This document shows, one piece after another, positions 1-64,000 of a stretch of DNA of 64,000 bases. Origin of the DNA: Candidatus Nitrososphaera gargensis Ga9.2. GTDB taxonomy: Archaea > Thermoproteota > Nitrososphaeria > Nitrososphaerales > Nitrososphaeraceae. The stretch spans positions 2,480,001 to 2,544,000 of the forward strand of contig NC_018719.1 in assembly GCF_000303155.1 (NCBI RefSeq), written 5' to 3'. The notes under the pieces are model-generated. The model saw nothing but the letters and a program-made list of their open reading frames with translations, did no database searches and was not told the origin of the DNA. How positions within the stretch are numbered: position 1 is the first letter of the stretch; every line of letters starts with the position of its first letter. The position numbers and the translations under genes were made by a program.

Positions 1-2
1 AT

Positions 3-254
3 GTAGACGAAGGGGTGATTGCATTTGGACTGTGGCTCAATTTTGAAGGAAAAGACTCGCCCGCTGTCCCTATCACTATGAAGAAATTTGACCAGAACAG
101 AGAGGTTGTCTTGCATGACAACGTTCTGCAAAAAGATGTGAGTGTTGGAATTGTGGAAGGGGTTCCTATTTGCAATGAGTGCAGAACGAATGACTGCGCT
201 CATGTCGGTTTTGCGATATGCGCAGAGCAGATGCACTTCAGCTCGAGAGCTTAG
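3..254 (+). CDS. Cys-rich protein of unknown function, 5' end probably cut by the window edge
   Basis: The frame is open from base 3, so the true start may lie outside the window; the first usable start inside is GTG at 15. The C-terminal third carries CNEC, then a DCAHVGFAIC stretch, giving four cysteines and a histidine spaced as in a small zinc knuckle. The rest has no motif that I recognise. Zinc binding is inferred from the Cys/His spacing alone. Nothing nearby on the same strand suggests a pathway. Confidence 0.55.
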   Translation, partial: VDEGVIAFGLWLNFEGKDSPAVPITMKKFDQNREVVLHDNVLQKDVSVGIVEGVPICNECRTNDCAHVGFAICAEQMHFSSRA

Positions 255-364
255 GCTGACAAATCAAGTACTGCCATGACGGCAGTGTCAACTTTGTGGG
301 TGGGTACTGGCAAAAATCTGGTTATCGATCATCGCCCGTTGACTTTAGTATCTTAAAAAATGTC

Positions 365-958
365 CTACTCGGAGAATCTAGGGTCACTGTTTCTAATCAT
401 TTCAATCAACCGCTCCATACTGGATAAGCACTGCTCAAAATATGGTATAACTTCCAATTCCATGGGAGGAGAATTGTCCGGATCCTTGGAATTTTTCTTG
501 AAGTACGCCTTCATGGAGTCTGGCCCTACTATGACTAGCTTTGATAAAGACTCACGCATAGAGGAATTTCTCAACTCAATTAGTTGCCGGTACCAGTTGC
601 CGTACTGCCTAGCCTTGTCAAGATCTGACAAAAGGTCGATCCTTTTTGTTTTTGCTGACAGCGCACTCTGCACATGGCCAAAATCTAGCTGGTCAATCGG
701 TATTCCAAGATCAAGTTTTTCATTAATTTGGACGAAAAGAGAGTCTACTGCTCCAAGCATCTTATCCAAAAAACTGTCGATCTCCATTTCGGCCGGTATC
801 CGAGCCTTAGGAGCAACCAAACTTTCATGCCTTGCTTCAATCGACTTTAGATTGTTTAGATGCTGGGTTGCGGCATAGAGCTTGAATTTTGGCCTGTCTG
901 ATAGGAAACGAGACAGCCTATCATCTTCAACTGGAGAGTATACCATCAGGTTTGTCAA
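365..958 (-). CDS. Hypothetical protein, about 197 aa, mostly helical
   Basis: This is an uninterrupted 197-residue frame with coding-like composition. The start is TTG at 958 or ATG at 946. It has no signal peptide and no membrane segment. Long amphipathic helices dominate, for example around residues 60-85 and 125-150. I looked for an Rx4-6H HEPN motif around the sequence YRQLIELRN and did not find one. The gene is not recognised and its neighbours give no functional hint. Confidence 0.6.
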   Translation of the reverse strand: MTNLMVYSPVEDDRLSRFLSDRPKFKLYAATQHLNNLKSIEARHESLVAPKARIPAEMEIDSFLDKMLGAVDSLFVQINEKLDLGIPIDQLDFGHVQSALSAKTKRIDLLSDLDKARQYGNWYRQLIELRNSSMRESLSKLVIVGPDSMKAYFKKNSKDPDNSPPMELEVIPYFEQCLSSMERLIEMIRNSDPRFSE

Positions 959-1183
959 TAGCGAAGAGGCTTCTTAAATCACTTCGGGCAGCAAAGTTTG
1001 CTTCCAATACCACTTGCAATACTACAATGCCATATTCAGAAAGGCTACTATTCATAACGCCAGAGACTTGCAACCTGAGACAGCAGCGTTCAATGCTTAC
1101 TTATTCTTAGAACCTGCCAAATGCTAAGATACAACTTATGAAAAAATAATGTAGAAGAATGACGGTCGCATCTAATACAAGGG

Positions 1184-1423
1184 CTACCTTGAGCCCCTAG
1201 TTCCTCTAACTGTAATGCTGCCATCAATCACCCATTGTGCCTTCTCTGCTCCGTTATCATTGGGAGATCCAGGAACTGCTATCTTTACATTGTTTAGATC
1301 GTATGTCAATGCTACGTTTTCTTGGGTCAGCTGAGTCACTATGTTGTGGACGAATGTAGCCCATTCTGTCGGCATTTGTGGTTGACCGCTTGCTTCATTA
1401 CGCGTCATTTCTTGTGTTGCCAT
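1184..1423 (-). CDS. Small acidic protein of unknown function (79 aa)
   Basis: The protein begins MATQEMTRNEASGQ and ends with a short beta-rich segment (WVIDGSITVRG). A longer frame reaches 1480, but a TATA-like box on the minus strand at 1447-1454 lies about 26 nt upstream of ATG 1423. That fits a leaderless transcript starting here and excludes the upstream extension. It is soluble, with no cysteines in the shorter form. I do not recognise the family. Confidence 0.6.
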   Translation of the reverse strand: MATQEMTRNEASGQPQMPTEWATFVHNIVTQLTQENVALTYDLNNVKIAVPGSPNDNGAEKAQWVIDGSITVRGTRGSR

Positions 1424-1446
1424 AATATGGCATGTCAGAATTATTG

Positions 1447-1454
1447 TATATAGA
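1447..1454 (-). promoter_or_regulatory. TATA box for the small acidic protein gene
   Basis: The sequence reads CTATATAC on the minus strand. Its centre is about 26 nt from ATG 1423, the usual archaeal spacing to a transcription start. It decides the shorter start for the downstream gene. Confidence 0.5.
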
Positions 1455-1522
1455 AGCAGCCGTTGATGGTTAATTGGCAATGTTCTGTAAAGACCTATGC
1501 TTAATGTTGGTCTGAAAATTGC

Positions 1523-2092
1523 TTATACAAATCCCTTCGCCAAATTTGCCATGACAAATATGAGAGCCACCTGGAAGACTCCTTGGCTACCGGCCAGTTT
1601 AATGTTCCTCATCCCCCATCGTATTATCTTGTCCCGGTTAGGCTCCTTCTTTTGAAGCTCTAGGAAGACTCGTATCTCTGTAGGCATTATCATTCCAAAG
1701 CCCTGCACAGAGAGAATTATGACTATGATCACTGCTGCAATGATGGTGGGCGATTCAAGTGTCGGCATGTTCATCCTCTGGGCAAGGGTTATGCCAGAAG
1801 TTATCGCGACTGCCGCAAGAGCTGGCATAAGAAAGAGCATAACAGGCACCAACTTTTTGATCACTTGCGTTCGGGCTTGGGGCTCAAGTCCTTTCATCAC
1901 TTGGCTCATGACTATGCCCATAAACAAATCGATTCCAGTCCACGTGCCTCCCATCAAAACGTGGACGTAGTTGAGAGCAAGCAAATTCCCATAGAGCAGA
2001 ACGGCTACAAGGGCAACTACGGGTACTAGCAGGGTGAGAAGCGAATAAGGCGATATGATCCTGTGCTGCTTTTCTTCGATCACAAGCTCCAT
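1523..2092 (-). CDS. Integral membrane protein of unknown function (189 aa, about 5 TM)
   Basis: Hydrophobic segments lie near residues 15-37, 40-62, 84-106, 115-137 and 165-186. The early sequence NYVHVLMGGTWTGIDLF resembles the first helices of small integral membrane proteins of the DUF2269/CopD-like type, where a His and Trp sit at the membrane face; this resemblance is weak. A charged cytoplasmic loop around residues 145-160 separates the last two helices. It stands alone on this strand with no obvious operon partner. Confidence 0.7.
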   Translation of the reverse strand: MELVIEEKQHRIISPYSLLTLLVPVVALVAVLLYGNLLALNYVHVLMGGTWTGIDLFMGIVMSQVMKGLEPQARTQVIKKLVPVMLFLMPALAAVAITSGITLAQRMNMPTLESPTIIAAVIIVIILSVQGFGMIMPTEIRVFLELQKKEPNRDKIIRWGMRNIKLAGSQGVFQVALIFVMANLAKGFV

Positions 2093-2256
2093 TCGAGCTA
2101 CAGATATTTAAGCGGAAAAGCTCTGGTCAAGCATAGCAGACCTTAACCATTCACTGCACGAGTTTGCATATTCCAAAGTTTCTTTTCACTAACCTTTGCT
2201 CCAATGATTGGCATGCAGTTAGCCATTGCCAGAGTATTGTATGAATGCTGCAAAAC

Positions 2257-3258
2257 TTAGACACTGCGCGAGCTAACTGTAGTGCTGATGCGTCTTATCA
2301 TTGATATCAGCACTTCTTTGGATTTTAGCGCGCTATTCCTTGTGCCATCTTCCAGCACAATAGTGTCTGTCAGATTTTTCCCAATGGCAGTGGACAAGCT
2401 ATTCTCAAAATTTACCTTCCCCCTACCTATCGTCCTGTGGTCGTCTATCACGCCGTTTGTATCGACTGCATGGAAGTGGATCAGTTCATTTATCTCCGAT
2501 AGGTCAGTGTTGCGACCGGTTCTTATCAGCTGATGTGCAGTATCAATACCTCTAATCACGTTGGCGAAATTTCCTCTCCCATAGGGGACGCTGTCGTAAT
2601 CAATGGCATCGGAATAATGCTCTTCAAGTACAATTTCGATGGGCTTGCCATCAACATTCCTGTCAGCGGCGTATTTTGCGATTTCTGAAAGCGAATGCAC
2701 GAAGTTTTCCTGAAACTCCTTTTTTCTTGTTTGGCGATAAGCCTTTAGAACGGGAGCAAAAATTCCATAGATTTTCACCGCGTTACAGCCCACAAAGTAT
2801 CCTGCCTTGTTGGCACACTCACCCTTCAGGCAAAAGAATGCGGGCAAGTCGCTGAAACTGTGCAGCACCATCCTATAGATGCCGGCAACCTCCATGTAGT
2901 CGAGCGTTTTAATGGTATACTCTACTGCGCGTTTTCTTTCACTCTGGTCTGGCGAATCGATGCTTGGCCGGTGGAGCGTCTTGTGGAGAGAGTTTATCAT
3001 GTGCTTGTCCGCACTGTAGGTTCTCATCAGCCTGAGGCAGTTTGGCTTGACCTGCACCAGCTGATGGAGGTGATCCTCATTTAGCTCTACCCCTGAAAAT
3101 CCGTCTTCATGTGCCAGCTTGATGGCCTGCAGCGCATTGGCAGCAGTCACGTATGGAGCCACCGAAGTAACAATCCTGACCTGTGCGGTGATTTCTAAAT
3201 CAGCCCCCACGAATACTGATCGGTACTGCGAAGTGGCAAGACGGATACCATTAGACAA
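2257..3258 (-). CDS. Sugar-phosphate isomerase/epimerase-like TIM-barrel protein
   Basis: The 333-residue protein has the layout of the xylose-isomerase-like/AP-endonuclease-2 TIM barrel: an early GFSGVELNEDHLH strand, a metal-ligand candidate in IVLEEHYSDAID near residue 210, and IHFHAVDTNGVIDDHR followed by IGRGKVNF near residue 270, typical of the last barrel strands. Such enzymes bind divalent metal through Glu, His and Asp and act on sugars or related hydroxy compounds; the substrate cannot be told from sequence. A TATA-like TTTTATAG around 3289-3296 lies upstream of ATG 3258. Confidence 0.75.
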   Translation of the reverse strand: MSNGIRLATSQYRSVFVGADLEITAQVRIVTSVAPYVTAANALQAIKLAHEDGFSGVELNEDHLHQLVQVKPNCLRLMRTYSADKHMINSLHKTLHRPSIDSPDQSERKRAVEYTIKTLDYMEVAGIYRMVLHSFSDLPAFFCLKGECANKAGYFVGCNAVKIYGIFAPVLKAYRQTRKKEFQENFVHSLSEIAKYAADRNVDGKPIEIVLEEHYSDAIDYDSVPYGRGNFANVIRGIDTAHQLIRTGRNTDLSEINELIHFHAVDTNGVIDDHRTIGRGKVNFENSLSTAIGKNLTDTIVLEDGTRNSALKSKEVLISMIRRISTTVSSRSV

Positions 3259-3358
3259 CTAACAGGATAAGACTATGCATATATCAATCTATAAAATTAT
3301 GCGCATGCAAGTCACAGTAGCGACACTTAATTAGCCGTCAGTTATCAGGAAAACTCGG

Positions 3359-3553
3359 ATGTCAAGCAGGCAGGTATGGAAAAAATGCACATTCTGCAAC
3401 AATGGAAGGAGGACTTGTTTTAATTGCGGTGGCTCTGGCAAGGTTTCGCCGGGCTGGCAGACATGCTATGACTGCAAGGGCTTCGGAACAGTAATGTGCG
3501 CCGAATGTGGAGGAAACGGCGGCCGGCGCGAAACAATCTGGTCGCCTGAGTAA
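3359..3553 (+). CDS. DnaJ-type zinc-finger protein (64 aa)
   Basis: Repeated CxxC pairs dominate the protein: CTFCNNG, CFNCGGSG, CYDCKGFG and CAECGGNG. This is the CxxCxGxG pattern of the DnaJ cysteine-rich domain, which binds two zinc ions and contacts unfolded polypeptides. There is no J domain, so it is a stand-alone zinc module. The ATG at 3359 lies about 29 nt after a TATA-like cacttaattag, consistent with leaderless translation. The partner protein is unknown. Confidence 0.8.
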   Translation: MSSRQVWKKCTFCNNGRRTCFNCGGSGKVSPGWQTCYDCKGFGTVMCAECGGNGGRRETIWSPE

Positions 3554-3587
3554 AATTTTATTCCCGCCTATTGCAATGGCAGATTGA

Positions 3588-4100
3588 ATGGGCCTAGAAA
3601 TAACGCCTTCTCTCAAGGACGCGCTCCGCGAGCTGTACTACAAGGAAGGCTGCGACCAGAAAGGCTGGGCGTACATTGCGCTCAAAGACATCGACATCAA
3701 GGGCAATACGTTGGTTTTCAATAAAGGGGTTCACAGGATCAGCATCAAGTTGATGGACAAGATTGTTACAGAAGTCAAGGAATTATCCAGATCTGTTAAT
3801 GGCAATTTTCTGTTTGACTATCTGGCTTGTAAGACAGGCCAGCTCAGCAAATACGGAGATGTAATGCTAGCAAATCCAGATGCGCTTTGCTGGGTAAAGA
3901 TCGGAAATGGCGCATTTTCCAGCGACCAGATAGACGTTCTGGACAGGATAAAACTTCCTCTGGTGGTCTTTCGCATAAAAGACGTGCTCGCTCCGCCGGC
4001 AAAAGTAGAGATGAGGTGGGACATCAGGTCCGGCGATGAGTGGCTTGACGAGCTCGATGACCTCAGAGACCAAGCAGAGTCTGATGACGAGTACTTTTAA
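3588..4100 (+). CDS. Hypothetical protein, 170 aa, acidic C-terminus
   Basis: A complete frame with ATG at 3588, about 30 nt downstream of the T/A-rich box at 3552-3564. The protein is soluble and mixed alpha/beta. It ends in a strongly acidic tail (DELDDLRDQAESDDEYF), which often marks proteins that contact basic partners such as ribosomal or chromatin proteins; that is only a suggestion. No catalytic motif was recognised. It follows the DnaJ-type zinc protein by 34 nt but seems to have its own promoter. Confidence 0.65.
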   Translation: MGLEITPSLKDALRELYYKEGCDQKGWAYIALKDIDIKGNTLVFNKGVHRISIKLMDKIVTEVKELSRSVNGNFLFDYLACKTGQLSKYGDVMLANPDALCWVKIGNGAFSSDQIDVLDRIKLPLVVFRIKDVLAPPAKVEMRWDIRSGDEWLDELDDLRDQAESDDEYF

Positions 4101-4208
4101 ACATTCAGCAACAGTTACCCTGCCAAACGCCTTGCCTTGACCGAATAAAAGTTAACTTTTACATTTCTTGCCGCGCCTATGATGACCGTAGGGAGTACAG
4201 AATAGCTC

Positions 4209-6466
<2,258 letters not shown>

Positions 6467-6515
6467 TAATATGCGAGAAGGTCTCATCTGAAATAAAAGA
6501 AAAAGAGGATAAGTG

Positions 6516-6635
6516 TTAAGCAAAGGCTCCCGTTTCTGTAATTAGCTGCCAGCAGCTGACACAGTAGTTGCCAGTTGCCGTAAAGATCTCTGCTTCCTTG
6601 TCGTTGCAGTGTTCGCAAGCTATCCTCTCTGACAT
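6516..6635 (-). CDS. Tiny zinc-binding protein (39 aa)
   Basis: The product begins MSERIACEHCNDKEAEIF and carries two CxxC pairs (CEHC and CVSC) about 19 residues apart, a classic zinc-ribbon spacing. The open frame extends upstream to 6719, but the Cys module sits immediately after the internal ATG at 6635 and a GGGAGAG sequence lies about 11 nt before it, so I prefer the short form. It is convergent with the broken cdc48 gene. Function is unknown. Confidence 0.55.
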   Translation of the reverse strand: MSERIACEHCNDKEAEIFTATGNYCVSCWQLITETGAFA

Positions 6636-6756
6636 TTCTTTTTTCTCTCTCCCTTGCCAGACTATGTACAGTTCGCGAATTAAATTCTTAGCAAGTAAAC
6701 GTATTGTTTTTTCAGTCAACGGAACCTATATCATTGCCCAGAACAGCAGTGCTTGC

Positions 6757-7290
6757 ATGGAAACAACCAAGCGACCAACAACCGTCATAGTCCTTCTGGC
6801 GGCCGCGCTCGCAGCCACGATGATAACAACTATTGTAAGTGGCAACGCGACAGCGCAGCAGCAAAGCCAGACGATCTATAGAATACAGGAAACCAAGATG
6901 TGAACAGCAGCTCCCGTGGCGCATACCGGCAACCTGCCTCATGCGGTGGTTTTTGCGCTGCCGCTAAGGGACGACGGCAAGATATACACCGGGCGGGTCA
7001 CGTTTACCGCAAGCAAGCCTATCGAAGTTGAAGTGCTGCATGTCTACAACCCCGATCAAACGCCTGATGCCGAACATGGAGCGCCGCCTACTGCTGTCAT
7101 CAATGGCACGACAATAACTTATTCGCACCTGACCGGGATTGTCGACAACAATTATGTGCTTGGAGACGTTCCGACCGCGTCAGGGACATTTGAGTTCGCT
7201 GGAAGTGGGCTTGTGTTCCACAAGAGGAGCTCAGAGCCGTTCACTGTCACGTACACGATTGACGCAGCAGCAAGATCTCTAACCCAGTGA
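6757..7290 (+). pseudogene. Secreted protein gene interrupted by an in-frame TGA
   Basis: The reading frame starts at METTKRPTTVIVLL with a clear signal peptide ending near NATAQQQ. It meets TGA at 6901-6903 and continues in the same frame with TAAPVAHTGNLPHAVV for a further 129 codons to 7290. The mature part is beta-rich and looks like an extracytoplasmic immunoglobulin-like domain. It contains 'YTGRVTFTASKPIEVEVLH'. A single base change in codon 49 would restore one protein of about 177 residues. Either it is a young pseudogene, the downstream half is started internally without a signal peptide, or the base call is wrong. Confidence 0.7.
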
Positions 7291-7313
7291 CGCATAAGTC
7301 ACTGACTTTTTTC

Positions 7314-8324
7314 TTATCTATATTCGTCGCCGCAGTCGCCGATCATCTCAAACAGATCGTTTGATTTTTTGCATACATCTTCAATGCTACTGTTGTCATC
7401 CTTGTCCATCCGAAAGTTGAATACGCGTGCGTTGTCATCCCTGTGGTTCGCTATCCCAAGCCGGGCACCAATTATCACGCCTGCCACAGCTGGCTTGTCA
7501 AGGATATAGCGCGTCGCCACGTTTGCAATGCTTACGCCGTGCTTTTGCGCTATGGCGTGGAGGGTCGACAGCAATTCCTGAAACAATTGCCAGCCGCCCC
7601 ATGCGTCTATCATGCGCTTGTACTTTTTCAGGCTGGCAGTGTCGAGATCATATGGTTCAGGCTTGCCAAGGTAGCGCTCGGACATCAGGCCGCCGCAGAT
7701 CGTGCCGTACGCAAGCAGGCTGGCATTATTGTCGCGGCAAAACTGCGCCATCTTTACCTCCGGCCTGCGGTCAACTATAGAATACTGCACCTGATTTGAC
7801 ACCAATTTTAGCCCAGCGTCCTTCATTATCTGCATGCGCTCGGTGTCAAAGTTGGTAAGGCCGACGTTCCTGATCTTGCCCTCATCATGGAGGTCCGACA
7901 GGTACTTCAGAGCATCCATGTAGTACGGGTTGTTGTAGTCCCACCAGTGGAACTGCACCAGATCAAGGGATGTCATATTCATACGGCGGAGCGACCTTTC
8001 AATGCTTGACTGGGCCATCTGCCGGGTAATCCTTTGCGGCTCTGGCACCCACTTTGTCAGCGCCTGGACGTTTTCCTGCTCCTGCTGTGGCAGACTGCGC
8101 ATAAAATCGCCGATAAAGTCCTCTGCCGGCCCATAAATGTCCGCAAGGTCCCACGTGGTAAAGCCGGCACGGTGGTATCTGGCCATCTCTTCCAGCGCTG
8201 CCTGCGGGTTGATACGCCCGTGGGCTCCGGCGGCCTGCCACATGCCGTTGAGAATCCTGCAGATCTTCAAGTTCGGCGCCAGCTTGTAGTGCTCCATGCA
8301 ACCTTTCTCGATCCATTGCGTCAT
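7314..8324 (-). CDS. Aldo/keto reductase family oxidoreductase
   Basis: The (beta/alpha)8 reductase fold is shown by the usual tetrad: Asp and Tyr in TTWDLADIYGPAE, Lys in ALTKWVPEP and His in LVQFHWWDY. A C-terminal NADP-binding stretch (GVIIGARLG) is present. The family reduces carbonyls with NAD(P)H; the substrate is not evident. The start is uncertain: ATG 8324 gives MTQWIEKG, ATG 8297 gives MEHYKLAPNLK, and a longer frame reaches 8390. I prefer 8324 because conserved sequence begins shortly after. It is convergent with the broken secreted-protein gene. Confidence 0.85.
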   Translation of the reverse strand: MTQWIEKGCMEHYKLAPNLKICRILNGMWQAAGAHGRINPQAALEEMARYHRAGFTTWDLADIYGPAEDFIGDFMRSLPQQEQENVQALTKWVPEPQRITRQMAQSSIERSLRRMNMTSLDLVQFHWWDYNNPYYMDALKYLSDLHDEGKIRNVGLTNFDTERMQIMKDAGLKLVSNQVQYSIVDRRPEVKMAQFCRDNNASLLAYGTICGGLMSERYLGKPEPYDLDTASLKKYKRMIDAWGGWQLFQELLSTLHAIAQKHGVSIANVATRYILDKPAVAGVIIGARLGIANHRDDNARVFNFRMDKDDNSSIEDVCKKSNDLFEMIGDCGDEYR

Positions 8325-8406
8325 AAACCTTACCAATTTTGTTGTAAGCTGACACGTGACATCCAAAATGTTGACCCTGCCATTTTTCAAATGTTCGTTC
8401 TAGTTG

Positions 8407-8550
8407 ATGTTGCGCAAAACGAAGGCGAGGCGCAACAGGCACCTACAGGCAGTAATGAAAGACAAACCAGAGCCGACAAGCGCAGGATTGACGTACGCAG
8501 GTGTCGCAGGAAGCAACGCAAACGCAGAGGATAACGATAAAACTGTCTAA
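8407..8550 (+). CDS. Possible small basic protein (47 aa), weak
   Basis: An ATG (or TTG at 8404) opens a 47-codon frame, divergent from the aldo/keto reductase. The N-terminus is very basic and the C-terminus acidic (SNANAEDNDKTV). No motif is recognised and no clear TATA box is seen. The remaining 8551-8775 holds nothing that I can support. Confidence 0.25.
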   Translation: MLRKTKARRNRHLQAVMKDKPEPTSAGLTYAGVAGSNANAEDNDKTV

Positions 8551-8775
8551 CCGAAGAAAGCGCGAACTGGCAGCCGCCGTCATGGGATGGCATCGCTTGC
8601 CGGTTAGTTGCAACCGCGCGATCTCGAAAAAGCTGTGAGTGATGCATGTGCCGGCTTTCATTCGTGCTGCTGAGGTATGTAAGCAACGAGGAAACAAAAT
8701 ACAAGAAAAAAGGAGAGATGCGCTGGCCCGTAATGACGTGCATTGGGCGGGTCAGTTGTGCATCCTCATTATCTT

Positions 8776-8898
8776 TTAGTGACTGTGACCACAGCCACAG
8801 CCGCCCATGCCGTGGCCGCTTCCATGCGAAGAGCACGACGGGCATTTCTTTGAGCCGTTTTCAGACATGAACATGACGCCGCATGAGGCGCATTTCAT
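8776..8898 (-). CDS. Tiny Cys/His/Gly-rich zinc-ribbon protein (40 aa)
   Basis: Read directly from the sequence: the product begins MKCASCGVMFMSENG, continues with a second pair CPSC, and ends in a glycine/histidine/cysteine tail (GGCGCGHSH). The two CxxC pairs 14 residues apart are a zinc ribbon, and the tail could bind further metal. It lies 44 nt downstream of trmJ on the same strand and probably shares its transcript. Genes this short are commonly missed by gene finders. Function is unknown. Confidence 0.7.
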   Translation of the reverse strand: MKCASCGVMFMSENGSKKCPSCSSHGSGHGMGGCGCGHSH

Positions 8899-8942
8899 TT
8901 TTTGCAGTCCTTGCATGCCTTGCAACGGCGGCGCTGATTATA

Positions 8943-9680
8943 TCAAGCATGCTCTGCACGTCTTTTCCTCCTTTCAATAGCAAGCAGACTCCGCCTCAAA
9001 AGCGACACCATAAGCATCACGTCCTTTGTCGTGGGCACGCTCTTTGCAAGCATCTTTTTGACCGCCGCTTCTAGCAGCGGCTTTTTGTGCGCGTCATAGT
9101 TGCCGGCGTCTGCCACCTTGCCGACATAATGCAGCAAGAGGTCGATGTCCTGCTGCGATGCTAGGTCGATCTTTTTCTTGCTCTTTTTCACAGGCAGTTC
9201 CGGCTTTAATTTTGAAATTTCGTAGAGCATTATCGCAAGCGCGTGAGCTATGTTCATGGTCCTGTACTTTGTCTTTGTGTCGATTATGACTACAAGGTCG
9301 CACATGGCAAGCTCTTCGTTGTTGAGCCCTGACGACTCTCTGCCAAGCACGATGCAAAAGTTCTTGCCGTCCCCGCTGTGGATTATCTTGGCTATCTGCT
9401 CGGCACCTGTCGCCTCCCGCAGGACATTCAGCCTGCTCGTCGCCGGGATTGCAGTCGTCCCAATGAGGATGTCAAACTTTTTCCTCAATTGCTTGAGGGT
9501 CGCAGTTTTTGCAGTTTCAAGCACGTCCTTGCCGTGCGTTGAATATTTCAGCGCCTCCACCCTGTCAAAATGCGGCTTGATAAAATAGAGTCTCTTGAGG
9601 CCGAAATTCTCCATCAGCCTGGCAACGTGGCCCACGTTGACGTGGTACTGGGGCTCTACCAGCGCGACGGCTATGACCAC
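8943..9680 (-). CDS. trmJ: tRNA/rRNA 2'-O-methyltransferase of the TrmJ (SPOUT) family
   Basis: The SpoU/TrmH-type knotted fold is shown by the three motifs: an N-terminal VEPQYHVNVGHVARLMENFG with the catalytic Arg, VLGRESSGLNNEEL at residues 111-124, and TMNIAHALAIMLYE at 141-154. The remaining C-terminal helical segment matches the TrmJ layout. Archaeal TrmJ methylates the ribose of cytidine 32 in the tRNA anticodon loop using S-adenosylmethionine. A tiny zinc-ribbon gene follows on the same strand. AhcY, which removes the S-adenosylhomocysteine product, is also in this window. Confidence 0.85.
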   Translation of the reverse strand: MVIAVALVEPQYHVNVGHVARLMENFGLKRLYFIKPHFDRVEALKYSTHGKDVLETAKTATLKQLRKKFDILIGTTAIPATSRLNVLREATGAEQIAKIIHSGDGKNFCIVLGRESSGLNNEELAMCDLVVIIDTKTKYRTMNIAHALAIMLYEISKLKPELPVKKSKKKIDLASQQDIDLLLHYVGKVADAGNYDAHKKPLLEAAVKKMLAKSVPTTKDVMLMVSLLRRSLLAIERRKRRAEHA

Positions 9681-9716
9681 GGCTATTACGCAAAAATTTG
9701 CCCATTTATGCTTTGA

Positions 9717-10052
9717 CTATTGGCCGTAAAAAGCCCTGAGCGCAGCATCTATCCTGTCTTCTGGCACGCCAAAAAACTCGAAAGCTTCTTTGTGGCTTGC
9801 AACCTGCAGCTTGGCGTTTGCTTTTGCCTTTACGTAAGCTTCAGACGTTTCTTCCAATAGCGACCGGGCATGCGTGTTCCACTGCGCAAGGTCGCCGGGC
9901 TTTTCCTTCAAGATGGGCACTAGCTTGGCAAATGATGCAATTATGCCCGGCATGCCCTTGATGGTCAAGTCCGGCGTGGTTATCCCATCGCCTGACAGCA
10001 ACTTGCCGCAGCCAGAGCTGGCAAGCTGCCTCGATATTATTGAATTGAGCAC
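9717..10052 (-). CDS. Hypothetical protein (111 aa)
   Basis: A GTG-started frame encodes a helical, soluble protein. The C-terminal half (EETSEAYVKAKANAK to FFGVPEDRIDAALRAFYG) is a predicted helix pair. No family was recognised. It is immediately upstream of trmJ on the same strand with a 36-nt gap, so the two may be cotranscribed. Its start lies close to the divergent DUF1326 gene. Confidence 0.55.
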   Translation of the reverse strand: MLNSIISRQLASSGCGKLLSGDGITTPDLTIKGMPGIIASFAKLVPILKEKPGDLAQWNTHARSLLEETSEAYVKAKANAKLQVASHKEAFEFFGVPEDRIDAALRAFYGQ

Positions 10053-10133
10053 TAGCTGTACAAGAAAAGACCGGCATTAAAAAATATGCGATTTTGAAAA
10101 AAGCAGAAATAGCGATGCAATGTTGTGAAGCAT

Positions 10134-10657
10134 ATGAAAAAGACAAAGTGGCAGATGCGTGCCTACTATCTCGATAGCTGCAACTGCGACTGGGGCTGCC
10201 CATGCCAGTTCAATGCTAGACCGACACATGGCAACTGCGACTCGGTCATTAGGATTCACATCATAAAGGGCAACTATGGCAGCATCGAATTTGCAAGGCT
10301 AAACATGGCATGGATAGGTTCGTGGCCCGGTCCAATACATGAAGGTCACGGCAAGATTTCATACTATATCGACGAGCGCGCAAGCGATGATCAGTTTGAA
10401 GCGTTGTCAAAGATAATCACTGGCGGCGCAAGTGGCGGCCCTTTTGCAGTTTACGGCAGCTCGGCAGACACCGTTCAGGAGCCGCGCCGGGCGAAAATAG
10501 CATTTCAGGCAAGATCCACCGCGCAATAATCGAGCTCCCGGAAGCCTTTGAAACCCTCATAATGGATCTGTCGTCGACAAAAACTATTGTTGCAAACGAC
10601 GGCTTCCTTCAATTCAATTATTTCAGCACTTATGGAAGTTTCCAAGAAGTGAACTGA
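10134..10657 (+). pseudogene. Broken DUF1326-family gene (frameshift plus internal deletion)
   Basis: The N-terminal part is a typical DUF1326 protein: MRAYYLDSCNCDWGCPCQFN with clustered cysteines, then HGNC. The first frame stops at 10529 after AFQARSTAQ. A second frame then gives SGKIHRAIIELPEAFE and DGFLQFNYFSTYGSF, ending at TGA 10655-10657, which is the expected DUF1326 C-terminus. About 25-30 residues usual for the family between the two parts are missing, so a small deletion with frame change near 10460-10505 is likely. GTG 10125 is an alternative start. The role of the family is not known. Confidence 0.7.
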
Positions 10658-11090
10658 AGGGCCCCTGACATCCTCTCAACCCTGAAGGGTGTGGGGTTCC
10701 TGCCTGATCACACGGTTCCTGTCTACTACCATCACGGAGGTCCTGGGCTGTGTCAGCTGCAGCCCCTGATGCAGACAGTGTGCCTGTACCTCGGTAGAGA
10801 TTCTTCTCACCTTTTTCTTCACTCGCTCTGTCGCTGTATTGCTGTTGGCGACCGGTTGACTCGGCGCTGCACGGCGTTGATCCCCTGGGAAGCCCCGCTT
10901 TCAGGTTCACCATCGCAGCAGCCTCTCTCGCTGGATGGATAAGGCTTGTTATCATCATCAGCATCAGCATCAGCAGCACCTAAAAAATATAATGGCGATT
11001 CATCCTCGCCATGAATGGCAGGGGCTTTCTCGCCGCTGATTCCGTAAACCTTGTGCGGCATGTGCCGACCAAAAAACAATCATGCTTATT
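10658..11090. mobile_element. IS200/IS605-type debris: transposon right ends and TnpB tail remnants
   Basis: Two hairpin-rich blocks look like right ends downstream of minus-strand tnpB genes. One is 10676-10700 with the palindrome ACCCTGAAGGGT. The other is 10994-11034, where GGCGA pairs with TCGCC and TTCAT pairs with ATGAA. Between them, the minus strand shows degraded, stop-broken sequence rich in Gly, Ser, Arg and Gln that resembles the loose C-terminal tail of TnpB. No RuvC motif survives. The call is by resemblance to IS605-family ends and is moderate. The rest of the gap to 11406 is AT-rich and holds the promoter of the next gene. Confidence 0.45.
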
Positions 11091-11406
11091 GTAAGAAATC
11101 TATGAAACTAGGTCACATAACAACTAAAATAACATTGATTGGGTCTGATATCTAAAATATCATAAAATGAGAATGTTTTTATGCAATTGCTATCATTATA
11201 TAGTGATGGTAGTGCCGAAAGTCGTGGCTTGACCTTGGCGCTTGGCGGACAAAACTGCATCGGATAAAAACGCGACTTTAACGGCATGGGCTGTAACAGG
11301 TCGTTGATGCAGGATCGCTAGGCGCCTTTTACACCCCTTCTATGAAGCTTTTTCGCGTAGATGCCGCCGAACCAATTAAGAGCCAAGCACACCTCTTCCT
11401 TCTGCC

Positions 11407-12015
11407 ATGTATCGTGAATTTTTCAGCCGTACCATGATAATCGTTTTTGCCGCCATAGCTGCTGCAGTTTCTGGAGCTGCGTTGGCGCAGAACCAGATGC
11501 CAAGTACAGGGACGTTGACCGACAACAACACGGCGTCGAGCATGACGCTAGACGAGGCAAAAGAGCAGTACCTGGCAGCATGGAACCAAACAGAGTTCGA
11601 CGCCGCATTCAGCACGTTTGTTGAGGAGTTCTCCGCCGCCGGCTATGGCGTATATCAGGAGCACGGGAATGTATTCAGACCCGGTGAGACGATGGTGCTG
11701 TACGTCGAACCGGTCGGATTTGACCATGAGCAGGTGATCGATGAAGAGGGCAACACGCTTTACCTGATGAACATGACCGCGGATTATGTGATAGCCAGCG
11801 GAAATGGCACCGAGCTTCAGGTGATAGAAGACATACCAGTTGGAAGCATAGTTTCCCACAGGTCCAACATGGAACTGTTCTTGGAGCTGACGCTTACTCA
11901 GGCAAGCCCATTCCCAGTAGGCGACTATCTGATTACTTATGTCGTGACTGACGAGGTGTCAGGTGAGAGCTTTATGCTGGAAAAACAGGTTACTGTGGCA
12001 GAATCTCCAAGCTGA
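11407..12015 (+). CDS. Secreted protein of unknown function
   Basis: The protein has an N-terminal signal peptide (hydrophobic FFSRTMIIVFAAIAAAV followed by ALAQ) and a mature beta-rich domain. YLITYVVTDEVSGES near the end looks like the last strand of an immunoglobulin-like fold. There are no cysteines, so it is not disulfide-stabilised. A TATA-like caattaag at 11373-11380 lies about 30 nt before ATG 11407. It is convergent with the next membrane-anchored protein gene and may belong with it in envelope function, but this is not shown. Confidence 0.7.
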   Translation: MYREFFSRTMIIVFAAIAAAVSGAALAQNQMPSTGTLTDNNTASSMTLDEAKEQYLAAWNQTEFDAAFSTFVEEFSAAGYGVYQEHGNVFRPGETMVLYVEPVGFDHEQVIDEEGNTLYLMNMTADYVIASGNGTELQVIEDIPVGSIVSHRSNMELFLELTLTQASPFPVGDYLITYVVTDEVSGESFMLEKQVTVAESPS

Positions 12016-12023
12016 TCTTGATC

Positions 12024-12689
12024 TCACGGCGCATAGTCCATTAGATAGTCCGGCTGGCCAAGTGTGCCGTTGAGCCTCACCGACACGTCCACCCAGTAGA
12101 TGAACCGGGTAGGGGCCCCTATGTAAAAGTCCTCCACCGGGAACTCGACTCTGTCCTCTGGCATTTCCGTGATCCTTGTTGGCCGGACGATGAACGTGTT
12201 GACGGTCTCGTCATACACCGCAAAATACCATCCGTCAGTGGTAGAATTACCCCGGGCAAAGTTTGGGAACATGATCGTGTACTGCTGTTCCCTGTTTGTT
12301 ATCGGGCTCGTTGTTATGATGTGCCATCGGTAGAGTGTTTCAAAGTCGGTGTTGTTGTTGGGATTGCCTGCAAGGTCGATGGTGAAAAAGAAAGCCTCGT
12401 CGCGCTTTACCACGCTGGCACCCAGAATGTCGTGGTAGTCCTTGACCTCTGGGATCTCCTCCGTCCCGATCTGCTGGTAGACTGCTTCGGCGTCCCCTCT
12501 TGCATCCTCGATCCTGCTCTCCGCGTTGTCATAGACCCCGAGCGTCTGCTGTCCTCCTATCTCTATCTCCGGCCCTATGCGTGCAAGCGCAAGCGTGATC
12601 GGCACGAGCGTCGCGACCGCCACGGCGGCCGCCAGGACATACGACGCCTTTAGCACGTATAAAATGGGGAAGAGGTAGTATTTTCGCAT
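12024..12689 (-). CDS. Membrane-anchored extracytoplasmic protein of unknown function
   Basis: One N-terminal hydrophobic segment (about residues 15-37) anchors a 180-residue exterior domain with N-glycosylation-like NNT and NST sites. The exterior part is beta-rich, and aromatic residues cluster in YRWHIITTSPITNREQQYT and GWYFAVYDETVN. No family is recognised. It ends 9 nt from the secreted protein gene (convergent) and starts 42 nt from the divergent anchored protein at 12732. Together these three look like an envelope gene group. Confidence 0.7.
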   Translation of the reverse strand: MRKYYLFPILYVLKASYVLAAAVAVATLVPITLALARIGPEIEIGGQQTLGVYDNAESRIEDARGDAEAVYQQIGTEEIPEVKDYHDILGASVVKRDEAFFFTIDLAGNPNNNTDFETLYRWHIITTSPITNREQQYTIMFPNFARGNSTTDGWYFAVYDETVNTFIVRPTRITEMPEDRVEFPVEDFYIGAPTRFIYWVDVSVRLNGTLGQPDYLMDYAP

Positions 12690-12731
12690 TGTGCCAAGGA
12701 ATAAAAGGTCAAAGGCGTAACCCTGTGATAG

Positions 12732-13325
12732 TTGTTATCGTCTAGGGCGATAGTTCTGGCAGGCGTGGCCGCAGCGTCGCTTGCGCTGTACTTTTCGCTT
12801 TCGCTCTATGTCTTTCCCCAGCTCTATCTGATAGAACCGAGGAGACCAGAGGCAGTTATCACGAACGTAAATCTGTCCGCGTCCGAGGTTGAACTTGGAG
12901 AGACATTTACCATTTCTGTGGCTGGCACAAACAGGGGTGAAGAGGCAGACATGCAGATTGTGTCAGTGGGCTTTCCAAACCTCACAAGGTCTGACAGCAT
13001 AGAGGTTCTCAGGCACAACTTTGCCCAGACACCCCTGCGGATTAGCATTGGAACAGAGGTCGGCTCAGAGTATAGCGGTGAAAGGATGGTGAATGCACAA
13101 TACCCGTCGATCGAAGCTTCTAGCAGGCCGTGGGCAGGTGGCGGCACATACAATATCGACCTGCAGGTAAGGCCCGAGACAGAGGGCACATTTGTGATAT
13201 TTGTCAAGTCTATTGCGTTTCCTCATAGCTGGAACAGGGCGCACTGGCCGCAAGAGGGCGTCAGTGACTACCAGAAGGAGTTTGTGGATGTGTATCAGGT
13301 GCAGGTAGTGACTACAAAGCCTTAA
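12732..13325 (+). CDS. Membrane-anchored CARDB-like exterior protein
   Basis: The TTG start at 12732 sits about 29 nt after the box aataaaag, consistent with leaderless translation. An N-terminal hydrophobic helix (residues 7-30) is followed by a beta-sandwich domain. ASEVELGETFTISVAGTNRG is the typical opening of a CARDB/immunoglobulin-like domain, which mediates adhesion or stabilises cell-surface proteins. The C-terminus is exposed. Neighbours are other envelope proteins. Binding partner unknown. Confidence 0.65.
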   Translation: MLSSRAIVLAGVAAASLALYFSLSLYVFPQLYLIEPRRPEAVITNVNLSASEVELGETFTISVAGTNRGEEADMQIVSVGFPNLTRSDSIEVLRHNFAQTPLRISIGTEVGSEYSGERMVNAQYPSIEASSRPWAGGGTYNIDLQVRPETEGTFVIFVKSIAFPHSWNRAHWPQEGVSDYQKEFVDVYQVQVVTTKP

Positions 13326-13356
13326 TTATCGAATGTGCGAAACGAAAAAGTAGTGA

Positions 13357-14433
13357 ATGAACTATTTCAAACAGAGCCCTGCTCAGAGCATCATTGGCTC
13401 TAGCTCCAGATTTCTCGCCAGCTATGTGCTTGTGAGCCTCGGCGTTTTGCTGGCGGCAGGCGGCGGCAGCTGGGACATCAGCAACCACCTGCTGAACAAG
13501 CCTGAAACCTTTTTTGCGCCTCCGCATGCAGTGCTCTACTCTGGAGCGGGCGCGGCGGTGGTTGGTGCCATAATATTGTTCCTAACTTCAAGGCGTGCCG
13601 GCGCGATGATCATCAGGCCGATCAAGTTGGTCGTGGCCGGCGTCATAATACTGGTGGTTGCCGGGCCGGTTGACTTTGCGTGGCATTCGGCGTTTGGGCT
13701 TGATGGGCTCCTCAGCCCACCCCACTTTGTACTTGTAAGCGGGATGGTGGCAAGCAGCATTGGCTCCCTTGCAGGCATGGTCTACTACGGCAGCATGGCT
13801 TTCAAGGAATCCAGGCTGCCTCCCTTGCTCATCATAATCGGCGTGTTGCCGGTGTGGCTTGCAGTCTCTGGCATAGTGGATATGTTTTCGCTTCCTTTCT
13901 CAAAGACCGATTACTTTAACTTTAATCCGCACCCGACTCTCGGGGTGGCTGTTGCCACACTTGGCTTTCCAGCCGTAATATCGGTGCTGGCGTGCAGCTC
14001 GTCGGCCCTTGCAGGCAGGCGCTTTGGCGTGATGACGGCTGTCGGCGCGGCCTTCATCGTGACTGGCATGCTAACATCAATAGTGCCAAATGATGCGCTG
14101 GTGCAAACGCTTCTGTTCTATGCGGCCACCAACATAATACCGTTTATAGCGGCCGACGCGGTGCTGTCATTTTCCAGATCAAAAATCTCACTGTATGCCG
14201 CCGGCGCCATAGTAGGGCTTGCATTCTTTACCCTGTACTACCCGCTGATAACGTACACATATGGCGAGGCGCTGGGGCGAACTACCATATGGCCAAGCCT
14301 CATTGCAATAACATATTTCGAAATAATGGGAACAGTCATGCCACTTATGGTTGCGCCTGCGGCCGCAATGGGGATCCTAGGAGCCGCGGTAAGTGCCAAG
14401 CTTGTCTCCAAGAATAAAGCTCTAGAACATTAA
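13357..14433 (+). CDS. Polytopic membrane protein with repeated PPH motif
   Basis: The 358-residue protein has about nine or ten hydrophobic helices. Two segments look duplicated: NHLLNKPETFFAPPHAVLYSG near residues 45-65 and AWHSAFGLDGLLSPPHFVLV near 105-125, each pairing a His with a PPH at a membrane face. A further His follows in FNPHPTLGVAV. The His pairs could bind metal or haem, but no known family is recognised. It follows the anchored CARDB-like protein by 31 nt on the same strand and may be cotranscribed with it. Confidence 0.75.
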   Translation: MNYFKQSPAQSIIGSSSRFLASYVLVSLGVLLAAGGGSWDISNHLLNKPETFFAPPHAVLYSGAGAAVVGAIILFLTSRRAGAMIIRPIKLVVAGVIILVVAGPVDFAWHSAFGLDGLLSPPHFVLVSGMVASSIGSLAGMVYYGSMAFKESRLPPLLIIIGVLPVWLAVSGIVDMFSLPFSKTDYFNFNPHPTLGVAVATLGFPAVISVLACSSSALAGRRFGVMTAVGAAFIVTGMLTSIVPNDALVQTLLFYAATNIIPFIAADAVLSFSRSKISLYAAGAIVGLAFFTLYYPLITYTYGEALGRTTIWPSLIAITYFEIMGTVMPLMVAPAAAMGILGAAVSAKLVSKNKALEH

Positions 14434-14500
14434 AACGAGCAATAGCATTAGTACAACACTCCAGACTCTTTTAATATCAAGGATCACTTTCAATGTGATA

Positions 14501-14740
14501 ATGGCATCTGTACTGGAGATTCAAAATGTCGATTATTCTTTAAAACTTACACGTGAATTTCTTATATGTGATTTTTGTTTTTGGACGGCTTCGGCGATTA
14601 CCACCAGAAGGCATGACATTGTAGCATGCCCCCAGTGCGATGCCGCGATCTCTCGGATACCGCTTGCAGAAAAAGAGAGCTTTACCTTCAACTATGACAA
14701 AAAGCGCGGGGTAGAGCTTGACTTTGCCATAGCCCGCTAG
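14501..14740 (+). CDS. Zinc-ribbon protein (79 aa)
   Basis: The protein begins MASVLEIQNVDYSL. It carries CDFC and CPQC about 20 residues apart, a zinc ribbon. ATG 14501 is preferred over GTG 14495 because a TATA-like ttttaatatc centred near 14473 places the transcript start at about 14499. The C-terminal FNYDKKRGVELDFAIAR is beta-rich. Role unknown; small zinc ribbons of this size often support transcription or ribosome-associated functions. Confidence 0.65.
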   Translation: MASVLEIQNVDYSLKLTREFLICDFCFWTASAITTRRHDIVACPQCDAAISRIPLAEKESFTFNYDKKRGVELDFAIAR

Positions 14741-14743
14741 TTG

Positions 14744-14896
14744 TTAGTTGATGATTGTCATAAAATTCACTGTTGTCGCCGCTGGCGACGAGCACACTCC
14801 ACAGTAGCCACTTCCAAAGGGCTGGCTGCATCTTTTCTTGTTATTATTGCAGCCATAGATGATGCCGCACCTTCTGCATTGGTGAAGGCACTCCAT
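14744..14896 (-). CDS. Tiny Cys-rich protein (50 aa)
   Basis: Read directly from the sequence: MECLHQCRRCGIIYGC is followed by a second Cys group, RCSQPFGSGYCGVC. Seven cysteines in 40 residues suggest one or two zinc sites. A TATA-like caatatagc at about 14926-14935 (minus strand) predicts a transcript start near 14904, which supports ATG 14896 rather than the in-frame ATG at 14911. It is convergent with the preceding zinc-ribbon gene. Function unknown. Confidence 0.55.
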   Translation of the reverse strand: MECLHQCRRCGIIYGCNNNKKRCSQPFGSGYCGVCSSPAATTVNFMTIIN

Positions 14897-14950
14897 TGTT
14901 GCAGGCAACATGTGTGTATGTGCTAGCTATATTGAGCAGACTCGCTTTTA

Positions 14951-15880
14951 ATGGCAACAATAGATTCTTCACGTTCTTCCTACGTGAAGAAAATGCAAAG
15001 GATAAATGCTAGGCTGCTGCATGTTTTTGTTGATCCATTGCAGAATCAAGAGGACGCGCCTTACGGGGTTGTGCAAAAGAATGGCTGCTCGGCCACCTTT
15101 TACCTGAAGGACTGTATCAGTGGCCTGAAGGAAAACGTCGGCGAAAAATCTGTTGACGTGGTTGTCACGTCGCCTCCTTACAACATCGGGATCGGCTATG
15201 GCTCTTACAACGACGCGCTGCCGCGCGAAAAGTATCTGGCGTGGATGGAGGAGGTGGGCGTCGCGGTCAAGCAGGCACTTGCAGACGACGGCTCGTTCTT
15301 TCTAAACATAGGCAACAAGCCAAAGGACCAGTGGATAGCGTGGGACGTCGCCTCTGTCCTGAGGAAGCACTTTGTACTGCAGAACGTCATCCACTGGATA
15401 AAGTCGATAGCGATAAGCAAGGCCGACGTCGGCAATTACCCAAACATCGCCGGCGACATCGCGGTAGGCCACTTCAAGCCCATAGTAAGCGACAGGTTCC
15501 TAAACGACTGCCACGAATACATCTTCCACTTTACAAAGGCCGGCGACGCCCATCTTGACAAGCTAGCAGTCGGGATACCATACCAGGACAAGACAAACAT
15601 CGGGCGGTGGAAGACTGCCAAGGAGGACAGGCGCGACAGGGGCAACACGTGGTTCATCCCCTATGAAACGATACAGAGCAAGAGCGAGCGGCCGCACCCG
15701 GCCACATTCCCAGTCAAGCTGCCAGAGATGTGCATAAAGGTGCACGGCGGCGCCAAGATGGTAGTCGACCCGTTCACCGGCATCGGATCGACCGCGGTTG
15801 CGGCAGTGCGCCTTGGAATCCCGTTTGTTGGCTTTGAGATCGACAGAGAATATCTTGATGTTGCAATATCTAGGCTCTAG
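14951..15880 (+). CDS. Solitary site-specific DNA methyltransferase (beta class, probably N4-cytosine)
   Basis: Motif order is permuted: catalytic motif IV TSPPYN at residues 73-78 precedes the AdoMet motif [11 protein letters not shown] at 272-281, which is the beta class. An SPPY tetrapeptide is more common in N4-cytosine enzymes, while N6-adenine enzymes usually have DPPY. The segment between them should hold the target-recognition region ([15 protein letters not shown] to [11 protein letters not shown]). No restriction endonuclease is adjacent, so it is an orphan enzyme that may mark chromosomal DNA. Its 3' end overlaps the convergent cbiT gene by 11 nt. Confidence 0.85.
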
Positions 15881-16457
15881 TCGCCGATATCATCATCACA
15901 GGGTTCCTCGCAAGCATCATGGTCCCAGTCGTCACCTTGCGGGCCTTTGAAATTGTTATCTGGGTAATGTCGACCTCGGCCAGCTTTAGCTCATTTACCG
16001 CAGCAAGCGCCTGGTACATCGTTTCTACGAGTATCGTGTCGATCACGATCCTGCCGCCCTTTTTCAGCTTGCTGGCTGCAAGCTCGATCACCTGCCTGGT
16101 GTCGCCCCATGTGCCGCCGACCATCACCGCATCAACCTGCGGCAGCTTTGGCAGGACGTCTTGGGCCTTGCCAAGGATGACCTCTGCATTTGCCCCGAAC
16201 TTTCTCAGGTTCTTCTTGGTCAACTCGACTGCCTTTTGGTCAAAGTCGATGGCGTATACGCTGCCGCCCTTTGTCTGGAGGCACAGCTCTACGGTGATGC
16301 TTCCGCTGCCGCAGCCGATATCTATCGCAGAATGGCCTTCCCTGAGCCGCAGCTTGCTTAGGGCTATCGCGCGGATGTCTTCCTTTGTTATGGGCACCTC
16401 TTCTGTTCGCTCGAAAAGTTCGTCAGGGATGCCCGGCGTGCGATAGTCCCACAGCAA
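15870..16457 (-). CDS. cbiT: Cobalt-precorrin-6B C15-methyltransferase (decarboxylating) CbiT
   Basis: The N-terminus [16 protein letters not shown] is the signature of CbiT, and [11 protein letters not shown] at residues 44-54 is the AdoMet-binding motif I. Length (195 aa) fits the stand-alone archaeal enzyme. CbiT methylates C15 and removes the acetate side chain at C12 of the corrin ring in anaerobic cobalamin biosynthesis. No other cobalamin gene is next to it here. A box cataaatag around 16492-16500 lies upstream on the minus strand. Its end overlaps the DNA methyltransferase gene tail to tail. Confidence 0.9.
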
Positions 16458-16496
16458 TTTGTTGCTGCTTATGTGAGCTGGCGCCGATATTTCTAT

Positions 16497-16808
16497 TTAT
16501 GTTAGAATCGACTGGTGAAGCGCCGTGTAGACTATGATCATGAACGTCAGCAGCAGGAAAATGAATGGGACGATGCCCTCCATGGCGACTTTTCTGCGCT
16601 TGTCCTTTGGCACGTTCTTGGCGATGCCCCTTCCGATTCCAAGGGAGATAAAGTAGAACACCACCGCGATTCCAAAGGTCATGCCGACAGCTACGCCTTG
16701 ATCAACAGGAGAATTGGAAGTGTCAAATGGGATCAGAAAACCTGCGACAATGCCAGCAGCTACTCCCACCAGAGCGCGCATGTAATAAACCTTTTCAAAT
16801 ATATCCAA
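16497..16808 (-). CDS. Small membrane protein, three TM, possibly EMC6-like
   Basis: A TATA-like tataatttaat box (minus strand, centred near 16832) predicts a transcript start near 16806. That selects the TTG at 16808, giving MDIFEKVYYMRALVGVAAG. The ORF can be extended to 16952 but that lies upstream of the promoter. Hydrophobic segments lie at residues 11-28, 38-58 and 80-100. The short motif YMRALVGVAAGIVAGF recalls the first helix of the EMC6/Rab5-interacting membrane-insertion subunits; this is a weak resemblance only. The 392 bases from 16809 to 17200 hold this promoter and no supportable gene. Confidence 0.6.
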   Translation of the reverse strand: MDIFEKVYYMRALVGVAAGIVAGFLIPFDTSNSPVDQGVAVGMTFGIAVVFYFISLGIGRGIAKNVPKDKRRKVAMEGIVPFIFLLLTFMIIVYTALHQSILT

Positions 16809-17200
16809 ATTGTTGCCTTTTTTGATTAAATTATAGCTGGTAAAATGCCTTGCGGCTATATGTGCAGTCATGCTGGGCTGGCCGGTAGTTGTTGTTGGGA
16901 ATAAAGGAGCGTGTACGTTTCCAGTAGAGTATGCCAAAAAATGCGGCAGCATGTCGCATTTCTCACACGAAAAATGCTACAATTGTGAACCGGGAACAAG
17001 GTATTATCAATCGCGCGTACTATAGTGACATAAGGCCGCATGAGGGGTTGTGAACGATCAGACACCATTAGAAGCAACAGGGGTAAAGATAGAAGGCGAA
17101 AATAAGTAAGTCGGTTACCATGATTCAGAATGCTTCCATATAGCATAAATTCATGTAATTATCATCTTGAATGACTCGCATATAGTTGGCTCGATATTGT

Positions 17201-17628
17201 GTGTGGCTTCTTGTATTGGCGATTATTATTGTGCCTCTTCTATTCTATCTGCTGCCTTCAGCCTTTGCCTACAGTGTAGTAATGATGGAGGCATCCCAGC
17301 CAGTAATCAGGACAGATTATTCTCACCTGTCAGACCAATTGCTCCCGGAGACTAGCTAGTCGTAGCCACGACTGCTCAGAGTTATGTGGACGATGACATG
17401 GAATATGCAACAATCATAGAGGTCAAATATTCAAATGGGATAACAGAGATGCTAGGCTGGCAGACTGGGCAAATAGCTTCCAATGGTTCTGTGGTGGGCA
17501 TAGGAATATCTTGGACTCCTCTGAAAGCGGATACCTATCAGCTTCGCGCATATGTCTTGAGTGGTTTGGACAATCCACTGATATACTCAACAGTTGTTAT
17601 GTCTGAAGTTACAATAGTTAACAGATAG
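17201..17628 (+). pseudogene. Decayed secreted-protein gene with a frameshift
   Basis: A GTG at 17201 opens a signal peptide (VWLLVLAIIIVPLLFYLL then AFAYS) followed by a mature part that stops at TAG after LPETS near 17355. Shifting frame by one base in the stretch 17345-17360 recovers LVVATTAQSYVDDDMEY and a beta-domain, IIEVKYSNGITEMLGW to the end at 17628. This Ig-like domain, with its 'aqvvat' opening strand and WTPLKADTYQLRAYV, is common in exported thaumarchaeal proteins. Only one such domain remains, so it is probably a remnant. Confidence 0.6.
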
Positions 17629-17737
17629 ATAGATTAGCAACCTACTTTTTGACAGCTCTTTTCAAAATGCTAAACTACCGAAGACTTGACAGAACCCAAT
17701 TGTTTAATATTTGTGGTATGCCGCTTCCCTAAGACGT

Positions 17738-19723
17738 ATGGAGCTGTCCGGCATCGAGCTGCGGTACCTTGTCAACGAGATCGGGAGCAGGGTCACCTCA
17801 GGGTATTATGTAAGCGGCGTCAATGCCATAACAAAGAGCTCCCTGCTTCTCAAGCTCCACCACCCGACGCAGGAGGACATCATGCTCGTCCTGTCCACAA
17901 GGGGCGTGTGGATCACGAAACTGAAATTCAAGCCGGTAGAGGAGAACAGCCTCGAGGGCGCCGCGCAGAGAGAGCTAGAGCGCGCAAAATTAGAGTCGAT
18001 AGAGCAGGCCGGAAGCGAGCGCATTGTCTCGATGAAATTCAGGCACCCTGACGGAAAGGTGAGGGTCGCCGTCTGTGAGTTCTTTGGCGAGGGCAACCTA
18101 GTGATATGCGACGAGGGCATGCAGATAATCGCGATCCTAAACCCGATCCAAGTTAGGCACAGGACCCTCAACGTCGGGCTGCGATACGCCTACCCGCCGG
18201 CTAGAGGAGTCGATGTTTTTGAAGTCACGCTTGACCAGATGCTTTCATTGAGAAATGAGGCAAAGAGCCTCGACGTGCTTCGGTGGATCGGGCGCAGCAT
18301 CTCTATGCCAAAGAAATTCGTCGAGGAGGTCGCCAAGCGTGCAGGCATTGAACCATACAAGCAAGCAGCGCGCCTGTCTGACGAAGAAGTCGAGAAAATC
18401 TATTCCATAATCAAGAATCTGGTAAATGACGTCAGCGCGGGCAGGAACCACCAGCCCATCATAATCATGCAGGAGGGCGATAACAAGCCAGTAGAAGCGC
18501 TGCCGATAATGACAGAAGAGGCTGCTGGAAAAATCAGCACGAAAAAGGCTGCCGCGTCGTACATGGAGGCGGTCGACGAAGTGCTAAGTGCTGAGATTCT
18601 GGACATCGGGCGCAGCAGCAAGACGGTCGAGCTTGACAGGCAAATAGCGATCCTTGAGCACGACCTTGACGAGCAGAACAAGGCCAAGGAAGCGGTGATG
18701 CAAAAGTCGGCCGCGATACGCAAGCTTGCCAATGAGCTCATGGCGCTTTCCTACCAGAACCCTGACGACGGCAAGGTCCACGACGTGCTGGCGGCCAACT
18801 CGGCATCGATAGTGAAGGAAAAGGGAGTCAAGTACATCGAAGTGGCAGGCGAGCAGGTAGAGATGCAGGCGAATCTTGCTAAGGCAAGCTCAATGCTTTT
18901 TGCAAGGGCAAAAGAGATGGAGCGGGGCAGCGCGTCGATAGAAGGGGCTCGGGCAAAATTGCTCGCCCAGATCGAAAAGCTGCGCAGCCAGACTGCTGCC
19001 ATTCACAAAAAAGTCGTTGTAAAAGAGCAGACTGCCAAAGAATGGTACGAGCGCTACAGATGGTTTATCACCACTGACGGGCTCTTGGCGATTGGCGGGC
19101 GCGACGCTTCGTCGAACTCGGCGCTGATACGCAAGCACCTGACAGAGGACGACATTGTGTTCCACGCCGAAGTGCACGGCTCGCCTTTTTTCATCGTCAA
19201 AAATGCGGCAGCGCCGGCGAAGGAGGGCAGAATCGATCCGTCATTGCTGCAGGTGGCAAAGGCTACTGTCTCGTTCAGCAGGGCGTGGAAGGACGGGCTC
19301 TCTAGCGCCGATGCGTACTGGGTAATGCCAGAGCAGGTGAAAAAGGGGGCACCGACAGGTCAGTTCCTGCCAAAGGGTTCGTTTGTAATAGAGGGCAAGC
19401 GGAACTACCTCAAGGGGGTAGAGATAAGGCTTGCAATCGGCATTGTGCAGCTCAACGGCAGAGAGACGCTTGTCTGCGGGCCGGAAGAGGCGATAAAAAG
19501 CAGGGCGATCTTTTACGCCGTGCTCCTGCAGGGCGGCATGGACCCAATGACTGCGGCAAAAAAAGCAAAATCAGAATTTGTAAAAATAGCAGCAGCCGGC
19601 GACAACAGTGAAGAAGCAGCAGAAACAATAAAGCGCATCAGCCTTGACGACTTTGTAAGGGCGCTTCCGACTGGCCAGTCAAGGATATCGTTTACAGCAC
19701 GTGGTCAGGCAGGCTTTATTTAA
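17738..19723 (+). CDS. rqcH: Archaeal RqcH/NEMF (NFACT family) ribosome quality-control protein
   Basis: The protein has the NFACT layout: an N-terminal NFACT-N domain (MELSGIELRYLVNEIGSRV), two HhH-like helices, a long central coiled coil at about residues 290-420, and an NFACT-R domain. The last contains WFITTDGLLAIGGRDASSNS, VFHAEVHGSPFFIVK and AYWVMPEQVKKGAPTGQFL. Members bind stalled 60S/50S subunits with peptidyl-tRNA and recruit charged tRNA to extend the nascent chain. ATG 17738 is preferred to the ORF start at 17711 because conserved sequence begins there and a TATA-like tttaatat is centred near 17706. Confidence 0.9.
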   Translation: MELSGIELRYLVNEIGSRVTSGYYVSGVNAITKSSLLLKLHHPTQEDIMLVLSTRGVWITKLKFKPVEENSLEGAAQRELERAKLESIEQAGSERIVSMKFRHPDGKVRVAVCEFFGEGNLVICDEGMQIIAILNPIQVRHRTLNVGLRYAYPPARGVDVFEVTLDQMLSLRNEAKSLDVLRWIGRSISMPKKFVEEVAKRAGIEPYKQAARLSDEEVEKIYSIIKNLVNDVSAGRNHQPIIIMQEGDNKPVEALPIMTEEAAGKISTKKAAASYMEAVDEVLSAEILDIGRSSKTVELDRQIAILEHDLDEQNKAKEAVMQKSAAIRKLANELMALSYQNPDDGKVHDVLAANSASIVKEKGVKYIEVAGEQVEMQANLAKASSMLFARAKEMERGSASIEGARAKLLAQIEKLRSQTAAIHKKVVVKEQTAKEWYERYRWFITTDGLLAIGGRDASSNSALIRKHLTEDDIVFHAEVHGSPFFIVKNAAAPAKEGRIDPSLLQVAKATVSFSRAWKDGLSSADAYWVMPEQVKKGAPTGQFLPKGSFVIEGKRNYLKGVEIRLAIGIVQLNGRETLVCGPEEAIKSRAIFYAVLLQGGMDPMTAAKKAKSEFVKIAAAGDNSEEAAETIKRISLDDFVRALPTGQSRISFTARGQAGFI

Positions 19724-19750
19724 AAAGCCTCTTTTGTTTAGAAGGTCGAA

Positions 19751-19993
19751 CTATAATCCGCCAGACACACTTCTATAAATCCTAAGAACGAGTCCAATTA
19801 TGACCATGCCAAGAGCAGCAAAATATACTATGAGTCCTGCTCCGCTTGCTACTGAGGTATAGACAGAAACATAATAGTCCTCAACTGCTCCAGCAAATGG
19901 GATTATTGCTACAGCTGTAAGTATTATCAGCATGTCAAAATTACGTTTTAGTGTTTTTCCTAGGCTCATTTTGTGGCTCACGGATGATGACAT
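19751..19993 (-). CDS. Small membrane protein (80 aa, two TM)
   Basis: The protein begins MSSSVSHKMSLGKTLKRNF, with a basic N-terminus. Two hydrophobic helices (about residues 23-41 and 52-73) flank the short loop EDYYVSVYTSVASG. The frame extends to 20086 but the start at 19993 gives the cleaner protein. It is convergent with rqcH. No family recognised. Confidence 0.5.
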   Translation of the reverse strand: MSSSVSHKMSLGKTLKRNFDMLIILTAVAIIPFAGAVEDYYVSVYTSVASGAGLIVYFAALGMVIIGLVLRIYRSVSGGL

Positions 19994-20138
19994 ATTTTGC
20001 TCCCTTGTACTAGAATAGCATGCATAGATTAAACTAAAATGCATTTTGTGTAGAAAGTTGGCTCTGATAATGACCTTTTTAAACAAGGCCGGTCAGGCAG
20101 AAGATAAGTAATTAAAGCCAGAAATGTGATTACTTTTC

Positions 20139-20744
20139 GTGGTAAAAAAGCCAGTTAGAGAACATGCCGACGCAAACATGACCACCCGCGTGCTTGTCAG
20201 GGACATCATGAACAGCCCCGTGGTTTCCGCTTCGCCAGATGACACGATCCGCGACATTGCAAAAAAGATGAAGGAGGAAAAGATCGGAAGCATCGTAATT
20301 ATTGAAAAGGACAAGCCTGTCGGCATCGTGACTGACTGGGACATTGTTTCAAATGGACTTGTCAAGGATGCTAGGCCAAGCCAGATAAAGGCAAAGGATG
20401 TGATGCAAAAGATCCACACCATAGAGAGCGAGGAGAGCATCACCGAGGCCGCGCGCCAGCTGAGGAAGCATAACATCAAACGCCTCGGCGTAGTCTACAA
20501 GAATAGGCTTGTTGGCATCATTTCTTCTTCAGACGTAATAGCAGTGACGCCCGACCTTGTCGACGTAGTCTCCGAGAAAGCAGCAATAATCAGGGGCGAG
20601 CTTGGCATCACCCGGCATGCTGGCAACGTATCAGGATACTGCGATGAGTGCGGCGAGTGGTCGGACCTCTTGCAGTACGACGAGGGCACGTTCATCTGCG
20701 AAGTGTGCAGAGGCGAATCGTCCGGTGGCGCTGAAGGCGCCTAG
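20139..20744 (+). CDS. CBS-domain pair protein with C-terminal zinc ribbon
   Basis: Two CBS domains occupy about residues 18-75 (VRDIMNSPVVSASPDDTI with GIVTDWDIV) and 80-140 (AKDVMQKIHTIESEESI with GIISSSDVI). A C-terminal ribbon follows with CDEC and CEVC. CBS pairs bind adenosine nucleotides or AdoMet and regulate partners; the zinc ribbon suggests that the regulated target is nucleic acid or protein. GTG 20139 lies about 27 nt after a box gtaattaaag. Its end overlaps the next gene by 20 nt, so the two are translationally coupled. Confidence 0.8.
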   Translation: MVKKPVREHADANMTTRVLVRDIMNSPVVSASPDDTIRDIAKKMKEEKIGSIVIIEKDKPVGIVTDWDIVSNGLVKDARPSQIKAKDVMQKIHTIESEESITEAARQLRKHNIKRLGVVYKNRLVGIISSSDVIAVTPDLVDVVSEKAAIIRGELGITRHAGNVSGYCDECGEWSDLLQYDEGTFICEVCRGESSGGAEGA

Positions 20745-21240
20745 CTTTCTTGCAGACGCGATGCTTGGAAGCGTCGCCCGCAAGCTTCGCATTTTCGGCT
20801 TTGACACGCTCTATATTGCGCACGCGCACGACGACGAAATCCTGAAGATGGGCATCGAGCAGGGCAGAGTAATCCTGACTGCAGACAAGGAGCTGTTCAA
20901 GCGGGTGGTCAAGGCAGGAGCGCGGGGCGTGCTTGTCAGCGGCGCAAGCGATCTAGAAGATCTGGTGCACATCCTTTCAAAGAATGGCATTACTTCGGTG
21001 GATCTGGACGGCATAGGCTCCCGGTGCTCGGTGTGCAACGGGCTGCTGGAGGAGAAAAAGCCAGAGCAGGTGAAAAATGGCCTGCCAGATAAGGTGGCCA
21101 AGATGCACAGGGAGTTTTACCAGTGCACTGTCTGTAATAAGGTCTACTGGGAGGGCGGGCACCTGAGGCGCATAAGGGCACTTGCAAAAAGCGTGGACAG
21201 CAAGCTACTACTACTTGGCAGGACCAGTGCAACAACTTAG
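20725..21240 (+). CDS. Mut7-C RNase-domain protein with zinc ribbon
   Basis: GTG 20725 opens VALKAPSFLADAMLGSVARKLR, the conserved start of the Mut7-C (DUF82) PIN-like nuclease fold. Acidic residues in FLADAML, DDEILKMG and LTADKELFKR are candidate metal ligands. A zinc ribbon with CSVC and CTVC follows, as in other archaeal members. The family is predicted to cut RNA. It starts inside the CBS/zinc-ribbon gene, and the coupled pair suggests nucleotide-responsive RNA degradation, which is inference. Confidence 0.8.
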   Translation: MALKAPSFLADAMLGSVARKLRIFGFDTLYIAHAHDDEILKMGIEQGRVILTADKELFKRVVKAGARGVLVSGASDLEDLVHILSKNGITSVDLDGIGSRCSVCNGLLEEKKPEQVKNGLPDKVAKMHREFYQCTVCNKVYWEGGHLRRIRALAKSVDSKLLLLGRTSATT

Positions 21241-21293
21241 AGAGACCGCGTCAAAAGGTTAAAATCGGGTGAGAAGGACGAATTCGATCAAAT

Positions 21294-21917
21294 ATGAGCT
21301 CAAATTCTGCTTTAGAGCGCACGATCAGCAAGGTTTTATCGCAGAAAGAAGCGGAACTGGTTTCAAAAATAGACTCTGCTTACCAAGAATCGCTAAACAA
21401 CCTTGAAGCTTCCCGTGGCAAGCTGGAGGCTGAGCGCACTAGGATAATTGGGTCGGCAAAAAAACAAGCCGAGAACCTGAAGCGCCAGATAATTGGGTCG
21501 GCAAGGCTTGCCGCCCGCAACCAAGAACTCGTCACAATTGAAAACGCCGTCAACAACGCGTTTGAAGAGGCAAGGAAAAAGCTTGCGGCCTCTGGCGGCA
21601 AGGACAGCTACAGGGCCCTCATGAGCAACATAATTGAAGAGAGCGTCTCGTCAGTAGGCTCTGGTGGGGTAGTAATTGAATGCAACAAAAACGACGCCGA
21701 GCTGGTCAGAAAGATAGTGGCCGACCTGCAGCAAAAGAACTCGAAGGTGCAGGCGAGGGTGTCCGAACAGCACATCGACGTGCTGGGAGGCATCAGGGTC
21801 AAGTCCGCCGACGGCACCATGACATTTGACAACACTCTTGATTCTCGAATTGAAAGACTCAAACCTTTAATAAGGAAAAACATAGCCCAGATGCTGAGAG
21901 GAGGAGAAGAGGCGTAA
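21294..21917 (+). CDS. atpE: A-type ATP synthase subunit E (peripheral stalk)
   Basis: The 207-residue protein has the subunit E design: a long N-terminal coiled coil (about residues 5-95, with [20 protein letters not shown]) and a C-terminal alpha/beta head ([24 protein letters not shown]). It forms the peripheral stalk that holds the A3B3 head against rotation. A box ggttaaaatcg at 21256-21266 lies about 30 nt before ATG 21294, so this begins the atp transcript. It is directly followed by atpA. Confidence 0.9.
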
Positions 21918-21918
21918 A

Positions 21919-23730
21919 ATGGTAGCAGTAGCAAAAGGGAGAATCGTCTGGGTTAGTGGCCCGGCAGTCAAGGCAGACGGCATGTCTGCAGCAAAGATGT
22001 ATGAAACGGTTGAGGTGGGCGAATCAAAGCTCATCGGCGAAGTCATCAGGCTGACTGGCGACGTTGCATTTATTCAGGTATACGAGTCGACGTCTGGGTT
22101 AAAGCCAGGCGAACCTGTGGTTGGCACCGGCCAGCCGTTATCGGTCCTTCTGGGTCCCGGAATCATTGGCAGGATCTACGACGGGATCCAGCGCCCGCTG
22201 GATGAGATCGCTGCAAAGTCCGGCGCCTTCATTGGAAGGGGCGTGGTCACGACCCCGGTGGACATGAAAAAGAAGTACAAGTTCAAGCCGGTCGCTAAAA
22301 AGGGCGACCAAGTTGGCCCCGGATCGATCCTTGGCACGGTGGAAGAGACCCCGCTGCTGACGCACAGCATCCTTGTCCCGCCAAACTCTCCAAGCGGCAA
22401 GCTGGTAGACATTGCAGGCGAGGGCGACTATGACATCGAGCATGTGATTGCCACTACAGAAAAGGGCGGCGAAAAAGTGTCATTAAAGATGTATCACAAG
22501 TGGCCCGTGCGCAAGCCGAGGCCCTACGCTGAGCGCTACGACCCGACAGTCCCACTTGTAACCGGCCAGCGCGTGATCGACACCTACTTCCCGATTGCAA
22601 AGGGAGGAACAGGAGCGATCCCCGGAGGCTTTGGCACAGGCAAGACGGTCACGCTGCACCAGATTGCCAAGTGGGCAGACAGCAAAGTGGTAGTATACAT
22701 TGGCTGCGGCGAACGCGGCAACGAGATGACCGAGGTGCTTGTCGAGTTCCCACACCTTATCGACCCGCGCTCTGGCAGGCCGCTGATGGAAAGAACTGTG
22801 CTTGTGGCTAACACGAGCAACATGCCAGTAGCTGCAAGAGAAGCGTCCATCTACACAGGCGTCACCATGGCAGAATACTACCGCGACATGGGCTATGACG
22901 TAGTGCTCGTAGCCGACTCGACCAGCAGGTGGGCAGAGGCGCTGCGCGAAATGTCTGGCCGTCTTGAAGAGATGCCGGCAGAAGAGGGCTACCCGTCATA
23001 CCTTGCGTCAAGGCTTGCGGAGTTTTACGAGCGCGCAGGCAGGGTAAAGGCACTTGGCTCGCCAAACAGGGCCGGTTCTGTCACGCTGGTAGGCGCAGTG
23101 TCGCCGTCAGGCGCTGACTTTACCGAGCCAGTCACAACACACACTATCAGGTTCATCAAGACCTTCTGGGCGCTTGACACCAGGCTTGCATATTCAAGAC
23201 ACTACCCGTCCATCAACTGGATGCAGTCATATTCTGGATACCTCGAAGACGTGAGCAAGTGGTGGAAGGAGAACGTCACTGGCGAATGGTACGACCTGAG
23301 GGCTGAATCGTATCACGTTTTGCAAAGAGAGGATACGCTGAAAGAGATCGTCAGGCTGCTCGGCCCTGAGGCGCTGCCAGACGAGGAAAAGCTGGTGCTC
23401 GAAGTGGCAAGGATGGTCAAGATAGGCATTCTGCAGCAGAACTCTTTTGACAAGGTGGACACATACTGCAGCCCGCAAAAGCAGGTCAAGCTTGTAAAGT
23501 TGATGGTCAAGTTCTATAGGGAAGCGCAAAAGGCGCTCAAGGCAGGCACCCCGCTTGCAGACATTAGGGCGATGCCGATAATCCCGGCTCTCCTGAAGGC
23601 CAAGTTCGAGATACCAGAAGAGCAGTTGAGCAAGCTGGACGACTTGGACAAGCAGATAGACGACCAGTTCAGAAAGGCTGTAGGTGGCGCGGCAGCAGTG
23701 GCAGCAGAGGAGGCGAAGGTAGTTGCCTGA
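21919..23730 (+). CDS. atpA: A-type ATP synthase catalytic subunit A
   Basis: This is the nucleotide-hydrolysing or -forming subunit of the rotary ATP synthase. The P-loop is GGFGTGKT at residues 236-243, followed by the catalytic [11 protein letters not shown] large non-homologous insertion at about residues 90-200 ([15 protein letters not shown]) is typical of archaeal A subunits. [13 protein letters not shown] and the C-terminal helical domain are present. Length (603 aa) is normal. ATG 21919 starts one nt after the atpE stop codon. The 3' end overlaps the TTG start of atpB by 8 nt. Confidence 0.95.
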
Positions 23731-25117
23731 AACAGCGGCTGGAGTAGAATACACAAAGGTCGCCGAGATCAAGGGCCCGCTGATGGTAATCGACGGCATC
23801 ACAAAGGCATCGTTTGACGAGCTGGTCGAGATCGAGACAGCAGACGGCGAGCGCAGGCTCGGCAAGGTCCTCGAAGTAGGCTTTGGCAAGGCCATTGTGC
23901 AGGTGTTTGAAGGCACCACCGGCCTTACAATCACTGGAACAAAGGCCAAGTTCTTGGGCAAGACGATGGAGATGCCAGTTTCGCAGGAGCTCTTGGGCAG
24001 AGTGTTTGATGGGCTTGGAAGGCCAAACGACGGCCTGCCAGACCCGATCGCTGACAAGTTCCTCGATGTCAACGGCGAGCCCATGAACCCGGAAAGGCGC
24101 GAATACCCGACATCGTTCATCCAGACAGGCGTATCAGTAATCGACGGCATGCTGACCCTTGTAAGGGGACAAAAGCTGCCGATCTTTTCCGGCTCTGGCA
24201 TGCCACACAACATCTTGGCGGCGCAGATAGCCAGACAGGCGACGGTAGTCGGGACAAAGGAAGACTTTGCGGTGGTGTTTGCAGCAATTGGCGTGCAGTA
24301 CTCTGAAGCACAGTATTTCAAGCGCAGCCTTGAAGAGTCTGGTGCGCTGAGGCGCTCGGTGCTGTTCCTCAACCTTGCAGACGATCCGGCGATCGAGAGG
24401 ATCATCACACCCAGAGTGGCTCTGACAGTAGCAGAATACTTGGCGTTTGACCTTGGAATGCATGTGCTTGCTATACTGACCGATATGACTAACTATGCCG
24501 AAGCGCTCCGTGAAATCAGCGCGGCGAGGGAAGAAGTGCCGGGCAGAAAGGGCTATCCGGGTTACCTCTACACCGACCTTGCAAACAACTACGAGCGCGC
24601 AGGCAGGATAAAGGGCAAGAACGGCAGCGTGACCCAGGTGCCAATTCTTTCGATGCCGGCAGACGACATCACTCATCCAATTCCAGACCTGACAGGCTAC
24701 ATCACCGAAGGCCAGATCGTGCTTGGGCGCGACCTGTTCAGAAAGGGCATCTACCCGCCGGTCAATGTGCTCATGTCGCTGTCAAGGCTCATGAAGGACG
24801 GAGTGGGCGAAGGTAAGACCAGATCAGACCACATGGAAGTCGGCAACCAGCTCTACGACGCTTATTCAAGGGCACAGGAAGTCAGGGCGCTTGCAGAAAT
24901 CGTCGGCAGGGCAGGGCTTACAGGCGTCGACCTGAAATACCTTGACGCTGGCGACATGTTCGAGCAGCACTTCCTAAAGCAGGCGCCAGATGAGAACAGG
25001 GCGCTTGATGAGACGCTCGGCAGGGCGTGGGACGTGCTGTCAAGCCTTCCAGAAGGCGAGCTGACCAAGATCAAGGAAAAGCACGTGAAGCAATACTACA
25101 AGGGCAGCAACAAGTAG
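23723..25117 (+). CDS. atpB: A-type ATP synthase regulatory subunit B
   Basis: The 464-residue protein matches the non-catalytic B subunit. It has an N-terminal beta barrel ([16 protein letters not shown]), [12 protein letters not shown] in place of the P-loop, and [15 protein letters not shown] and [14 protein letters not shown], which contact the nucleotide at the A-B interface. TTG 23723 lies within the last codons of atpA, so translation is coupled. It precedes atpD by 10 nt. Confidence 0.95.
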
Positions 25118-25127
25118 GGAAAAAGCA

Positions 25128-25796
25128 ATGTCGTTTGGAAGAAGGGTCACAGCAACAAAGATCGAGCTTATCAAGATAAGGCGCTCGATGCAGGTTGCCA
25201 AGATGGTGCACAAGATCCTCGACGACAAGCGCGAAGTGTTGCTCAAAAAGATAGACGAAATGATCGACGAGGCAAACAAGGCCAGAGAAGACATCTGGAC
25301 GCCGCTTGGGGAGATCTATTCCTCCGTGTACCAGGCGTACATGAGCCTTGGCACCTCCACCCTTGAATCGATATCCGACTCGACGCCTTCTGTCATGGAA
25401 GTCGATGTGAACGTAAGGCGCATCGTCGACGTCAAGATACCGACGCTCCAAGTCAAAACAAAAGAAGGCGGCCAAGCGCTTTCCTATGGCTTTGTCGAGA
25501 CCAACGCGTCCGTAGACAAGGCGGCCAAACTAATCAAGAACATGCTGCCAGGCATCTGCAAGGCGGCGGAATATGAAAACGCGATATTCAGCCTTGCAAA
25601 AGAGCTTGAGCGCACGCAAAAGCTGATCAACGCGCTGGAATACGTCATTATCCCGCAGTACCAGGACGCCATGGCATTCATCAAGGCCACGCTTGAAGAG
25701 CGCGAGCGCGAAGAATTCGTCAGGCTCAAGAAGGTTAAAGTAGTGCTTGATAAGAAGAAGGTGGCAGAAGCGGAGGCTACAGGATCAGCTACATGA
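25128..25796 (+). CDS. atpD: A-type ATP synthase central-stalk subunit D
   Basis: The long antiparallel coiled coil of subunit D is clear: an N-terminal helix VTATKIELIKIRRSMQVAK and a C-terminal helix with RTQKLINALEYVIIPQY, the conserved signature. It is the rotor axle inside the A3B3 head. A ggga sequence about 10 nt before ATG 25128 is a plausible ribosome binding site. The stop codon overlaps the ATG of a 43-codon ORF (ATGA), so the two are translationally coupled. Confidence 0.9.
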   Translation: MSFGRRVTATKIELIKIRRSMQVAKMVHKILDDKREVLLKKIDEMIDEANKAREDIWTPLGEIYSSVYQAYMSLGTSTLESISDSTPSVMEVDVNVRRIVDVKIPTLQVKTKEGGQALSYGFVETNASVDKAAKLIKNMLPGICKAAEYENAIFSLAKELERTQKLINALEYVIIPQYQDAMAFIKATLEEREREEFVRLKKVKVVLDKKKVAEAEATGSAT

Positions 25797-25924
25797 CATC
25801 AGACGCGATTTCGGACTATTTTGTAAAGGCCAAGGCCCAGCTCAAGGCCGAGCGCGATTCAATGGCCCAAGAGATCAAGGAGAGCATCGCCGCCAGCAAG
25901 CGCAAGGCGATGTCAAAGGCCTAA
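25793..25924 (+). CDS. 43-residue helical protein coupled to atpD, unknown subunit
   Basis: The ATG overlaps the atpD stop codon. The product begins MTSDAISDYFVKAKAQLK and ends SKRKAMSKA; it is a single charged amphipathic helix with heptad-like spacing. No subunit F or H gene is seen anywhere in the operon, where it would be expected near D. This ORF is far shorter than F (about 100 aa) and shorter than H. Its position suggests a stalk-associated peptide, which is inference. A T-rich stretch follows at 25927-25945. Confidence 0.65.
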   Translation: MTSDAISDYFVKAKAQLKAERDSMAQEIKESIAASKRKAMSKA

Positions 25925-25926
25925 CT

Positions 25927-25945
25927 CATTTTCCTTTTTTGTATT
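25927..25945 (+). terminator. T-rich terminator after the E-A-B-D gene group
   Basis: Two runs of T (tcattttccttttttg) directly follow the stop codon of the 43-codon ORF. Archaeal termination typically uses such T stretches without a strong hairpin. A new TATA box for atpK lies 30 nt further on. Confidence 0.4.
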
Positions 25946-26012
25946 ATTTATCACTTCCCTCCGTGTAGTTACTATTAAATAGGGCTTAGAATGTCGGAAC
26001 TTTGATAGATAT

Positions 26013-26336
26013 ATGCAACGAAAGGTAGCAAGTCTTTTAACGGTTCTCGCAGCAGTTGCATTTGCAGGCTTTATGACAACAGAAGCCGCGTTTGCGCAGG
26101 AAGGCGGCGAAGGCGCGGCGGCTACACCTGATTCATTCAAGTTTATTGCAGCAGGCATGGCGTTCGGTCTGGCAGCGCTTGGAGCAGGCTTTGGCCTTGG
26201 CTTTGTGGGTGCTGCAGGTCTGGCAGCAATCAGCGAAAACCCCAAGATGCAGTCAAGCGTCTTTATTATCGTAGGTATGGTCGAGTCAATCGCCATCTAT
26301 GGCATAGTCATGATGTTCATCATCTTGGGCCAGTAA
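26013..26336 (+). CDS. atpK: A-type ATP synthase proteolipid subunit K (c-ring) with signal peptide
   Basis: The protein has a cleavable-looking N-terminal signal (VASLLTVLAAVAFAGF then EAAFAQ, cut near residue 29), followed by a two-helix c-subunit hairpin. The ion-binding carboxylate is Glu91 in the second helix (VGMVESIAIYG), and glycine-rich packing is seen in GLAALGAGFGLGFVGAAG. There is one hairpin, so it is the simple form. A box ctattaaatag centred near 25977 gives it its own promoter. A hairpin with T6 follows at 26354-26369. Confidence 0.9.
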   Translation: MQRKVASLLTVLAAVAFAGFMTTEAAFAQEGGEGAAATPDSFKFIAAGMAFGLAALGAGFGLGFVGAAGLAAISENPKMQSSVFIIVGMVESIAIYGIVMMFIILGQ

Positions 26337-26353
26337 CCAAGAAAGATCTTCTC

Positions 26354-26369
26354 TGCCACTTTTTTGGCA
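26354..26369 (+). terminator. Hairpin/T-run terminator after atpK
   Basis: TGCCA and TGGCA flank cTTTTTT, so a short inverted repeat encloses the T-run. Downstream there is another T-rich stretch and the TATA box of atpI. Confidence 0.35.
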
Positions 26370-26419
26370 ACAACCACTTTTTCCTTTTGCTTCAAAAAAT
26401 CACATTACATCTGAAGAAA

Positions 26420-26428
26420 GGATTTTAA
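26420..26428 (+). promoter_or_regulatory. TATA box of atpI
   Basis: The sequence attttaaag is centred about 30 nt before ATG 26457, implying a near-leaderless transcript separate from atpK. Confidence 0.45.
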
Positions 26429-26456
26429 AGAGATAGGGTTCACACAACCACTGATT

Positions 26457-28583
26457 ATGGGGCTAGCCAAACTTATGAAGGCCACCATCGTCCTGCCAAG
26501 GATGGAGACACAGGAGGCCGTGAGCAGGCTGGCTGCGCTGGAGTGGTTCCACCCGATCCAGAATACTGCTTCTGAACACATTAACCCGTATTACGACGAC
26601 CTTTTGACAAAGGCGCAAAGGCTGTACCAAGACATTGACGAAGTGGTCAAGGCACTCGGCATACCGCCGGAGACAGGCGTGCTTGCGACCATGTTCAAGG
26701 GCGCTCCAAAGGGCAAGCACGATTATGCCGCCGAAAACATACAGGGCTTCATCGCCGACCTTGAAGAAAAGAGCGCCAAGTTGCTGGAAGGTCCAAGAAA
26801 GGTGCTCGAAGAGCGCAACAGGGTGCAGAGGGAGCTCGAAGAGTACAGCAACCTAGAGGCTCTAGTGTCAAATGCCGCAAACCTGAGCCTGAACCTTGCC
26901 GCGTTTGGCAAGCTTGTCAACTTTTTTGCCAACCTTTTTGTCATTGACGCCAAGGACGAGGCAGAGATCAGAAAAAGCCTTGACGACCTTGCCATCTTTT
27001 CCACCAAGCTGAACGAGAACAAGACGTCGCTTGTCATCATTGGCTCTGCAGAGGACTCGGAGCGGGTGCTTAAGGTGCTCAGGAGCTTTGGCGTCAACCC
27101 GCTGCAGATCCCGGCAGACATGCCCCAGAACCCGAGCGAAGCGTACGCGATTGCAAAGGCAAAGGTCAAGGAGCTTGAAGCCAAGGCAGAGCAGATGGAC
27201 AAGGAGGTCGAAAAGGTCAAGCAGTCGATCCTGACGCAGTTGCTGTCTCTGCAGGAGGCTGCGAGAGTCGCCAAGGACGTCTTGGAAATTACAAGGAAGC
27301 CGGGCGGCACCAAGAACTTTGCAGTCATTGAAGGCTATATCCCCCAAGAGATGGAGGACAGATTCAAAAAGCTCACCTCTGATTATGTTTCGATAATCGA
27401 AGATGCCAACCTGACAGTAAACAGCCACGAGGGCGAACACAGCTCAGAACCTCTACCGTCGCTCCTGACCAACAAGAAATACATGCACAACTTCCAGGTC
27501 ATTACTGAGACTCAAGGTCTGCCGAGGTACGGCGAAGTCGACCCGACGCCGATAATTGCATTTGTCTGGCCGATATTCTACGGGCTGATGTTTGCAGACT
27601 TTGGCCACGGCCTCTTGCTCTTTGGCCTGGGTATGCTGTTCCGCTACAGGGGCAACGGCAGGCTCAAGGTGTGGGGAACACTCATTGCCGCAAGCGGCCT
27701 GGCAGCTACAGTCGGCGGCCTTGGCACGGGAGAGATGTTTGGGTTCCACTTTGATCATATCTCATTCCTAGAGCCTCTGGCCCACGCGCTGCCAGTTGTA
27801 GGCCTGCTGAGCGTGTCAGAGCTGACATTCGAAGAGGTAGTCAAGATACTAGAGGTGTCCATAGCAGTAGGCATTATCCACCTGCTGATGGCGTTCTTCC
27901 TCAGGCTGAGGGCCAACCTGAAGCAGGGCAACAAGATTATGGTCTACACCCACGATGTACCAGCGATCATACAGTACTTGGCAGTGGTCTCGCTGATACT
28001 GGCAGCCATTGGCTCCCAGTACGACATTATTGGAATGTTCCTGAGCGACAACTACTACGAGACGCCGGTGCCATGGCTGACGTTCGTATTTGGAAGCTGG
28101 GTCTCAGTGGGCTTGGTGGCAAAGGCGATGCCTCCTGTCATCATTGCCTGCATTGTCATAACTATACTGGGCGGCATGAAGGAGCAAAAGCACGCGCTGG
28201 CACACGGCAAAGAGCCAGAAGGCGGAGGGCTTGTGGGCATCGTGGTAGAAACGGTCATGGTAAGGACAATCGAAATGCTCGCCAACACTATCAGCTACTC
28301 CCGGCTTGGCATTATGCTCCTTGTCCACACGGCGCTTCTGGTAACGGTCATCAACTCGTACGAGCACGGAGGAGGGCTTGCCATACTAATCGGCGGCAAC
28401 ATTGGCATCATGATGATAGAGGGCCTGATCGTCTACATCCAAACAATCAGGTTGCACCTGTACGAATGGTTCCCCAAGTGGTACAAGTCCGATGGCGTCC
28501 AGTTCAAGAAGCTGGTGCCCCAGATGCTCTACACAAATCTGGTCTGGAAGTACGACGACGGCAAGAAAAAGGTCTCAGCCTAG
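26457..28583 (+). CDS. atpI: A-type ATP synthase membrane subunit I (a)
   Basis: The N-terminal cytoplasmic half (about residues 1-350) has long coiled coils that bind the peripheral stalk. The C-terminal half has about seven or eight membrane helices, starting at PTPIIAFVWPIFYGLMFADFG. The helix with the essential arginine is in ISYSRLGIMLLVHTALL. It forms the proton half-channels against the K ring. Length (708 aa) is normal. It is convergent with atpC, 34 nt apart. Confidence 0.95.
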   Translation: MGLAKLMKATIVLPRMETQEAVSRLAALEWFHPIQNTASEHINPYYDDLLTKAQRLYQDIDEVVKALGIPPETGVLATMFKGAPKGKHDYAAENIQGFIADLEEKSAKLLEGPRKVLEERNRVQRELEEYSNLEALVSNAANLSLNLAAFGKLVNFFANLFVIDAKDEAEIRKSLDDLAIFSTKLNENKTSLVIIGSAEDSERVLKVLRSFGVNPLQIPADMPQNPSEAYAIAKAKVKELEAKAEQMDKEVEKVKQSILTQLLSLQEAARVAKDVLEITRKPGGTKNFAVIEGYIPQEMEDRFKKLTSDYVSIIEDANLTVNSHEGEHSSEPLPSLLTNKKYMHNFQVITETQGLPRYGEVDPTPIIAFVWPIFYGLMFADFGHGLLLFGLGMLFRYRGNGRLKVWGTLIAASGLAATVGGLGTGEMFGFHFDHISFLEPLAHALPVVGLLSVSELTFEEVVKILEVSIAVGIIHLLMAFFLRLRANLKQGNKIMVYTHDVPAIIQYLAVVSLILAAIGSQYDIIGMFLSDNYYETPVPWLTFVFGSWVSVGLVAKAMPPVIIACIVITILGGMKEQKHALAHGKEPEGGGLVGIVVETVMVRTIEMLANTISYSRLGIMLLVHTALLVTVINSYEHGGGLAILIGGNIGIMMIEGLIVYIQTIRLHLYEWFPKWYKSDGVQFKKLVPQMLYTNLVWKYDDGKKKVSA

Positions 28584-28617
28584 CCGCTAGCCGCTATTTC
28601 TAGACAAATACATGCAC

Positions 28618-29673
28618 TTACTCTACGCGCACAAGGCTTGCCAGTATCTTGTCTGAAGGTATCTTTTGCTCGACGCCTGCAGCAATAGCCGCAAGGTTCC
28701 TTATTTCAAAAGCCATCAGCTTGATAGACGCAAGCAGATTTGCGACCGTAAAGACGGTGCGGAACGAGTTCATTATGCGCTTGAGTGACTCTTTTTCAAA
28801 TGCGACCTCTAGCTGCATGATGGCGTCAATGTCGTTTGCGGCGCTTCTTGGGATAAGCTCCTTGTACGCAGTGCCTGCAAGCTCGCCTATTGCTTCTTGG
28901 ATCTTTTCGGTGTTTATCATCCTCTGGAGCACGTCTCTTGAAACCTTGCCCGTAGTGACTATCAGGTCGTTCACTTCGTTTGCGCTCAGGCCCCAGAACT
29001 TGCCGCGGAGAACAGCAAGAACATTGTATGAATCGACGTCAACGCCGGCGACCTTGTTCGTGTCCTGCAGCTTTGACTCAAAGACAACAGCCCTATCAAG
29101 CGACTTGTAGAATGCGTGGTCTAGAAAAGTGTCAAAGACCCTGACGTCGCCCTTTTCCTTGTAGGCCTGTGCGGCTTTTCGCGCGTCTTCTCCAAATTCG
29201 CTTCCTGCAAGCGAGTTGACTGCCTCATCAAAATCCTTAGCGACAAGCGCCTTGACCACCAAGTCCCTGCGGCCTACCAGCTCCTCTGCCCTCAGGTTGA
29301 CCTTTGGCAGCAGCTCCTCGTACGTCCTGCCCATCGCCTTGCCCTTTAGGATTATCTTCAGGTTCCAAGTGATGTATTTTACGAAATAAGCGCTGAGGAT
29401 CGCAGAGCCGTTTGCAATGTTGACTATTTTTGCGTGCTGGTTCACAAGGTGCTCACGCAGAGCCGATTCGACTTTTTCCGCAGTATACGGCTTGGTAAGC
29501 TTGGCAAGCGCGTCAAGGTAAACGGTATTTTTCATTCTGGTAACAAGCTCGTCAATGTCTCTGGATTCTGCCAGAGTCTGGAGCTCGGTCTTGGAAAGCA
29601 TCTTGCCCCGAAGGCTGTGGGCAAGGACGGTGCCGAAAATCTTGTTTGGCATGCTAACCTTGTTGGTATTCAA
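28618..29673 (-). CDS. atpC: A-type ATP synthase subunit C (central stalk socket)
   Basis: The helical three-fold repeat protein of the V/A ATPase C (d) family is recognisable from VDVDSYNVLAVLRGKFWGL and ALREHLVNQHAKIV. It couples the central stalk to the c ring. Unusually, it lies on the opposite strand, convergent with atpI. A box tttataaa at about 29697-29704 predicts a transcript start near 29674, exactly at the TTG start; ATG 29652 (MPNKIFGTV) is the alternative. Confidence 0.85.
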   Translation of the reverse strand: MNTNKVSMPNKIFGTVLAHSLRGKMLSKTELQTLAESRDIDELVTRMKNTVYLDALAKLTKPYTAEKVESALREHLVNQHAKIVNIANGSAILSAYFVKYITWNLKIILKGKAMGRTYEELLPKVNLRAEELVGRRDLVVKALVAKDFDEAVNSLAGSEFGEDARKAAQAYKEKGDVRVFDTFLDHAFYKSLDRAVVFESKLQDTNKVAGVDVDSYNVLAVLRGKFWGLSANEVNDLIVTTGKVSRDVLQRMINTEKIQEAIGELAGTAYKELIPRSAANDIDAIMQLEVAFEKESLKRIMNSFRTVFTVANLLASIKLMAFEIRNLAAIAAGVEQKIPSDKILASLVRVE

Positions 29674-29729
29674 GCAGCACTCAGTTCTCTTGATACTTTA
29701 TAAAAATCATTACCCTTCTACTACTAATC

Positions 29730-29984
29730 TTAATCTTCAAAGAGCGAGGATATCGCCTTGGAGATCCTTCTGGAGAATGCGAGCAGTGCAAAGTGCAGGC
29801 CAAAGCCGATTCCCGCGCTGATGCCGATGTTGATCCCCATCTCGTACAAGCCGATGAAGAGGCCAAGCGAAGGCAGGGTAAGGATGAGCGCCATTGCAGT
29901 GCTCACCCATGTTCCCTTTATGAGAATGTCAGGTGGCAGCTTGTCAATCCTCTGGCTTTCAAACTTGAGCGCGGTTCTGCTCAT
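29730..29984 (-). CDS. Small membrane protein (84 aa, two TM)
   Basis: The protein begins MSRTALKFESQRIDKLPPD. Two hydrophobic helices lie at about residues 26-46 and 50-70, and the C-terminus is basic and acidic (FSRRISKAISSLFED). A longer frame reaches 30005. It may be cotranscribed with atpC, lying 56 nt upstream on the same strand. The next 304 bases (29985-30288) are AT-rich and carry divergent promoters only. Confidence 0.55.
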   Translation of the reverse strand: MSRTALKFESQRIDKLPPDILIKGTWVSTAMALILTLPSLGLFIGLYEMGINIGISAGIGFGLHFALLAFSRRISKAISSLFED

Positions 29985-30288
29985 CAATATTTTCTTGAAT
30001 TGCAAGCAATATTAATTATAACGCAGTAAAACACGCAATGTATATTATCATAAATCTAAGAAATTAGGTCATAGGACAATTTGAATAAATTTTCGCAAGT
30101 TAAGTAATGAAAATCAAAAATTCTGGGCATATTTTGCCATAGTTGCTATTTTGACATCATAATTTTACAGATGAAAATTTTGCCGATTATATAATAATAG
30201 TTTGTTATATCCCTACTATCAATAAAATGAATATAGATTTGGCTATTCCAATAAACTTAATTAGCAAGCGAGAGCCATTCTATAGCAG

Positions 30289-30735
30289 ATGCAAATAACG
30301 GCGACGTCTCTTGAAGAAGGCAAGTTAGACGAGAAACTAGAGATGTTAATCGATCAATTCGAGCGCGAGGTCGCTCCGTATGACAGGTGGTCGCGGATAT
30401 CGATGGCCGCTACTTCCGCGGGCGTAGTCGCATCCATTGTCCTTCCGCTGCTTTTGCTTCAGCCGGCCCATGCCCTCTATGCCACAATAGCAGGCATTGC
30501 TGCAAGCATCGGCCTGACAAAGCTGCCGATACTGTACGCAGATCACAAAAAGCACGAAATCTCTAGGGTAAAGTACAAGCCCGTGACAGGAGTATGCATG
30601 TGCGACCTCTACCAGTACAGGACTCATTTGCACAAGATGCAAAATGCGAATAATACTGCAGAGCGCATCAGGCATTCAAAGCTGGCAAGCTACTACAAGC
30701 ACCAGATGGGCCTAGGTTCTGCCAAGTCCGGTTGA
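30289..30735 (+). CDS. Membrane protein with cytoplasmic tail (148 aa)
   Basis: An acidic N-terminal helix (residues 8-35) precedes two membrane helices (about 40-62 and 66-86). The C-terminal 60 residues are soluble and basic with CMCDLYQYRTHLHKM. ATG 30289 lies about 30 nt downstream of the box acttaatta. No family is recognised. It is convergent with the tnpB gene, 13 nt away. Confidence 0.6.
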   Translation: MQITATSLEEGKLDEKLEMLIDQFEREVAPYDRWSRISMAATSAGVVASIVLPLLLLQPAHALYATIAGIAASIGLTKLPILYADHKKHEISRVKYKPVTGVCMCDLYQYRTHLHKMQNANNTAERIRHSKLASYYKHQMGLGSAKSG

Positions 30736-30748
30736 TGAGTGACTGGAC

Positions 30749-31804
30749 TTATCGAATCACAAAAAGTCGTTCGATTTTCGCACTGGAACCCGACAGTGCT
30801 GTCAGAGAAGATAACTTCCCTAACCTCTTTGCTAGGTTAAAAGCTCCGTTATAGTCGACGTTGCACTGGTAGCCGCATGCATGGCACACGAACAGCCCTT
30901 GGTGTGGTCGCAAAGTGTTGTCACTTCCGCACCTGTGGCAGAGCTTGCTGCTATACCATTCCCTCGTCGTCAGCACTGGTGTTCCTTCCCAGTTTGCCTT
31001 ATACGCGATATACTTTGTCAGCCGATAGAATGGCATGCTTGCAATGATCCTGTTGAATCGTCTGCTTCTTGTTCTATTTCTGATTCCAGATAGGTCGCCC
31101 AGTAGTATGACAGCATTGTTCTCCTTTGCCACGTCATCTATCTGGCGACTGATTTTGTGAAGAATGTCGTTTACCTTTCTTTGCTCTCTATTGCTGACCT
31201 TGCGTACCATTCTCAGGAGCTTCTTTTTACCTAGCTTTTTGCGCAAGTACGCGTATTTGCGCCTCAATCCTCTTACGTTTCTGCCCATGAATATAGGCTT
31301 ACTTTGGTTAGAAGTAAAGGAGTTTGCAAACAGCACAGCAGTCGCAATATTCCTTTCACCCATGTCCACAGCAAGTATCGAAGAGGGATGAGCATTATCA
31401 AATGAAACTTCTTTTGAAATGGTCAAGTACAATTCATAGTGACCATCTCTTTTCAATAGCTTGGAGTCATGAATATTGCCTTCGATATATTGTTTTGTTT
31501 TTATTGGGCACCATATTCGCAACCTTGGCTTGACAGTAATAGCAACAAAGTATGGCATTTTGTTATCCGTTTTTATGACTTTGAACATTCTCTGAGTATC
31601 AAGATATACTGGGTCGTTTGGTTCTGCTATTGAAGCATGAGATGCATACTTTGAATATACTTCTGGATGCATCTTGCGGTTCCCACTATAAGGCTTCTTG
31701 ACTTTGATCATATCTTGCCATGCAGAACAAACTTCATCCAATAATGCATGCTTTCTCTTTGTTAACTGAGAGAGGCAGCATGTTATAGTTTTCTGTACTT
31801 CCAG
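30749..31804 (-). mobile_element. tnpB: TnpB (RNA-guided RuvC nuclease family) of a TnpB-only element
   Basis: The RuvC core is present: VDMGERNIATAV (RuvC-I Asp) and NVDYNGAFNLAKR (RuvC-III Asp), with a zinc finger between them (CHRCG and CHACG). In the RuvC-II motif the usual Glu of 'EDL' is Gly (ILLGDLSGIR); a Glu occurs at YKANWEGTP and could serve instead. The ATG-started frame begins at 31741, but homologous sequence (VQKTITCCLSQL) continues up to 31804, where the only start-like codon is CTG after TGA. No TnpA is nearby. TnpB cuts DNA using a right-end guide RNA; this copy may be altered or inactive. Confidence 0.8.
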
Positions 31805-31852
31805 TCATATTTCTATGCTGATAGTTCCTAATATACCCCGTCAGCCGAAGAT

Positions 31853-32149
31853 TTGATAGAACTGCCTATAACAAGGCTTAAATTAATTCCGGTCCTCTCC
31901 TTTTTTGTGGCTACAGACGAGAACCGGAAAAAGGTCACGGTAGGCAGAGTTTATGCGATAAGCACGCTTTTGGCCGTGATAATAGCTATTCCTGCAGTGA
32001 CGGTGACGCTTATCATGCATTATGTAATCAGGACCGACTTTTTCATAACGCTCACTGCGGGGCTGATAACGCTTTTTATCGCGATGGGCTTTGGCTACAA
32101 GCTGTCTAAAAAGTTCGCCAGGGTGCCCGGCGGTCAATCAAACACGTGA
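31853..32149 (+). CDS. Small membrane protein (98 aa, two TM)
   Basis: A TTG start opens a protein with a basic cytoplasmic segment (TDENRKKVTVGRVY) followed by two hydrophobic helices (about residues 34-56 and 63-83). The C-terminus is basic. No family recognised. Its 3' end overlaps the 34-residue membrane microprotein on the other strand by 16 nt. Confidence 0.5.
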   Translation: MIELPITRLKLIPVLSFFVATDENRKKVTVGRVYAISTLLAVIIAIPAVTVTLIMHYVIRTDFFITLTAGLITLFIAMGFGYKLSKKFARVPGGQSNT

Positions 32150-32238
32150 GACCCGCCGACTATTGCCATCAGCACAATGGAGACTAGAACCACCAATCCA
32201 ACGATTACGCCCATAATCGTCATGTTTGCAAGGTCCAT
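32134..32238 (-). CDS. Single-TM microprotein (34 aa)
   Basis: Read directly from the sequence: the product begins MDLANMTIMGVIVGLVVL, crosses the membrane once (about residues 8-28) and ends GGSHVFD. A GGTGAG ribosome-binding-like sequence lies 6 nt before the ATG. Short single-span proteins of this kind often regulate or stabilise larger membrane complexes, but no partner can be named here. Confidence 0.5.
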   Translation of the reverse strand: MDLANMTIMGVIVGLVVLVSIVLMAIVGGSHVFD

Positions 32239-32445
32239 TATTCTCTCACCTCCGGCGAGGCTGCTATTGTGATGATGACAATGCTAACTATAAAAACTTG
32301 ATCAGATGCCAGCAAAATCCCGAATTATTAGCTGTTTATCATCATATGGCATCATAATATCAAACGACTTGCCCTGAACCACCAATTTTTCATATTCCGC
32401 TCTGGTCGCCAATGGGCAGAAATAGCTGAAGTGCGAAATTAGAGT

Positions 32446-32679
32446 GTGAACTTAAAGCATATTGCCCTGCAGCTTTGCACGTGCACTTGGATCGAGATAA
32501 TGACCGGCGCAGGAATAACGCTTTACATGCTCTACCTTGGCAGCTATACGCTCGCGGTGATCACCGTCGGAGTGTTTGCTCCGCTCATCCTGTTCCATTT
32601 TGCTATGGATCAGTTACCAAAAAGCAACGTCGAGTGGCAGCAAAAGCGGCCAAGAAGAAGGATAAAGCTTCGCGCCTAG
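32446..32679 (+). CDS. Small membrane protein (77 aa)
   Basis: A GTG start at 32446 opens a protein with two closely spaced hydrophobic segments (about residues 17-34 and 36-54). The C-terminal tail is very basic (QQKRPRRRIKLRA), consistent with a cytoplasmic tail. The 207-nt gap before it shows no other gene. It overlaps the end of pyrI by 4 nt, tail to tail. Confidence 0.45.
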   Translation: MNLKHIALQLCTCTWIEIMTGAGITLYMLYLGSYTLAVITVGVFAPLILFHFAMDQLPKSNVEWQQKRPRRRIKLRA

Positions 32680-33137
32680 AACACTAGCTCGTCGATTGAT
32701 AACGTCCTTGCGCAGTAGCGGCACTTGAGCACTACTTTTTCCTTGTCAATGACGTCAATGGTGGACCTGATCTCCTCGCCGCTGTTTGTTATGCATTTCA
32801 GGTTGGGGCACTTGAATATCCCGACGATAGAATCTGGCAGCTGGATCTTGCGCTTCTCTATGAGCTTGTAGTCGCGGATAATGTTGATCGTTGCGCGCGG
32901 TGCAATGAGTGCAAGCTTGTTGGTTTCGCTCGTCTCCAGAAACCTGTTCTCCACCTTGATGATGTCCTTCTTGCCGTGCTTGCTGCTGGGCACATTCAGC
33001 GCGACGGTGATCACGTTGCCCTCCTTGCCTGTTATGCTCAGGGCCCGTAGCACAAGGAGCGCCTTGCCTGCTTCGATGTGATCAATCACCGTGCCGTCCT
33101 TTATCCTGCGCACAAGAAGCTGGCTCGTGTCAGACAT
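32676..33137 (-). CDS. pyrI: Aspartate carbamoyltransferase regulatory subunit PyrI
   Basis: The nucleotide-binding N-domain is seen in LLVRRIKDGTVIDHIEAGKA, and the C-terminal zinc domain has CPNLKC and CRYC, four cysteines binding zinc at the contact with the catalytic chain. PyrI confers CTP/ATP control on pyrimidine synthesis. pyrB is not adjacent in this window. ATG 33137 is chosen over 33146 because a gatatactt box centred near 33166 puts the transcript start at about 33140. Confidence 0.9.
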   Translation of the reverse strand: MSDTSQLLVRRIKDGTVIDHIEAGKALLVLRALSITGKEGNVITVALNVPSSKHGKKDIIKVENRFLETSETNKLALIAPRATINIIRDYKLIEKRKIQLPDSIVGIFKCPNLKCITNSGEEIRSTIDVIDKEKVVLKCRYCARTLSIDELVF

Positions 33138-33225
33138 ATATTGCACTGATGCGGTGCTGCTAAGTATATCAGCGTATCGTCGTGTCGTCGATACATTGAT
33201 TATTCAGTTTCGTTCATAGTCAGCC

Positions 33226-33474
33226 GTGGGACTGTTCAGACGCTGGAAGCCGAAAGGCAAGATGTACAGCCTGAAATGCACCCAGTGCGGCAGCGGCTTT
33301 TTGTCAAGCTACAACCTCGAAGCGCCCATCTGTGGTAAGTGCCTGCAAAAGGCCAAGTCGCTGGATTCCACCATAGATCACGAAAAGGCCTGCATAAAAT
33401 GCGGCACGCAGGGAGTGATCTATGGCAAGGAATACTGCTACTCCTGCTATTTTGGATTTCAAAAGAAAGAGTAG
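33226..33474 (+). CDS. Double zinc-ribbon protein (82 aa)
   Basis: Four CxxC pairs are visible: CTQC, CGKC, CIKC and CYSC, so two zinc sites are likely. The N-terminus is basic (FRRWKPKGKMYSLK). It starts with GTG at 33226. It is divergent from pyrI. No further function can be assigned. Confidence 0.65.
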   Translation: MGLFRRWKPKGKMYSLKCTQCGSGFLSSYNLEAPICGKCLQKAKSLDSTIDHEKACIKCGTQGVIYGKEYCYSCYFGFQKKE

Positions 33475-33915
33475 TAGCAGCCGTTGCAGGCGGGTTGGCG
33501 TGCGTACACGAGAGATATGATCTGCAACGGCCGGCGGACAGCTGGTTTAGTCTGGCGATTTTTTTATTACACTGCTGCAGGCAGATGGTCGGCAGATGAT
33601 AAAGGGCATTGTAGTCTCTTTTACTAGAAAAATTTAGCAGTTGGTCAGCTCGGGTTGGCAGGATCGCATTAATGGATCAAAGGGGAGAGTAGCGGCACCG
33701 GCAACGTAAGAGAAGAACGGTGCCGCCAAGGGAGAACGGGATGCTCGGGAAAGCTTTCCATTGCTCTCCCCTTTGCCTATTTCCGCATGACCTTTCAACT
33801 TAAGGAACGCGCTAAATTTTGCCACTTATTGCCACAAGACGGGTATTAACGGTATCATATGCCAGTATGTGGAAAATTAGAAATTTTGCAAAAAATGACA
33901 GGAGCCCGACAAGCT
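33475..33915. other. Gene-free stretch holding a compact inverted-repeat element
   Basis: About 440 bases have no supportable protein gene; a 63-codon minus frame overlaps the structured element and is not credible. The structured element at 33679-33774 is listed separately. The last 80 bases are AT-rich and end just past the stop of the redox protein gene. Confidence 0.6.
33679..33774. ncRNA. Structured element: candidate small RNA or MITE-like repeat
   Basis: AAAGGGGAGAG at 33679-33689 is a perfect inverted repeat of CTCTCCCCTTT at 33764-33774. Inside, GCGGCACCG (33692-33700) pairs with CGGTGCCGC (33718-33726) around a 17-nt A/G-rich loop. A palindrome GGAAAGCTTTCC sits near 33748-33759. 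This makes a three-way-junction-like fold on either strand. Strand is not determined. The alternatives are a non-autonomous transposon with 11-bp terminal repeats, or a folded RNA. Confidence 0.45.
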
Positions 33916-35082
33916 TTAACCAAAAGTGAAGGTGTATATCTCAAATCCCTTGCCTTTGACATTGATCACTAGCTGGTGCTTGCCGTAATTCTCGTGCATT
34001 GCAAGGTTGTAGAGCTTTTGCCCGTCTATGGCAATTGTACCGTCTTCTGAAACGTCTGCCCCGCGCGAGCTGCTGCCAGTCAGGCTTGAGCCGTCCTCTG
34101 AAATGTAGAGAACGCTGCCGCTGCTGCCGCCTGCGACGATGTTGACCGCTTTTGCAGAGTACGAAAGGACGACCCGGCCAGTTTCGCTCTGGAGCTCCAT
34201 GTGGTCTGCGTTATTCTTCCACCCCCCGTCAAGGTAGATCCTATTTGGAAGGATCGTCGTCGTGTCTTCCGGGATCGTGTACTTTACCGTCTGGTCCGGC
34301 CTGAAGCCTTCCGGGTTTCCAAGCGGCGCCCTTGCAAACTGGTATCCAAAATAAAGCTCTGGAGTGTCTATCCGGCCAAAGTTGACGCTCTGCGCGTTTT
34401 TTGGGTTGCTTATCGACTGGTCGAGTGGAGTAGTAGTGTTGGTTATGCCCATGTACGCGGCGCGCTCTAACAGCAGCGACTGGATCACTTTTTCGGTTTC
34501 GGCATAGCTGCCTTCCCCAATGTGGTCGTACCGGATGTAGCCTTCGTTGTCAACCAGGTACTTTCGCGGCCAGTACCGGTTTTCGTATGCCTTCCACGTC
34601 CCCTTGTCGTTGTCCTGAGCCACCGGATACTTGATCCCAAATTTTTCAACGGCCGCCTTGACGTTGTCATAGTCTTTTTCAAACTCGAACTCGGGCGTGT
34701 GCACGCCTACTATCACCAAGCCGTCGTCCGCATATTTTTCGTACCATGCGTTAAGGTAGGGAATAGTCCTGATGCAGTTAATGCAGCTGTAGGTCCAAAA
34801 GTCGATCAGCACGACCTTGCCTCTTAGATCGGCAAGCGTTACCAGGTCGGTGTTGATGTAGCCAGAGATTTGCGCAAGCTCTGGCGCTAGTTTGAATTGT
34901 GATTTGTCTATCTGCACTTCTGTAACAGTGCCGTTTTCAATAATGGCTGCAGGCACGAAATTCTTCTGCTGGCCCGACGCGGCCTTGTTGAGATCAGGGT
35001 TGTTAAAGTAGACTCCAAAGCCGGCTATGAGCGCGACCACGCCGACTCCTACTGCAAGCGCGCTAAGGTTGTCCGTGTTCAA
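33916..35082 (-). CDS. Membrane-anchored thioredoxin-like protein with DipZ-type C-domain
   Basis: One N-terminal membrane helix (residues 7-27) anchors an exterior TlpA/redoxin domain whose active site is SCINC in VVLIDFWTYSCINCIRTIP. The C-terminal 170 residues form a beta-sandwich like the C-terminal domain of mycobacterial DipZ. The partner CcdA gene overlaps by 4 nt upstream, so this is a split DipZ: CcdA passes electrons from cytoplasmic thioredoxin to this protein. The likely role is disulfide reduction or isomerisation outside the membrane. Confidence 0.85.
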   Translation of the reverse strand: MNTDNLSALAVGVGVVALIAGFGVYFNNPDLNKAASGQQKNFVPAAIIENGTVTEVQIDKSQFKLAPELAQISGYINTDLVTLADLRGKVVLIDFWTYSCINCIRTIPYLNAWYEKYADDGLVIVGVHTPEFEFEKDYDNVKAAVEKFGIKYPVAQDNDKGTWKAYENRYWPRKYLVDNEGYIRYDHIGEGSYAETEKVIQSLLLERAAYMGITNTTTPLDQSISNPKNAQSVNFGRIDTPELYFGYQFARAPLGNPEGFRPDQTVKYTIPEDTTTILPNRIYLDGGWKNNADHMELQSETGRVVLSYSAKAVNIVAGGSSGSVLYISEDGSSLTGSSSRGADVSEDGTIAIDGQKLYNLAMHENYGKHQLVINVKGKGFEIYTFTFG

Positions 35083-35852
35083 CCAAGACCCCTCTCCAGA
35101 TTGATTATCTCGCTAGCAAGTGGAAAGTTGCCGATTATGCTAAGCTGGTTTGTGATCACGAGTACGCCCAGTACGATCAGGATTGCGCCCATTATTGGGT
35201 TGAAATATTTAAGGTACTTGACCATCTTTTTGATTATCTTGGTGGATTGTGAGAAGAACGCTCCAGTTATCAAAAATGGCACTCCTAGGCCAAGCGAGTA
35301 TGCAAGAAGCGAATTGTATGCTGCTCCGGGAGAGGTGGCCGCAAGCGTAAGCGTGGTGCCAAGTATCGGGCCGACGCACGGCGTCCATCCGGAGGCAAAT
35401 GCGGCTCCAAACACGAACGATGTCAGGTAGGTTGTCTTGAAGCGCGGGAGGTTGGCCGCCGTCATCCTCCTTTCAAAGTTGAGCGTGCGTATCTTTGTCG
35501 ATAGGACAAGGTATGCACCAAACGCGATTATCACACCGCCACCTATCGTCTGGAGCGTCGCCTGAAAGCCGGTACCGATGTTGGCAAGGAAGCTGTTCAA
35601 TATCACGCCCATCACAGCAAAGACTAGCGAAAAGCCAAGCACAAAGTAGACAGTGTTCAAAAAGATGTTGAGCCGCGTGGACTTTTTGACGGTGACCGAG
35701 GTACCGCCGGCATTCTGGTTCTGACCCTGTATCTCGCTCAGTGTCGTGCCCGACAGGTAGGATACAAATGCAGGGATTATCGGCAGGATGCACGGTGAGA
35801 AGAACGATCCCGCTCCTGCAAGCGCAAACACCAGAACGCTGGTCTCTACCAC
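35079..35852 (-). CDS. ccdA: CcdA/DsbD-type thiol-disulfide transporter
   Basis: Six hydrophobic helices are present. The two redox cysteines lie in FFSPCILPIIPAFV near residue 21 and SGWTPCVGPILGT near residue 157, the family positions. It carries reducing equivalents across the membrane. The next gene (thioredoxin/DipZ-like) starts in its stop codon, so the two are translated together. Length (257 aa) is normal. The promoter lies in the 75-nt gap after the 3-TM protein gene. Confidence 0.9.
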   Translation of the reverse strand: MVETSVLVFALAGAGSFFSPCILPIIPAFVSYLSGTTLSEIQGQNQNAGGTSVTVKKSTRLNIFLNTVYFVLGFSLVFAVMGVILNSFLANIGTGFQATLQTIGGGVIIAFGAYLVLSTKIRTLNFERRMTAANLPRFKTTYLTSFVFGAAFASGWTPCVGPILGTTLTLAATSPGAAYNSLLAYSLGLGVPFLITGAFFSQSTKIIKKMVKYLKYFNPIMGAILIVLGVLVITNQLSIIGNFPLASEIINLERGLG

Positions 35853-35927
35853 ACCAATTCAACAGGCAGCTCCCGATTTTTGCTTTAATACTTTTTTCCA
35901 AATTTGCACCAAATTGGCTCAGGGCTC

Positions 35928-36245
35928 TCAGCTGGCCTTCGGCGTGGTTTTCACGCCCTCGGGCCACACCGTGACCTTCAAAAGTGCTACGAGCCCTGCG
36001 AGCTCGGCGATATGTATGCCGACAAAGTAGGGCAGCAGATCATCAGAGTAGAGCGGCGCCATTGCAAAATAGCCATAAACCGCTATCCCGTTGTGGAGCA
36101 TCAGCATGCTTGCAAACACCACGAGGCCAACTGTGAACGTGGCTCTGGTCTTGCTGTAGATGTTGGCATACACGGCCAGCAGCGCGACAAGTATCGCCAC
36201 GTTTGCCATGCTGATTATGGAGCTGATGTCCATTAGCAGAGCCAT
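35928..36245 (-). CDS. Small membrane protein (105 aa, three TM) next to HTH regulator
   Basis: Three hydrophobic helices lie at about residues 13-28, 38-58 and 72-92, with a His in LMLHNGIAVYGYF and another in GIHIAELAG. In haloarchaea similar small membrane proteins stand beside ArsR-like regulators (DUF7521-type arrangement). Here the HTH gene is just upstream (24-nt gap), fitting such a sensor-regulator pair. That functional link is inference. The downstream neighbour is ccdA. Confidence 0.6.
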   Translation of the reverse strand: MALLMDISSIISMANVAILVALLAVYANIYSKTRATFTVGLVVFASMLMLHNGIAVYGYFAMAPLYSDDLLPYFVGIHIAELAGLVALLKVTVWPEGVKTTPKAS

Positions 36246-36269
36246 TGAAGAACAGGGAAAGAAATTGGC

Positions 36270-36602
36270 TTATTTACTTTTTTCCAGATCTCTACTGCTA
36301 CTGCTCCGCTTCTTCTCTATCGCCGCCCTGACCTCGTTGAACGCCTCGATGTTGACTTCAAGGTAGTTGGAGATGAAGTAGAGCACTCCGTACTTTTCAC
36401 CGGTCTTGGTGACCATGTTGTTCTTCTCAAGAACGCCGATATGGTGCTGCACGGCCTTGTAGTCGATCCCCATCTCCTCGGCCAGCTGGTTCATGTTGTG
36501 GGGCCGCTCCTTGAGAAGATCGATTATCCTGATCCTATTCTCGCCGCCCCTCGAACCTGCAAAAAGGTACCACAGCAGGCGCTTGGCGTTGGGGTCTGGC
36601 AT
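36270..36602 (-). CDS. ArsR/winged-HTH transcriptional regulator
   Basis: The winged helix is seen in RIIDLLKERPHNMNQLAEEM, then GIDYKAVQHHIGVLEKN and MVTKTGEKYGVLYFISNYL. ATG 36602 (MPDPNAKRLLWYL) is preferred over the ORF start at 36704: a box tttaaattt at 36637-36645 implies a transcript start near 36615, inside the longer frame. The C-terminal tail is coiled and charged. No metal-binding cysteines are seen. It is likely cotranscribed with the small membrane protein. Confidence 0.8.
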   Translation of the reverse strand: MPDPNAKRLLWYLFAGSRGGENRIRIIDLLKERPHNMNQLAEEMGIDYKAVQHHIGVLEKNNMVTKTGEKYGVLYFISNYLEVNIEAFNEVRAAIEKKRSSSSRDLEKSK

Positions 36603-36815
36603 GTGTAATAGTACTACCATGCTCGTTAGAATGGCTTGAAATTTAAACTTGAATTGCTGCTCTACCGCATACCTTATATCTGTGTCCGGCCTATCTAGGA
36701 GCAAGACAAAAGTTTCGGCACGGCAGATTTGTCAAAAGGAAAACAAAAAACTTTTCATCTCTTCCGTGGCTTTTGTGGATAGAAAAGAAAAATACAAAAA
36801 AGTGAAAAAAGGAAA

Positions 36816-38180
36816 ATGACAAAAACATTTGAAGAGTTGGGATTGAGTGCACAACTAACAAGAGCACTCTCCGAAAATGGATTTGAGGCGCCGTTCCCTA
36901 TACAAGAGGCAGCTATACCGCTTGTTTTGGAAGGTAAAGATGTCGTAGGACAGGCGCACACAGGAACCGGCAAGACGGCGGCTTTTGGCCTGCCGATATT
37001 GCAAAAGATCAAGCCTGACGGTCCGCTGCAGGCATTGATACTTGCCCCGACAAGGGAACTTGCGGTGCAGGTCACGACCGAGATCAAACGGTTCGCAAAG
37101 TACACAGGAGTAAGGACAGTCGCCATCTATGGCGGCCAGAGCATCAACGTGCAGCTTGACAAGCTCAAGCAGGGCGTACAGATAGTAGTTGCGACGCCCG
37201 GCAGGCTTATCGACCACATCAAGCAGGGCTCGATAATACTTGACGATGTCAAGTTCGTGGTGCTCGACGAGGCAGACAGGATGTTGGACATGGGCTTTAT
37301 CGACGACATCAAATTCATCCTGTTCTACGTGAACGAAGACAGGCAGACTTGCTTGTTCTCTGCGACAATGCCCCCGGAGATCCTGAGGCTGGCAGAGGAG
37401 TACATGAAGCGCGACGAAATCGAGCACGTGAGGCTCAACGAAGAAGAGATCACGCTTGACACCATCGACCAGTCTTACCTCGTGGTTGAAGAGCGCGAGA
37501 AATTCAAGCACCTGTGCAACTTTATCAGGCAGAACAAGGACAGCAAGGCGCAGACCATAGTGTTTGCAGCGACAAAGCAGCGCGCCGACAGGATTGCGTA
37601 CAACCTCAGGCGCGAAGGCTTTAGCGCAGTCACCATCCACGGCGACCTGTCGCAAAGGCAGCGCGATAACGCGATGCACAAGTTCAGGAAGGGGACCGAA
37701 GACATCCTCGTCGCGACAGACATTGCGGCAAGGGGAATCGACGTCCCGGCTGTAGGTCACGTCATCAACTACGACGTGCCAGACGACCCCAACGTGTACT
37801 TCCATAGGATCGGCAGGACAGCGAGGGCCGGCGCTGAAGGCAAGGCAATATCTCTTGTCTCAAACGACAGGATTGCCGACTTTGACCGCATCCTGGCGCA
37901 AACTCAGCTGCCGATACGCAAGCTCAATGACGAAATGGGAATTGTCGTCCCAGTGGTGGCGCAGCGCCAGCCGCAGTCGTATGGCGGTGGTGGAGGATAT
38001 CGCAGGCGCGGCGGCTATGGTGGCGGTGGAGACAGGGGATACCGCGGTGGCGGAAGACGCTACGGCAGTGATGGCTATGGCGGCTACAGGCGCGGCGGAG
38101 GCCACAGAGGCTACGGTGGCAGCGGAAGCGGCTACCGAGGCGGTGGCGGAAGACGCTACGGCAATAACAACTACTACTAG
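36816..38180 (+). CDS. DEAD-box RNA helicase with Gly/Arg-rich C-terminus
   Basis: Helicase motifs are complete: Q motif FEAPFPIQEAAIP, Walker A AHTGTGKT (47-54), PTRELAVQ, DEAD in VLDEADRMLDMGF near residue 150, SAT, and HRIGRTARAG. After about residue 388 the protein becomes a low-complexity tail of YGGGGGYRRRGGYGG-type repeats, which bind RNA and favour condensates. It is probably an RNA chaperone of the CsdA/DeaD type. It heads a set of RNA-related genes on this strand. The leader is very A-rich. Confidence 0.9.
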   Translation: MTKTFEELGLSAQLTRALSENGFEAPFPIQEAAIPLVLEGKDVVGQAHTGTGKTAAFGLPILQKIKPDGPLQALILAPTRELAVQVTTEIKRFAKYTGVRTVAIYGGQSINVQLDKLKQGVQIVVATPGRLIDHIKQGSIILDDVKFVVLDEADRMLDMGFIDDIKFILFYVNEDRQTCLFSATMPPEILRLAEEYMKRDEIEHVRLNEEEITLDTIDQSYLVVEEREKFKHLCNFIRQNKDSKAQTIVFAATKQRADRIAYNLRREGFSAVTIHGDLSQRQRDNAMHKFRKGTEDILVATDIAARGIDVPAVGHVINYDVPDDPNVYFHRIGRTARAGAEGKAISLVSNDRIADFDRILAQTQLPIRKLNDEMGIVVPVVAQRQPQSYGGGGGYRRRGGYGGGGDRGYRGGGRRYGSDGYGGYRRGGGHRGYGGSGSGYRGGGGRRYGNNNYY

Positions 38181-38225
38181 CAGCGGGCACACCATTTTTA
38201 AGGCCCGCAGGCTCTCTATTTTTTA

Positions 38226-38744
38226 ATGTCTTTTGGCGTCGATACTCTCGGAGGGCTAGCCGAGAAGCTAAAGCAGCTGGTCAACGACACCCAGAACTTG
38301 TACGAGTCATTTATCGACGCAAACCAGCTCTACAAGCAGGGCAAGATGGGCGACAAAGAGTTCTTTTCAAAGATAGGCGAGTACCTTGTTGCAATGTCTG
38401 CGCTGAATTTTCTTGCCGTGCGCGTGATATTGGAAATGAAGACTGCTATGGAGAAAGGCACGTCCATCAAGAGCCCGACAGGCACAAGCTCGTACCCGTC
38501 AGCAGCCCCGCAGGCAGGTTTTGGCATAGGCGGCTTTGTGGGCACAGGCGGCTCGGTTGGTCCGGCAGCTGCGGCGGGCGGCGAATACACCCTTCCTTCT
38601 CCACAAGAGCCGGCGTTCAAGCCTGTCGACATCGAATTGCCAAAAACTAAAGCAGGCAGCAGCAACACCAAGAACTGCATCGTCTGCGATGCATTAATAC
38701 CGGCGCAGGCCAAGTTCTGCAGCAAGTGCGGCAGGTCGCAATAA
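38226..38744 (+). CDS. Zinc-ribbon protein with helical N-domain (172 aa)
   Basis: The N-terminal 80 residues are helical (LAEKLKQLVNDTQNLYESF). A Gly/Ser/Pro-rich linker follows, then a C-terminal zinc ribbon with CIVC and CSKCG. ATG 38226 lies about 28 nt after the box tttttaagg, suggesting its own leaderless promoter. The same architecture (folded part, flexible linker, ribbon) recurs in the next gene, so the two may act together. Function unknown. Confidence 0.7.
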   Translation: MSFGVDTLGGLAEKLKQLVNDTQNLYESFIDANQLYKQGKMGDKEFFSKIGEYLVAMSALNFLAVRVILEMKTAMEKGTSIKSPTGTSSYPSAAPQAGFGIGGFVGTGGSVGPAAAAGGEYTLPSPQEPAFKPVDIELPKTKAGSSNTKNCIVCDALIPAQAKFCSKCGRSQ

Positions 38745-38774
38745 TTAATAGCCACTTTTAGCCACTCATTGGCA

Positions 38775-39191
38775 ATGGCAAAGGCGTTCAACGGCAGGGC
38801 CGCCACAGAGGAATACATGTCGACCCACTCACTCACATTTTCCACCCCCGAGATGACTCTGAGAAAGTTTGCGCTGTGGCTTGGCGAACAAGTAAACCTG
38901 CCTGGCGGCGAGCGCGGGCCGCGGCTCTTGCTCTACGTTGAAGAAAAGGGTGCCAAGAAAGAGTCAGAGCTTGCGCCGGACATTGACGACTCGTTTAGGC
39001 CAAGTGGGGCCGTGACTGAAATGTACGGCGGGATCGAGTCTGCTGCACCCACGGAAGCAATGACGCCACCGCAACTGACGCCGCTTGATAGAGAGACGCT
39101 AGAGCCCGAGACAAAATTCTGCACCAGCTGCGGCAACAAGCTGAAGGCAAACGCAAAGTTCTGCACAAAGTGCGGAAGCGCGCAGGGCTAG
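38775..39191 (+). CDS. Zinc-ribbon protein (138 aa)
   Basis: An N-terminal mixed domain (MTLRKFALWLGEQVNLPGG, LLLYVEEKG) is followed by a Pro/Thr/Glu-rich linker and a C-terminal ribbon with CTSCG and CTKCG. ATG 38775 is preferred to TTG 38769 because a taattaatag box centred near 38746 gives a transcript start near 38772. It lies 30 nt after the other zinc-ribbon gene. Function unknown. Confidence 0.7.
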   Translation: MAKAFNGRAATEEYMSTHSLTFSTPEMTLRKFALWLGEQVNLPGGERGPRLLLYVEEKGAKKESELAPDIDDSFRPSGAVTEMYGGIESAAPTEAMTPPQLTPLDRETLEPETKFCTSCGNKLKANAKFCTKCGSAQG

Positions 39192-39195
39192 CTAT

Positions 39196-39321
39196 CTATC
39201 TTTTTTCCTTTTGCTTTTCCTTCTCCTTCATCCTCAGGTAGCACTCGTTGCACACTGTTTTTGAAAACAGGAAGTTGAGCGAGTAAAACCTGACCCTGCC
39301 GCAAAACTCGCAGGTGCGCAT
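39196..39321 (-). CDS. Tiny zinc-binding protein (41 aa)
   Basis: Read directly from the sequence: the product begins MRTCEFCGRVRFYSLNF, has a second pair CNEC and ends in a Lys/Glu helix (MKEKEKQKEKR). The two CxxC pairs 18 residues apart make one zinc ribbon with a charged tail. ATG 39321 lies 30 nt from an A/T box it shares with the divergent kinase gene. It is convergent with the 138-aa zinc-ribbon gene, 4 nt apart. Confidence 0.7.
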   Translation of the reverse strand: MRTCEFCGRVRFYSLNFLFSKTVCNECYLRMKEKEKQKEKR

Positions 39322-39345
39322 GCCATATTGCTTGAGAAGCCCACG

Positions 39346-39355
39346 AATAAATATA
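39346..39355. promoter_or_regulatory. Shared TATA-like box between divergent leaderless genes
   Basis: The sequence aataaatata is centred about 30 nt from the start codons on both sides: ATG 39321 (minus) and TTG 39382 (plus). It could therefore drive both transcripts, each beginning at or near the start codon. Confidence 0.45.
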
Positions 39356-39381
39356 GTGTATAGCGAATATCATTCAGCAGG

Positions 39382-39945
39382 TTGAAGCTGGTCATAACGG
39401 GCAACCCCGGCGTCGGCAAGCACACAAGCGCCAAGATAATCGCGGGAAAAATAGGTGCCGAAGTAATTGATATCAACAGGGTAGCCATAGACGACAACGC
39501 GATTGCAAAAAAGACCGAGCGCGGCCTTGAAGTCGATGTCAAAAAGCTGGATGGGCTGCTAGCCAATTTGCTAAAGACAAGAAATGACCAGATAGTTGTA
39601 GGGCACCTTGCTCCCTATGTGTTAAAGCCGGCCGCTGGCATCAGCATGGTGGCTGTGTTGCGGCGATCACCGTACGAGCTTGAAAAGACGCTTGAGAAGA
39701 GGGGATACAGAGCAGAGAAAATCAAAGAGAATTTGGCAAGCGAGATCCTAGGTGTGTCGCTCTATGACTCGTTAAAAATCTTTGGCAGGCGCAAGGTCGT
39801 TGAGTTTGACACTACCGGCAAGACTCCGGATCAGACTGCAAATGAAATTATGCGCGCCTTGCGCAAAAAGCCAAAACCTGCAGGAATAGACTGGCTTGCA
39901 TTGGTGTCAGAGCGCGGCGACATGCAAAGGTTCTTTGAATACTGA
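39382..39945 (+). CDS. Adenylate-kinase-like NTPase (Fap7/AK6 type)
   Basis: TTG 39382 opens LKLVITGNPGVGKHTSAKI, with the P-loop GNPGVGKH. The lid and acceptor sequences (VVGHLAPYVLK, VAVLRRSPYELEKTLEKRGY) match the Fap7/AK6 group. Homologues assist small-subunit ribosome maturation, binding ribosomal protein S11 and the 3' end of 16S rRNA. The protein is 187 aa and complete. The start fits a leaderless transcript from the A/T box at 39346. Confidence 0.8.
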   Translation: MKLVITGNPGVGKHTSAKIIAGKIGAEVIDINRVAIDDNAIAKKTERGLEVDVKKLDGLLANLLKTRNDQIVVGHLAPYVLKPAAGISMVAVLRRSPYELEKTLEKRGYRAEKIKENLASEILGVSLYDSLKIFGRRKVVEFDTTGKTPDQTANEIMRALRKKPKPAGIDWLALVSERGDMQRFFEY

Positions 39946-40002
39946 TCATCATCCTGTTTGGGTATTTCCTTATAACAAGATCAGGTGATAATAATATAGT
40001 AG

Positions 40003-40476
40003 TTGTCAAAAAGGTGGTTCCTGCCTGTCTTGCTGAGTAGTGCAGTACTAGCTTTAGCACAGCCGGTCTATGGACAATGTATACAGGACGAGGACTGACC
40101 CGAAAAGCCATGTCTTGATATGCCGCCATATTCGAAATCCTACTTGAAAGCTGTCTGGGAGGAATACTATAAGTACAAGGGCAAGGACTGGATGGAGATG
40201 AAAAAAGCAGAGATGGATCAGGCGATCAGGGATGGAACTTTGAGGGAATGGGTAGAATATCGCAGTGAACCGAACAATTTCGCCAACTACAATGTTTATT
40301 CCTATTACTACCTGAATGATCAGGCTCCAAGCATTTCCTGGTACTCTTTTGAAAGAAATGACTTTGAACCAGTGATCACATACTGGCATGTTAACCCTGC
40401 TGGGATGGTTACGCTGGCCGGAATTGGCGTAGCCGGCACAATTGCGACATTATATGTATTTAAGAAGACCAGATAG
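40003..40476 (+). pseudogene. Membrane-anchored exported protein gene with in-frame TGA
   Basis: TTG 40003 opens a signal peptide (SKRWFLPVLLSSAVLALA, then QPVYGQC). After CIQDED a TGA at 40096-40098 interrupts the frame. The same frame continues with PEKPCLDMPPYSKSYLKAVW to a C-terminal membrane helix (TLAGIGVAGTIATLYVF) at 40476. The TATA-like ttataac at 39970-39976 fits a leaderless TTG start, so the broken upstream part is a genuine beginning. Either a nonsense mutation, a base-call error or readthrough. Confidence 0.65.
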
Positions 40477-40501
40477 AAGCAATAGCATGAGCAGGGCGCG
40501 C

Positions 40502-41015
40502 ATGAGCGACGCGGCAATCAAGACAAAGACGGGCAAGGACTGGCAGCAGTGGTTTGAAATTCTCGACAAGGCCGGTGCGATGAAAATGAGCCGCAGAGAT
40601 TGCCGAATACTTATATGATAAGCGCGGCGTGCCCGGCTGGTGGTGCCAGATGGTAACAGTCACATACGAGCGAGAGCAGGGATTGCGCAAAAAGCACTAG
40701 AGGCCGGACGGCTACTCGGTGAGCGCAAGCAGGACGTTTGAAGTCCAGATCAGCGTTTTGTGCAAGCACTGGAACGATGAAAAGTTGCGTAGGCAGTGGC
40801 TCAAAGACGAATTTACCGTCAGAAAGGCAACCGCGAACAACTCGATGCGCATAACTTGGAAAGACGATACGAACGTCGAAGTATACTTTTGCAGCAAGGG
40901 CGCTTCAACAAGCCAAGTGGCAGTGCAGCACAGCAAGCTTGCAAGGCTGGCTCTAGTTGAGCGCACAAGATCGCAATGGAAGGCTGCGCTTGAGCGCCTG
41001 TCACGCGTGCTCTGA
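40502..41015 (+). pseudogene. Broken DUF4287/SRPBCC (AHSA1-like) gene
   Basis: ATG 40502 begins MSDAAIKTKTGKDWQQWFEI, the DUF4287 opening. A frame change near 40589 is needed to continue with AEIAEYLYDKRGVPGWW. A TAG at about 40699-40701 then falls where KKHQ is usual (KKH then RPDGYSVSASRTFEV). From 40719 the SRPBCC domain runs to TGA 41013-41015, with ATANNSMRITWKDDTNVEV. So there is one frameshift and one nonsense codon (a single CAG-to-TAG change would explain it). SRPBCC proteins bind hydrophobic ligands or Hsp90-like partners. Confidence 0.7.
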
Positions 41016-41025
41016 TACAAAAATT

Positions 41026-41036
41026 CGTATATATAC
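41026..41036 (+). promoter_or_regulatory. TATA box of the Sm-like protein operon
   Basis: The sequence cgtatatatac is centred about 29 nt before ATG 41061, implying a near-leaderless transcript that runs through tgtA and nfi. Confidence 0.55.
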
Positions 41037-41060
41037 TACCAGAAAGATACCAATCAAGTA

Positions 41061-41477
41061 ATGGCTGCAGTTGTTACTCGCAAATTTGGAGAGGAGACGC
41101 TCCAGTTCCTTGGAAAAAAAGTCTCCGTAGAAACTTCGGATCAAAAAGTTTACAACGGCACTCTTGCCGGAATTGACGAAAAGCTCGATGTCGTGCTTGA
41201 CAACGTGGAAGGCCGCGGCATCCTAAAGGTCATTATCAACGGCGCGTTTGTCAAGGAAGTAAGGCTGATGGAAAAGCCGTTTGACTTCAAGGCTCTCGCA
41301 GAAAGGCTGTCAAGGGTCTTCCCCGGCCTTGTCAAGATAAGGGAGGACGTGGGCGCCATTATTGTCATGGACAAGATAAAGGTGACCCAGTCCGGTGTCG
41401 AGGAAGGCTCTGGGCTGGCCGCAGACAGGGTCAGGTCTATCTACGACGAGTTCATGAGGGAGACGACAAAGAGGTAG
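41061..41477 (+). CDS. Sm-like (Lsm) archaeal protein with C-terminal extension
   Basis: The Sm fold is shown by FLGKKVSVETSDQKVYNG (Sm1), then LDVVLDNVEGRG and KVIINGAFVKEVRLME (Sm2). A C-terminal domain of about 60 residues follows (FPGLVKIREDVGAIIVMD), as in SmAP3-type proteins. Sm rings bind U-rich RNA and tRNA. It is followed after 4 nt by tgtA, so the promoter at 41026 likely serves an RNA-modification operon. Confidence 0.85.
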   Translation: MAAVVTRKFGEETLQFLGKKVSVETSDQKVYNGTLAGIDEKLDVVLDNVEGRGILKVIINGAFVKEVRLMEKPFDFKALAERLSRVFPGLVKIREDVGAIIVMDKIKVTQSGVEEGSGLAADRVRSIYDEFMRETTKR

Positions 41478-41481
41478 TGTT

Positions 41482-42984
41482 GTGTTTGTGTTCGAGGTCC
41501 GGTACTCGGATCTGGCGGCCCGCGTAGGGAGGCTCGAGACTCCGCACGGAGTCGTTGAGACGCCGGCCTTTGTCCCTGTTGTGCATCCGGTAAGGCAGAC
41601 GGTCAGCACCCAGTTTTTGAAGAAAATGGGCTTTGGTATTGTGATTACGAACGCCTACATTACGCTCAGGCACTATGGCGACGAGGCACGCAGGCGGGGC
41701 ATACATGACATCATCGGCTACGACGGCGCAGTCATGACTGATTCGGGCGGCTATCAGGTGCTCGAATACGGCTCCGTCGAAGTCGAGCCGGCAGCGATGG
41801 CGCAGTTTGAAAAGGACATCAGGAGCGACATACCGATCCCGCTTGACAAGCCAACAGGCTACGGCCTTGACTACGAAAGGGCCAAAGAGTATGTCGCAAC
41901 CACTCTGAAAAATTCACAGGAAACCCTTGATGTTGTTGGAAATACGGACGCGATCTGGGTCGGCCCTGTGCAGGGCGCAGAGCACTCTGATCTGGTAGAA
42001 CATTCTGCAAGGGAGCTTGGCAGGATGGGGTTCAAGTTGATGGCGCTTGGAAGCCCGGTCGAACTGATGGAAGCTTATGAATTTGCGACGCTTGCACGCA
42101 TGATAGTAGCCGCCAAAAAAGTCATCCCTGCCAAGCCCGTCCACCTCTTTGGGGCCGGCCACCCGCTCACTATTCCGCTTGCAGTCGCGCTAGGCTGCGA
42201 CATGTTTGACTCTGCCTCTTACATGCTGTACGCCAAGGACGGCAGGTACATGACCCCAAACGGGACTGTCAGACTTGACGAGCTTGTCTACCTGCCGTGC
42301 CAGTGCCCGGTGTGCTCCTCTCATAGTCTGCAGGAGCTGCGCGGCATGAATGGGGACGAGCGCGTAATCGAGGTTGCAAAGCACAACCTTCACGTGCTCA
42401 AGGCCGAGGTGGACGCAGTCAAGCAGGCGATAATGGATGGCAGGCTGTGGGAATATGTCATGCAAAAGGCGCGGGCGCACCCAAAGCTGATGGAGGCGGT
42501 GCAGCTCTTCAAGGACATCGAAATGCTAGAGAGCGGAACGCCGCTCTTCAAGGAAAGGGCAATCTTTTTCTACGATCCAATAGACCAGCATAGGCCAGAG
42601 GCAAAGAGGTTCAGGAGGGCTGCCGCAGGGTTCCAGTCGTCAAAGAAAAAACTGGTTCTGTGCCCTGAAGGCGAGGTCCACCCTTTCTATTCTACCAGAA
42701 GCTACAGAGAGATCGTGAAAAGGTTACCTGATGCGCAGGTCTGCAGCTACAGCCCGTTCCTTGGCATAATCCCGGCCGAGATATCGGACATTTTCCCGGC
42801 AGCGCACAACCTTGCCACAAGATATGGCCACAGGCCGGAGGACTATCCCACGTTCATCGAATCGTTGAAAGAGTTCGTGAAGAAATTTGAGCAGGTGACG
42901 ATTATAGCCGACGACTTTATGGAGCAGGCTGCAAAAGCTGCAAGGCTAAATGCCCGGCTCGTCAATGATATCTCGGCGCTTTGA
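41482..42984 (+). CDS. tgtA: Archaeosine tRNA-guanine(15) transglycosylase
   Basis: The TIM-barrel TGT domain has the nucleophile region MTDSGGYQV (Asp87) and WVGPVQGAEHSDLVEHSA. Zinc is held by CQCPVC at residues 273-278 with a downstream His. A C-terminal C1-type domain follows (from about residue 360). The enzyme exchanges guanine 15 of tRNA for preQ0, the first step of archaeosine synthesis. GTG 41482 is the start, 4 nt after the Lsm gene. The end overlaps the TTG start of nfi by 4 nt. Confidence 0.9.
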   Translation: MFVFEVRYSDLAARVGRLETPHGVVETPAFVPVVHPVRQTVSTQFLKKMGFGIVITNAYITLRHYGDEARRRGIHDIIGYDGAVMTDSGGYQVLEYGSVEVEPAAMAQFEKDIRSDIPIPLDKPTGYGLDYERAKEYVATTLKNSQETLDVVGNTDAIWVGPVQGAEHSDLVEHSARELGRMGFKLMALGSPVELMEAYEFATLARMIVAAKKVIPAKPVHLFGAGHPLTIPLAVALGCDMFDSASYMLYAKDGRYMTPNGTVRLDELVYLPCQCPVCSSHSLQELRGMNGDERVIEVAKHNLHVLKAEVDAVKQAIMDGRLWEYVMQKARAHPKLMEAVQLFKDIEMLESGTPLFKERAIFFYDPIDQHRPEAKRFRRAAAGFQSSKKKLVLCPEGEVHPFYSTRSYREIVKRLPDAQVCSYSPFLGIIPAEISDIFPAAHNLATRYGHRPEDYPTFIESLKEFVKKFEQVTIIADDFMEQAAKAARLNARLVNDISAL

Positions 42985-43592
42985 CTACTACTTACGCTGA
43001 CGCCATAAAGCTGCAAAAAGAGGTTGCCAAAAAGGTAGTTGCAAAAGACGATTTTGGCGAAATAAACCGTATCTGCGGAGTTGACGTTGCATACAGCGGC
43101 GACACTGCTTATTGCTCTGCAGTGGTAATGGATAGAAATTTGCAACTATTGGAATCAGTCCATGCAGAAACCGTGGCAACGCACCCCTATGTCTCGGGGC
43201 TCTTGATGCTGAGAGAGGCCGAGCCAATCTTTCATGTGCTCAAGAAGCTAAAGAGTGTTGATTATGACCTGTTGATGGTCGATGCCCACGGGCAGTTGCA
43301 CCCAAGAAAGTGCGGGCTTGCGTGCTATGTCGGGGTCACGCTTGACAAGCCCACCATAGGAGTTGCAAAAAGCCATCTGTGCGGGACTGCCCGGCCTGAC
43401 GGCTTTGTAGAGCTTGGCGGCGAAGTCCTTGGCTGCGTCATTGGCAAGAAGAAAAGATTGTACGTCAGCGTCGGCCACAGGGTTAGCCTAGAGACTGCAG
43501 TCGCGATTGTGAAAGAGCTTGGCATCGAGCCTTTGAGGCTTGCAGACATCAATTCCAAGGCGCAAAAAAGGAGGAAGGGGCTCAGGCCTTGA
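42981..43592 (+). CDS. nfi: Endonuclease V (deoxyinosine 3'-endonuclease)
   Basis: The RNase-H-like fold carries the metal ligands in RICGVDVAYSG and LLMVDAHGQLHPRKCG. The YVGVTLDKPTIGVAKS strand and YVSVGHRVSLETAV are family hallmarks. It cleaves near deoxyinosine in DNA and, in some archaea, inosine in RNA. The TTG start lies in the stop codon of tgtA (TTGA). Co-location with Lsm and TgtA suggests a link to RNA or inosine handling, which is inference. Confidence 0.9.
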   Translation: MTTTYADAIKLQKEVAKKVVAKDDFGEINRICGVDVAYSGDTAYCSAVVMDRNLQLLESVHAETVATHPYVSGLLMLREAEPIFHVLKKLKSVDYDLLMVDAHGQLHPRKCGLACYVGVTLDKPTIGVAKSHLCGTARPDGFVELGGEVLGCVIGKKKRLYVSVGHRVSLETAVAIVKELGIEPLRLADINSKAQKRRKGLRP

Positions 43593-43698
43593 CTGTCATT
43601 GGCTGCTCCTCTACCTTCTCCAGCTCGGGTTCCTCTGTAGGTACCACGTTCTTCAGTTTGCCCCTTTGCTTGTGCTCATAATACATGTAGTCGCACAT
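43582..43698 (-). CDS. Possible small charged protein (38 aa)
   Basis: The frame begins MCDYMYYEHKQRGKLK and ends in an acidic tail. The longer open frame reaches 43809 but has no better start. It overlaps the 3' end of nfi by 11 nt on the opposite strand. No family and no clear promoter; kept only as a possibility. Confidence 0.35.
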   Translation of the reverse strand: MCDYMYYEHKQRGKLKNVVPTEEPELEKVEEQPMTVKA

Positions 43699-43789
43699 AT
43701 CAGACAGATAATGCGAAGCATAGCAGATAAGGCTTTTCGTGTAGTAGGTTTCTATTAGCAACAACAAATCTGGTTGTTTTGTAGCATCA

Positions 43790-43954
43790 TCAAAAACATG
43801 GGATTCCAAATATTACCAGATAGCTGAAAGCTACAAGACAGGGAGTAGTTACGATCACTGCGCGACGGACCTGCTGTGTCTTGGCGAAAAAATATCCAAT
43901 AATTGAGGTAGGAGTTACCAGTGCCAATGTGACGCCAATGAAATATGGTGTCAA
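43790..43954 (-). CDS. Possible small membrane protein (54 aa)
   Basis: Read directly from the sequence: a TTG-started frame gives LTPYFIGVTLALVTPTSI, then KTQQVRRAV and a second hydrophobic stretch (CLVAFSYLVIFGI). This is a plausible two-helix hairpin with a basic loop. The start codon is weak and no firm TATA box is found. The rest of the gap to 44093 holds nothing else. Confidence 0.35.
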   Translation of the reverse strand: MTPYFIGVTLALVTPTSIIGYFFAKTQQVRRAVIVTTPCLVAFSYLVIFGIPCF

Positions 43955-44093
43955 GTTAGTTAAAGATCATGATGCTTCATGCATCTTTCTTTTTGTAATG
44001 CCATAGTATAAGTCGGATCTTGCAGTTAAGATTTTCTCAAATTCCTTTTGGACAAGTTTGCATCAAGGTTCAGCAAGGCTGATTTGCGAACAG

Positions 44094-44681
44094 ATGGTAA
44101 ACAATAACACCATGACAATGACTATGGCTGCAGATGCACGCTCCTCTGGATATGTCACCAAGAGCAGCGCGTGGTCTAACAGGTTCATAATAGCTGCCAT
44201 AGTTCAGGGCGCGGTAATCACTGGGCTTACACTGGCCGTCGTCGCTGCGCAGATGCTAACTTCGGGGGTTAACATCATCCAGTTCCTTTCGCTATCATTT
44301 GAAGGTCCGGCAAAATGGTTCTTCCTCGGGTACATCTTTTACCTGATACTGGTGGTGGCCATAGCAGTAACAGCTGTCTTTTACAGCCACCTTGAAGTAA
44401 GTATGGGAAGGCAGATCCGGGGTTTCAGATCTGTCCTTGCGTGGATACACTTTGCAGGCATGAACGTCGGCGGAGCCGTTACCACGATCGCCATGATATT
44501 CGCAGGTCTTGCAGGCTCGGGAATACTTGGCATTATCCTGGGCGGGAGCGATTCGCTACAGCCAAACACTGCAATAATGGAGCAATTCGTACCCATAATC
44601 GCGGCCTTTACAGGATTGCTGAGCATAGGAGTGCTTGCAGGCGGCCTAGCTTACATCCTGACGTATCTGCGGAAAAATTAG
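44094..44681 (+). CDS. Polytopic membrane protein of unknown function (195 aa, four or five TM)
   Basis: After a Met/Thr/Asn-rich N-terminus come hydrophobic helices at about residues 31-55, 75-100, 110-140, 160-185, with His in FYSHLEVSMGRQI and LAWIHFAGMNVGG. The frame can begin at TTG 44058 or ATG 44094 (MVNNNTM); the latter avoids an odd N-terminal extension. It stands alone between the nfi group and the ferredoxin. No family recognised. Confidence 0.65.
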   Translation: MVNNNTMTMTMAADARSSGYVTKSSAWSNRFIIAAIVQGAVITGLTLAVVAAQMLTSGVNIIQFLSLSFEGPAKWFFLGYIFYLILVVAIAVTAVFYSHLEVSMGRQIRGFRSVLAWIHFAGMNVGGAVTTIAMIFAGLAGSGILGIILGGSDSLQPNTAIMEQFVPIIAAFTGLLSIGVLAGGLAYILTYLRKN

Positions 44682-44763
44682 CCTGAACTTTTGTCATTGT
44701 AATATAGTTGAAGAAAATAAAAATGAAAAAAAGGAAAGAAGTTCTTTTTCTTTCGTCCGGGAC

Positions 44764-45057
44764 TTAACCTTCTTCCCAGCCCTTGCTGAACACACCGTTC
44801 TTGTGTAGAGGGACTGGCTGTCCTGCCGTGTATTCCATCGGCCTCATCCAGAAGATAGCATGTGTCGGGCATACGCCTACACAAGCACCGTCTGAGATAC
44901 ATCTTTCTGGATAAAAGACGAACGCCTTACCCCTCTTCCATCCTTCGACTGGTTTTACCCTGAGAACGTCCGGGCCGAGGGCAGTGCAAATCTCTACACA
45001 GAGTGCACAGCCAATGCATCTTTGCTCATCGACGTCTGGAAGTATAGCAATTGGCAT
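44764..45057 (-). CDS. Dicluster ferredoxin with Asp in the second cluster motif
   Basis: The first motif is CIGCALCVEIC (Cys14, 17, 20, 24). The second, CISDGACVGVCP (Cys53, 59, 63), has Asp56 where the second Cys is usual. That predicts either a 3Fe-4S or an Asp-ligated 4Fe-4S cluster, as in some archaeal ferredoxins. A C-terminal extension with WMRPMEYTAGQPVPLH follows. It carries electrons in the cytoplasm. A box tatttaaa centred near 45096 lies upstream of ATG 45057 (short leader). Confidence 0.85.
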   Translation of the reverse strand: MPIAILPDVDEQRCIGCALCVEICTALGPDVLRVKPVEGWKRGKAFVFYPERCISDGACVGVCPTHAIFWMRPMEYTAGQPVPLHKNGVFSKGWEEG

Positions 45058-45216
45058 CTATAATTCACTTAGACGTCAGTATTGTTCGAAACTATTTAAA
45101 CCCTATGGGTACTGCAAAACGCTGTTATAACATACACATATACGCGCATCCGGCAAGCGCGCTTGCGCTAACGAGCTGGAGAAAATAAAGGAAAAGAGAA
45201 AGGAAGAATTGTTATT

Positions 45217-45435
45217 TTATTTGTTCATGCGGAGAACATCGACTTGGCCGCTGTGTAGCCAATCCTTCAGCTCTTCATGAGTTGGCTTGGCATCGTGCTT
45301 GCCTGCCAGATGAAGATGCAAAAGGACATAGTTTATCTGGTTGAGCAACGGTTTGTTTGCTTCGTCGCCCTTGCGAGCCTTTGTCTTCAAGTCAGCTGGA
45401 ACAGTTCTCCACCAGTCATCAAATTTCCTAACCAT
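45217..45435 (-). CDS. Small soluble protein with WW and HLHL segments (72 aa)
   Basis: The product begins MVRKFDDWWRTVPADLK and contains NYVLLHLHLAGKHD and EELKDWLHSGQVDVL. It is all-helical with many Trp and His residues. ATG 45435 is chosen over 45483 because a cttattaag box near 45456 lies about 21-26 nt before it. No family recognised. It is divergent from the methyltransferase-like pair. Confidence 0.6.
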   Translation of the reverse strand: MVRKFDDWWRTVPADLKTKARKGDEANKPLLNQINYVLLHLHLAGKHDAKPTHEELKDWLHSGQVDVLRMNK

Positions 45436-45559
45436 ACCACCAAAGTGAAAACCGAACTTAATAAGCGTTTTGGGTTCTTGCAAACGCCGTTATATAGCAA
45501 TCGCGACGGATTCCACAATGCATTAGAAATATAGGGATTTAATTTGGAAACAAAAGCTT

Positions 45560-46375
45560 GTGCCTTTCGCGATTCAGGAATTGCAGGGAGCATACAAAGC
45601 TTATCAGCAGTTTCTTGCCCGCAGGCCGCCTGCCCACCATGCCCGCTACATCTTCCCATTTTTCGCTGGCTCGTATTTTGCGTATCGCAAGGTCGACGTA
45701 GAGAGGGTGACAGCCATCGCCAAGTCGATCTCACCAGACCCAAGCTATGTAGACGTTGGATGCGGGTATGGCGACTTTCTTGAGAAGGTGCGCACGCGCC
45801 TGCCGAACGCTACTGGCATCGAAAAGGAAGGAGGCATCTTTTACGCTTTTCAGATCCCCAAGCCCGACTACATCCAGCTGGTGCCTGTTGAAGGGTTGTC
45901 CCAGCCGGTAGACTTGGCGTTTGTGGGCTGGATGGAGCCGGGGCAGGACTTTCGCAGGCCCGTGGCACGATGGGCAAAGTGCGTGGTCACAACCTTTGAC
46001 GCTGGCGGCCAGTGCGGGATAAATGGCGGCTGCGAATACGACGAATTTGGCTACAAGCGCATAGCGTGGTGGAGGACGCCTTCGTGGATAGACGTCAACG
46101 CAGAGCTCATGAACCGCTATTACACGCCTTCACTTGACGCTGCAAAGAAAGAGCAGCTTGCCAAATTGCGCACTGCGCACAACTTTTGGTATGTCTATGC
46201 AAGGCCCGACGTTGCGAGTAGAATCAGGTCTGGCCTGAAGGCGCAGCTGAATAAGGAAGATGCAGGTGACAGGTACGATTTTGAGTCGGTGCTTGACGAG
46301 TGCGGCTTCCACTACAAAGAGGAGCTTCCGGCGCTTGCAGGCAACAGAAAACTATGGGAAGTGATATTTGATTAA
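45560..46375 (+). CDS. Class I methyltransferase-like protein, first of a tandem pair
   Basis: GTG 45560 opens MPFAIQELQGAYKAYQQF. The Rossmann motif I is SYVDVGCGYGDFLE, preceded by YIFPFFAGSYFAYRKVDVER, and followed by GIEKEGGIFYAF at the Asp/Glu that holds the AdoMet ribose. Later DLAFVGWMEPGQDFR takes the position of motif IV. The substrate is unknown. It shares the whole architecture with the next gene, 2 nt downstream, so this is a tandem duplication translated from one mRNA. Confidence 0.75.
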   Translation: MPFAIQELQGAYKAYQQFLARRPPAHHARYIFPFFAGSYFAYRKVDVERVTAIAKSISPDPSYVDVGCGYGDFLEKVRTRLPNATGIEKEGGIFYAFQIPKPDYIQLVPVEGLSQPVDLAFVGWMEPGQDFRRPVARWAKCVVTTFDAGGQCGINGGCEYDEFGYKRIAWWRTPSWIDVNAELMNRYYTPSLDAAKKEQLAKLRTAHNFWYVYARPDVASRIRSGLKAQLNKEDAGDRYDFESVLDECGFHYKEELPALAGNRKLWEVIFD

Positions 46376-46377
46376 CC

Positions 46378-47181
46378 ATGCCGTTCAACGTCGAGGACCT
46401 GCGCAAGGCAAGGCAGGCACTGGCGCAGTTCAAGTCAGCTGCCGTGTCGCCGTACCATGAGCGCTACATCTTTCCATTCTTTGCTGGTTCCTATTTTGCC
46501 TACCGCAAGGTCGACGTGCTGCGCGTCGTCGCAATCACCCGGGCGATCTCCAACAATCCTAGCTACCTTGACGTCGGCTGCGGCTACGGCGACTTTTTGA
46601 AGCATGTGAGGGAGTTCCTGCCAGATGCCGAGGGGATGGAAAAGGAAGGCGGGATCTTTTACGGCCTTGGCATTGAAAAGCCAGAATACATCAGGATAGC
46701 AGACGCGCACTGGATAGATAGGAAATATGACCTTGTTTTTGTAGGCTGGATGGAGCCGGGGCAGGACTTTCGTGACCCTGTCGCACGCAATACCGACGTC
46801 ATCATAACGACGCTTGACCAAGGCATCAGCCTAGCGGCCGAGTTTGATGGCCACGGCTTCCAAAGGGTCGCTTGGTGGAGGACGCCTTCGTGGGAGGACG
46901 TGAATACCGAGATCATGAACCGCTACTACACAAAGATGCCGGACAGCAAGCGCATAGAGCTTGCCAAGATGCGGGGCGCTCACAACTTCTGGTACATCTA
47001 CAGCAGGCCGCACAAGGCCGGCATTGTCAAAAAGGCGCTCAAAAAACAGCTTGAAAAAGAGCAGCAGCCGGCTGATTGCTATGAGTTTGAAAGCGTGCTT
47101 GATGAGTGCGGTTACGGCTATTTGCAAAAGCTGGAAAACCCGGCTGCGCCGGAGCTGATGTGGCAGGTGCAATTTGGCTAG
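46378..47181 (+). CDS. Class I methyltransferase-like protein, second of a tandem pair
   Basis: MPFNVEDLRKARQALAQF aligns throughout with its neighbour: YIFPFFAGSYFAYRKVDVLR, SYLDVGCGYGDFLKH, EGGIFYGLGIEKPEYI, DLVFVGWMEPGQDFR, RVAWWRTPSWEDVN and YEFESVLDECGYGY. Differences are spread evenly, as expected of an old duplication with both copies constrained. The conserved WMEPGQDFR and AWWRTPSW segments may form the substrate site. Its stop codon overlaps the end of a decayed zinc-ribbon gene on the minus strand. Confidence 0.75.
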   Translation: MPFNVEDLRKARQALAQFKSAAVSPYHERYIFPFFAGSYFAYRKVDVLRVVAITRAISNNPSYLDVGCGYGDFLKHVREFLPDAEGMEKEGGIFYGLGIEKPEYIRIADAHWIDRKYDLVFVGWMEPGQDFRDPVARNTDVIITTLDQGISLAAEFDGHGFQRVAWWRTPSWEDVNTEIMNRYYTKMPDSKRIELAKMRGAHNFWYIYSRPHKAGIVKKALKKQLEKEQQPADCYEFESVLDECGYGYLQKLENPAAPELMWQVQFG

Positions 47182-47724
47182 AGCTTGTTTCCGCAGTGGC
47201 GGCAGAACTTACTCCCAAGAGGATTTTTCTTTGTACAGCGCAAGCACGTGATGTCATTGATTCGAACCTTTATGCGCGCAATCGCCTCTTCCTTGATCTC
47301 TGCTTCTCCCTCTGATGAGTGCAAGCACGTGTTCCTTGGCAGCTATCGCCATAGCTGCAATGCGATCGGGATCGGGGACTTTGGTGAAAGTGATAACAGG
47401 TACCCTGCTTGATGAACTTGATGTCCCCAACTGTTGTGCCATCCTGTGTAGTCTTGTCTATGACAATAATGTCGCAGTCCTTGAGCATTACCCACTGGTT
47501 GTCGCGTATCGCCTGCAAGTTCGTCAGCTCTAATTTTAGAGTGGTATCAAGCTGGAGAGCACCTGCTTTGACCTGTGTTTTCCAGAGCGTTTCTTCTACG
47601 ACTGACCTCTTGCAGTCACGCCTTTTGGTACCGGCTGCAGCTTTCCATTGACTCCTATAAAGTTGGCGTACTTTTGCCCGTCTGGCGGCGGTGAAGAATC
47701 TTCCAGGTCCTTGGACAGCACCAT
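47178..47724 (-). pseudogene. Decayed zinc-ribbon protein gene with several frameshifts
   Basis: Reading from ATG 47724 gives MVLSKDLEDSSPPPDGQKYA, then a stop. A frame change near 47600 gives VVEETLWKTQVKAGALQLD and DNQWVMLKDCDIIVIDKTT. A further change near 47410 gives TKVPDPDRIAAMAIAAKE, and another near 47310 gives EGEAEIKEEAIARIKVRIND with a final ribbon CLRC and CRHCGNKL ending at 47178. Three frame changes in 550 bases mean a dead gene. It fills the gap between the methyltransferase pair and the nuclease. Confidence 0.65.
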
Positions 47725-47823
47725 AGGACTAAGCGGTAAGTGATTTATTTAACCAGATCTGTTGTTGCGCTAAATTAGCAAGATTTAAAGCAAGTGTTGC
47801 CAAAGTTTTACTGTAAAAACAAG

Positions 47824-49086
47824 TTGAAAGTAAAGGTTTTAGGGGCGGCCAAAGAGGTCGGCCGCTCTGGATTTCTCGTAAATTGCGACCACACCAACAT
47901 ACTGATGGACTATGGCGTCCTTCTCAAGAGGGAGCCTATATTCCCGATGCACGTCAAGCCAAAAGAGGTAGACGCCGTAGTCATTACCCATGCACATCTC
48001 GATCATTCCGGCTTTGTGCCGTCGCTTTATCTGTCAGGCACGTCAGACATCCCAGCGCTCGGCACGCTGCCGACGTTTGAGCTGTCTGAATTGTTGATTG
48101 AAGACATGATCAAGCTATCAGGGTTCTACCTGCCGTTTGAATACATCGACGTCATGACCATGCTCAAGAGCTCCGAGAACCTGCAGTACAGGGAGCCGTA
48201 CATGGTGAATGATGCCAAGGTGACGCTCCACGAATCGGGCCACGTTGTCGGCGGCGCGACGGTCGTGGTAGAGCATGACGGCAAGAAGGTGTTCTACACC
48301 GGCGACATCAATACCCGCGGCTCGAAACTGCTGCGGCCAGCCGATCTTGACTTTGGCGAAATTGACATGATGATAATAGAGAGCACGTACTCGCAGACTG
48401 AACAACAGCCACGCGAGGAGGCTGAAAAGGATCTCATCGAATACGCCAACGATATTGTAGAGCGTGGAGGAACGCTGTTCATCCCGTCGTTCTCGGTAGA
48501 GCGCGCGCAGGAGATAGCCTGTGTTCTTAAAGCCTACAATTTCAAGCACAAGGTCGTGATGGACGGCATGGCGCTAAAGGCGAACCAGATAATGAGCCGG
48601 CACCAGGCTTTCCTCAGGGACCCGGACATGTTCAAGCGCGCCATCGGTGAGGCAGAGTGGGTACAGGGATGGAGCAGGAGGAAGAAGGTGGTCAACGAGC
48701 CGTGCGCGATAATCTCTCCAGCAGGAATGCTGGTGGGCGGCTCTGCAATTTTCTATACGCAGCAGATAGCGCAGAGCGAAAAGAACGGCATTGCGCTCGT
48801 GTCGTACCAGGGAGAAGGGACGCCGGGCAGGATGCTCCTGGACAAGCGCGTCGCCAACTTTGACGGCAAGATAACAAAATGCTACGCTGATGTCAGGCGC
48901 TTTGAATTCTCCGGCCACAACAGCAGAAGCGAACTCTTTGAGATTCTAGACCGCGTCAAGGGCAACCCCAAGGTGCTGACGGTGCACGGCGACGGGCCTT
49001 CGTGCATCAAGTTTGCCGAGGAGATCCGCGAGAAATACGGCTATGATGCCCACGCGCCCGATCAAGGCGAAGTGGTCGAGGTTTGA
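47824..49086 (+). CDS. Beta-CASP metallo-beta-lactamase RNase (aCPSF2/RNase J-like)
   Basis: Metal ligands are THAHLDHSG (motif 2), LHESGHVVGG (motif 3) and TGDINTR (motif 4). The beta-CASP part has MIIESTYSQ, FIPSFSVERAQEI, FSGHNSRSELFEI and VLTVHGD. It lacks the KH domains of aCPSF1, so it is an aCPSF2-like enzyme that processes or degrades RNA. TTG 47824 is preferred to GTG 47794 because a gatttaaag box centred near 47786 implies a transcript start near 47812. A zinc-protein gene follows after 3 nt. Confidence 0.85.
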   Translation: MKVKVLGAAKEVGRSGFLVNCDHTNILMDYGVLLKREPIFPMHVKPKEVDAVVITHAHLDHSGFVPSLYLSGTSDIPALGTLPTFELSELLIEDMIKLSGFYLPFEYIDVMTMLKSSENLQYREPYMVNDAKVTLHESGHVVGGATVVVEHDGKKVFYTGDINTRGSKLLRPADLDFGEIDMMIIESTYSQTEQQPREEAEKDLIEYANDIVERGGTLFIPSFSVERAQEIACVLKAYNFKHKVVMDGMALKANQIMSRHQAFLRDPDMFKRAIGEAEWVQGWSRRKKVVNEPCAIISPAGMLVGGSAIFYTQQIAQSEKNGIALVSYQGEGTPGRMLLDKRVANFDGKITKCYADVRRFEFSGHNSRSELFEILDRVKGNPKVLTVHGDGPSCIKFAEEIREKYGYDAHAPDQGEVVEV

Positions 49087-49089
49087 TTG

Positions 49090-49290
49090 ATGATAATCAA
49101 GAACACCGACCCGTACAAGATGAAAAAGTGCGTATCATGCAAGCGCGACATTGCGCTTGGCGAGAAGTATTTCACCTATCCTCTCTCGCTGCAGCAGGTC
49201 TGCCTTCAGTGCGCAGAAAAAGAGATACCAAAGACTATCAAGGCTCTGCAGAAAGACTTGGATAAGATAAGGCAAGAAAAAACCCACTAG
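49090..49290 (+). CDS. Zinc-binding protein cotranscribed with the beta-CASP nuclease (66 aa)
   Basis: The product begins MIIKNTDPYKMKKCVSCKRD, with CVSC and CLQC flanking a beta hairpin (GEKYFTYPLSLQQV), then a charged helix IPKTIKALQKDLDKIRQ. ATG 49090 follows the nuclease stop codon by 3 nt, so it is in the same operon. It could be an accessory RNA-binding factor. Convergent with and overlapping the bactofilin-like gene by 4 nt. Confidence 0.7.
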   Translation: MIIKNTDPYKMKKCVSCKRDIALGEKYFTYPLSLQQVCLQCAEKEIPKTIKALQKDLDKIRQEKTH

Positions 49291-49634
49291 GTGCTGACTG
49301 CTTCTTTCTCTTTTTCTTCTCTCTTTACCGGGACAGCATGCTCTATAGAGCCAACCTTGCTGCCGGGGTTGACATAGGTATAGCCGCTTTTTGTTATCAC
49401 CTTGCCGTGAACGGTGCCAAAGACCTCGACGTCTCCCTTTTCGTTTTCAAGGTTGCCCCGTATTATGCCCAGCATCCTGCACGTGCCCTTGCGCACAAAG
49501 AGGTTGCCCAGAACCTTGCCCTTGAGCTCAAGATGGCCACTGTTGAGTATGACATCGCCTACAACCTCCGCCAGCATGATAGTATCCTCGAAGACCGTGA
49601 CTGAGCCCATACGCTTGCCGTCAACTATCTTCAT
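49287..49634 (-). CDS. Bactofilin-like polymer-forming protein
   Basis: The sequence is a run of short beta strands with regularly spaced hydrophobic and glycine residues: GSVTVFEDTIMLAEVVGDVI, GHLELKGKVLGNLFV, RMLGIIRGNLENEKGDVEVF and GTVHGKVITKSGYTYV. That is the right-handed beta-helix of bactofilins (DUF583). A charged tail (KREEKEKEA) ends it. In bacteria such proteins polymerise into filaments without nucleotide. The role in this archaeon is not known. Confidence 0.75.
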   Translation of the reverse strand: MKIVDGKRMGSVTVFEDTIMLAEVVGDVILNSGHLELKGKVLGNLFVRKGTCRMLGIIRGNLENEKGDVEVFGTVHGKVITKSGYTYVNPGSKVGSIEHAVPVKREEKEKEAVST

Positions 49635-49723
49635 TATATACTACACCTCTGTAACATCAGACGACCTCATTAGTCCCAGAGTGCAGGAAGATGCACAAAA
49701 GGGTGAAAATTTTGACTACTACA

Positions 49724-51127
49724 CTATTCCGGCCTTTCCCGCTTGACCCACACTGTCCTGCCTTTGTGATCCAAGAGCTCTACCGAGCGCTCCAGCAGCT
49801 TTTTCCTGATCTCGTCTGCCTCCTTGAACTTCTTTTCCGCCCGCAGGCTGTTGCGCGCTGCCACTAGCCTCTCTATCTCTTTTCTTTCCTCTTCTCCGGC
49901 CTCGACTGTCTTGAGCCCGAGGATGTTATTCATTATCCTGTTGAATGTTGGCAGTGCCGCGTCCGCCATCTCTTTTGTCAGCTTTTCTGCTGCGGCATAC
50001 TGGTTCATTCTTGTGACAAGCTTCAGGAATTCCGTCAGCGCAAGTGATGTGTTCATGTCGTCATCCATCGCTGCTTCAAACGCCTTCATCGATTCGTCAC
50101 ACATCTTGTGCACCGCGTCAACCTCGCCTCCTCCGCTGCTGCCAGCAGCTGCGGAGCGCAGCTCAAAGGCGCAGGTCTCTATCTGACGCCACCTCTGCAC
50201 GGACTCTTTCAGCAATTCGTCGGTGTAATCAAGCGGCTTGGCGTAATGCACCGATAGACAGTAGAGCCGGAGAGGGTTCATGCCCCAGCTCTTCAGCGCC
50301 TGCTCTATGGTGACGATGTTGCCAAGCGACTTGCTCATCTTTTGTGAGTTTATCGTGACCATGCCAGAGTGGATCCATATCTTGGCAAACTGCTTGCCCG
50401 TGTACGACTCTGACTGGGCGATCTCGTTTTCGTGGTGCGGGAAGACCAGATCGTGGCCGCCGCCGTGGATCTCAAACGTCTCGCCGAGGTACTTGAGCGA
50501 CATTGCAGAGCACTCGATGTGCCAGCCGGGCCTCCCCTTGCCCCACGGGCTCGGCCAATTGGGGTCCTCTGATGAGAACTTCCAGAGCGCAAAGTCAAGC
50601 GGGTCTTCCTTTGTAGGGTCGACTTCTATTCTGGCGCCGGACTCGAGCTCTTCCACCGGCTTTCTTGACAGCTTGCCGTAGCCGGGGAACGACTTGACCC
50701 GAAAGTAAATGCCGTTTAGCGTCAGATAGGCGTGGCCCTTTTTCATCAGGCCGTCAATAAGATGGATCATTTCGTTTATGTGCTCTGTCGCCTTTGGATG
50801 ATAATCCGCCGGCATGACGTTCAGCCCGCCAAAATCGCGAAAGTAGCTATCAATGTATTTTTCAGATATTTCCTCCGCCTTTTTGCCCTCTGCCCTTGCG
50901 CGGTTGATTATCTTGTCGTCGACATCTGTGAAATTTTGCACAAACACGACCCTGTAGCCTTTTGACAGCAGGTACCTGCGCAGCGTATCAAACACTATTA
51001 CAGTGCGCGCGTGGCCGATGTGCGAGTCATCATAGACTGTTACGCCGCAGACGTACATCCTCACGGTGCTGTTGTCTTGTGGTTTTAGCTCCTCCAGCTG
51101 GCGGCTGAGCGTGCTGTATAATTTCAA
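49724..51127 (-). CDS. cysS: Cysteinyl-tRNA synthetase
   Basis: Class I signatures are DSHIGHAR and SQKMSKSLGN. The zinc site is formed by Cys in RMYVCGVTVYD, Cys in GWHIECSAMS, and His/Glu in FPHHENEIAQSE. Anticodon-binding helical domain from about residue 330. TTG 51127 (LKLYSTLSRQLEEL) is preferred to the ORF start at 51232 because the extra N-terminal 35 residues are low in conservation and basic. Length about 467 aa, normal. Charges tRNA-Cys with cysteine. Confidence 0.9.
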   Translation of the reverse strand: MKLYSTLSRQLEELKPQDNSTVRMYVCGVTVYDDSHIGHARTVIVFDTLRRYLLSKGYRVVFVQNFTDVDDKIINRARAEGKKAEEISEKYIDSYFRDFGGLNVMPADYHPKATEHINEMIHLIDGLMKKGHAYLTLNGIYFRVKSFPGYGKLSRKPVEELESGARIEVDPTKEDPLDFALWKFSSEDPNWPSPWGKGRPGWHIECSAMSLKYLGETFEIHGGGHDLVFPHHENEIAQSESYTGKQFAKIWIHSGMVTINSQKMSKSLGNIVTIEQALKSWGMNPLRLYCLSVHYAKPLDYTDELLKESVQRWRQIETCAFELRSAAAGSSGGGEVDAVHKMCDESMKAFEAAMDDDMNTSLALTEFLKLVTRMNQYAAAEKLTKEMADAALPTFNRIMNNILGLKTVEAGEEERKEIERLVAARNSLRAEKKFKEADEIRKKLLERSVELLDHKGRTVWVKRERPE

Positions 51128-51263
51128 TGTCGCTAAAGCGGCCTGCCCGGGCTTTTTACCTTTGCCAGACCGACAGGTATGAGGAGTTATGTGCCGATGC
51201 AATAACAACTGAGTAGTCGTCTGGATTCTCAATGCTTAAATCAAAAGTGTGCGATATCAACGC

Positions 51264-51740
51264 ATGACAAAGCTAATACAGGCCATGCCCGGCATGTCCG
51301 AGCCTGTCACTGAAGCTGATGTTGCAAGACTGCTTGAAAGCAGGCTTAACCTGCAGCTGGCGACGCTTGACGAAGAGGGTTATCCAAATATCGCTCCTGT
51401 CATGTTTTATTACGACAAGGATTCTGGCAAAATGTATGTTAATGCCGACAAGAGATCAAGGAAAGTTCAGAATATTCGTAGAAACCCTGACAAGATCTAC
51501 TATTCCATCGATGATGAAAATTACTTCTATGAAGGGGTAAAGGGAAGGGCACGAGCAACCATTATCGAAGATACGCAAAAGAACATCTCTATCTTGGAGA
51601 AGATAAACCTGAAGTACCTAGGAACGCTTAAGCACCCGGTGGCAAGGGAGCTTATGGAAAATACCCGGAGCGGGACATATGGGACAATTGAAATTACGCC
51701 AAAATTCTTCTCTGCATGGAATCTTGGAAAGGTACAGTAA
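51264..51740 (+). CDS. Pyridoxamine-5'-phosphate-oxidase-like flavoprotein
   Basis: The split beta-barrel FMN fold is shown by LQLATLDEEGYPNIAPVMFY, then MYVNADKRSRKVQNIRRNP and a later YGTIEITPKFFSAWN. Such proteins bind FMN or F420 and reduce small molecules or haem. ATG 51264 is preferred to 51249: a box gcttaaatc centred near 51238 puts the transcript start exactly there. It is convergent with the Rieske gene. Substrate not known. Confidence 0.75.
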   Translation: MTKLIQAMPGMSEPVTEADVARLLESRLNLQLATLDEEGYPNIAPVMFYYDKDSGKMYVNADKRSRKVQNIRRNPDKIYYSIDDENYFYEGVKGRARATIIEDTQKNISILEKINLKYLGTLKHPVARELMENTRSGTYGTIEITPKFFSAWNLGKVQ

Positions 51741-51747
51741 GAGAACT

Positions 51748-52053
51748 CTAGACGTCGATGTAAATATCGTTTCCCCGGACGTCCACTTTGTAGGTCGTCA
51801 GCTTGACCCCTTCAAGGTAGTCGAGCAGCTCACCCGTCCTTATGTTGTAGTGCCACGAATGCAGCGGGCACTCTACAACTTCGCCATCTATCTTGCCCGG
51901 CGCTAGCGATCCGTCTTGGTGACGGCAGAGCGCCTCGATGGCGTAGTACTTGCCGTTTGCGTAAAAGAGCGCGACCCTCGTGCCGTTGATGTTGAGCTCC
52001 TTGCCGCCGTTCTCCTTGATCTCGCCCCTCTGGGCGACCTTGACAAATGCCAA
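51748..52053 (-). CDS. Rieske-type 2Fe-2S ferredoxin
   Basis: Cluster ligands are Cys43 and His45 in LCRHQDGSL and Cys62 and His65 in CPLHSWHYN, the soluble Rieske ferredoxin pattern. There is no membrane anchor. ATG 52053 lies about 28 nt from a ttttataac box (minus strand, about 52078-52085), so it is leaderless. It supplies electrons to an oxygenase or reductase. The PNPOx-like flavoprotein convergent with it is one possible partner, without proof. Confidence 0.9.
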   Translation of the reverse strand: MAFVKVAQRGEIKENGGKELNINGTRVALFYANGKYYAIEALCRHQDGSLAPGKIDGEVVECPLHSWHYNIRTGELLDYLEGVKLTTYKVDVRGNDIYIDV

Positions 52054-52161
52054 CTAGCCTGCTGTAAGCAATCTGGTTATAAAATGCTTATTGGACAATT
52101 GCTAGAGCAAGAGCATCCTTCCGCCACACCTAAATATCGCTAAGGGTGTATACCGTCCTGC

Positions 52162-52677
52162 ATGGCATCCTCATACAGGCTCATGATGGCCGGCGTTCTC
52201 GCCCTCATCGCTTTTGGCGTTGGCATGGCCCTTTACGGCTATCAGGTGGCCATCTACCCTGTGGACTTGGCCGGCGGCTACCTATCAAGGGCAGAGTCGG
52301 CCCAGACTCCAGAAGATATAGCATACTTTGTGAGGCTTGCCAGAAATGAGCTGCCAGAGTTTGGCAACCCCGTGTGGTCGTTCCCGACTGCAAAGACTGA
52401 TTTTGGCCTCATACATAGGAACCTTGATGCCATACTGGCCCGCGCAAACTCGATATCCTCGTTAGAGCCGTACAGCACTGAATACAACACAGGCATGTAC
52501 GACATCCACGCATCAATAGAAGGCATACAGAAGCAACTTGTGGATGCGACGCCGTACCTCTACGTCAGCTTTACCAACATCATGCTTTCCGCCGTGTGGA
52601 TAGCCGTGATACTGGCGCTTTTCGCGATAATGAGAAGGGGAAGAGCCAGATTCAGGCAAGAATACGAAAACCAGTAG
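52162..52677 (+). CDS. Membrane protein with exterior helical domain (171 aa)
   Basis: Two terminal membrane helices (residues 9-31 and 140-160) flank an exterior helical domain of about 105 residues (AESAQTPEDIAYFVRLARNE). The C-terminus is basic and cytoplasmic (RRGRARFRQEYENQ). A box cctaaatatcg centred near 52133 lies about 29 nt before ATG 52162. No family is recognised. It precedes ahcY by 32 nt on the same strand. Confidence 0.65.
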   Translation: MASSYRLMMAGVLALIAFGVGMALYGYQVAIYPVDLAGGYLSRAESAQTPEDIAYFVRLARNELPEFGNPVWSFPTAKTDFGLIHRNLDAILARANSISSLEPYSTEYNTGMYDIHASIEGIQKQLVDATPYLYVSFTNIMLSAVWIAVILALFAIMRRGRARFRQEYENQ

Positions 52678-52709
52678 CCTTTTTGTACAGGTCCAAACAT
52701 TGCGAAAGC

Positions 52710-53945
52710 ATGCCCGGCAAGATAGCAGACACAAAGCTTGCAGCCAAGGGCAGGCTGTCGCATGAATGGGCTTTGCGCCGGATGGGCATAATTGAAAAAA
52801 TAAGATCAAAGAATGAACGCGAGCAGCCGTTGGCGGGCCTGCGGCTTGGCATCTGCCTCCACATTACAAAGGAGACGTCTGTGCTTGCAATGGCCGCAAA
52901 GAGCCTGGGCGCAGAGATTGCAATCTGCTCTGCAAACCCGCTATCAGCTCAGGATGATATTGCCGCCTTTCTCTACGAGCAGGGAATGCACGTCTATGCG
53001 TGGCGTGGCGAGACAAAGGCCCAGTACCAGCAGTGCATCCAGAGCGTCCTTGCGTTCAAGCCAGCCATAGTGACCGACGACGGCGGCGACCTGCATGCTG
53101 CGGCTCACTGTCAGCAGAAAGCAAGAAACATCATCGTTGGCGGCACCGAGGAGACGACCTCTGGTGTGAAAAGGCTGGCCGCGCTGCAGGCTGCCGGCAA
53201 GCTGCTCTACCCTGTGATAGCGGTCAACAACGCGCGCACGAAATACCTCTTTGATAATAGGCACGGCACAGGCCAGAGCACATTGGATGGCATACTGCGC
53301 GCGACAGACATGCTGCTTGCTGGCAAGAATGTGGTCGTTTGCGGCTACGGCTGGGTGGGCAAGGGTGTGGCCTCCCGGGCACGAGGCATGGGCGCCACCG
53401 TGACAGTGACCGAGGTAGACCCGGTGAGAGCAATCGAAGCAAAGATGGACGGGTTCGCGGTATCAAGGCTATCTGATGCTGCGCCTGCAGGCGACGTTTT
53501 TATCACGTGCACCGGCCAGACAGGGGTGATAAGGAAGGAGCATTTCCTGAAAATGAAGGACGGCGCCGTTCTGGCAAACGCGGGTCACTTTGACGTTGAG
53601 ATTGATACTGGCGCGCTCTATGCCACCGCCCGGCCCACGCAGGTCCGGCCAAATGTCGAGCGCTTTATTGTGAACGGCAAGAGGCTGTTTCTGCTGTCAA
53701 AGGGGCGTGTGGTCAATCTGGTTGCGGCAGAAGGCCACCCGCCAGAAGTTATGGCGCTGTCGTTTGCCAATCAGCTTTTATCGATACTGCATGTTGCAAA
53801 AAACCATGACAAAATGGAAAGAAAAGTGCACAGCGTGCCGGAAAAGATAGACGAGCAGGTTGCAAGGTACGCGCTTGGCGCCATGGGAATAAAGATAGAC
53901 GAAATGACAAAAGAGCAGAGACATTATCAAGCCTCCTCCAGTTAG
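52710..53945 (+). CDS. ahcY: S-adenosylhomocysteine hydrolase
   Basis: The start is MPGKIADTKLAAKGRLSHEW, and the NAD site is VVCGYGWVGKGVASRARGMG. Catalytic region VTDDGGDLHAAAH and GGTEETTSGVKRL match AhcY. Length 411 aa is typical for archaea. The open frame extends to 52596 but family conservation begins at 52710. It hydrolyses S-adenosylhomocysteine to adenosine and homocysteine, removing the inhibitor formed by methyltransferases, several of which are in this window. Confidence 0.9.
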   Translation: MPGKIADTKLAAKGRLSHEWALRRMGIIEKIRSKNEREQPLAGLRLGICLHITKETSVLAMAAKSLGAEIAICSANPLSAQDDIAAFLYEQGMHVYAWRGETKAQYQQCIQSVLAFKPAIVTDDGGDLHAAAHCQQKARNIIVGGTEETTSGVKRLAALQAAGKLLYPVIAVNNARTKYLFDNRHGTGQSTLDGILRATDMLLAGKNVVVCGYGWVGKGVASRARGMGATVTVTEVDPVRAIEAKMDGFAVSRLSDAAPAGDVFITCTGQTGVIRKEHFLKMKDGAVLANAGHFDVEIDTGALYATARPTQVRPNVERFIVNGKRLFLLSKGRVVNLVAAEGHPPEVMALSFANQLLSILHVAKNHDKMERKVHSVPEKIDEQVARYALGAMGIKIDEMTKEQRHYQASSS

Positions 53946-53976
53946 GTTAAAATGCAGAGCGTGGATTGGAACTGTG

Positions 53977-55632
53977 ATGCCGGATAGCACCAAGAGCGCG
54001 GTAGTCACCAGCGCACTCCCCTACGCAAACGGAGAAATACACCTCGGGCACATAGCCTCCACCTACCTGCCGGCAGACATTTTCACACGCTTTTCAAGGC
54101 TCAACGGGGTAAAGGCGTACCACATCTGCGCCACCGACGACTTTGGCACCCCCATACTGATAAGGGCAGAGAAGGAGAAAAAGAGCCCAGAAGAGTACGT
54201 CGCGCTGTGGAACAGGCGCGACTATGAAGATTTTAGCTCGCTTGGCATTTCGTTTGACTTTTTCTACAAGACAAGCTCGAAGGAAAATGTCGAGTTTGTC
54301 CAGTACGTCTTTAAAAAATTGCAGAAAAATGGGCATATCTATGACCAGAACGTCATCCAGTTTTACTGCACTTTTGACGACAAGTTCCTGCCGGACCGCT
54401 ACGTGATAGGCAAGTGCCCCTACTGCGGCGCTGAGAACCAGTACTCTGACCTTTGCGAAAAGTGCGGCCGCGTCCCTGACCAGATACTGGAGCCCAAGTG
54501 CGCCATATGCGGCAGGCCGCCGGTCAAGAAGGAAAGCAAGCACTACTTTTTCAGGCTGTCAAGCTTTGGAGAGAAGTTGAAAGAATGGCTGTCAGCAAAT
54601 CAGAACCTGCAACCCGAAGTCAGGAACTATGTCATCAACTGGATAAACGAGGGCCTTCAGGACTGGGACATCACCCGCGACCTCTCATGGGGCGTGCCGA
54701 TACCGGGAGCAGAGGGCAAGGTGTTCTATGGCTGGTTTGACAACCACCTCTGCTACATTTCTTCGCTTGTAAAATTCATCAGCGACAAGAAGGGGGGCGA
54801 CGGCAAAAAGTTCTGGAACGAATCTGACATTTACCATTTCATAGGCAAGGATATCGTTTATCATCACTATCTCTTTTTGCCCGCGATGCGCCTTGGAATC
54901 GACTCTGAATACAAGCTGCCAGACTACATACCCACAAGGGGCCACCTTATGCTGCAGAACCAAAAGATATCAAAGAGCAGGAACTGGTACATCGGGCTTC
55001 GCGATTTCACTTCTGCCTTTAACCCAGACTACCTGCGCTTCTACATTGCTTCTGTAGTCACATATTCGCAGGACGACCTGAATTTTGATTTTGACGCGTT
55101 CTATGAAAGGATAAACAACGAGCTCATCGCCAACGTCGGCAATTTTGTAAATAGGGCACTGTCATTTACACAAAAATCTTTTGGTGGCAAGGTGCCCGAG
55201 CCTGCAAACATTGACGACTCGCTTGGAAAAGAGCTGGCCGCAGCAGTTGACGAGGCAGGGTCGCTGTTGGCAGGCAACGAAATCGACAAGGCGCTCAAGA
55301 GAGTACTGAAATACAGCAGCTTTATGAACCAGTACTTCCAGGCAAATACGCCTTGGGCGAACAAGGACACTGCAAACACCACCCTGTATGTTTCGGTGAA
55401 TGCGGTGCGGAGCTTGGCAATCCTGCTAGAGCCATTCATCCCATTCTCTTGCGAAAAAATATGGAGCCAGCTAAAGATGGGTGGCGGCAGCGTGCACGAG
55501 CAGGCGTGGGAATCAGCCAAGGATTTGCGGGCGGTTGCGCCGGGGCATGAGCTTGGCAAAGTCGAGCCCATCTTCCGCAAGATAGAAGCAAAGGAAATAG
55601 AGCAGTGGAAGAATAAGCTAGGCAAGCCATGA
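53977..55632 (+). CDS. metG: Methionyl-tRNA synthetase
   Basis: HLGH in GEIHLGHIAST and KISKS in QNQKISKSRN (variant of KMSKS) mark the class I enzyme. Zinc cysteines are CPYCGAENQYSDLCEKCG and CAICG. The C-terminal anticodon domain is present, but the appended tRNA-binding domain seen in some MetRS is absent. ATG 53977 is preferred to GTG 53974; a ggttaaaat box is centred near 53949. Overlaps nadM by 4 nt. It charges initiator and elongator tRNA-Met. Confidence 0.9.
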   Translation: MPDSTKSAVVTSALPYANGEIHLGHIASTYLPADIFTRFSRLNGVKAYHICATDDFGTPILIRAEKEKKSPEEYVALWNRRDYEDFSSLGISFDFFYKTSSKENVEFVQYVFKKLQKNGHIYDQNVIQFYCTFDDKFLPDRYVIGKCPYCGAENQYSDLCEKCGRVPDQILEPKCAICGRPPVKKESKHYFFRLSSFGEKLKEWLSANQNLQPEVRNYVINWINEGLQDWDITRDLSWGVPIPGAEGKVFYGWFDNHLCYISSLVKFISDKKGGDGKKFWNESDIYHFIGKDIVYHHYLFLPAMRLGIDSEYKLPDYIPTRGHLMLQNQKISKSRNWYIGLRDFTSAFNPDYLRFYIASVVTYSQDDLNFDFDAFYERINNELIANVGNFVNRALSFTQKSFGGKVPEPANIDDSLGKELAAAVDEAGSLLAGNEIDKALKRVLKYSSFMNQYFQANTPWANKDTANTTLYVSVNAVRSLAILLEPFIPFSCEKIWSQLKMGGGSVHEQAWESAKDLRAVAPGHELGKVEPIFRKIEAKEIEQWKNKLGKP

Positions 55633-56180
55633 CCACCACCAGCAGCAGGGGCTTGATGGCAGGCAGGTTCCAGCCGTTCCACAGCGGCCATCTTGCCTTG
55701 GCAAAGCAGATTCTGGAGGAGTGCGATGAGCTGGTAGTAGTCATCGGCAGCGCCCAGTTCAACTTTATCGACAAGGACCCTTTCACTGCCGGCGAGAGGG
55801 TGCTCATGATACATGAAGCGCTCAAAGAGACCGGAATCGACCTTGCCAAGTGTTACGTGATCCCGGTCCCAAATGACGAGAACAACGCCCGGTGGATCGC
55901 CTACCTCAGGTCGATGGTCCCATCCTTTGACGTGCTCTACTCTGGCAACGACTTTGTAAAGCACCTTGTGCTTTCTCAAGACCCCCGGCTCGCTGTCAAG
56001 AGCCCCAAGTTCGCAAAAAAGGAGGAGTACAACGGCACCAACATCCGCCGCCTCATGCTGGCCGGCGGGCAATGGAAGCGCCTCGTGCCGCCAGCGGTGG
56101 CAAGGGTGATCGAACAGGTAAACGGGATAGAGAGGATGAGGGTGCTGGCCGGCTCTGACAGCAACCCTCAGAGGTGGTAG
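55629..56180 (+). CDS. nadM: Archaeal nicotinamide-nucleotide adenylyltransferase
   Basis: The nucleotidyltransferase motif is LMAGRFQPFHSGHLAL, and the second ATP motif is NGTNIRRLM. VVVIGSAQFNFIDKDPFTAGE and IPVPNDENNARWI are typical of archaeal NMNAT. It makes NAD from NMN and ATP. ATG 55629 overlaps the metG stop codon. A tiny zinc-ribbon gene follows after 10 nt. Confidence 0.9.
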   Translation: MTTTSSRGLMAGRFQPFHSGHLALAKQILEECDELVVVIGSAQFNFIDKDPFTAGERVLMIHEALKETGIDLAKCYVIPVPNDENNARWIAYLRSMVPSFDVLYSGNDFVKHLVLSQDPRLAVKSPKFAKKEEYNGTNIRRLMLAGGQWKRLVPPAVARVIEQVNGIERMRVLAGSDSNPQRW

Positions 56181-56190
56181 TAGAAGAGGC

Positions 56191-56319
56191 ATGGGAAAGG
56201 GCTTGAGGGTGTGCCCTGTCTGCCCGCAATGCGGCGGCAAGAAATTCAAGGTGATAGAGAACAACAAAACAAAGGTCATAGTAGAGTGCCTCTCGTGCGC
56301 CAAGCGGCTATCGATTTAG
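56191..56319 (+). CDS. Tiny zinc-ribbon protein (42 aa)
   Basis: Read directly from the sequence: MGKGLRVCPVCPQCGG, then KKFKVIENNKTKVIVEC with final LSCAKRLSI. CPVCPQC and CLSC flank a beta hairpin, the fold of a minimal zinc ribbon like those in transcription or ribosomal proteins. It is 10 nt after nadM on the same strand and likely in the metG-nadM transcript. Function unknown. Confidence 0.65.
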   Translation: MGKGLRVCPVCPQCGGKKFKVIENNKTKVIVECLSCAKRLSI

Positions 56320-56396
56320 TTTAACACTTTTTCATGCCTTGTTAGAACTTTTCAAGTCAGCGCCTTAACCCGATTCTGGGATGAACATCAGCAGTA

Positions 56397-57080
56397 ATGG
56401 AAGTAGGGGATCTTGCCACCATCCTGCCACTGCTGAGTATTTTTAGCTCGCTTGGCATGTCATTTGTCTTCAAGGATTACATCGCGGATCTCATTGCAAC
56501 CGTTGTCATCAAAAAGACCAAAGACATCAAGGTGGGCAACAGGATCAAGATCACCAACGGCGGAGCCACCACAAAGGGAGACATTATGGAAATTGGCATA
56601 CTGAGGACGACGGTGATGGAGGTTGGCGACGGCGAGCGTCTGCCATCCGTTCGCACGGGCAGGCTCATCAAGGTGCCAAACTACATGCTGATCAGCAACC
56701 CTGTCATGATCTACGGTGACACCATAATCGACGAGGTTGTGTCGTACATCCCACGCCCGTACCCCGACTCCCAGCTGCTTGAGGAAAGCATGAAGCAGGC
56801 AATAATCAACAACGGCCACGGCCTGATCGAGGTTGGATTGTATCAAAAAGATGACAGGCTTGTCATTCATGGCGTGTTCGAGGTGAAGACGAGCGAGATG
56901 GGAGACGAGCGCAGCAAGATCCTCAGAGAGTTTCTGATAAGAAGCAGACAGATAGGCGCCGATTCTAATTCTGCAGGAAAAGATTCGCAAGTGCAAAAGC
57001 CGGCAGGGGCGCAGCAGCAAGAGCTGCTGGTCGAGCCCAAGGTGACAATCCCGCTCCAGAACATCGAGAAACAGGACTAA
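56397..57080 (+). CDS. Small MscS-family mechanosensitive channel-like protein
   Basis: The conserved MscS stretch appears as SLGMSFVFKDYIADLIATVVI and DIKVGNRIKI, then a beta domain (GDIMEIGILRTTVMEV, IKVPNYMLISNPV). Only one or two membrane helices are present, so it is shorter than bacterial MscS and may pair with another membrane subunit or be a minimal form. The C-terminal tail is Gln/Ser-rich. It is convergent with the next secreted-protein gene, 2 nt apart. Confidence 0.75.
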   Translation: MEVGDLATILPLLSIFSSLGMSFVFKDYIADLIATVVIKKTKDIKVGNRIKITNGGATTKGDIMEIGILRTTVMEVGDGERLPSVRTGRLIKVPNYMLISNPVMIYGDTIIDEVVSYIPRPYPDSQLLEESMKQAIINNGHGLIEVGLYQKDDRLVIHGVFEVKTSEMGDERSKILREFLIRSRQIGADSNSAGKDSQVQKPAGAQQQELLVEPKVTIPLQNIEKQD

Positions 57081-57082
57081 CT

Positions 57083-57724
57083 CTATCTGAACGGGTTTGG
57101 CAGCTGCGGCAGCCTGAACTTTTCGGTGATTTTGCCAAATATGCCACTGCCTTCAGGCATCAAGCCGGCTGAACCAGCAGTCGTAGTGGTTTCCTGTTGC
57201 TGCTGTTGTTGCTGGTCTGCTGTGCCATATATCGGGCCGTCGTCCAGATAATAATCCGGCTCGCTCAGGGTCATATTGAGCGCGCGCAGCTTGGCAAGCT
57301 TGATTACTACATCGACGTCGCTCAATTTTTCTGTGCTGTTCACTATGACATCAAGCACGCCTTTTATGAGCGCAGTCCCGTTTTCATCCATCGTAACTTC
57401 AGTCGACGACAGGTTTGACAGCTCTACTGTGCGATACCCTGCGCCGCTGGCATTTACCATCGTGAGGTTTGCAGAAAAGTCGGCGACGACGCCACCTTGC
57501 ACATCTAGGCTCCACCTGCCAGTAATGATCACAGGGTCGACCTGATCGCCAGCGACCGAGCCTATAGCGCCATCGGTCGAAAATGTGTCTGACTGGAACG
57601 TGTAGTTGCTTGCAGTCATGAGCTCGTTGCCGGGGTTCAACGAAGCCTGCACTGCCGGACCATATAACAGCGCAAATGCAGCCGCCAGCGGCAACAAGAG
57701 CAGGGATGCTGCGAGCATGTTCAT
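57083..57724 (-). CDS. Secreted/anchored protein with Gln-rich segment
   Basis: A signal peptide (ASLLLLPLAAAFALLYG then AVQAS) leads to a beta-rich domain with many NxS/T sequons (NYT, NLT, NAS, NLS, NST). A Q-run (QQQQQQ) and Thr-rich stretch precede a proline-rich C-terminus. A box ccttaaatc centred near 57753 fits a leaderless start at 57724. Family unknown; the exposed, possibly glycosylated domain suggests a cell-surface role. Confidence 0.65.
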   Translation of the reverse strand: MNMLAASLLLLPLAAAFALLYGPAVQASLNPGNELMTASNYTFQSDTFSTDGAIGSVAGDQVDPVIITGRWSLDVQGGVVADFSANLTMVNASGAGYRTVELSNLSSTEVTMDENGTALIKGVLDVIVNSTEKLSDVDVVIKLAKLRALNMTLSEPDYYLDDGPIYGTADQQQQQQQETTTTAGSAGLMPEGSGIFGKITEKFRLPQLPNPFR

Positions 57725-57956
57725 GTAAACAAAAGTATCGAAAATGATTTAAGGAGGCGCCATTTGCACTATGAAAAACTTGTTTGTTACATTCTTACTG
57801 CCGACATAAAAGGCGCCACGCCAGCTCCGCTGTGGGCGACGCCCGAGAAAATTGTTGATCATAGGTCAGCCCCGACTTACCTAGGTGTATGGGACAAACT
57901 AACTAGGTCAGGAATTGCTACCACGCTTAAATATCCTGCAGGGTATTGAATGGCAT

Positions 57957-58691
57957 ATGATAGAGATAATCAGATCAAGCGAGCATTACCATAACGAGGA
58001 GGACTGGCTCTCAACCTACTGGCACTTTTCGTTTGCCCATTACCAGAACCCGGACAAGATGAACTTTGGCCCACTGCGCGTCTTTAACGACGACATCATA
58101 CAGCCGGAGACCGGCTTTGACCTGCACCCGCATCGCGACATGGAGATAGTGACCTATGTCATTGACGGCGAGCTTGAGCACAGGGACAACCAAGGCAATC
58201 ATGGCATTATCCAGCCCGGCGAGATCCAGAGTATGACTGCCGGCTCTGGCATACTGCAGTCGGAGTACAACCACTCAAAGGAAAAGCTGCTGAGGCTGCT
58301 GCAGATGTGTATATTTGCAAACAAGCGCGGGCTTGACCCTTCATGGGAGCAGCGCAGGTTTGACAGGGCAGCAAGGTTGAACAGGCTGCTGCCAGTGATC
58401 GTGCCAGAGAACATAAAGAACGGGCAGGCGCTCCACATACACCAAGACGCAGCAATCTATGTCTCATCATTAACTCCGGGAAGCAGAGTAGAGCACAAGC
58501 TTGCAAAGGATCGCAAGGCGAATGTATTCGTAATAGAAGGCAAGGTAAAGCTCAACGACAACAATTCAATAGAGACAAGGGACGCAACAAAGGTTGAAAA
58601 CGAAAACAGGCTGTCGATACAGGCTGATGGCAGGCCGGCCGAGCTGATACTGCTCGACCTGCTGGAAAAGTACGCCGTCAACAACAACTGA
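57957..58691 (+). CDS. Pirin-family (cupin) protein
   Basis: The metal-binding cupin motif is FDLHPHRDMEIVTYVIDGEL followed by HRDNQG and QSMTAGSGILQSEYN. The second half is the degenerate cupin typical of pirins (HIHQDAAIYVSSL). Pirins bind Fe or Ni; some act as quercetinases and others regulate proteins. ATG 57957 lies about 28 nt after a gcttaaatat box, so the ORF start at 57915 is upstream of the promoter. An ORF at 57764-57949 overlaps that box and is not trusted. Confidence 0.85.
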   Translation: MIEIIRSSEHYHNEEDWLSTYWHFSFAHYQNPDKMNFGPLRVFNDDIIQPETGFDLHPHRDMEIVTYVIDGELEHRDNQGNHGIIQPGEIQSMTAGSGILQSEYNHSKEKLLRLLQMCIFANKRGLDPSWEQRRFDRAARLNRLLPVIVPENIKNGQALHIHQDAAIYVSSLTPGSRVEHKLAKDRKANVFVIEGKVKLNDNNSIETRDATKVENENRLSIQADGRPAELILLDLLEKYAVNNN

Positions 58692-58758
58692 TGACATGAC
58701 TGGGTGGCAGACAAGCCGGTCAATTAGTCTCTTGCATGCGTTAAAGTAATAGAAGAAT

Positions 58759-59340
58759 ATGAAAACGACTTTTAATGTCCTAGGGGTGGCAGGGAGCACG
58801 CGCAGAGGCTCGTACAGCGCGCAGGCGCTCAACATTGCGCTAGAACATGCCAAAAAGCAGGGAGCAGAAGTGCGCCTGCTTCAAGCGAAATTACCGCTGT
58901 ACGACCCTAACGCGCCGGCATCAAAAGAAGTGGAAGAGGCGGCCGAGGCGGTAGCTTGGGCTGATGCGATCATACTTGCGTCGCCGGACTATCACGGCTC
59001 GATGTCAGGCGCCCTCAAGAACTTTCTTGACTACTTTTATGAGGAGTTTGCCGGCAAGCTCTTTGGCTACATTGTCGCGTCCCACGAGAAGGGCCTGACG
59101 GTGATGGACCAGATGAGGACGGCGGTGCGCCAGTGCTACGGCTGGAGCATGCCATATGGCGTCTCGGTGAACGGCCCGCAGGACTTTTCAGGCGACAAAA
59201 TAGTGAACTCAAGGCTGTCAAAACGGGTACAGATGATGGCCCGGGACTTGGTCGTTTATGGCAGGCTAATAAACGGCCAGTTTGTGCGCGATCTTGGATC
59301 AAGCGAGCAGGACACGTTTGCAGCTCACTACAGGCCGTAG
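58759..59340 (+). CDS. NADPH-dependent FMN reductase family protein
   Basis: The flavodoxin-like fold shows GVAGSTRRGSYSAQALNIA (phosphate loop) and ILASPDYHGSMSGALKNFLD, which contacts the flavin ring. The length (193 aa) fits the SsuE/ArsH/azoreductase-like group. It would reduce FMN, quinones or similar acceptors with NADPH. It is convergent with the next gene, 3 nt apart, so any partner must be inferred elsewhere. Substrate unknown. Confidence 0.8.
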   Translation: MKTTFNVLGVAGSTRRGSYSAQALNIALEHAKKQGAEVRLLQAKLPLYDPNAPASKEVEEAAEAVAWADAIILASPDYHGSMSGALKNFLDYFYEEFAGKLFGYIVASHEKGLTVMDQMRTAVRQCYGWSMPYGVSVNGPQDFSGDKIVNSRLSKRVQMMARDLVVYGRLINGQFVRDLGSSEQDTFAAHYRP

Positions 59341-59343
59341 TAG

Positions 59344-60597
59344 CTAGTAGGCGGCGATGCCAAGGCTCTCTGCGATCGATAGCAGCTCTTCTGCGCTTGA
59401 ATTTATTCCCTCAATTGCCACCATGATATCCCGCCCGTCTGACTTTCCCCATGCAAGGGCCGCTGCATAAAGCGTGCCGTTTTCTTCACCCTCGGTGTCA
59501 GCTCGGGCTATTGCGTTATCGTTGCTTTTGACTATATACCTGCAGCCTTGCTCACATTCTGGCGAAGCTGTTGTCCCAAACAACTTATCAAATGTTGCTT
59601 TTGCTTGGCTTGCATCATCCACCACCAGTTTTTCATCCAGAAAGATTGTGATTCTATAGCTGCTGTAGCCCTCTTGCAGTGGCCTTGGTTGATAGACTGC
59701 GCTGAACGTGCCTTCGTACCCTTCAAATGACTGGCCGGGAAACAGATCGATGCCCATCGTTTCTGGAGCCAGCCAGACCAAGTGGTGGCCGCCTGAAACC
59801 ATTGTCGGAAGCGGAAGCTCAAAGCCGGCATATTCGCTGACCACTTCAATCATCTTCTTGTTGCTCTGCTCAAGCTGTTCAGGGGCGAACCTCCTCCCCT
59901 CTCCTACCACTCCGTCCCCGTTCAGGCTATTATCCAGCCTGTATGCAACGATGTACCCCTCGCTGTCAACCCCAAGACGCATCTGTGGCAGGGCAAGGAT
60001 GGAAGAGCTGAAAAGACCTGCGTTGGAGCCTGATGCGCCAAAGCTTGCTATCCCCTGCACGACCAACCCGTCCCAGGGCCTGTAGCCATTCCCATGGCAG
60101 GGGTCCTCAATGAGCATTCTGGTATCCCAGTAACGTATGTTGCACTGGCTCATTATATCAAACGCGCTAAAGACCCTATAGGATGATAGATCGTTTTTCG
60201 AGCCGCCGAGCCACTCAGGCAGGCGGACGAGCACGTACTTTTCTTGAGCGTCAATGCTTCCAATCCACGCACGCTTTGCATCCTCAGAAGAGCTGCTGTT
60301 GATCCTGTTCTCATGGAACGTCCTCATGCTCCTGCCAAACGGGTCCACGACCCATTGCATCGAGCTGGCTTGCATGCCGCTGTCCGACGCCTTTACATTC
60401 CGGAAGACGGGCTCGTCGGCATAGGGTTGGGCGATTGTCACTATGCGCAAGCCGCCCGATGCATCGTTATTCGCACTGCCGACCAAGGTGAAAAAAGGGA
60501 CAACAACAAATATCGATACAAGGAGAGCGGCAGAGACGGCCACCGCAGCAATAGCAATGACTTTGGTGTAGCCTCCTGCCAACGTGCCTTGTGCCAT
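59344..60597 (-). CDS. Membrane-anchored protein with a Rieske-like fold but incomplete cluster ligands
   Basis: One N-terminal helix (residues 12-38) anchors an exterior domain of about 375 residues. Around residues 150-190, SQCNIRYWDTRMLIEDPCHG then YRPWDGLVVQG matches the arrangement of a Rieske domain (CxH and CxxH boxes), but the first His is missing (CNI) and the second box is CHGN. A second domain contains GGHHLVWLAPETMGIDLF and EQGCRYIVK. So it may be a Rieske fold without cluster, or a look-alike. Function unknown. Confidence 0.6.
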   Translation of the reverse strand: MAQGTLAGGYTKVIAIAAVAVSAALLVSIFVVVPFFTLVGSANNDASGGLRIVTIAQPYADEPVFRNVKASDSGMQASSMQWVVDPFGRSMRTFHENRINSSSSEDAKRAWIGSIDAQEKYVLVRLPEWLGGSKNDLSSYRVFSAFDIMSQCNIRYWDTRMLIEDPCHGNGYRPWDGLVVQGIASFGASGSNAGLFSSSILALPQMRLGVDSEGYIVAYRLDNSLNGDGVVGEGRRFAPEQLEQSNKKMIEVVSEYAGFELPLPTMVSGGHHLVWLAPETMGIDLFPGQSFEGYEGTFSAVYQPRPLQEGYSSYRITIFLDEKLVVDDASQAKATFDKLFGTTASPECEQGCRYIVKSNDNAIARADTEGEENGTLYAAALAWGKSDGRDIMVAIEGINSSAEELLSIAESLGIAAY

Positions 60598-60702
60598 GTT
60601 TCAAATTATATTTACTTTTGTCCAAACGGCAAAAAACCAGATGTGACCGGGTTCTGCAATAGCTGGTCAATTTACCATCCGCCTTCCAATATAGTGGCGC
60701 AT

Positions 60703-61638
60703 ATGATACCTGTTCCAGAAGACGTGCTTGTTAATGCGGTAGAAAAGGCGGCCAAGAGTGTGGTCAACATCGCAAGCGTAAGGATGCTGCAGGACCAGCT
60801 GTTCAGGGTCTTCCCGGTCGAGGGCGTGGGCTCTGGCGTAGTCATTGACGAAAAGGGCTACATCCTGACAAACAACCACGTGATCGACGACGCAGAGAGG
60901 CTCAAGGTGACGCTCACCGACGGCAGGGTGCTGAGAGGCAGGGTGGTCGGGAGCGACGAGGTGACTGATCTTGCGGTGATAAAGGTGGAGGCCGAGCAGC
61001 CGCTGCCAGCCGCAGAGCTTGGCAACTCGGACGAGCTGAAGGCAGGCCAGATAGTGATGGCGATCGGCAACCCGTTTGGGCTGACTGGCGGGCCAGCAGT
61101 CACAGCCGGCATAATCAGCTCGTTGAATAGAAGTATACAGGCAAGGAGCGGCGTGCTAGAGCTCATACAGACAGACGCCGCGATCAACCCCGGCAACTCT
61201 GGCGGGCCGCTTGTCAACACAAAGGGGCAAGTGGTCGCAATCAACACAGCCAACATGCCTTATGCTCAGGGGATCGGGTTTGCAGTCCCGATAAACACAG
61301 CCAAGTCGATACTGAAAGAGCTGATAGAAAGGGGCAAGGTCACAAGGCCGTGGATCGGGGTCTCATCAATGAGGGTGACTCCGCAGCTTGCCCGCTATTA
61401 CGGGCTGCCGGCAAGCGAGGGCGCGCTGATTGCCAAGGTGGAGCCCTACAGTCCGGCAGACGATGCGGGCCTGCGCAGGGGCGACATCATTGAAGGAATA
61501 GACGGCGACAGGGTAGAGGACCCGTCGCAGATCGCGTCGCACGTCCGCAAAAAGCATGTAAACGACCAGCTAACGCTGACCATCAACCGCTATGGGCGCC
61601 AGCTCCAGATCCCCATACAGGTCGACGAGCGCCCATGA
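60703..61638 (+). CDS. HtrA/Deg-like serine protease with one PDZ domain, no signal peptide
   Basis: The catalytic triad is His in LTNNHVIDD, Asp in EVTDLAVIKVEAEQ and Ser in NPGNSGGPLVN. A PDZ domain follows (RPWIGVSSMRVTPQLARYYG to the end). No signal peptide or anchor precedes ATG 60703, so it is cytoplasmic if this start is right. The frame extends to 60244 but a box tcaatttacc near 60672 and the lack of conservation favour 60703. It degrades or refolds misfolded proteins. Confidence 0.85.
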   Translation: MIPVPEDVLVNAVEKAAKSVVNIASVRMLQDQLFRVFPVEGVGSGVVIDEKGYILTNNHVIDDAERLKVTLTDGRVLRGRVVGSDEVTDLAVIKVEAEQPLPAAELGNSDELKAGQIVMAIGNPFGLTGGPAVTAGIISSLNRSIQARSGVLELIQTDAAINPGNSGGPLVNTKGQVVAINTANMPYAQGIGFAVPINTAKSILKELIERGKVTRPWIGVSSMRVTPQLARYYGLPASEGALIAKVEPYSPADDAGLRRGDIIEGIDGDRVEDPSQIASHVRKKHVNDQLTLTINRYGRQLQIPIQVDERP

Positions 61639-61690
61639 CGATTTTTTTACACAACGATGACGATAACAACACTTTTGAGTGCGGGTGGCT

Positions 61691-61990
61691 ATGATAACTC
61701 TAGTGTCCGACTTTGATTCGATGGACGACCTGATAAAAGAGATTGAGAGAGGAGAAGCAAACATCGTGATTACAAAGGACGTCAGAAAGTTCCGCAAGCC
61801 GGTGACCGTGGTGTCCGGCCTGCAGGAGAACAAGAATGCCAAGGACGTAACCAGGCAACTAAAGACCAAGATCGGCACTGGCGGCACGTTCAAGGACGGT
61901 CAGATAATTTTGCAGGGCGACCACCGAGAGACTGTCAAGGCGATGTTGGTCGAGATGGGCTTCAAGGAAGAATCAATCGAGGTGTACTAG
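61691..61990 (+). CDS. Translation initiation factor aIF1 (SUI1)
   Basis: The SUI1 fold is seen in NIVITKDVRKFRKPVTVVSG, then AKDVTRQLKTKIGTGGTFKD and IILQGDHRETVKAMLVEMGF. It has no N-terminal zinc domain. ATG 61691 follows a GGTGG sequence at a suitable distance; GTG 61679 is less likely. The factor secures start-codon selection on the 30S subunit. Confidence 0.9.
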   Translation: MITLVSDFDSMDDLIKEIERGEANIVITKDVRKFRKPVTVVSGLQENKNAKDVTRQLKTKIGTGGTFKDGQIILQGDHRETVKAMLVEMGFKEESIEVY

Positions 61991-62058
61991 TAGCATTTTG
62001 CTTACCTACTCACTAGACAGTTACTTTACAACTTATATTTCGCAGAGCGGATAATAGC

Positions 62059-62808
62059 ATGAAAGTGGAAAGCGATGCCCCTCACGAAAAATCTTCTGCC
62101 CTCAAGGAAGAGGCCAAGGCAGAGGATTCTGTTGTAGTGGTAAAAGAAAAGCAAGTGATCTCTGGTGACGGCAAGACGGCGCAGATACTTGTTGAAGAAG
62201 AAGAAGAAGAGCAAGAAGCGCTTTCTGCGGCTGATTTTCACAACAACGACAACAAGATTCTGGCAGTATTGAACGAAACGGGATCGAACTATTCGTTCAA
62301 GGGCCTGATGCGCAAGCTCAACCTTCACCAGCAAAGCCTGTCAAGAGCGCTGCATAGGCTCGAAGGAATGGGGCTTGTGGAAAAGTCGCTGGTAGGGTAC
62401 AGGCTCAGCAGGACAGGCGAGTCTGCGATTTCAAAGTTTGATATGCATAGGCCAAAGGGCAGGGAATACATGCAATTGTTGCAGACCTACATCCCACTCA
62501 ATGTGAGAGCTACCGAAATCATACGCCAGCTGGTAGGCAAATGGTTCAAGAACCTCAGGTGGCTTGGCATGATAGAGAGCGGCACTGGCTACACCCTCCA
62601 GTGGTCAAGCGACGACGGCTCATTCCAGATCAACCTGCGGCTAATCTCCGACTACATTGTGATAGAGACCAACGCGTCCACCGAAAAGGAAAAGGTTGAG
62701 GCTATGGTGGGGTCGTACGCGATCTATGAGCAGATAACAAAGGCGATGCAGAGCAAGCTTGGCGCATACATGGACAGGCAGCAGCTTGGCCACAGCAACA
62801 ATAATTGA
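62059..62808 (+). CDS. Winged-HTH transcriptional regulator with acidic N-terminus
   Basis: An acidic, low-complexity N-terminus (VEEEEEEQEALS) precedes a winged helix: KILAVLNETGSNYSFKGLMR, LNLHQQSLSRALHRLEGMG and VEKSLVGYRLSRTGES. A C-terminal half of about 120 residues (VRATEIIRQLVGKWFKNLRWLG) has no recognised fold and may sense a ligand or bind DNA. The box cttatattt lies at about 62031-62039. Target genes unknown. Confidence 0.75.
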   Translation: MKVESDAPHEKSSALKEEAKAEDSVVVVKEKQVISGDGKTAQILVEEEEEEQEALSAADFHNNDNKILAVLNETGSNYSFKGLMRKLNLHQQSLSRALHRLEGMGLVEKSLVGYRLSRTGESAISKFDMHRPKGREYMQLLQTYIPLNVRATEIIRQLVGKWFKNLRWLGMIESGTGYTLQWSSDDGSFQINLRLISDYIVIETNASTEKEKVEAMVGSYAIYEQITKAMQSKLGAYMDRQQLGHSNNN

Positions 62809-62817
62809 TAGCAATTA

Positions 62818-63333
62818 TCAACAAAAATTAGTGGTGGTGCGGATGGGGGCCTGCGCACCTGCTCTTTTTCTCTGTTCACGTTTCATGGCCCAGTACATAG
62901 CAGGATATGACACCACGTATCCGGCCGGCAGTATTATGCTAAGGCCCAGCCAGAATATTGGCTCGGTCAGTGACGCCATCATAAAGCCCGGTATGGTAAA
63001 CGCCAGTAGGTTCTCAGTGAACTCCATTGCCGAGATGCTTGCAGTGTCGCCAACTACCGTCACCCTTGCTGCCTGCCTCAAAGGCAATGTCTTTAGCATC
63101 AGTATCAGAGTAAACACATAGCCGACAGCAAACGCCAGCCCTACGGCCAGCACAAGCGTCGAGGTCACGTCCCACCCTAGCAGGAATCCTATTGCGACTC
63201 CAGCTCCTTCGCCGATGTTGCATCCTATCAGGCACCTAAGGGCGTGCTTTGCAGTCGCCCACCGCAGACTGCTGCTGCCACCATGCTGATGCTGGTGCAT
63301 CTCTTTCATGTTGCTGCTATGATGTCCTTGCAT
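62818..63333 (-). CDS. DUF4396 membrane protein with His-rich N-terminus
   Basis: The N-terminus is rich in His and Met (MQGHHSSNMKEMHQHQHGG), suggesting metal binding, probably copper. Then come four hydrophobic helices with LRCLIGCNIGEGAGVAIGFL and AMEFTENLLAFTIPGFM, typical of DUF4396. This family is often linked with copper proteins, but no direct partner is present here. A tatatatgc box centred near 63357 fits ATG 63333. Confidence 0.8.
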   Translation of the reverse strand: MQGHHSSNMKEMHQHQHGGSSSLRWATAKHALRCLIGCNIGEGAGVAIGFLLGWDVTSTLVLAVGLAFAVGYVFTLILMLKTLPLRQAARVTVVGDTASISAMEFTENLLAFTIPGFMMASLTEPIFWLGLSIILPAGYVVSYPAMYWAMKREQRKRAGAQAPIRTTTNFC

Positions 63334-63378
63334 CGCATTGGCTATACACGTTGCATATATAGCGACAGCAGTTTACAA

Positions 63379-63390
63379 GGCTCCGTTAAC
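63379..63390 (+). repeat. Terminal inverted repeat of an IS6-like element
   Basis: GGCTCCGTTAAC resembles the GGNTCTGTT ends of IS6-family elements. It sits just beyond the transposase stop codon at 63391-63393, where the element end is expected. The other end is not in the window. Confidence 0.4.
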
Positions 63391-63990
63391 TTAACCACCA
63401 TCCCTAGCCAGAAATGACATGAACCGCATCCTGTCTGCTCCCATGTGCAAATATAGAAAGAACAACTTGAACTAGTTCCACACATGCTGCCTGCTGCAAT
63501 CTGCCTTTTTTCTGCATGGAAAGTGGTCGTCGAAACATTCTGTCCTGTCGTCCTTGATATTCTGTATAAACCGCTCCATCAAATTCTTCAGTTCTGTACC
63601 ATAGACATGATGATGATGACGATGACGTAGACGGAGCCACCTGCATGCGTCATTATGTACCATTGAGCACCATCTGTGAATATTGGCTTCCTACCTACCT
63701 CCTTTGCAGCTGCTTGAAGAACCGGTAGCATACGAAAATGGTTCTGTCACGAGACAGGTGCATGGCCAAGTAGGTACCTAGTACTGGTTCATATGCAACC
63801 CATAGCCAGTAGTAGTCAATGCCGTCTATCTGAAGCAATGTTTTTCGTCAACAAATATCGCACTTACAAGGTGTCTGTCTGTCCGAAACCTGTCTGCACA
63901 ATCTGCGTATTTCTGTACCCATTTTCATACCGTAACGTGGCTCGTTCTCTTTTTGATGACAGTGCCAATGATTTGTGGCTGCCATAGCCT
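63391..63990 (-). pseudogene. IS6-like DDE transposase remnant
   Basis: Minus-strand sequence in three frames gives successive transposase parts: AIFVDEKH, LQIDGIDYYWLWVAYEP, KPIFTDGAQWYI and ELKNLMERFIQNIKDDR, then FDDHFPCRKK and QHVW, and finally KLFFLYLHMGADRMRFM. Stops and frame changes separate the parts, including TAG after QHVWN. This is a dead element; it may continue past the window edge. No intact catalytic triad remains. Confidence 0.65.
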
Positions 63991-64000
63991 GAAACTCCTA

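What the first reader, a model, noticed from the sequence alone, without database searches (positions are those of the whole stretch)
25793..25924. Unassigned 43-residue ORF coupled to atpD where a stalk subunit is expected
It overlaps the atpD stop codon and encodes one charged helix. No F or H subunit gene is seen in the operon. It could be a reduced stalk component specific to this lineage.
Basis: partly seen in the sequence, partly recalled or inferred. Interest (0 to 1): 0.6.

Follow-up and report, generated by a model that had tools for sequence, protein, structure and literature searches.

The report
Conserved mini-gene of archaeal ATP synthase
A 43-residue gene that shares its start with the end of the ATP-synthase gene atpD is a real, conserved protein gene found in every sampled relative with an A-type ATP synthase and in none with only a V-type one; it is probably a small extra part of the enzyme, not a shrunken stalk subunit, because the true F and H stalk genes lie elsewhere in the genome.

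Summary
The ORF is real: ATG at 25793 shares ATGA with the atpD stop and encodes 43 residues ending at 25924. It forms one amphipathic helix and is under purifying selection (pN/pS 0.30; atpD 0.12). In class Nitrososphaeria, 177 of 190 genomes with an A-type atpD carry it by profile search, and the other 13 carry a divergent copy right after atpD. None of 89 V-type-only genomes has it, and the contrast repeats within six genera. In two lineages it has moved away from atpD but is retained, so it acts as a protein in trans. The "missing F/H" reasoning fails genome-wide. atpF lies at 1.28 Mb. A 145-residue H homolog lies at 2.74 Mb next to the NAC gene and is conserved in A-type relatives. The ORF therefore does not replace a stalk subunit. 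Its closest counterpart is the Sulfolobus ATPase epsilon chain (Pfam PF08112), which has the same place (B-D-epsilon-K), size and helical nature. Profile similarity is modest (hhalign 88%; shuffled and E/H controls lower), and the Pfam model itself does not match. Best reading: a dedicated small A-type ATP-synthase subunit or partner, probably packing on A1/stalk helices. Its exact site and function are not shown.

The parts
25793..25924 (+). Small ORF, 43 aa (MTSDAISDYFVKAKAQLKAERDSMAQEIKESIAASKRKAMSKA): proposed small (epsilon-like) subunit of the A-type ATP synthase
25793..25796 (+). ATGA stop/start overlap with atpD (translational coupling inferred)
25128..25796 (+). atpD (subunit D, central rotor), PF01813 E=2.9e-55; its A-type class predicts presence of the small ORF
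21294..21917 (+). atpE (peripheral-stalk subunit E), PF01991
21919..23730 (+). atpA (catalytic subunit A)
23723..25117 (+). atpB (subunit B)
25968..25992 (+). TATA/BRE-like element (TTACTATTAAATAGGG) between the small ORF and atpK, recurring in several congeners; suggests that the small ORF closes the E-A-B-D transcript and that atpK has its own promoter (inferred)
26013..26336 (+). atpK (c-ring subunit), PF00137
26457..28583 (+). atpI (subunit a/I), PF01496
28618..29673 (-). atpC (AC39 subunit C), PF01992, convergent

Best explanation
The ORF encodes a dedicated small subunit or tightly associated partner of the A-type ATP synthase, the Nitrososphaeria counterpart of the Sulfolobus ATPase epsilon chain. 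It is made by translational coupling from the end of atpD. The 43-residue product is one amphipathic helix with a single hydrophobic face, which needs a helical partner; the most likely site is the A1 sector, on the coiled coil of rotor subunit D or beside stator subunit E. There it would stabilise or assemble A1, or damp futile ATP hydrolysis. Shown: gene, conservation, helix prediction, strict link to A-type enzymes, retention in trans, presence of a separate H and F. Inferred: homology to epsilon, physical membership in the complex, binding site, biochemical role.
For: 177/190 A-type genomes carry it by profile and the remaining 13 have a divergent version right after D, versus 0/89 V-type-only genomes. 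Six genera that contain both enzyme types show the same contrast. 105/105 pairs are directly adjacent, and 75 of 80 independent named loci have it. It is retained after relocation in g3 (G019, G030) and g11 (G027), so it is not a cis leader. It is under purifying selection with a 100-degree amphipathic period, and AlphaFold2 predicts one helix for this segment, pLDDT about 60-88. Sulfolobales PF08112 epsilon has the same slot B-D-epsilon-K, 47-59 aa, start near or inside the end of D. hhalign with epsilon gives 88% (score 29.3), against a column-shuffle maximum of 18.0 and 15.2 reversed. Similar ORFs fill the slot in other Thermoproteota families.
Against: No protein, transcript or complex data were available. 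PF08112 does not match any Nitrososphaeria genome listed nor any member of the alignment among the 25 families shown. Pairwise profile identity is only 6% over 35 columns, and coiled-coil families give spurious profile scores (epsilon versus E: 80%). Gene linkage does not prove complex membership. The predicted structure was of an artificial D-ORF read-through and gives no reliable contacts.
Confidence: 0.72

Rival explanations
1. Reduced peripheral-stalk subunit (shortened H, or a remnant of F) that replaces the missing canonical gene: the first reader's reading.
For: In V-type operons of the same family a canonical H lies just downstream of D, with a short TM ORF between, so the position is H-like. 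The product is a charged helix.
Against: A full H homolog exists in the same genome (NF006256 E=5e-12) and in the A-type relatives, beside NAC. F exists. Deep lineages carry H and the ORF together. Profile similarity to H is negligible.
Confidence: 0.06
2. An extra stalk-associated helix, a third component binding E/H or C in addition to a normal E-H pair, in the way that mitochondrial stalks have extra small subunits.
For: Amphipathic helix; an intact E-H set exists for it to bind.
Against: Coupled to D, not to E or H; profile similarity to E is weak (17.7%). No contact data.
Confidence: 0.25
3. A helical inhibitor or unidirectional brake, analogous in action (not in descent) to mitochondrial IF1 or the C-terminal helix of F-type epsilon, stopping ATP hydrolysis when the proton-motive force falls.
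For: Size and single amphipathic helix; present only with the A-type enzyme and absent with the V-type-like one, for which Wang et al. (PMC6863869) argue ATP-driven proton pumping.
Against: No direct evidence; no sequence match to IF1 or to other inhibitor families. Tight coupling to D suggests a stoichiometric rather than a regulated protein.
Confidence: 0.25
4. Leader peptide or translational spacer acting in cis on atpK expression.
For: It lies between atpD and the c-subunit gene atpK, which is needed in many copies per complex (general knowledge).
Against: Relocated copies are retained away from the operon. Selection is on the amino-acid sequence. A promoter-like element separates it from atpK.
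Confidence: 0.02

Closest known systems
Sulfolobus membrane-associated ATPase epsilon chain (Pfam PF08112, ATP-synt_E_2)
   Same: Same operon slot (B-D-epsilon-K), start close to or inside the end of D, 47-59 aa single charged helix, A-type enzyme; modest profile similarity.
   Different: PF08112 does not hit the Nitrososphaeria sequences; the products here are 41-48 aa in most, with a different consensus. Epsilon itself is only tentatively a subunit (from memory of its UniProt note) and has no solved structure.
Archaeal subunit H (AhaH, TIGR02926; NF006256)
   Same: Helical, charged; in V-type thaumarchaeal operons H also follows D.
   Different: H is about 100-145 aa and is separately encoded here beside NAC; no profile similarity to the ORF.
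Single-TM ORF after atpD in V-type-like thaumarchaeal operons (L041, L042, L043, L045)
   Same: Same position and size.
   Different: Hydrophobic, single transmembrane segment; unrelated sequence.
Mitochondrial IF1 / F-type epsilon C-terminal helix
   Same: Small amphipathic helix; possible inhibitory action (analogy only).
   Different: No homology detected; different enzyme class.

Membership tests
Sulfolobus ATPase epsilon (PF08112) | Matches the curated Pfam model above its cut-off | tested here: not met
   No match in G000 or in the listed Nitrososphaeria genomes; no PF08112 among families matched by A1 members.
Sulfolobus ATPase epsilon (PF08112) | Gene sits between atpD and atpK in an A-type operon | tested here: met
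Sulfolobus ATPase epsilon (PF08112) | About 50-60 aa single helix without TM segment | tested here: met
   43 aa here, 41-57 aa in the family; helix by periodicity and AF2.
Sulfolobus ATPase epsilon (PF08112) | Profile-level homology | tested here: inconclusive
   hhalign 88%, score 29.3 versus shuffled maximum 18.0 and 15.2 reversed, but 6% identity and a helical-family false-positive risk (epsilon-E 80%).
Archaeal subunit H (AhaH) | About 85-100 residue coiled coil matching TIGR02926 / NF006256 | tested here: not met
   No family match for the 43-mer; hhalign to the H family 5.8%.
Archaeal subunit H (AhaH) | No other H in the genome (if the ORF were the H) | tested here: not met
   145-aa H homolog at G000:C1:2742413-2742850.
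Archaeal subunit F | Matches PF01990; no other F in the genome | tested here: not met
   F is at G000:C1:1282735-1283031, 98 aa; the ORF does not match.
A-type ATP synthase subunit (general) | Phyletic and positional link to the A-type enzyme | tested here: met
A-type ATP synthase subunit (general) | Physical presence in the purified complex | not testable with these tools
   Needs mass spectrometry or cryo-EM.

The most novel reading that the evidence does not exclude
A hitherto unrecognised tenth subunit of the A-type ATP synthase, universal in ammonia-oxidising archaea and their deep relatives and shared with Sulfolobales and other Thermoproteota. It would be a 40-60 residue amphipathic helix that binds the D rotor or the A3B3 head and acts as a hydrolysis brake or assembly clamp, and it is exchanged together with the whole enzyme when a lineage switches to the V-type-like ATPase.
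Probability: 0.3. Interest if true: 0.8.

Novelty: new variant of a known kind. Interest (0 to 1): 0.6.

Why it matters
Ammonia-oxidising archaea live on very little energy and depend on this enzyme. Wang et al. 2019 (PMC6863869) counted only eight of nine subunits in their A-type enzyme and reported no clear homolog of H. This analysis identifies an unlinked, NAC-adjacent H homolog, and an additional tiny gene tied to the A-type enzyme in all 190 A-type genomes sampled. It links that gene to the poorly understood Sulfolobus epsilon chain, and it makes both directly testable by proteomics and cryo-EM in cultured species.

Tried and rejected
Pfam, NCBIfam and PDB searches with the 43-mer and with its profile gave no meaningful match. 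A reduced H or F was rejected because real H and F exist. A leader peptide was rejected because of the relocated copies. The 13 apparent A-type exceptions were inspected one by one and all have a divergent ORF. AlphaFold2 on a read-through D-ORF sequence confirmed one helix but gave pTM 0.42 and no usable contacts. Literature searches for the Sulfolobus epsilon chain found nothing held. The second folding job and the fold searches were not used, because single helices give uninformative matches.

Full report
Observation. In the window the ATP-synthase genes run atpE (21294-21917), atpA (21919-23730), atpB (23723-25117), atpD (25128-25796), the small ORF (25793-25924), atpK (26013-26336) and atpI (26457-28583), with atpC convergent on the other strand (28618-29673). 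The ORF starts on the ATG of an ATGA that contains the TGA stop of atpD, and encodes MTSDAISDYFVKAKAQLKAERDSMAQEIKESIAASKRKAMSKA.

Is it a gene? Yes. In the close relatives with readable downstream sequence, an ORF of 41-48 aa starts on the atpD stop, by ATGA or GTGA. Over 15 close relatives pooled pN/pS is 0.30 (atpD 0.12), variable columns fall as 30/25/40 of 42 at codon positions 1/2/3, and the family's mean hydrophobicity peaks sharply at 100 degrees per residue, the signature of one amphipathic helix. AlphaFold2 on a natural in-frame read-through of atpD and the ORF from a relative predicts a single helix for the ORF (residues 220-265, pLDDT about 60-88), but with pTM 0.42 its placement says nothing.

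Where does it occur? A profile of 32 members (A1) searched in six frames finds it in 180 of 296 class genomes at E<=1e-4. The same genomes were typed by their atpD: 190 have an A-type D and 89 only a divergent, V-type-like D. 177 of the 190 have the ORF and 0 of the 89 do. The 13 exceptions were opened: each has a divergent 41-57 aa charged ORF immediately after D, so the link is effectively 190 of 190. Fisher's exact p is 2e-59, but genomes are not independent. More telling, six genera contain both kinds of genome (g2, g12, g21, g43, g51, g56) and in each the ORF follows the A-type D. In 105 of 105 listed pairs the ORF is on the same strand directly after D, with a median distance of 2 nt. 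In an independent retrieval of 80 named loci, 75 have it; of the rest, one contig ends, one has a gap and three belong to lineages where it is not after D. In genus g3 (G019, G030) and in G027 it has left the operon and sits elsewhere, but is kept. A cis-acting leader would not behave so.

The missing F and H. The operon indeed lacks both, but the genome does not. atpF is at G000:C1:1282735-1283031 (98 aa; PF01990 7e-16) and F is found in nearly all relatives. A 145-aa coiled-coil protein at G000:C1:2742413-2742850 matches NCBIfam NF006256, subunit H, at 5e-12 over positions 18-102 of 103, and AhaH at 2e-5, both below the strict curated cut-offs. Its orthologs are in 41 of 61 relatives. None was found in the 11 V-type-only genomes G018, G020, G023, G024, G028, G029, G032, G036, G043, G048 and G059; G042 and G056 have only weak in-operon hits. 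It keeps a NAC - H - (YqgF-like) neighbourhood across families. Wang et al. 2019 stated that no clear homolog of subunit H had been reported for the A-type enzyme (PMC6863869); a later N. viennensis paper lists a 'putative ATPase subunit H', NVIE_018270, without further detail in the text read (PMC7785015), and I could not check whether it is the same gene. Deep relatives have H, F and the small ORF together. So the ORF is an addition, not a replacement.

What is it like? In Sulfolobales the slot between atpD and atpK holds the ATPase epsilon chain (PF08112), 47-59 aa, a charged helix starting close to or inside the end of D. Comparable 36-58 aa charged ORFs follow D in several other Thermoproteota families, while others have none. 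Profile comparison of the Nitrososphaeria family with epsilon gives 88% probability (score 29.3; best of 40 column shuffles 18.0; reversed 15.2), against 5.8% with H and 17.7% with E. Against other Thermoproteota ORFs it gives 93.9%, but one column shuffle there scored anomalously high (131.8) and the reversed profile gave 59%, so that comparison is weaker. Identity with epsilon is 6%, epsilon versus E gives 80%, and the PF08112 model does not hit these proteins. I therefore call it a positional and probable evolutionary counterpart of epsilon, not a proven member of PF08112. From memory, UniProt lists epsilon of Sulfolobus only as a possible subunit; no solved structure contains it. Weak H-like candidates also occur in some Sulfolobales.

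Mechanism. Shown: a translated-looking, selected, A-type-specific, trans-acting one-helix protein. Inferred: it is made in fixed ratio with D by stop-start coupling, and its hydrophobic face packs on a helical partner in A1, most likely the D coiled coil or the E-containing stalk. Whether it stabilises, helps assembly or restrains hydrolysis is open; I give roughly equal weight (about 0.25 each) to a stalk-associated helix and to an inhibitor, and the rest to a structural or assembly role at the rotor. These sub-readings overlap with the best explanation (a dedicated small subunit or partner) and are not added to it.

Verdict. The interpretation as a reduced stalk subunit in place of F or H is not supported. 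The most useful outputs are the A-type-linked mini-gene and the NAC-linked H candidate.

Noticed in passing
L040:1414-1851 (-), i.e. G000:C1:2742413-2742850: Full-length subunit H homolog of the A-type ATP synthase, encoded far from the operon between NAC and a YqgF-like gene; neighbourhood conserved across families.
   Followed up: yes
L001:1495-1791 (+), i.e. G000:C1:1282735-1283031: Stand-alone atpF, away from the operon in the own genome and in related ammonia oxidisers; in deeper relatives it sits in front of atpE.
   Followed up: partly
L041, L042, L043, L045 (directly after atpD): V-type-like thaumarchaeal operons carry an unrelated 39-52 aa single-transmembrane ORF right after atpD; in L041, L042 and L045 a canonical H follows it. 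Possibly a small membrane subunit of that enzyme.
   Followed up: no
L093:2475-2732 (-), i.e. near G000:C1:386016: A second, 85-aa ORF in the own genome contains a diverged copy of the small-ORF domain (E=6.7e-7).
   Followed up: no
L095:423-1709 (-), genome G054: A copy of the small ORF appears fused to the N-terminus of a NuoD-like complex I subunit, inside an apparent nuoABCD cluster.
   Followed up: no
L090:2406-2552 (-), L091:429-575 (+), L092:822-1022 (+): Relocated copies of the small ORF, unlinked to the ATPase operon; in L090 and L091 next to a probable NAD(P)H-hydrate epimerase and metallo-beta-lactamase gene pair.
   Followed up: partly
window 30749-31741 (-): ORF with a C-terminal zinc-finger pattern typical of TnpB/OrfB-type transposon proteins, downstream of the ATPase cluster.
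   Followed up: no
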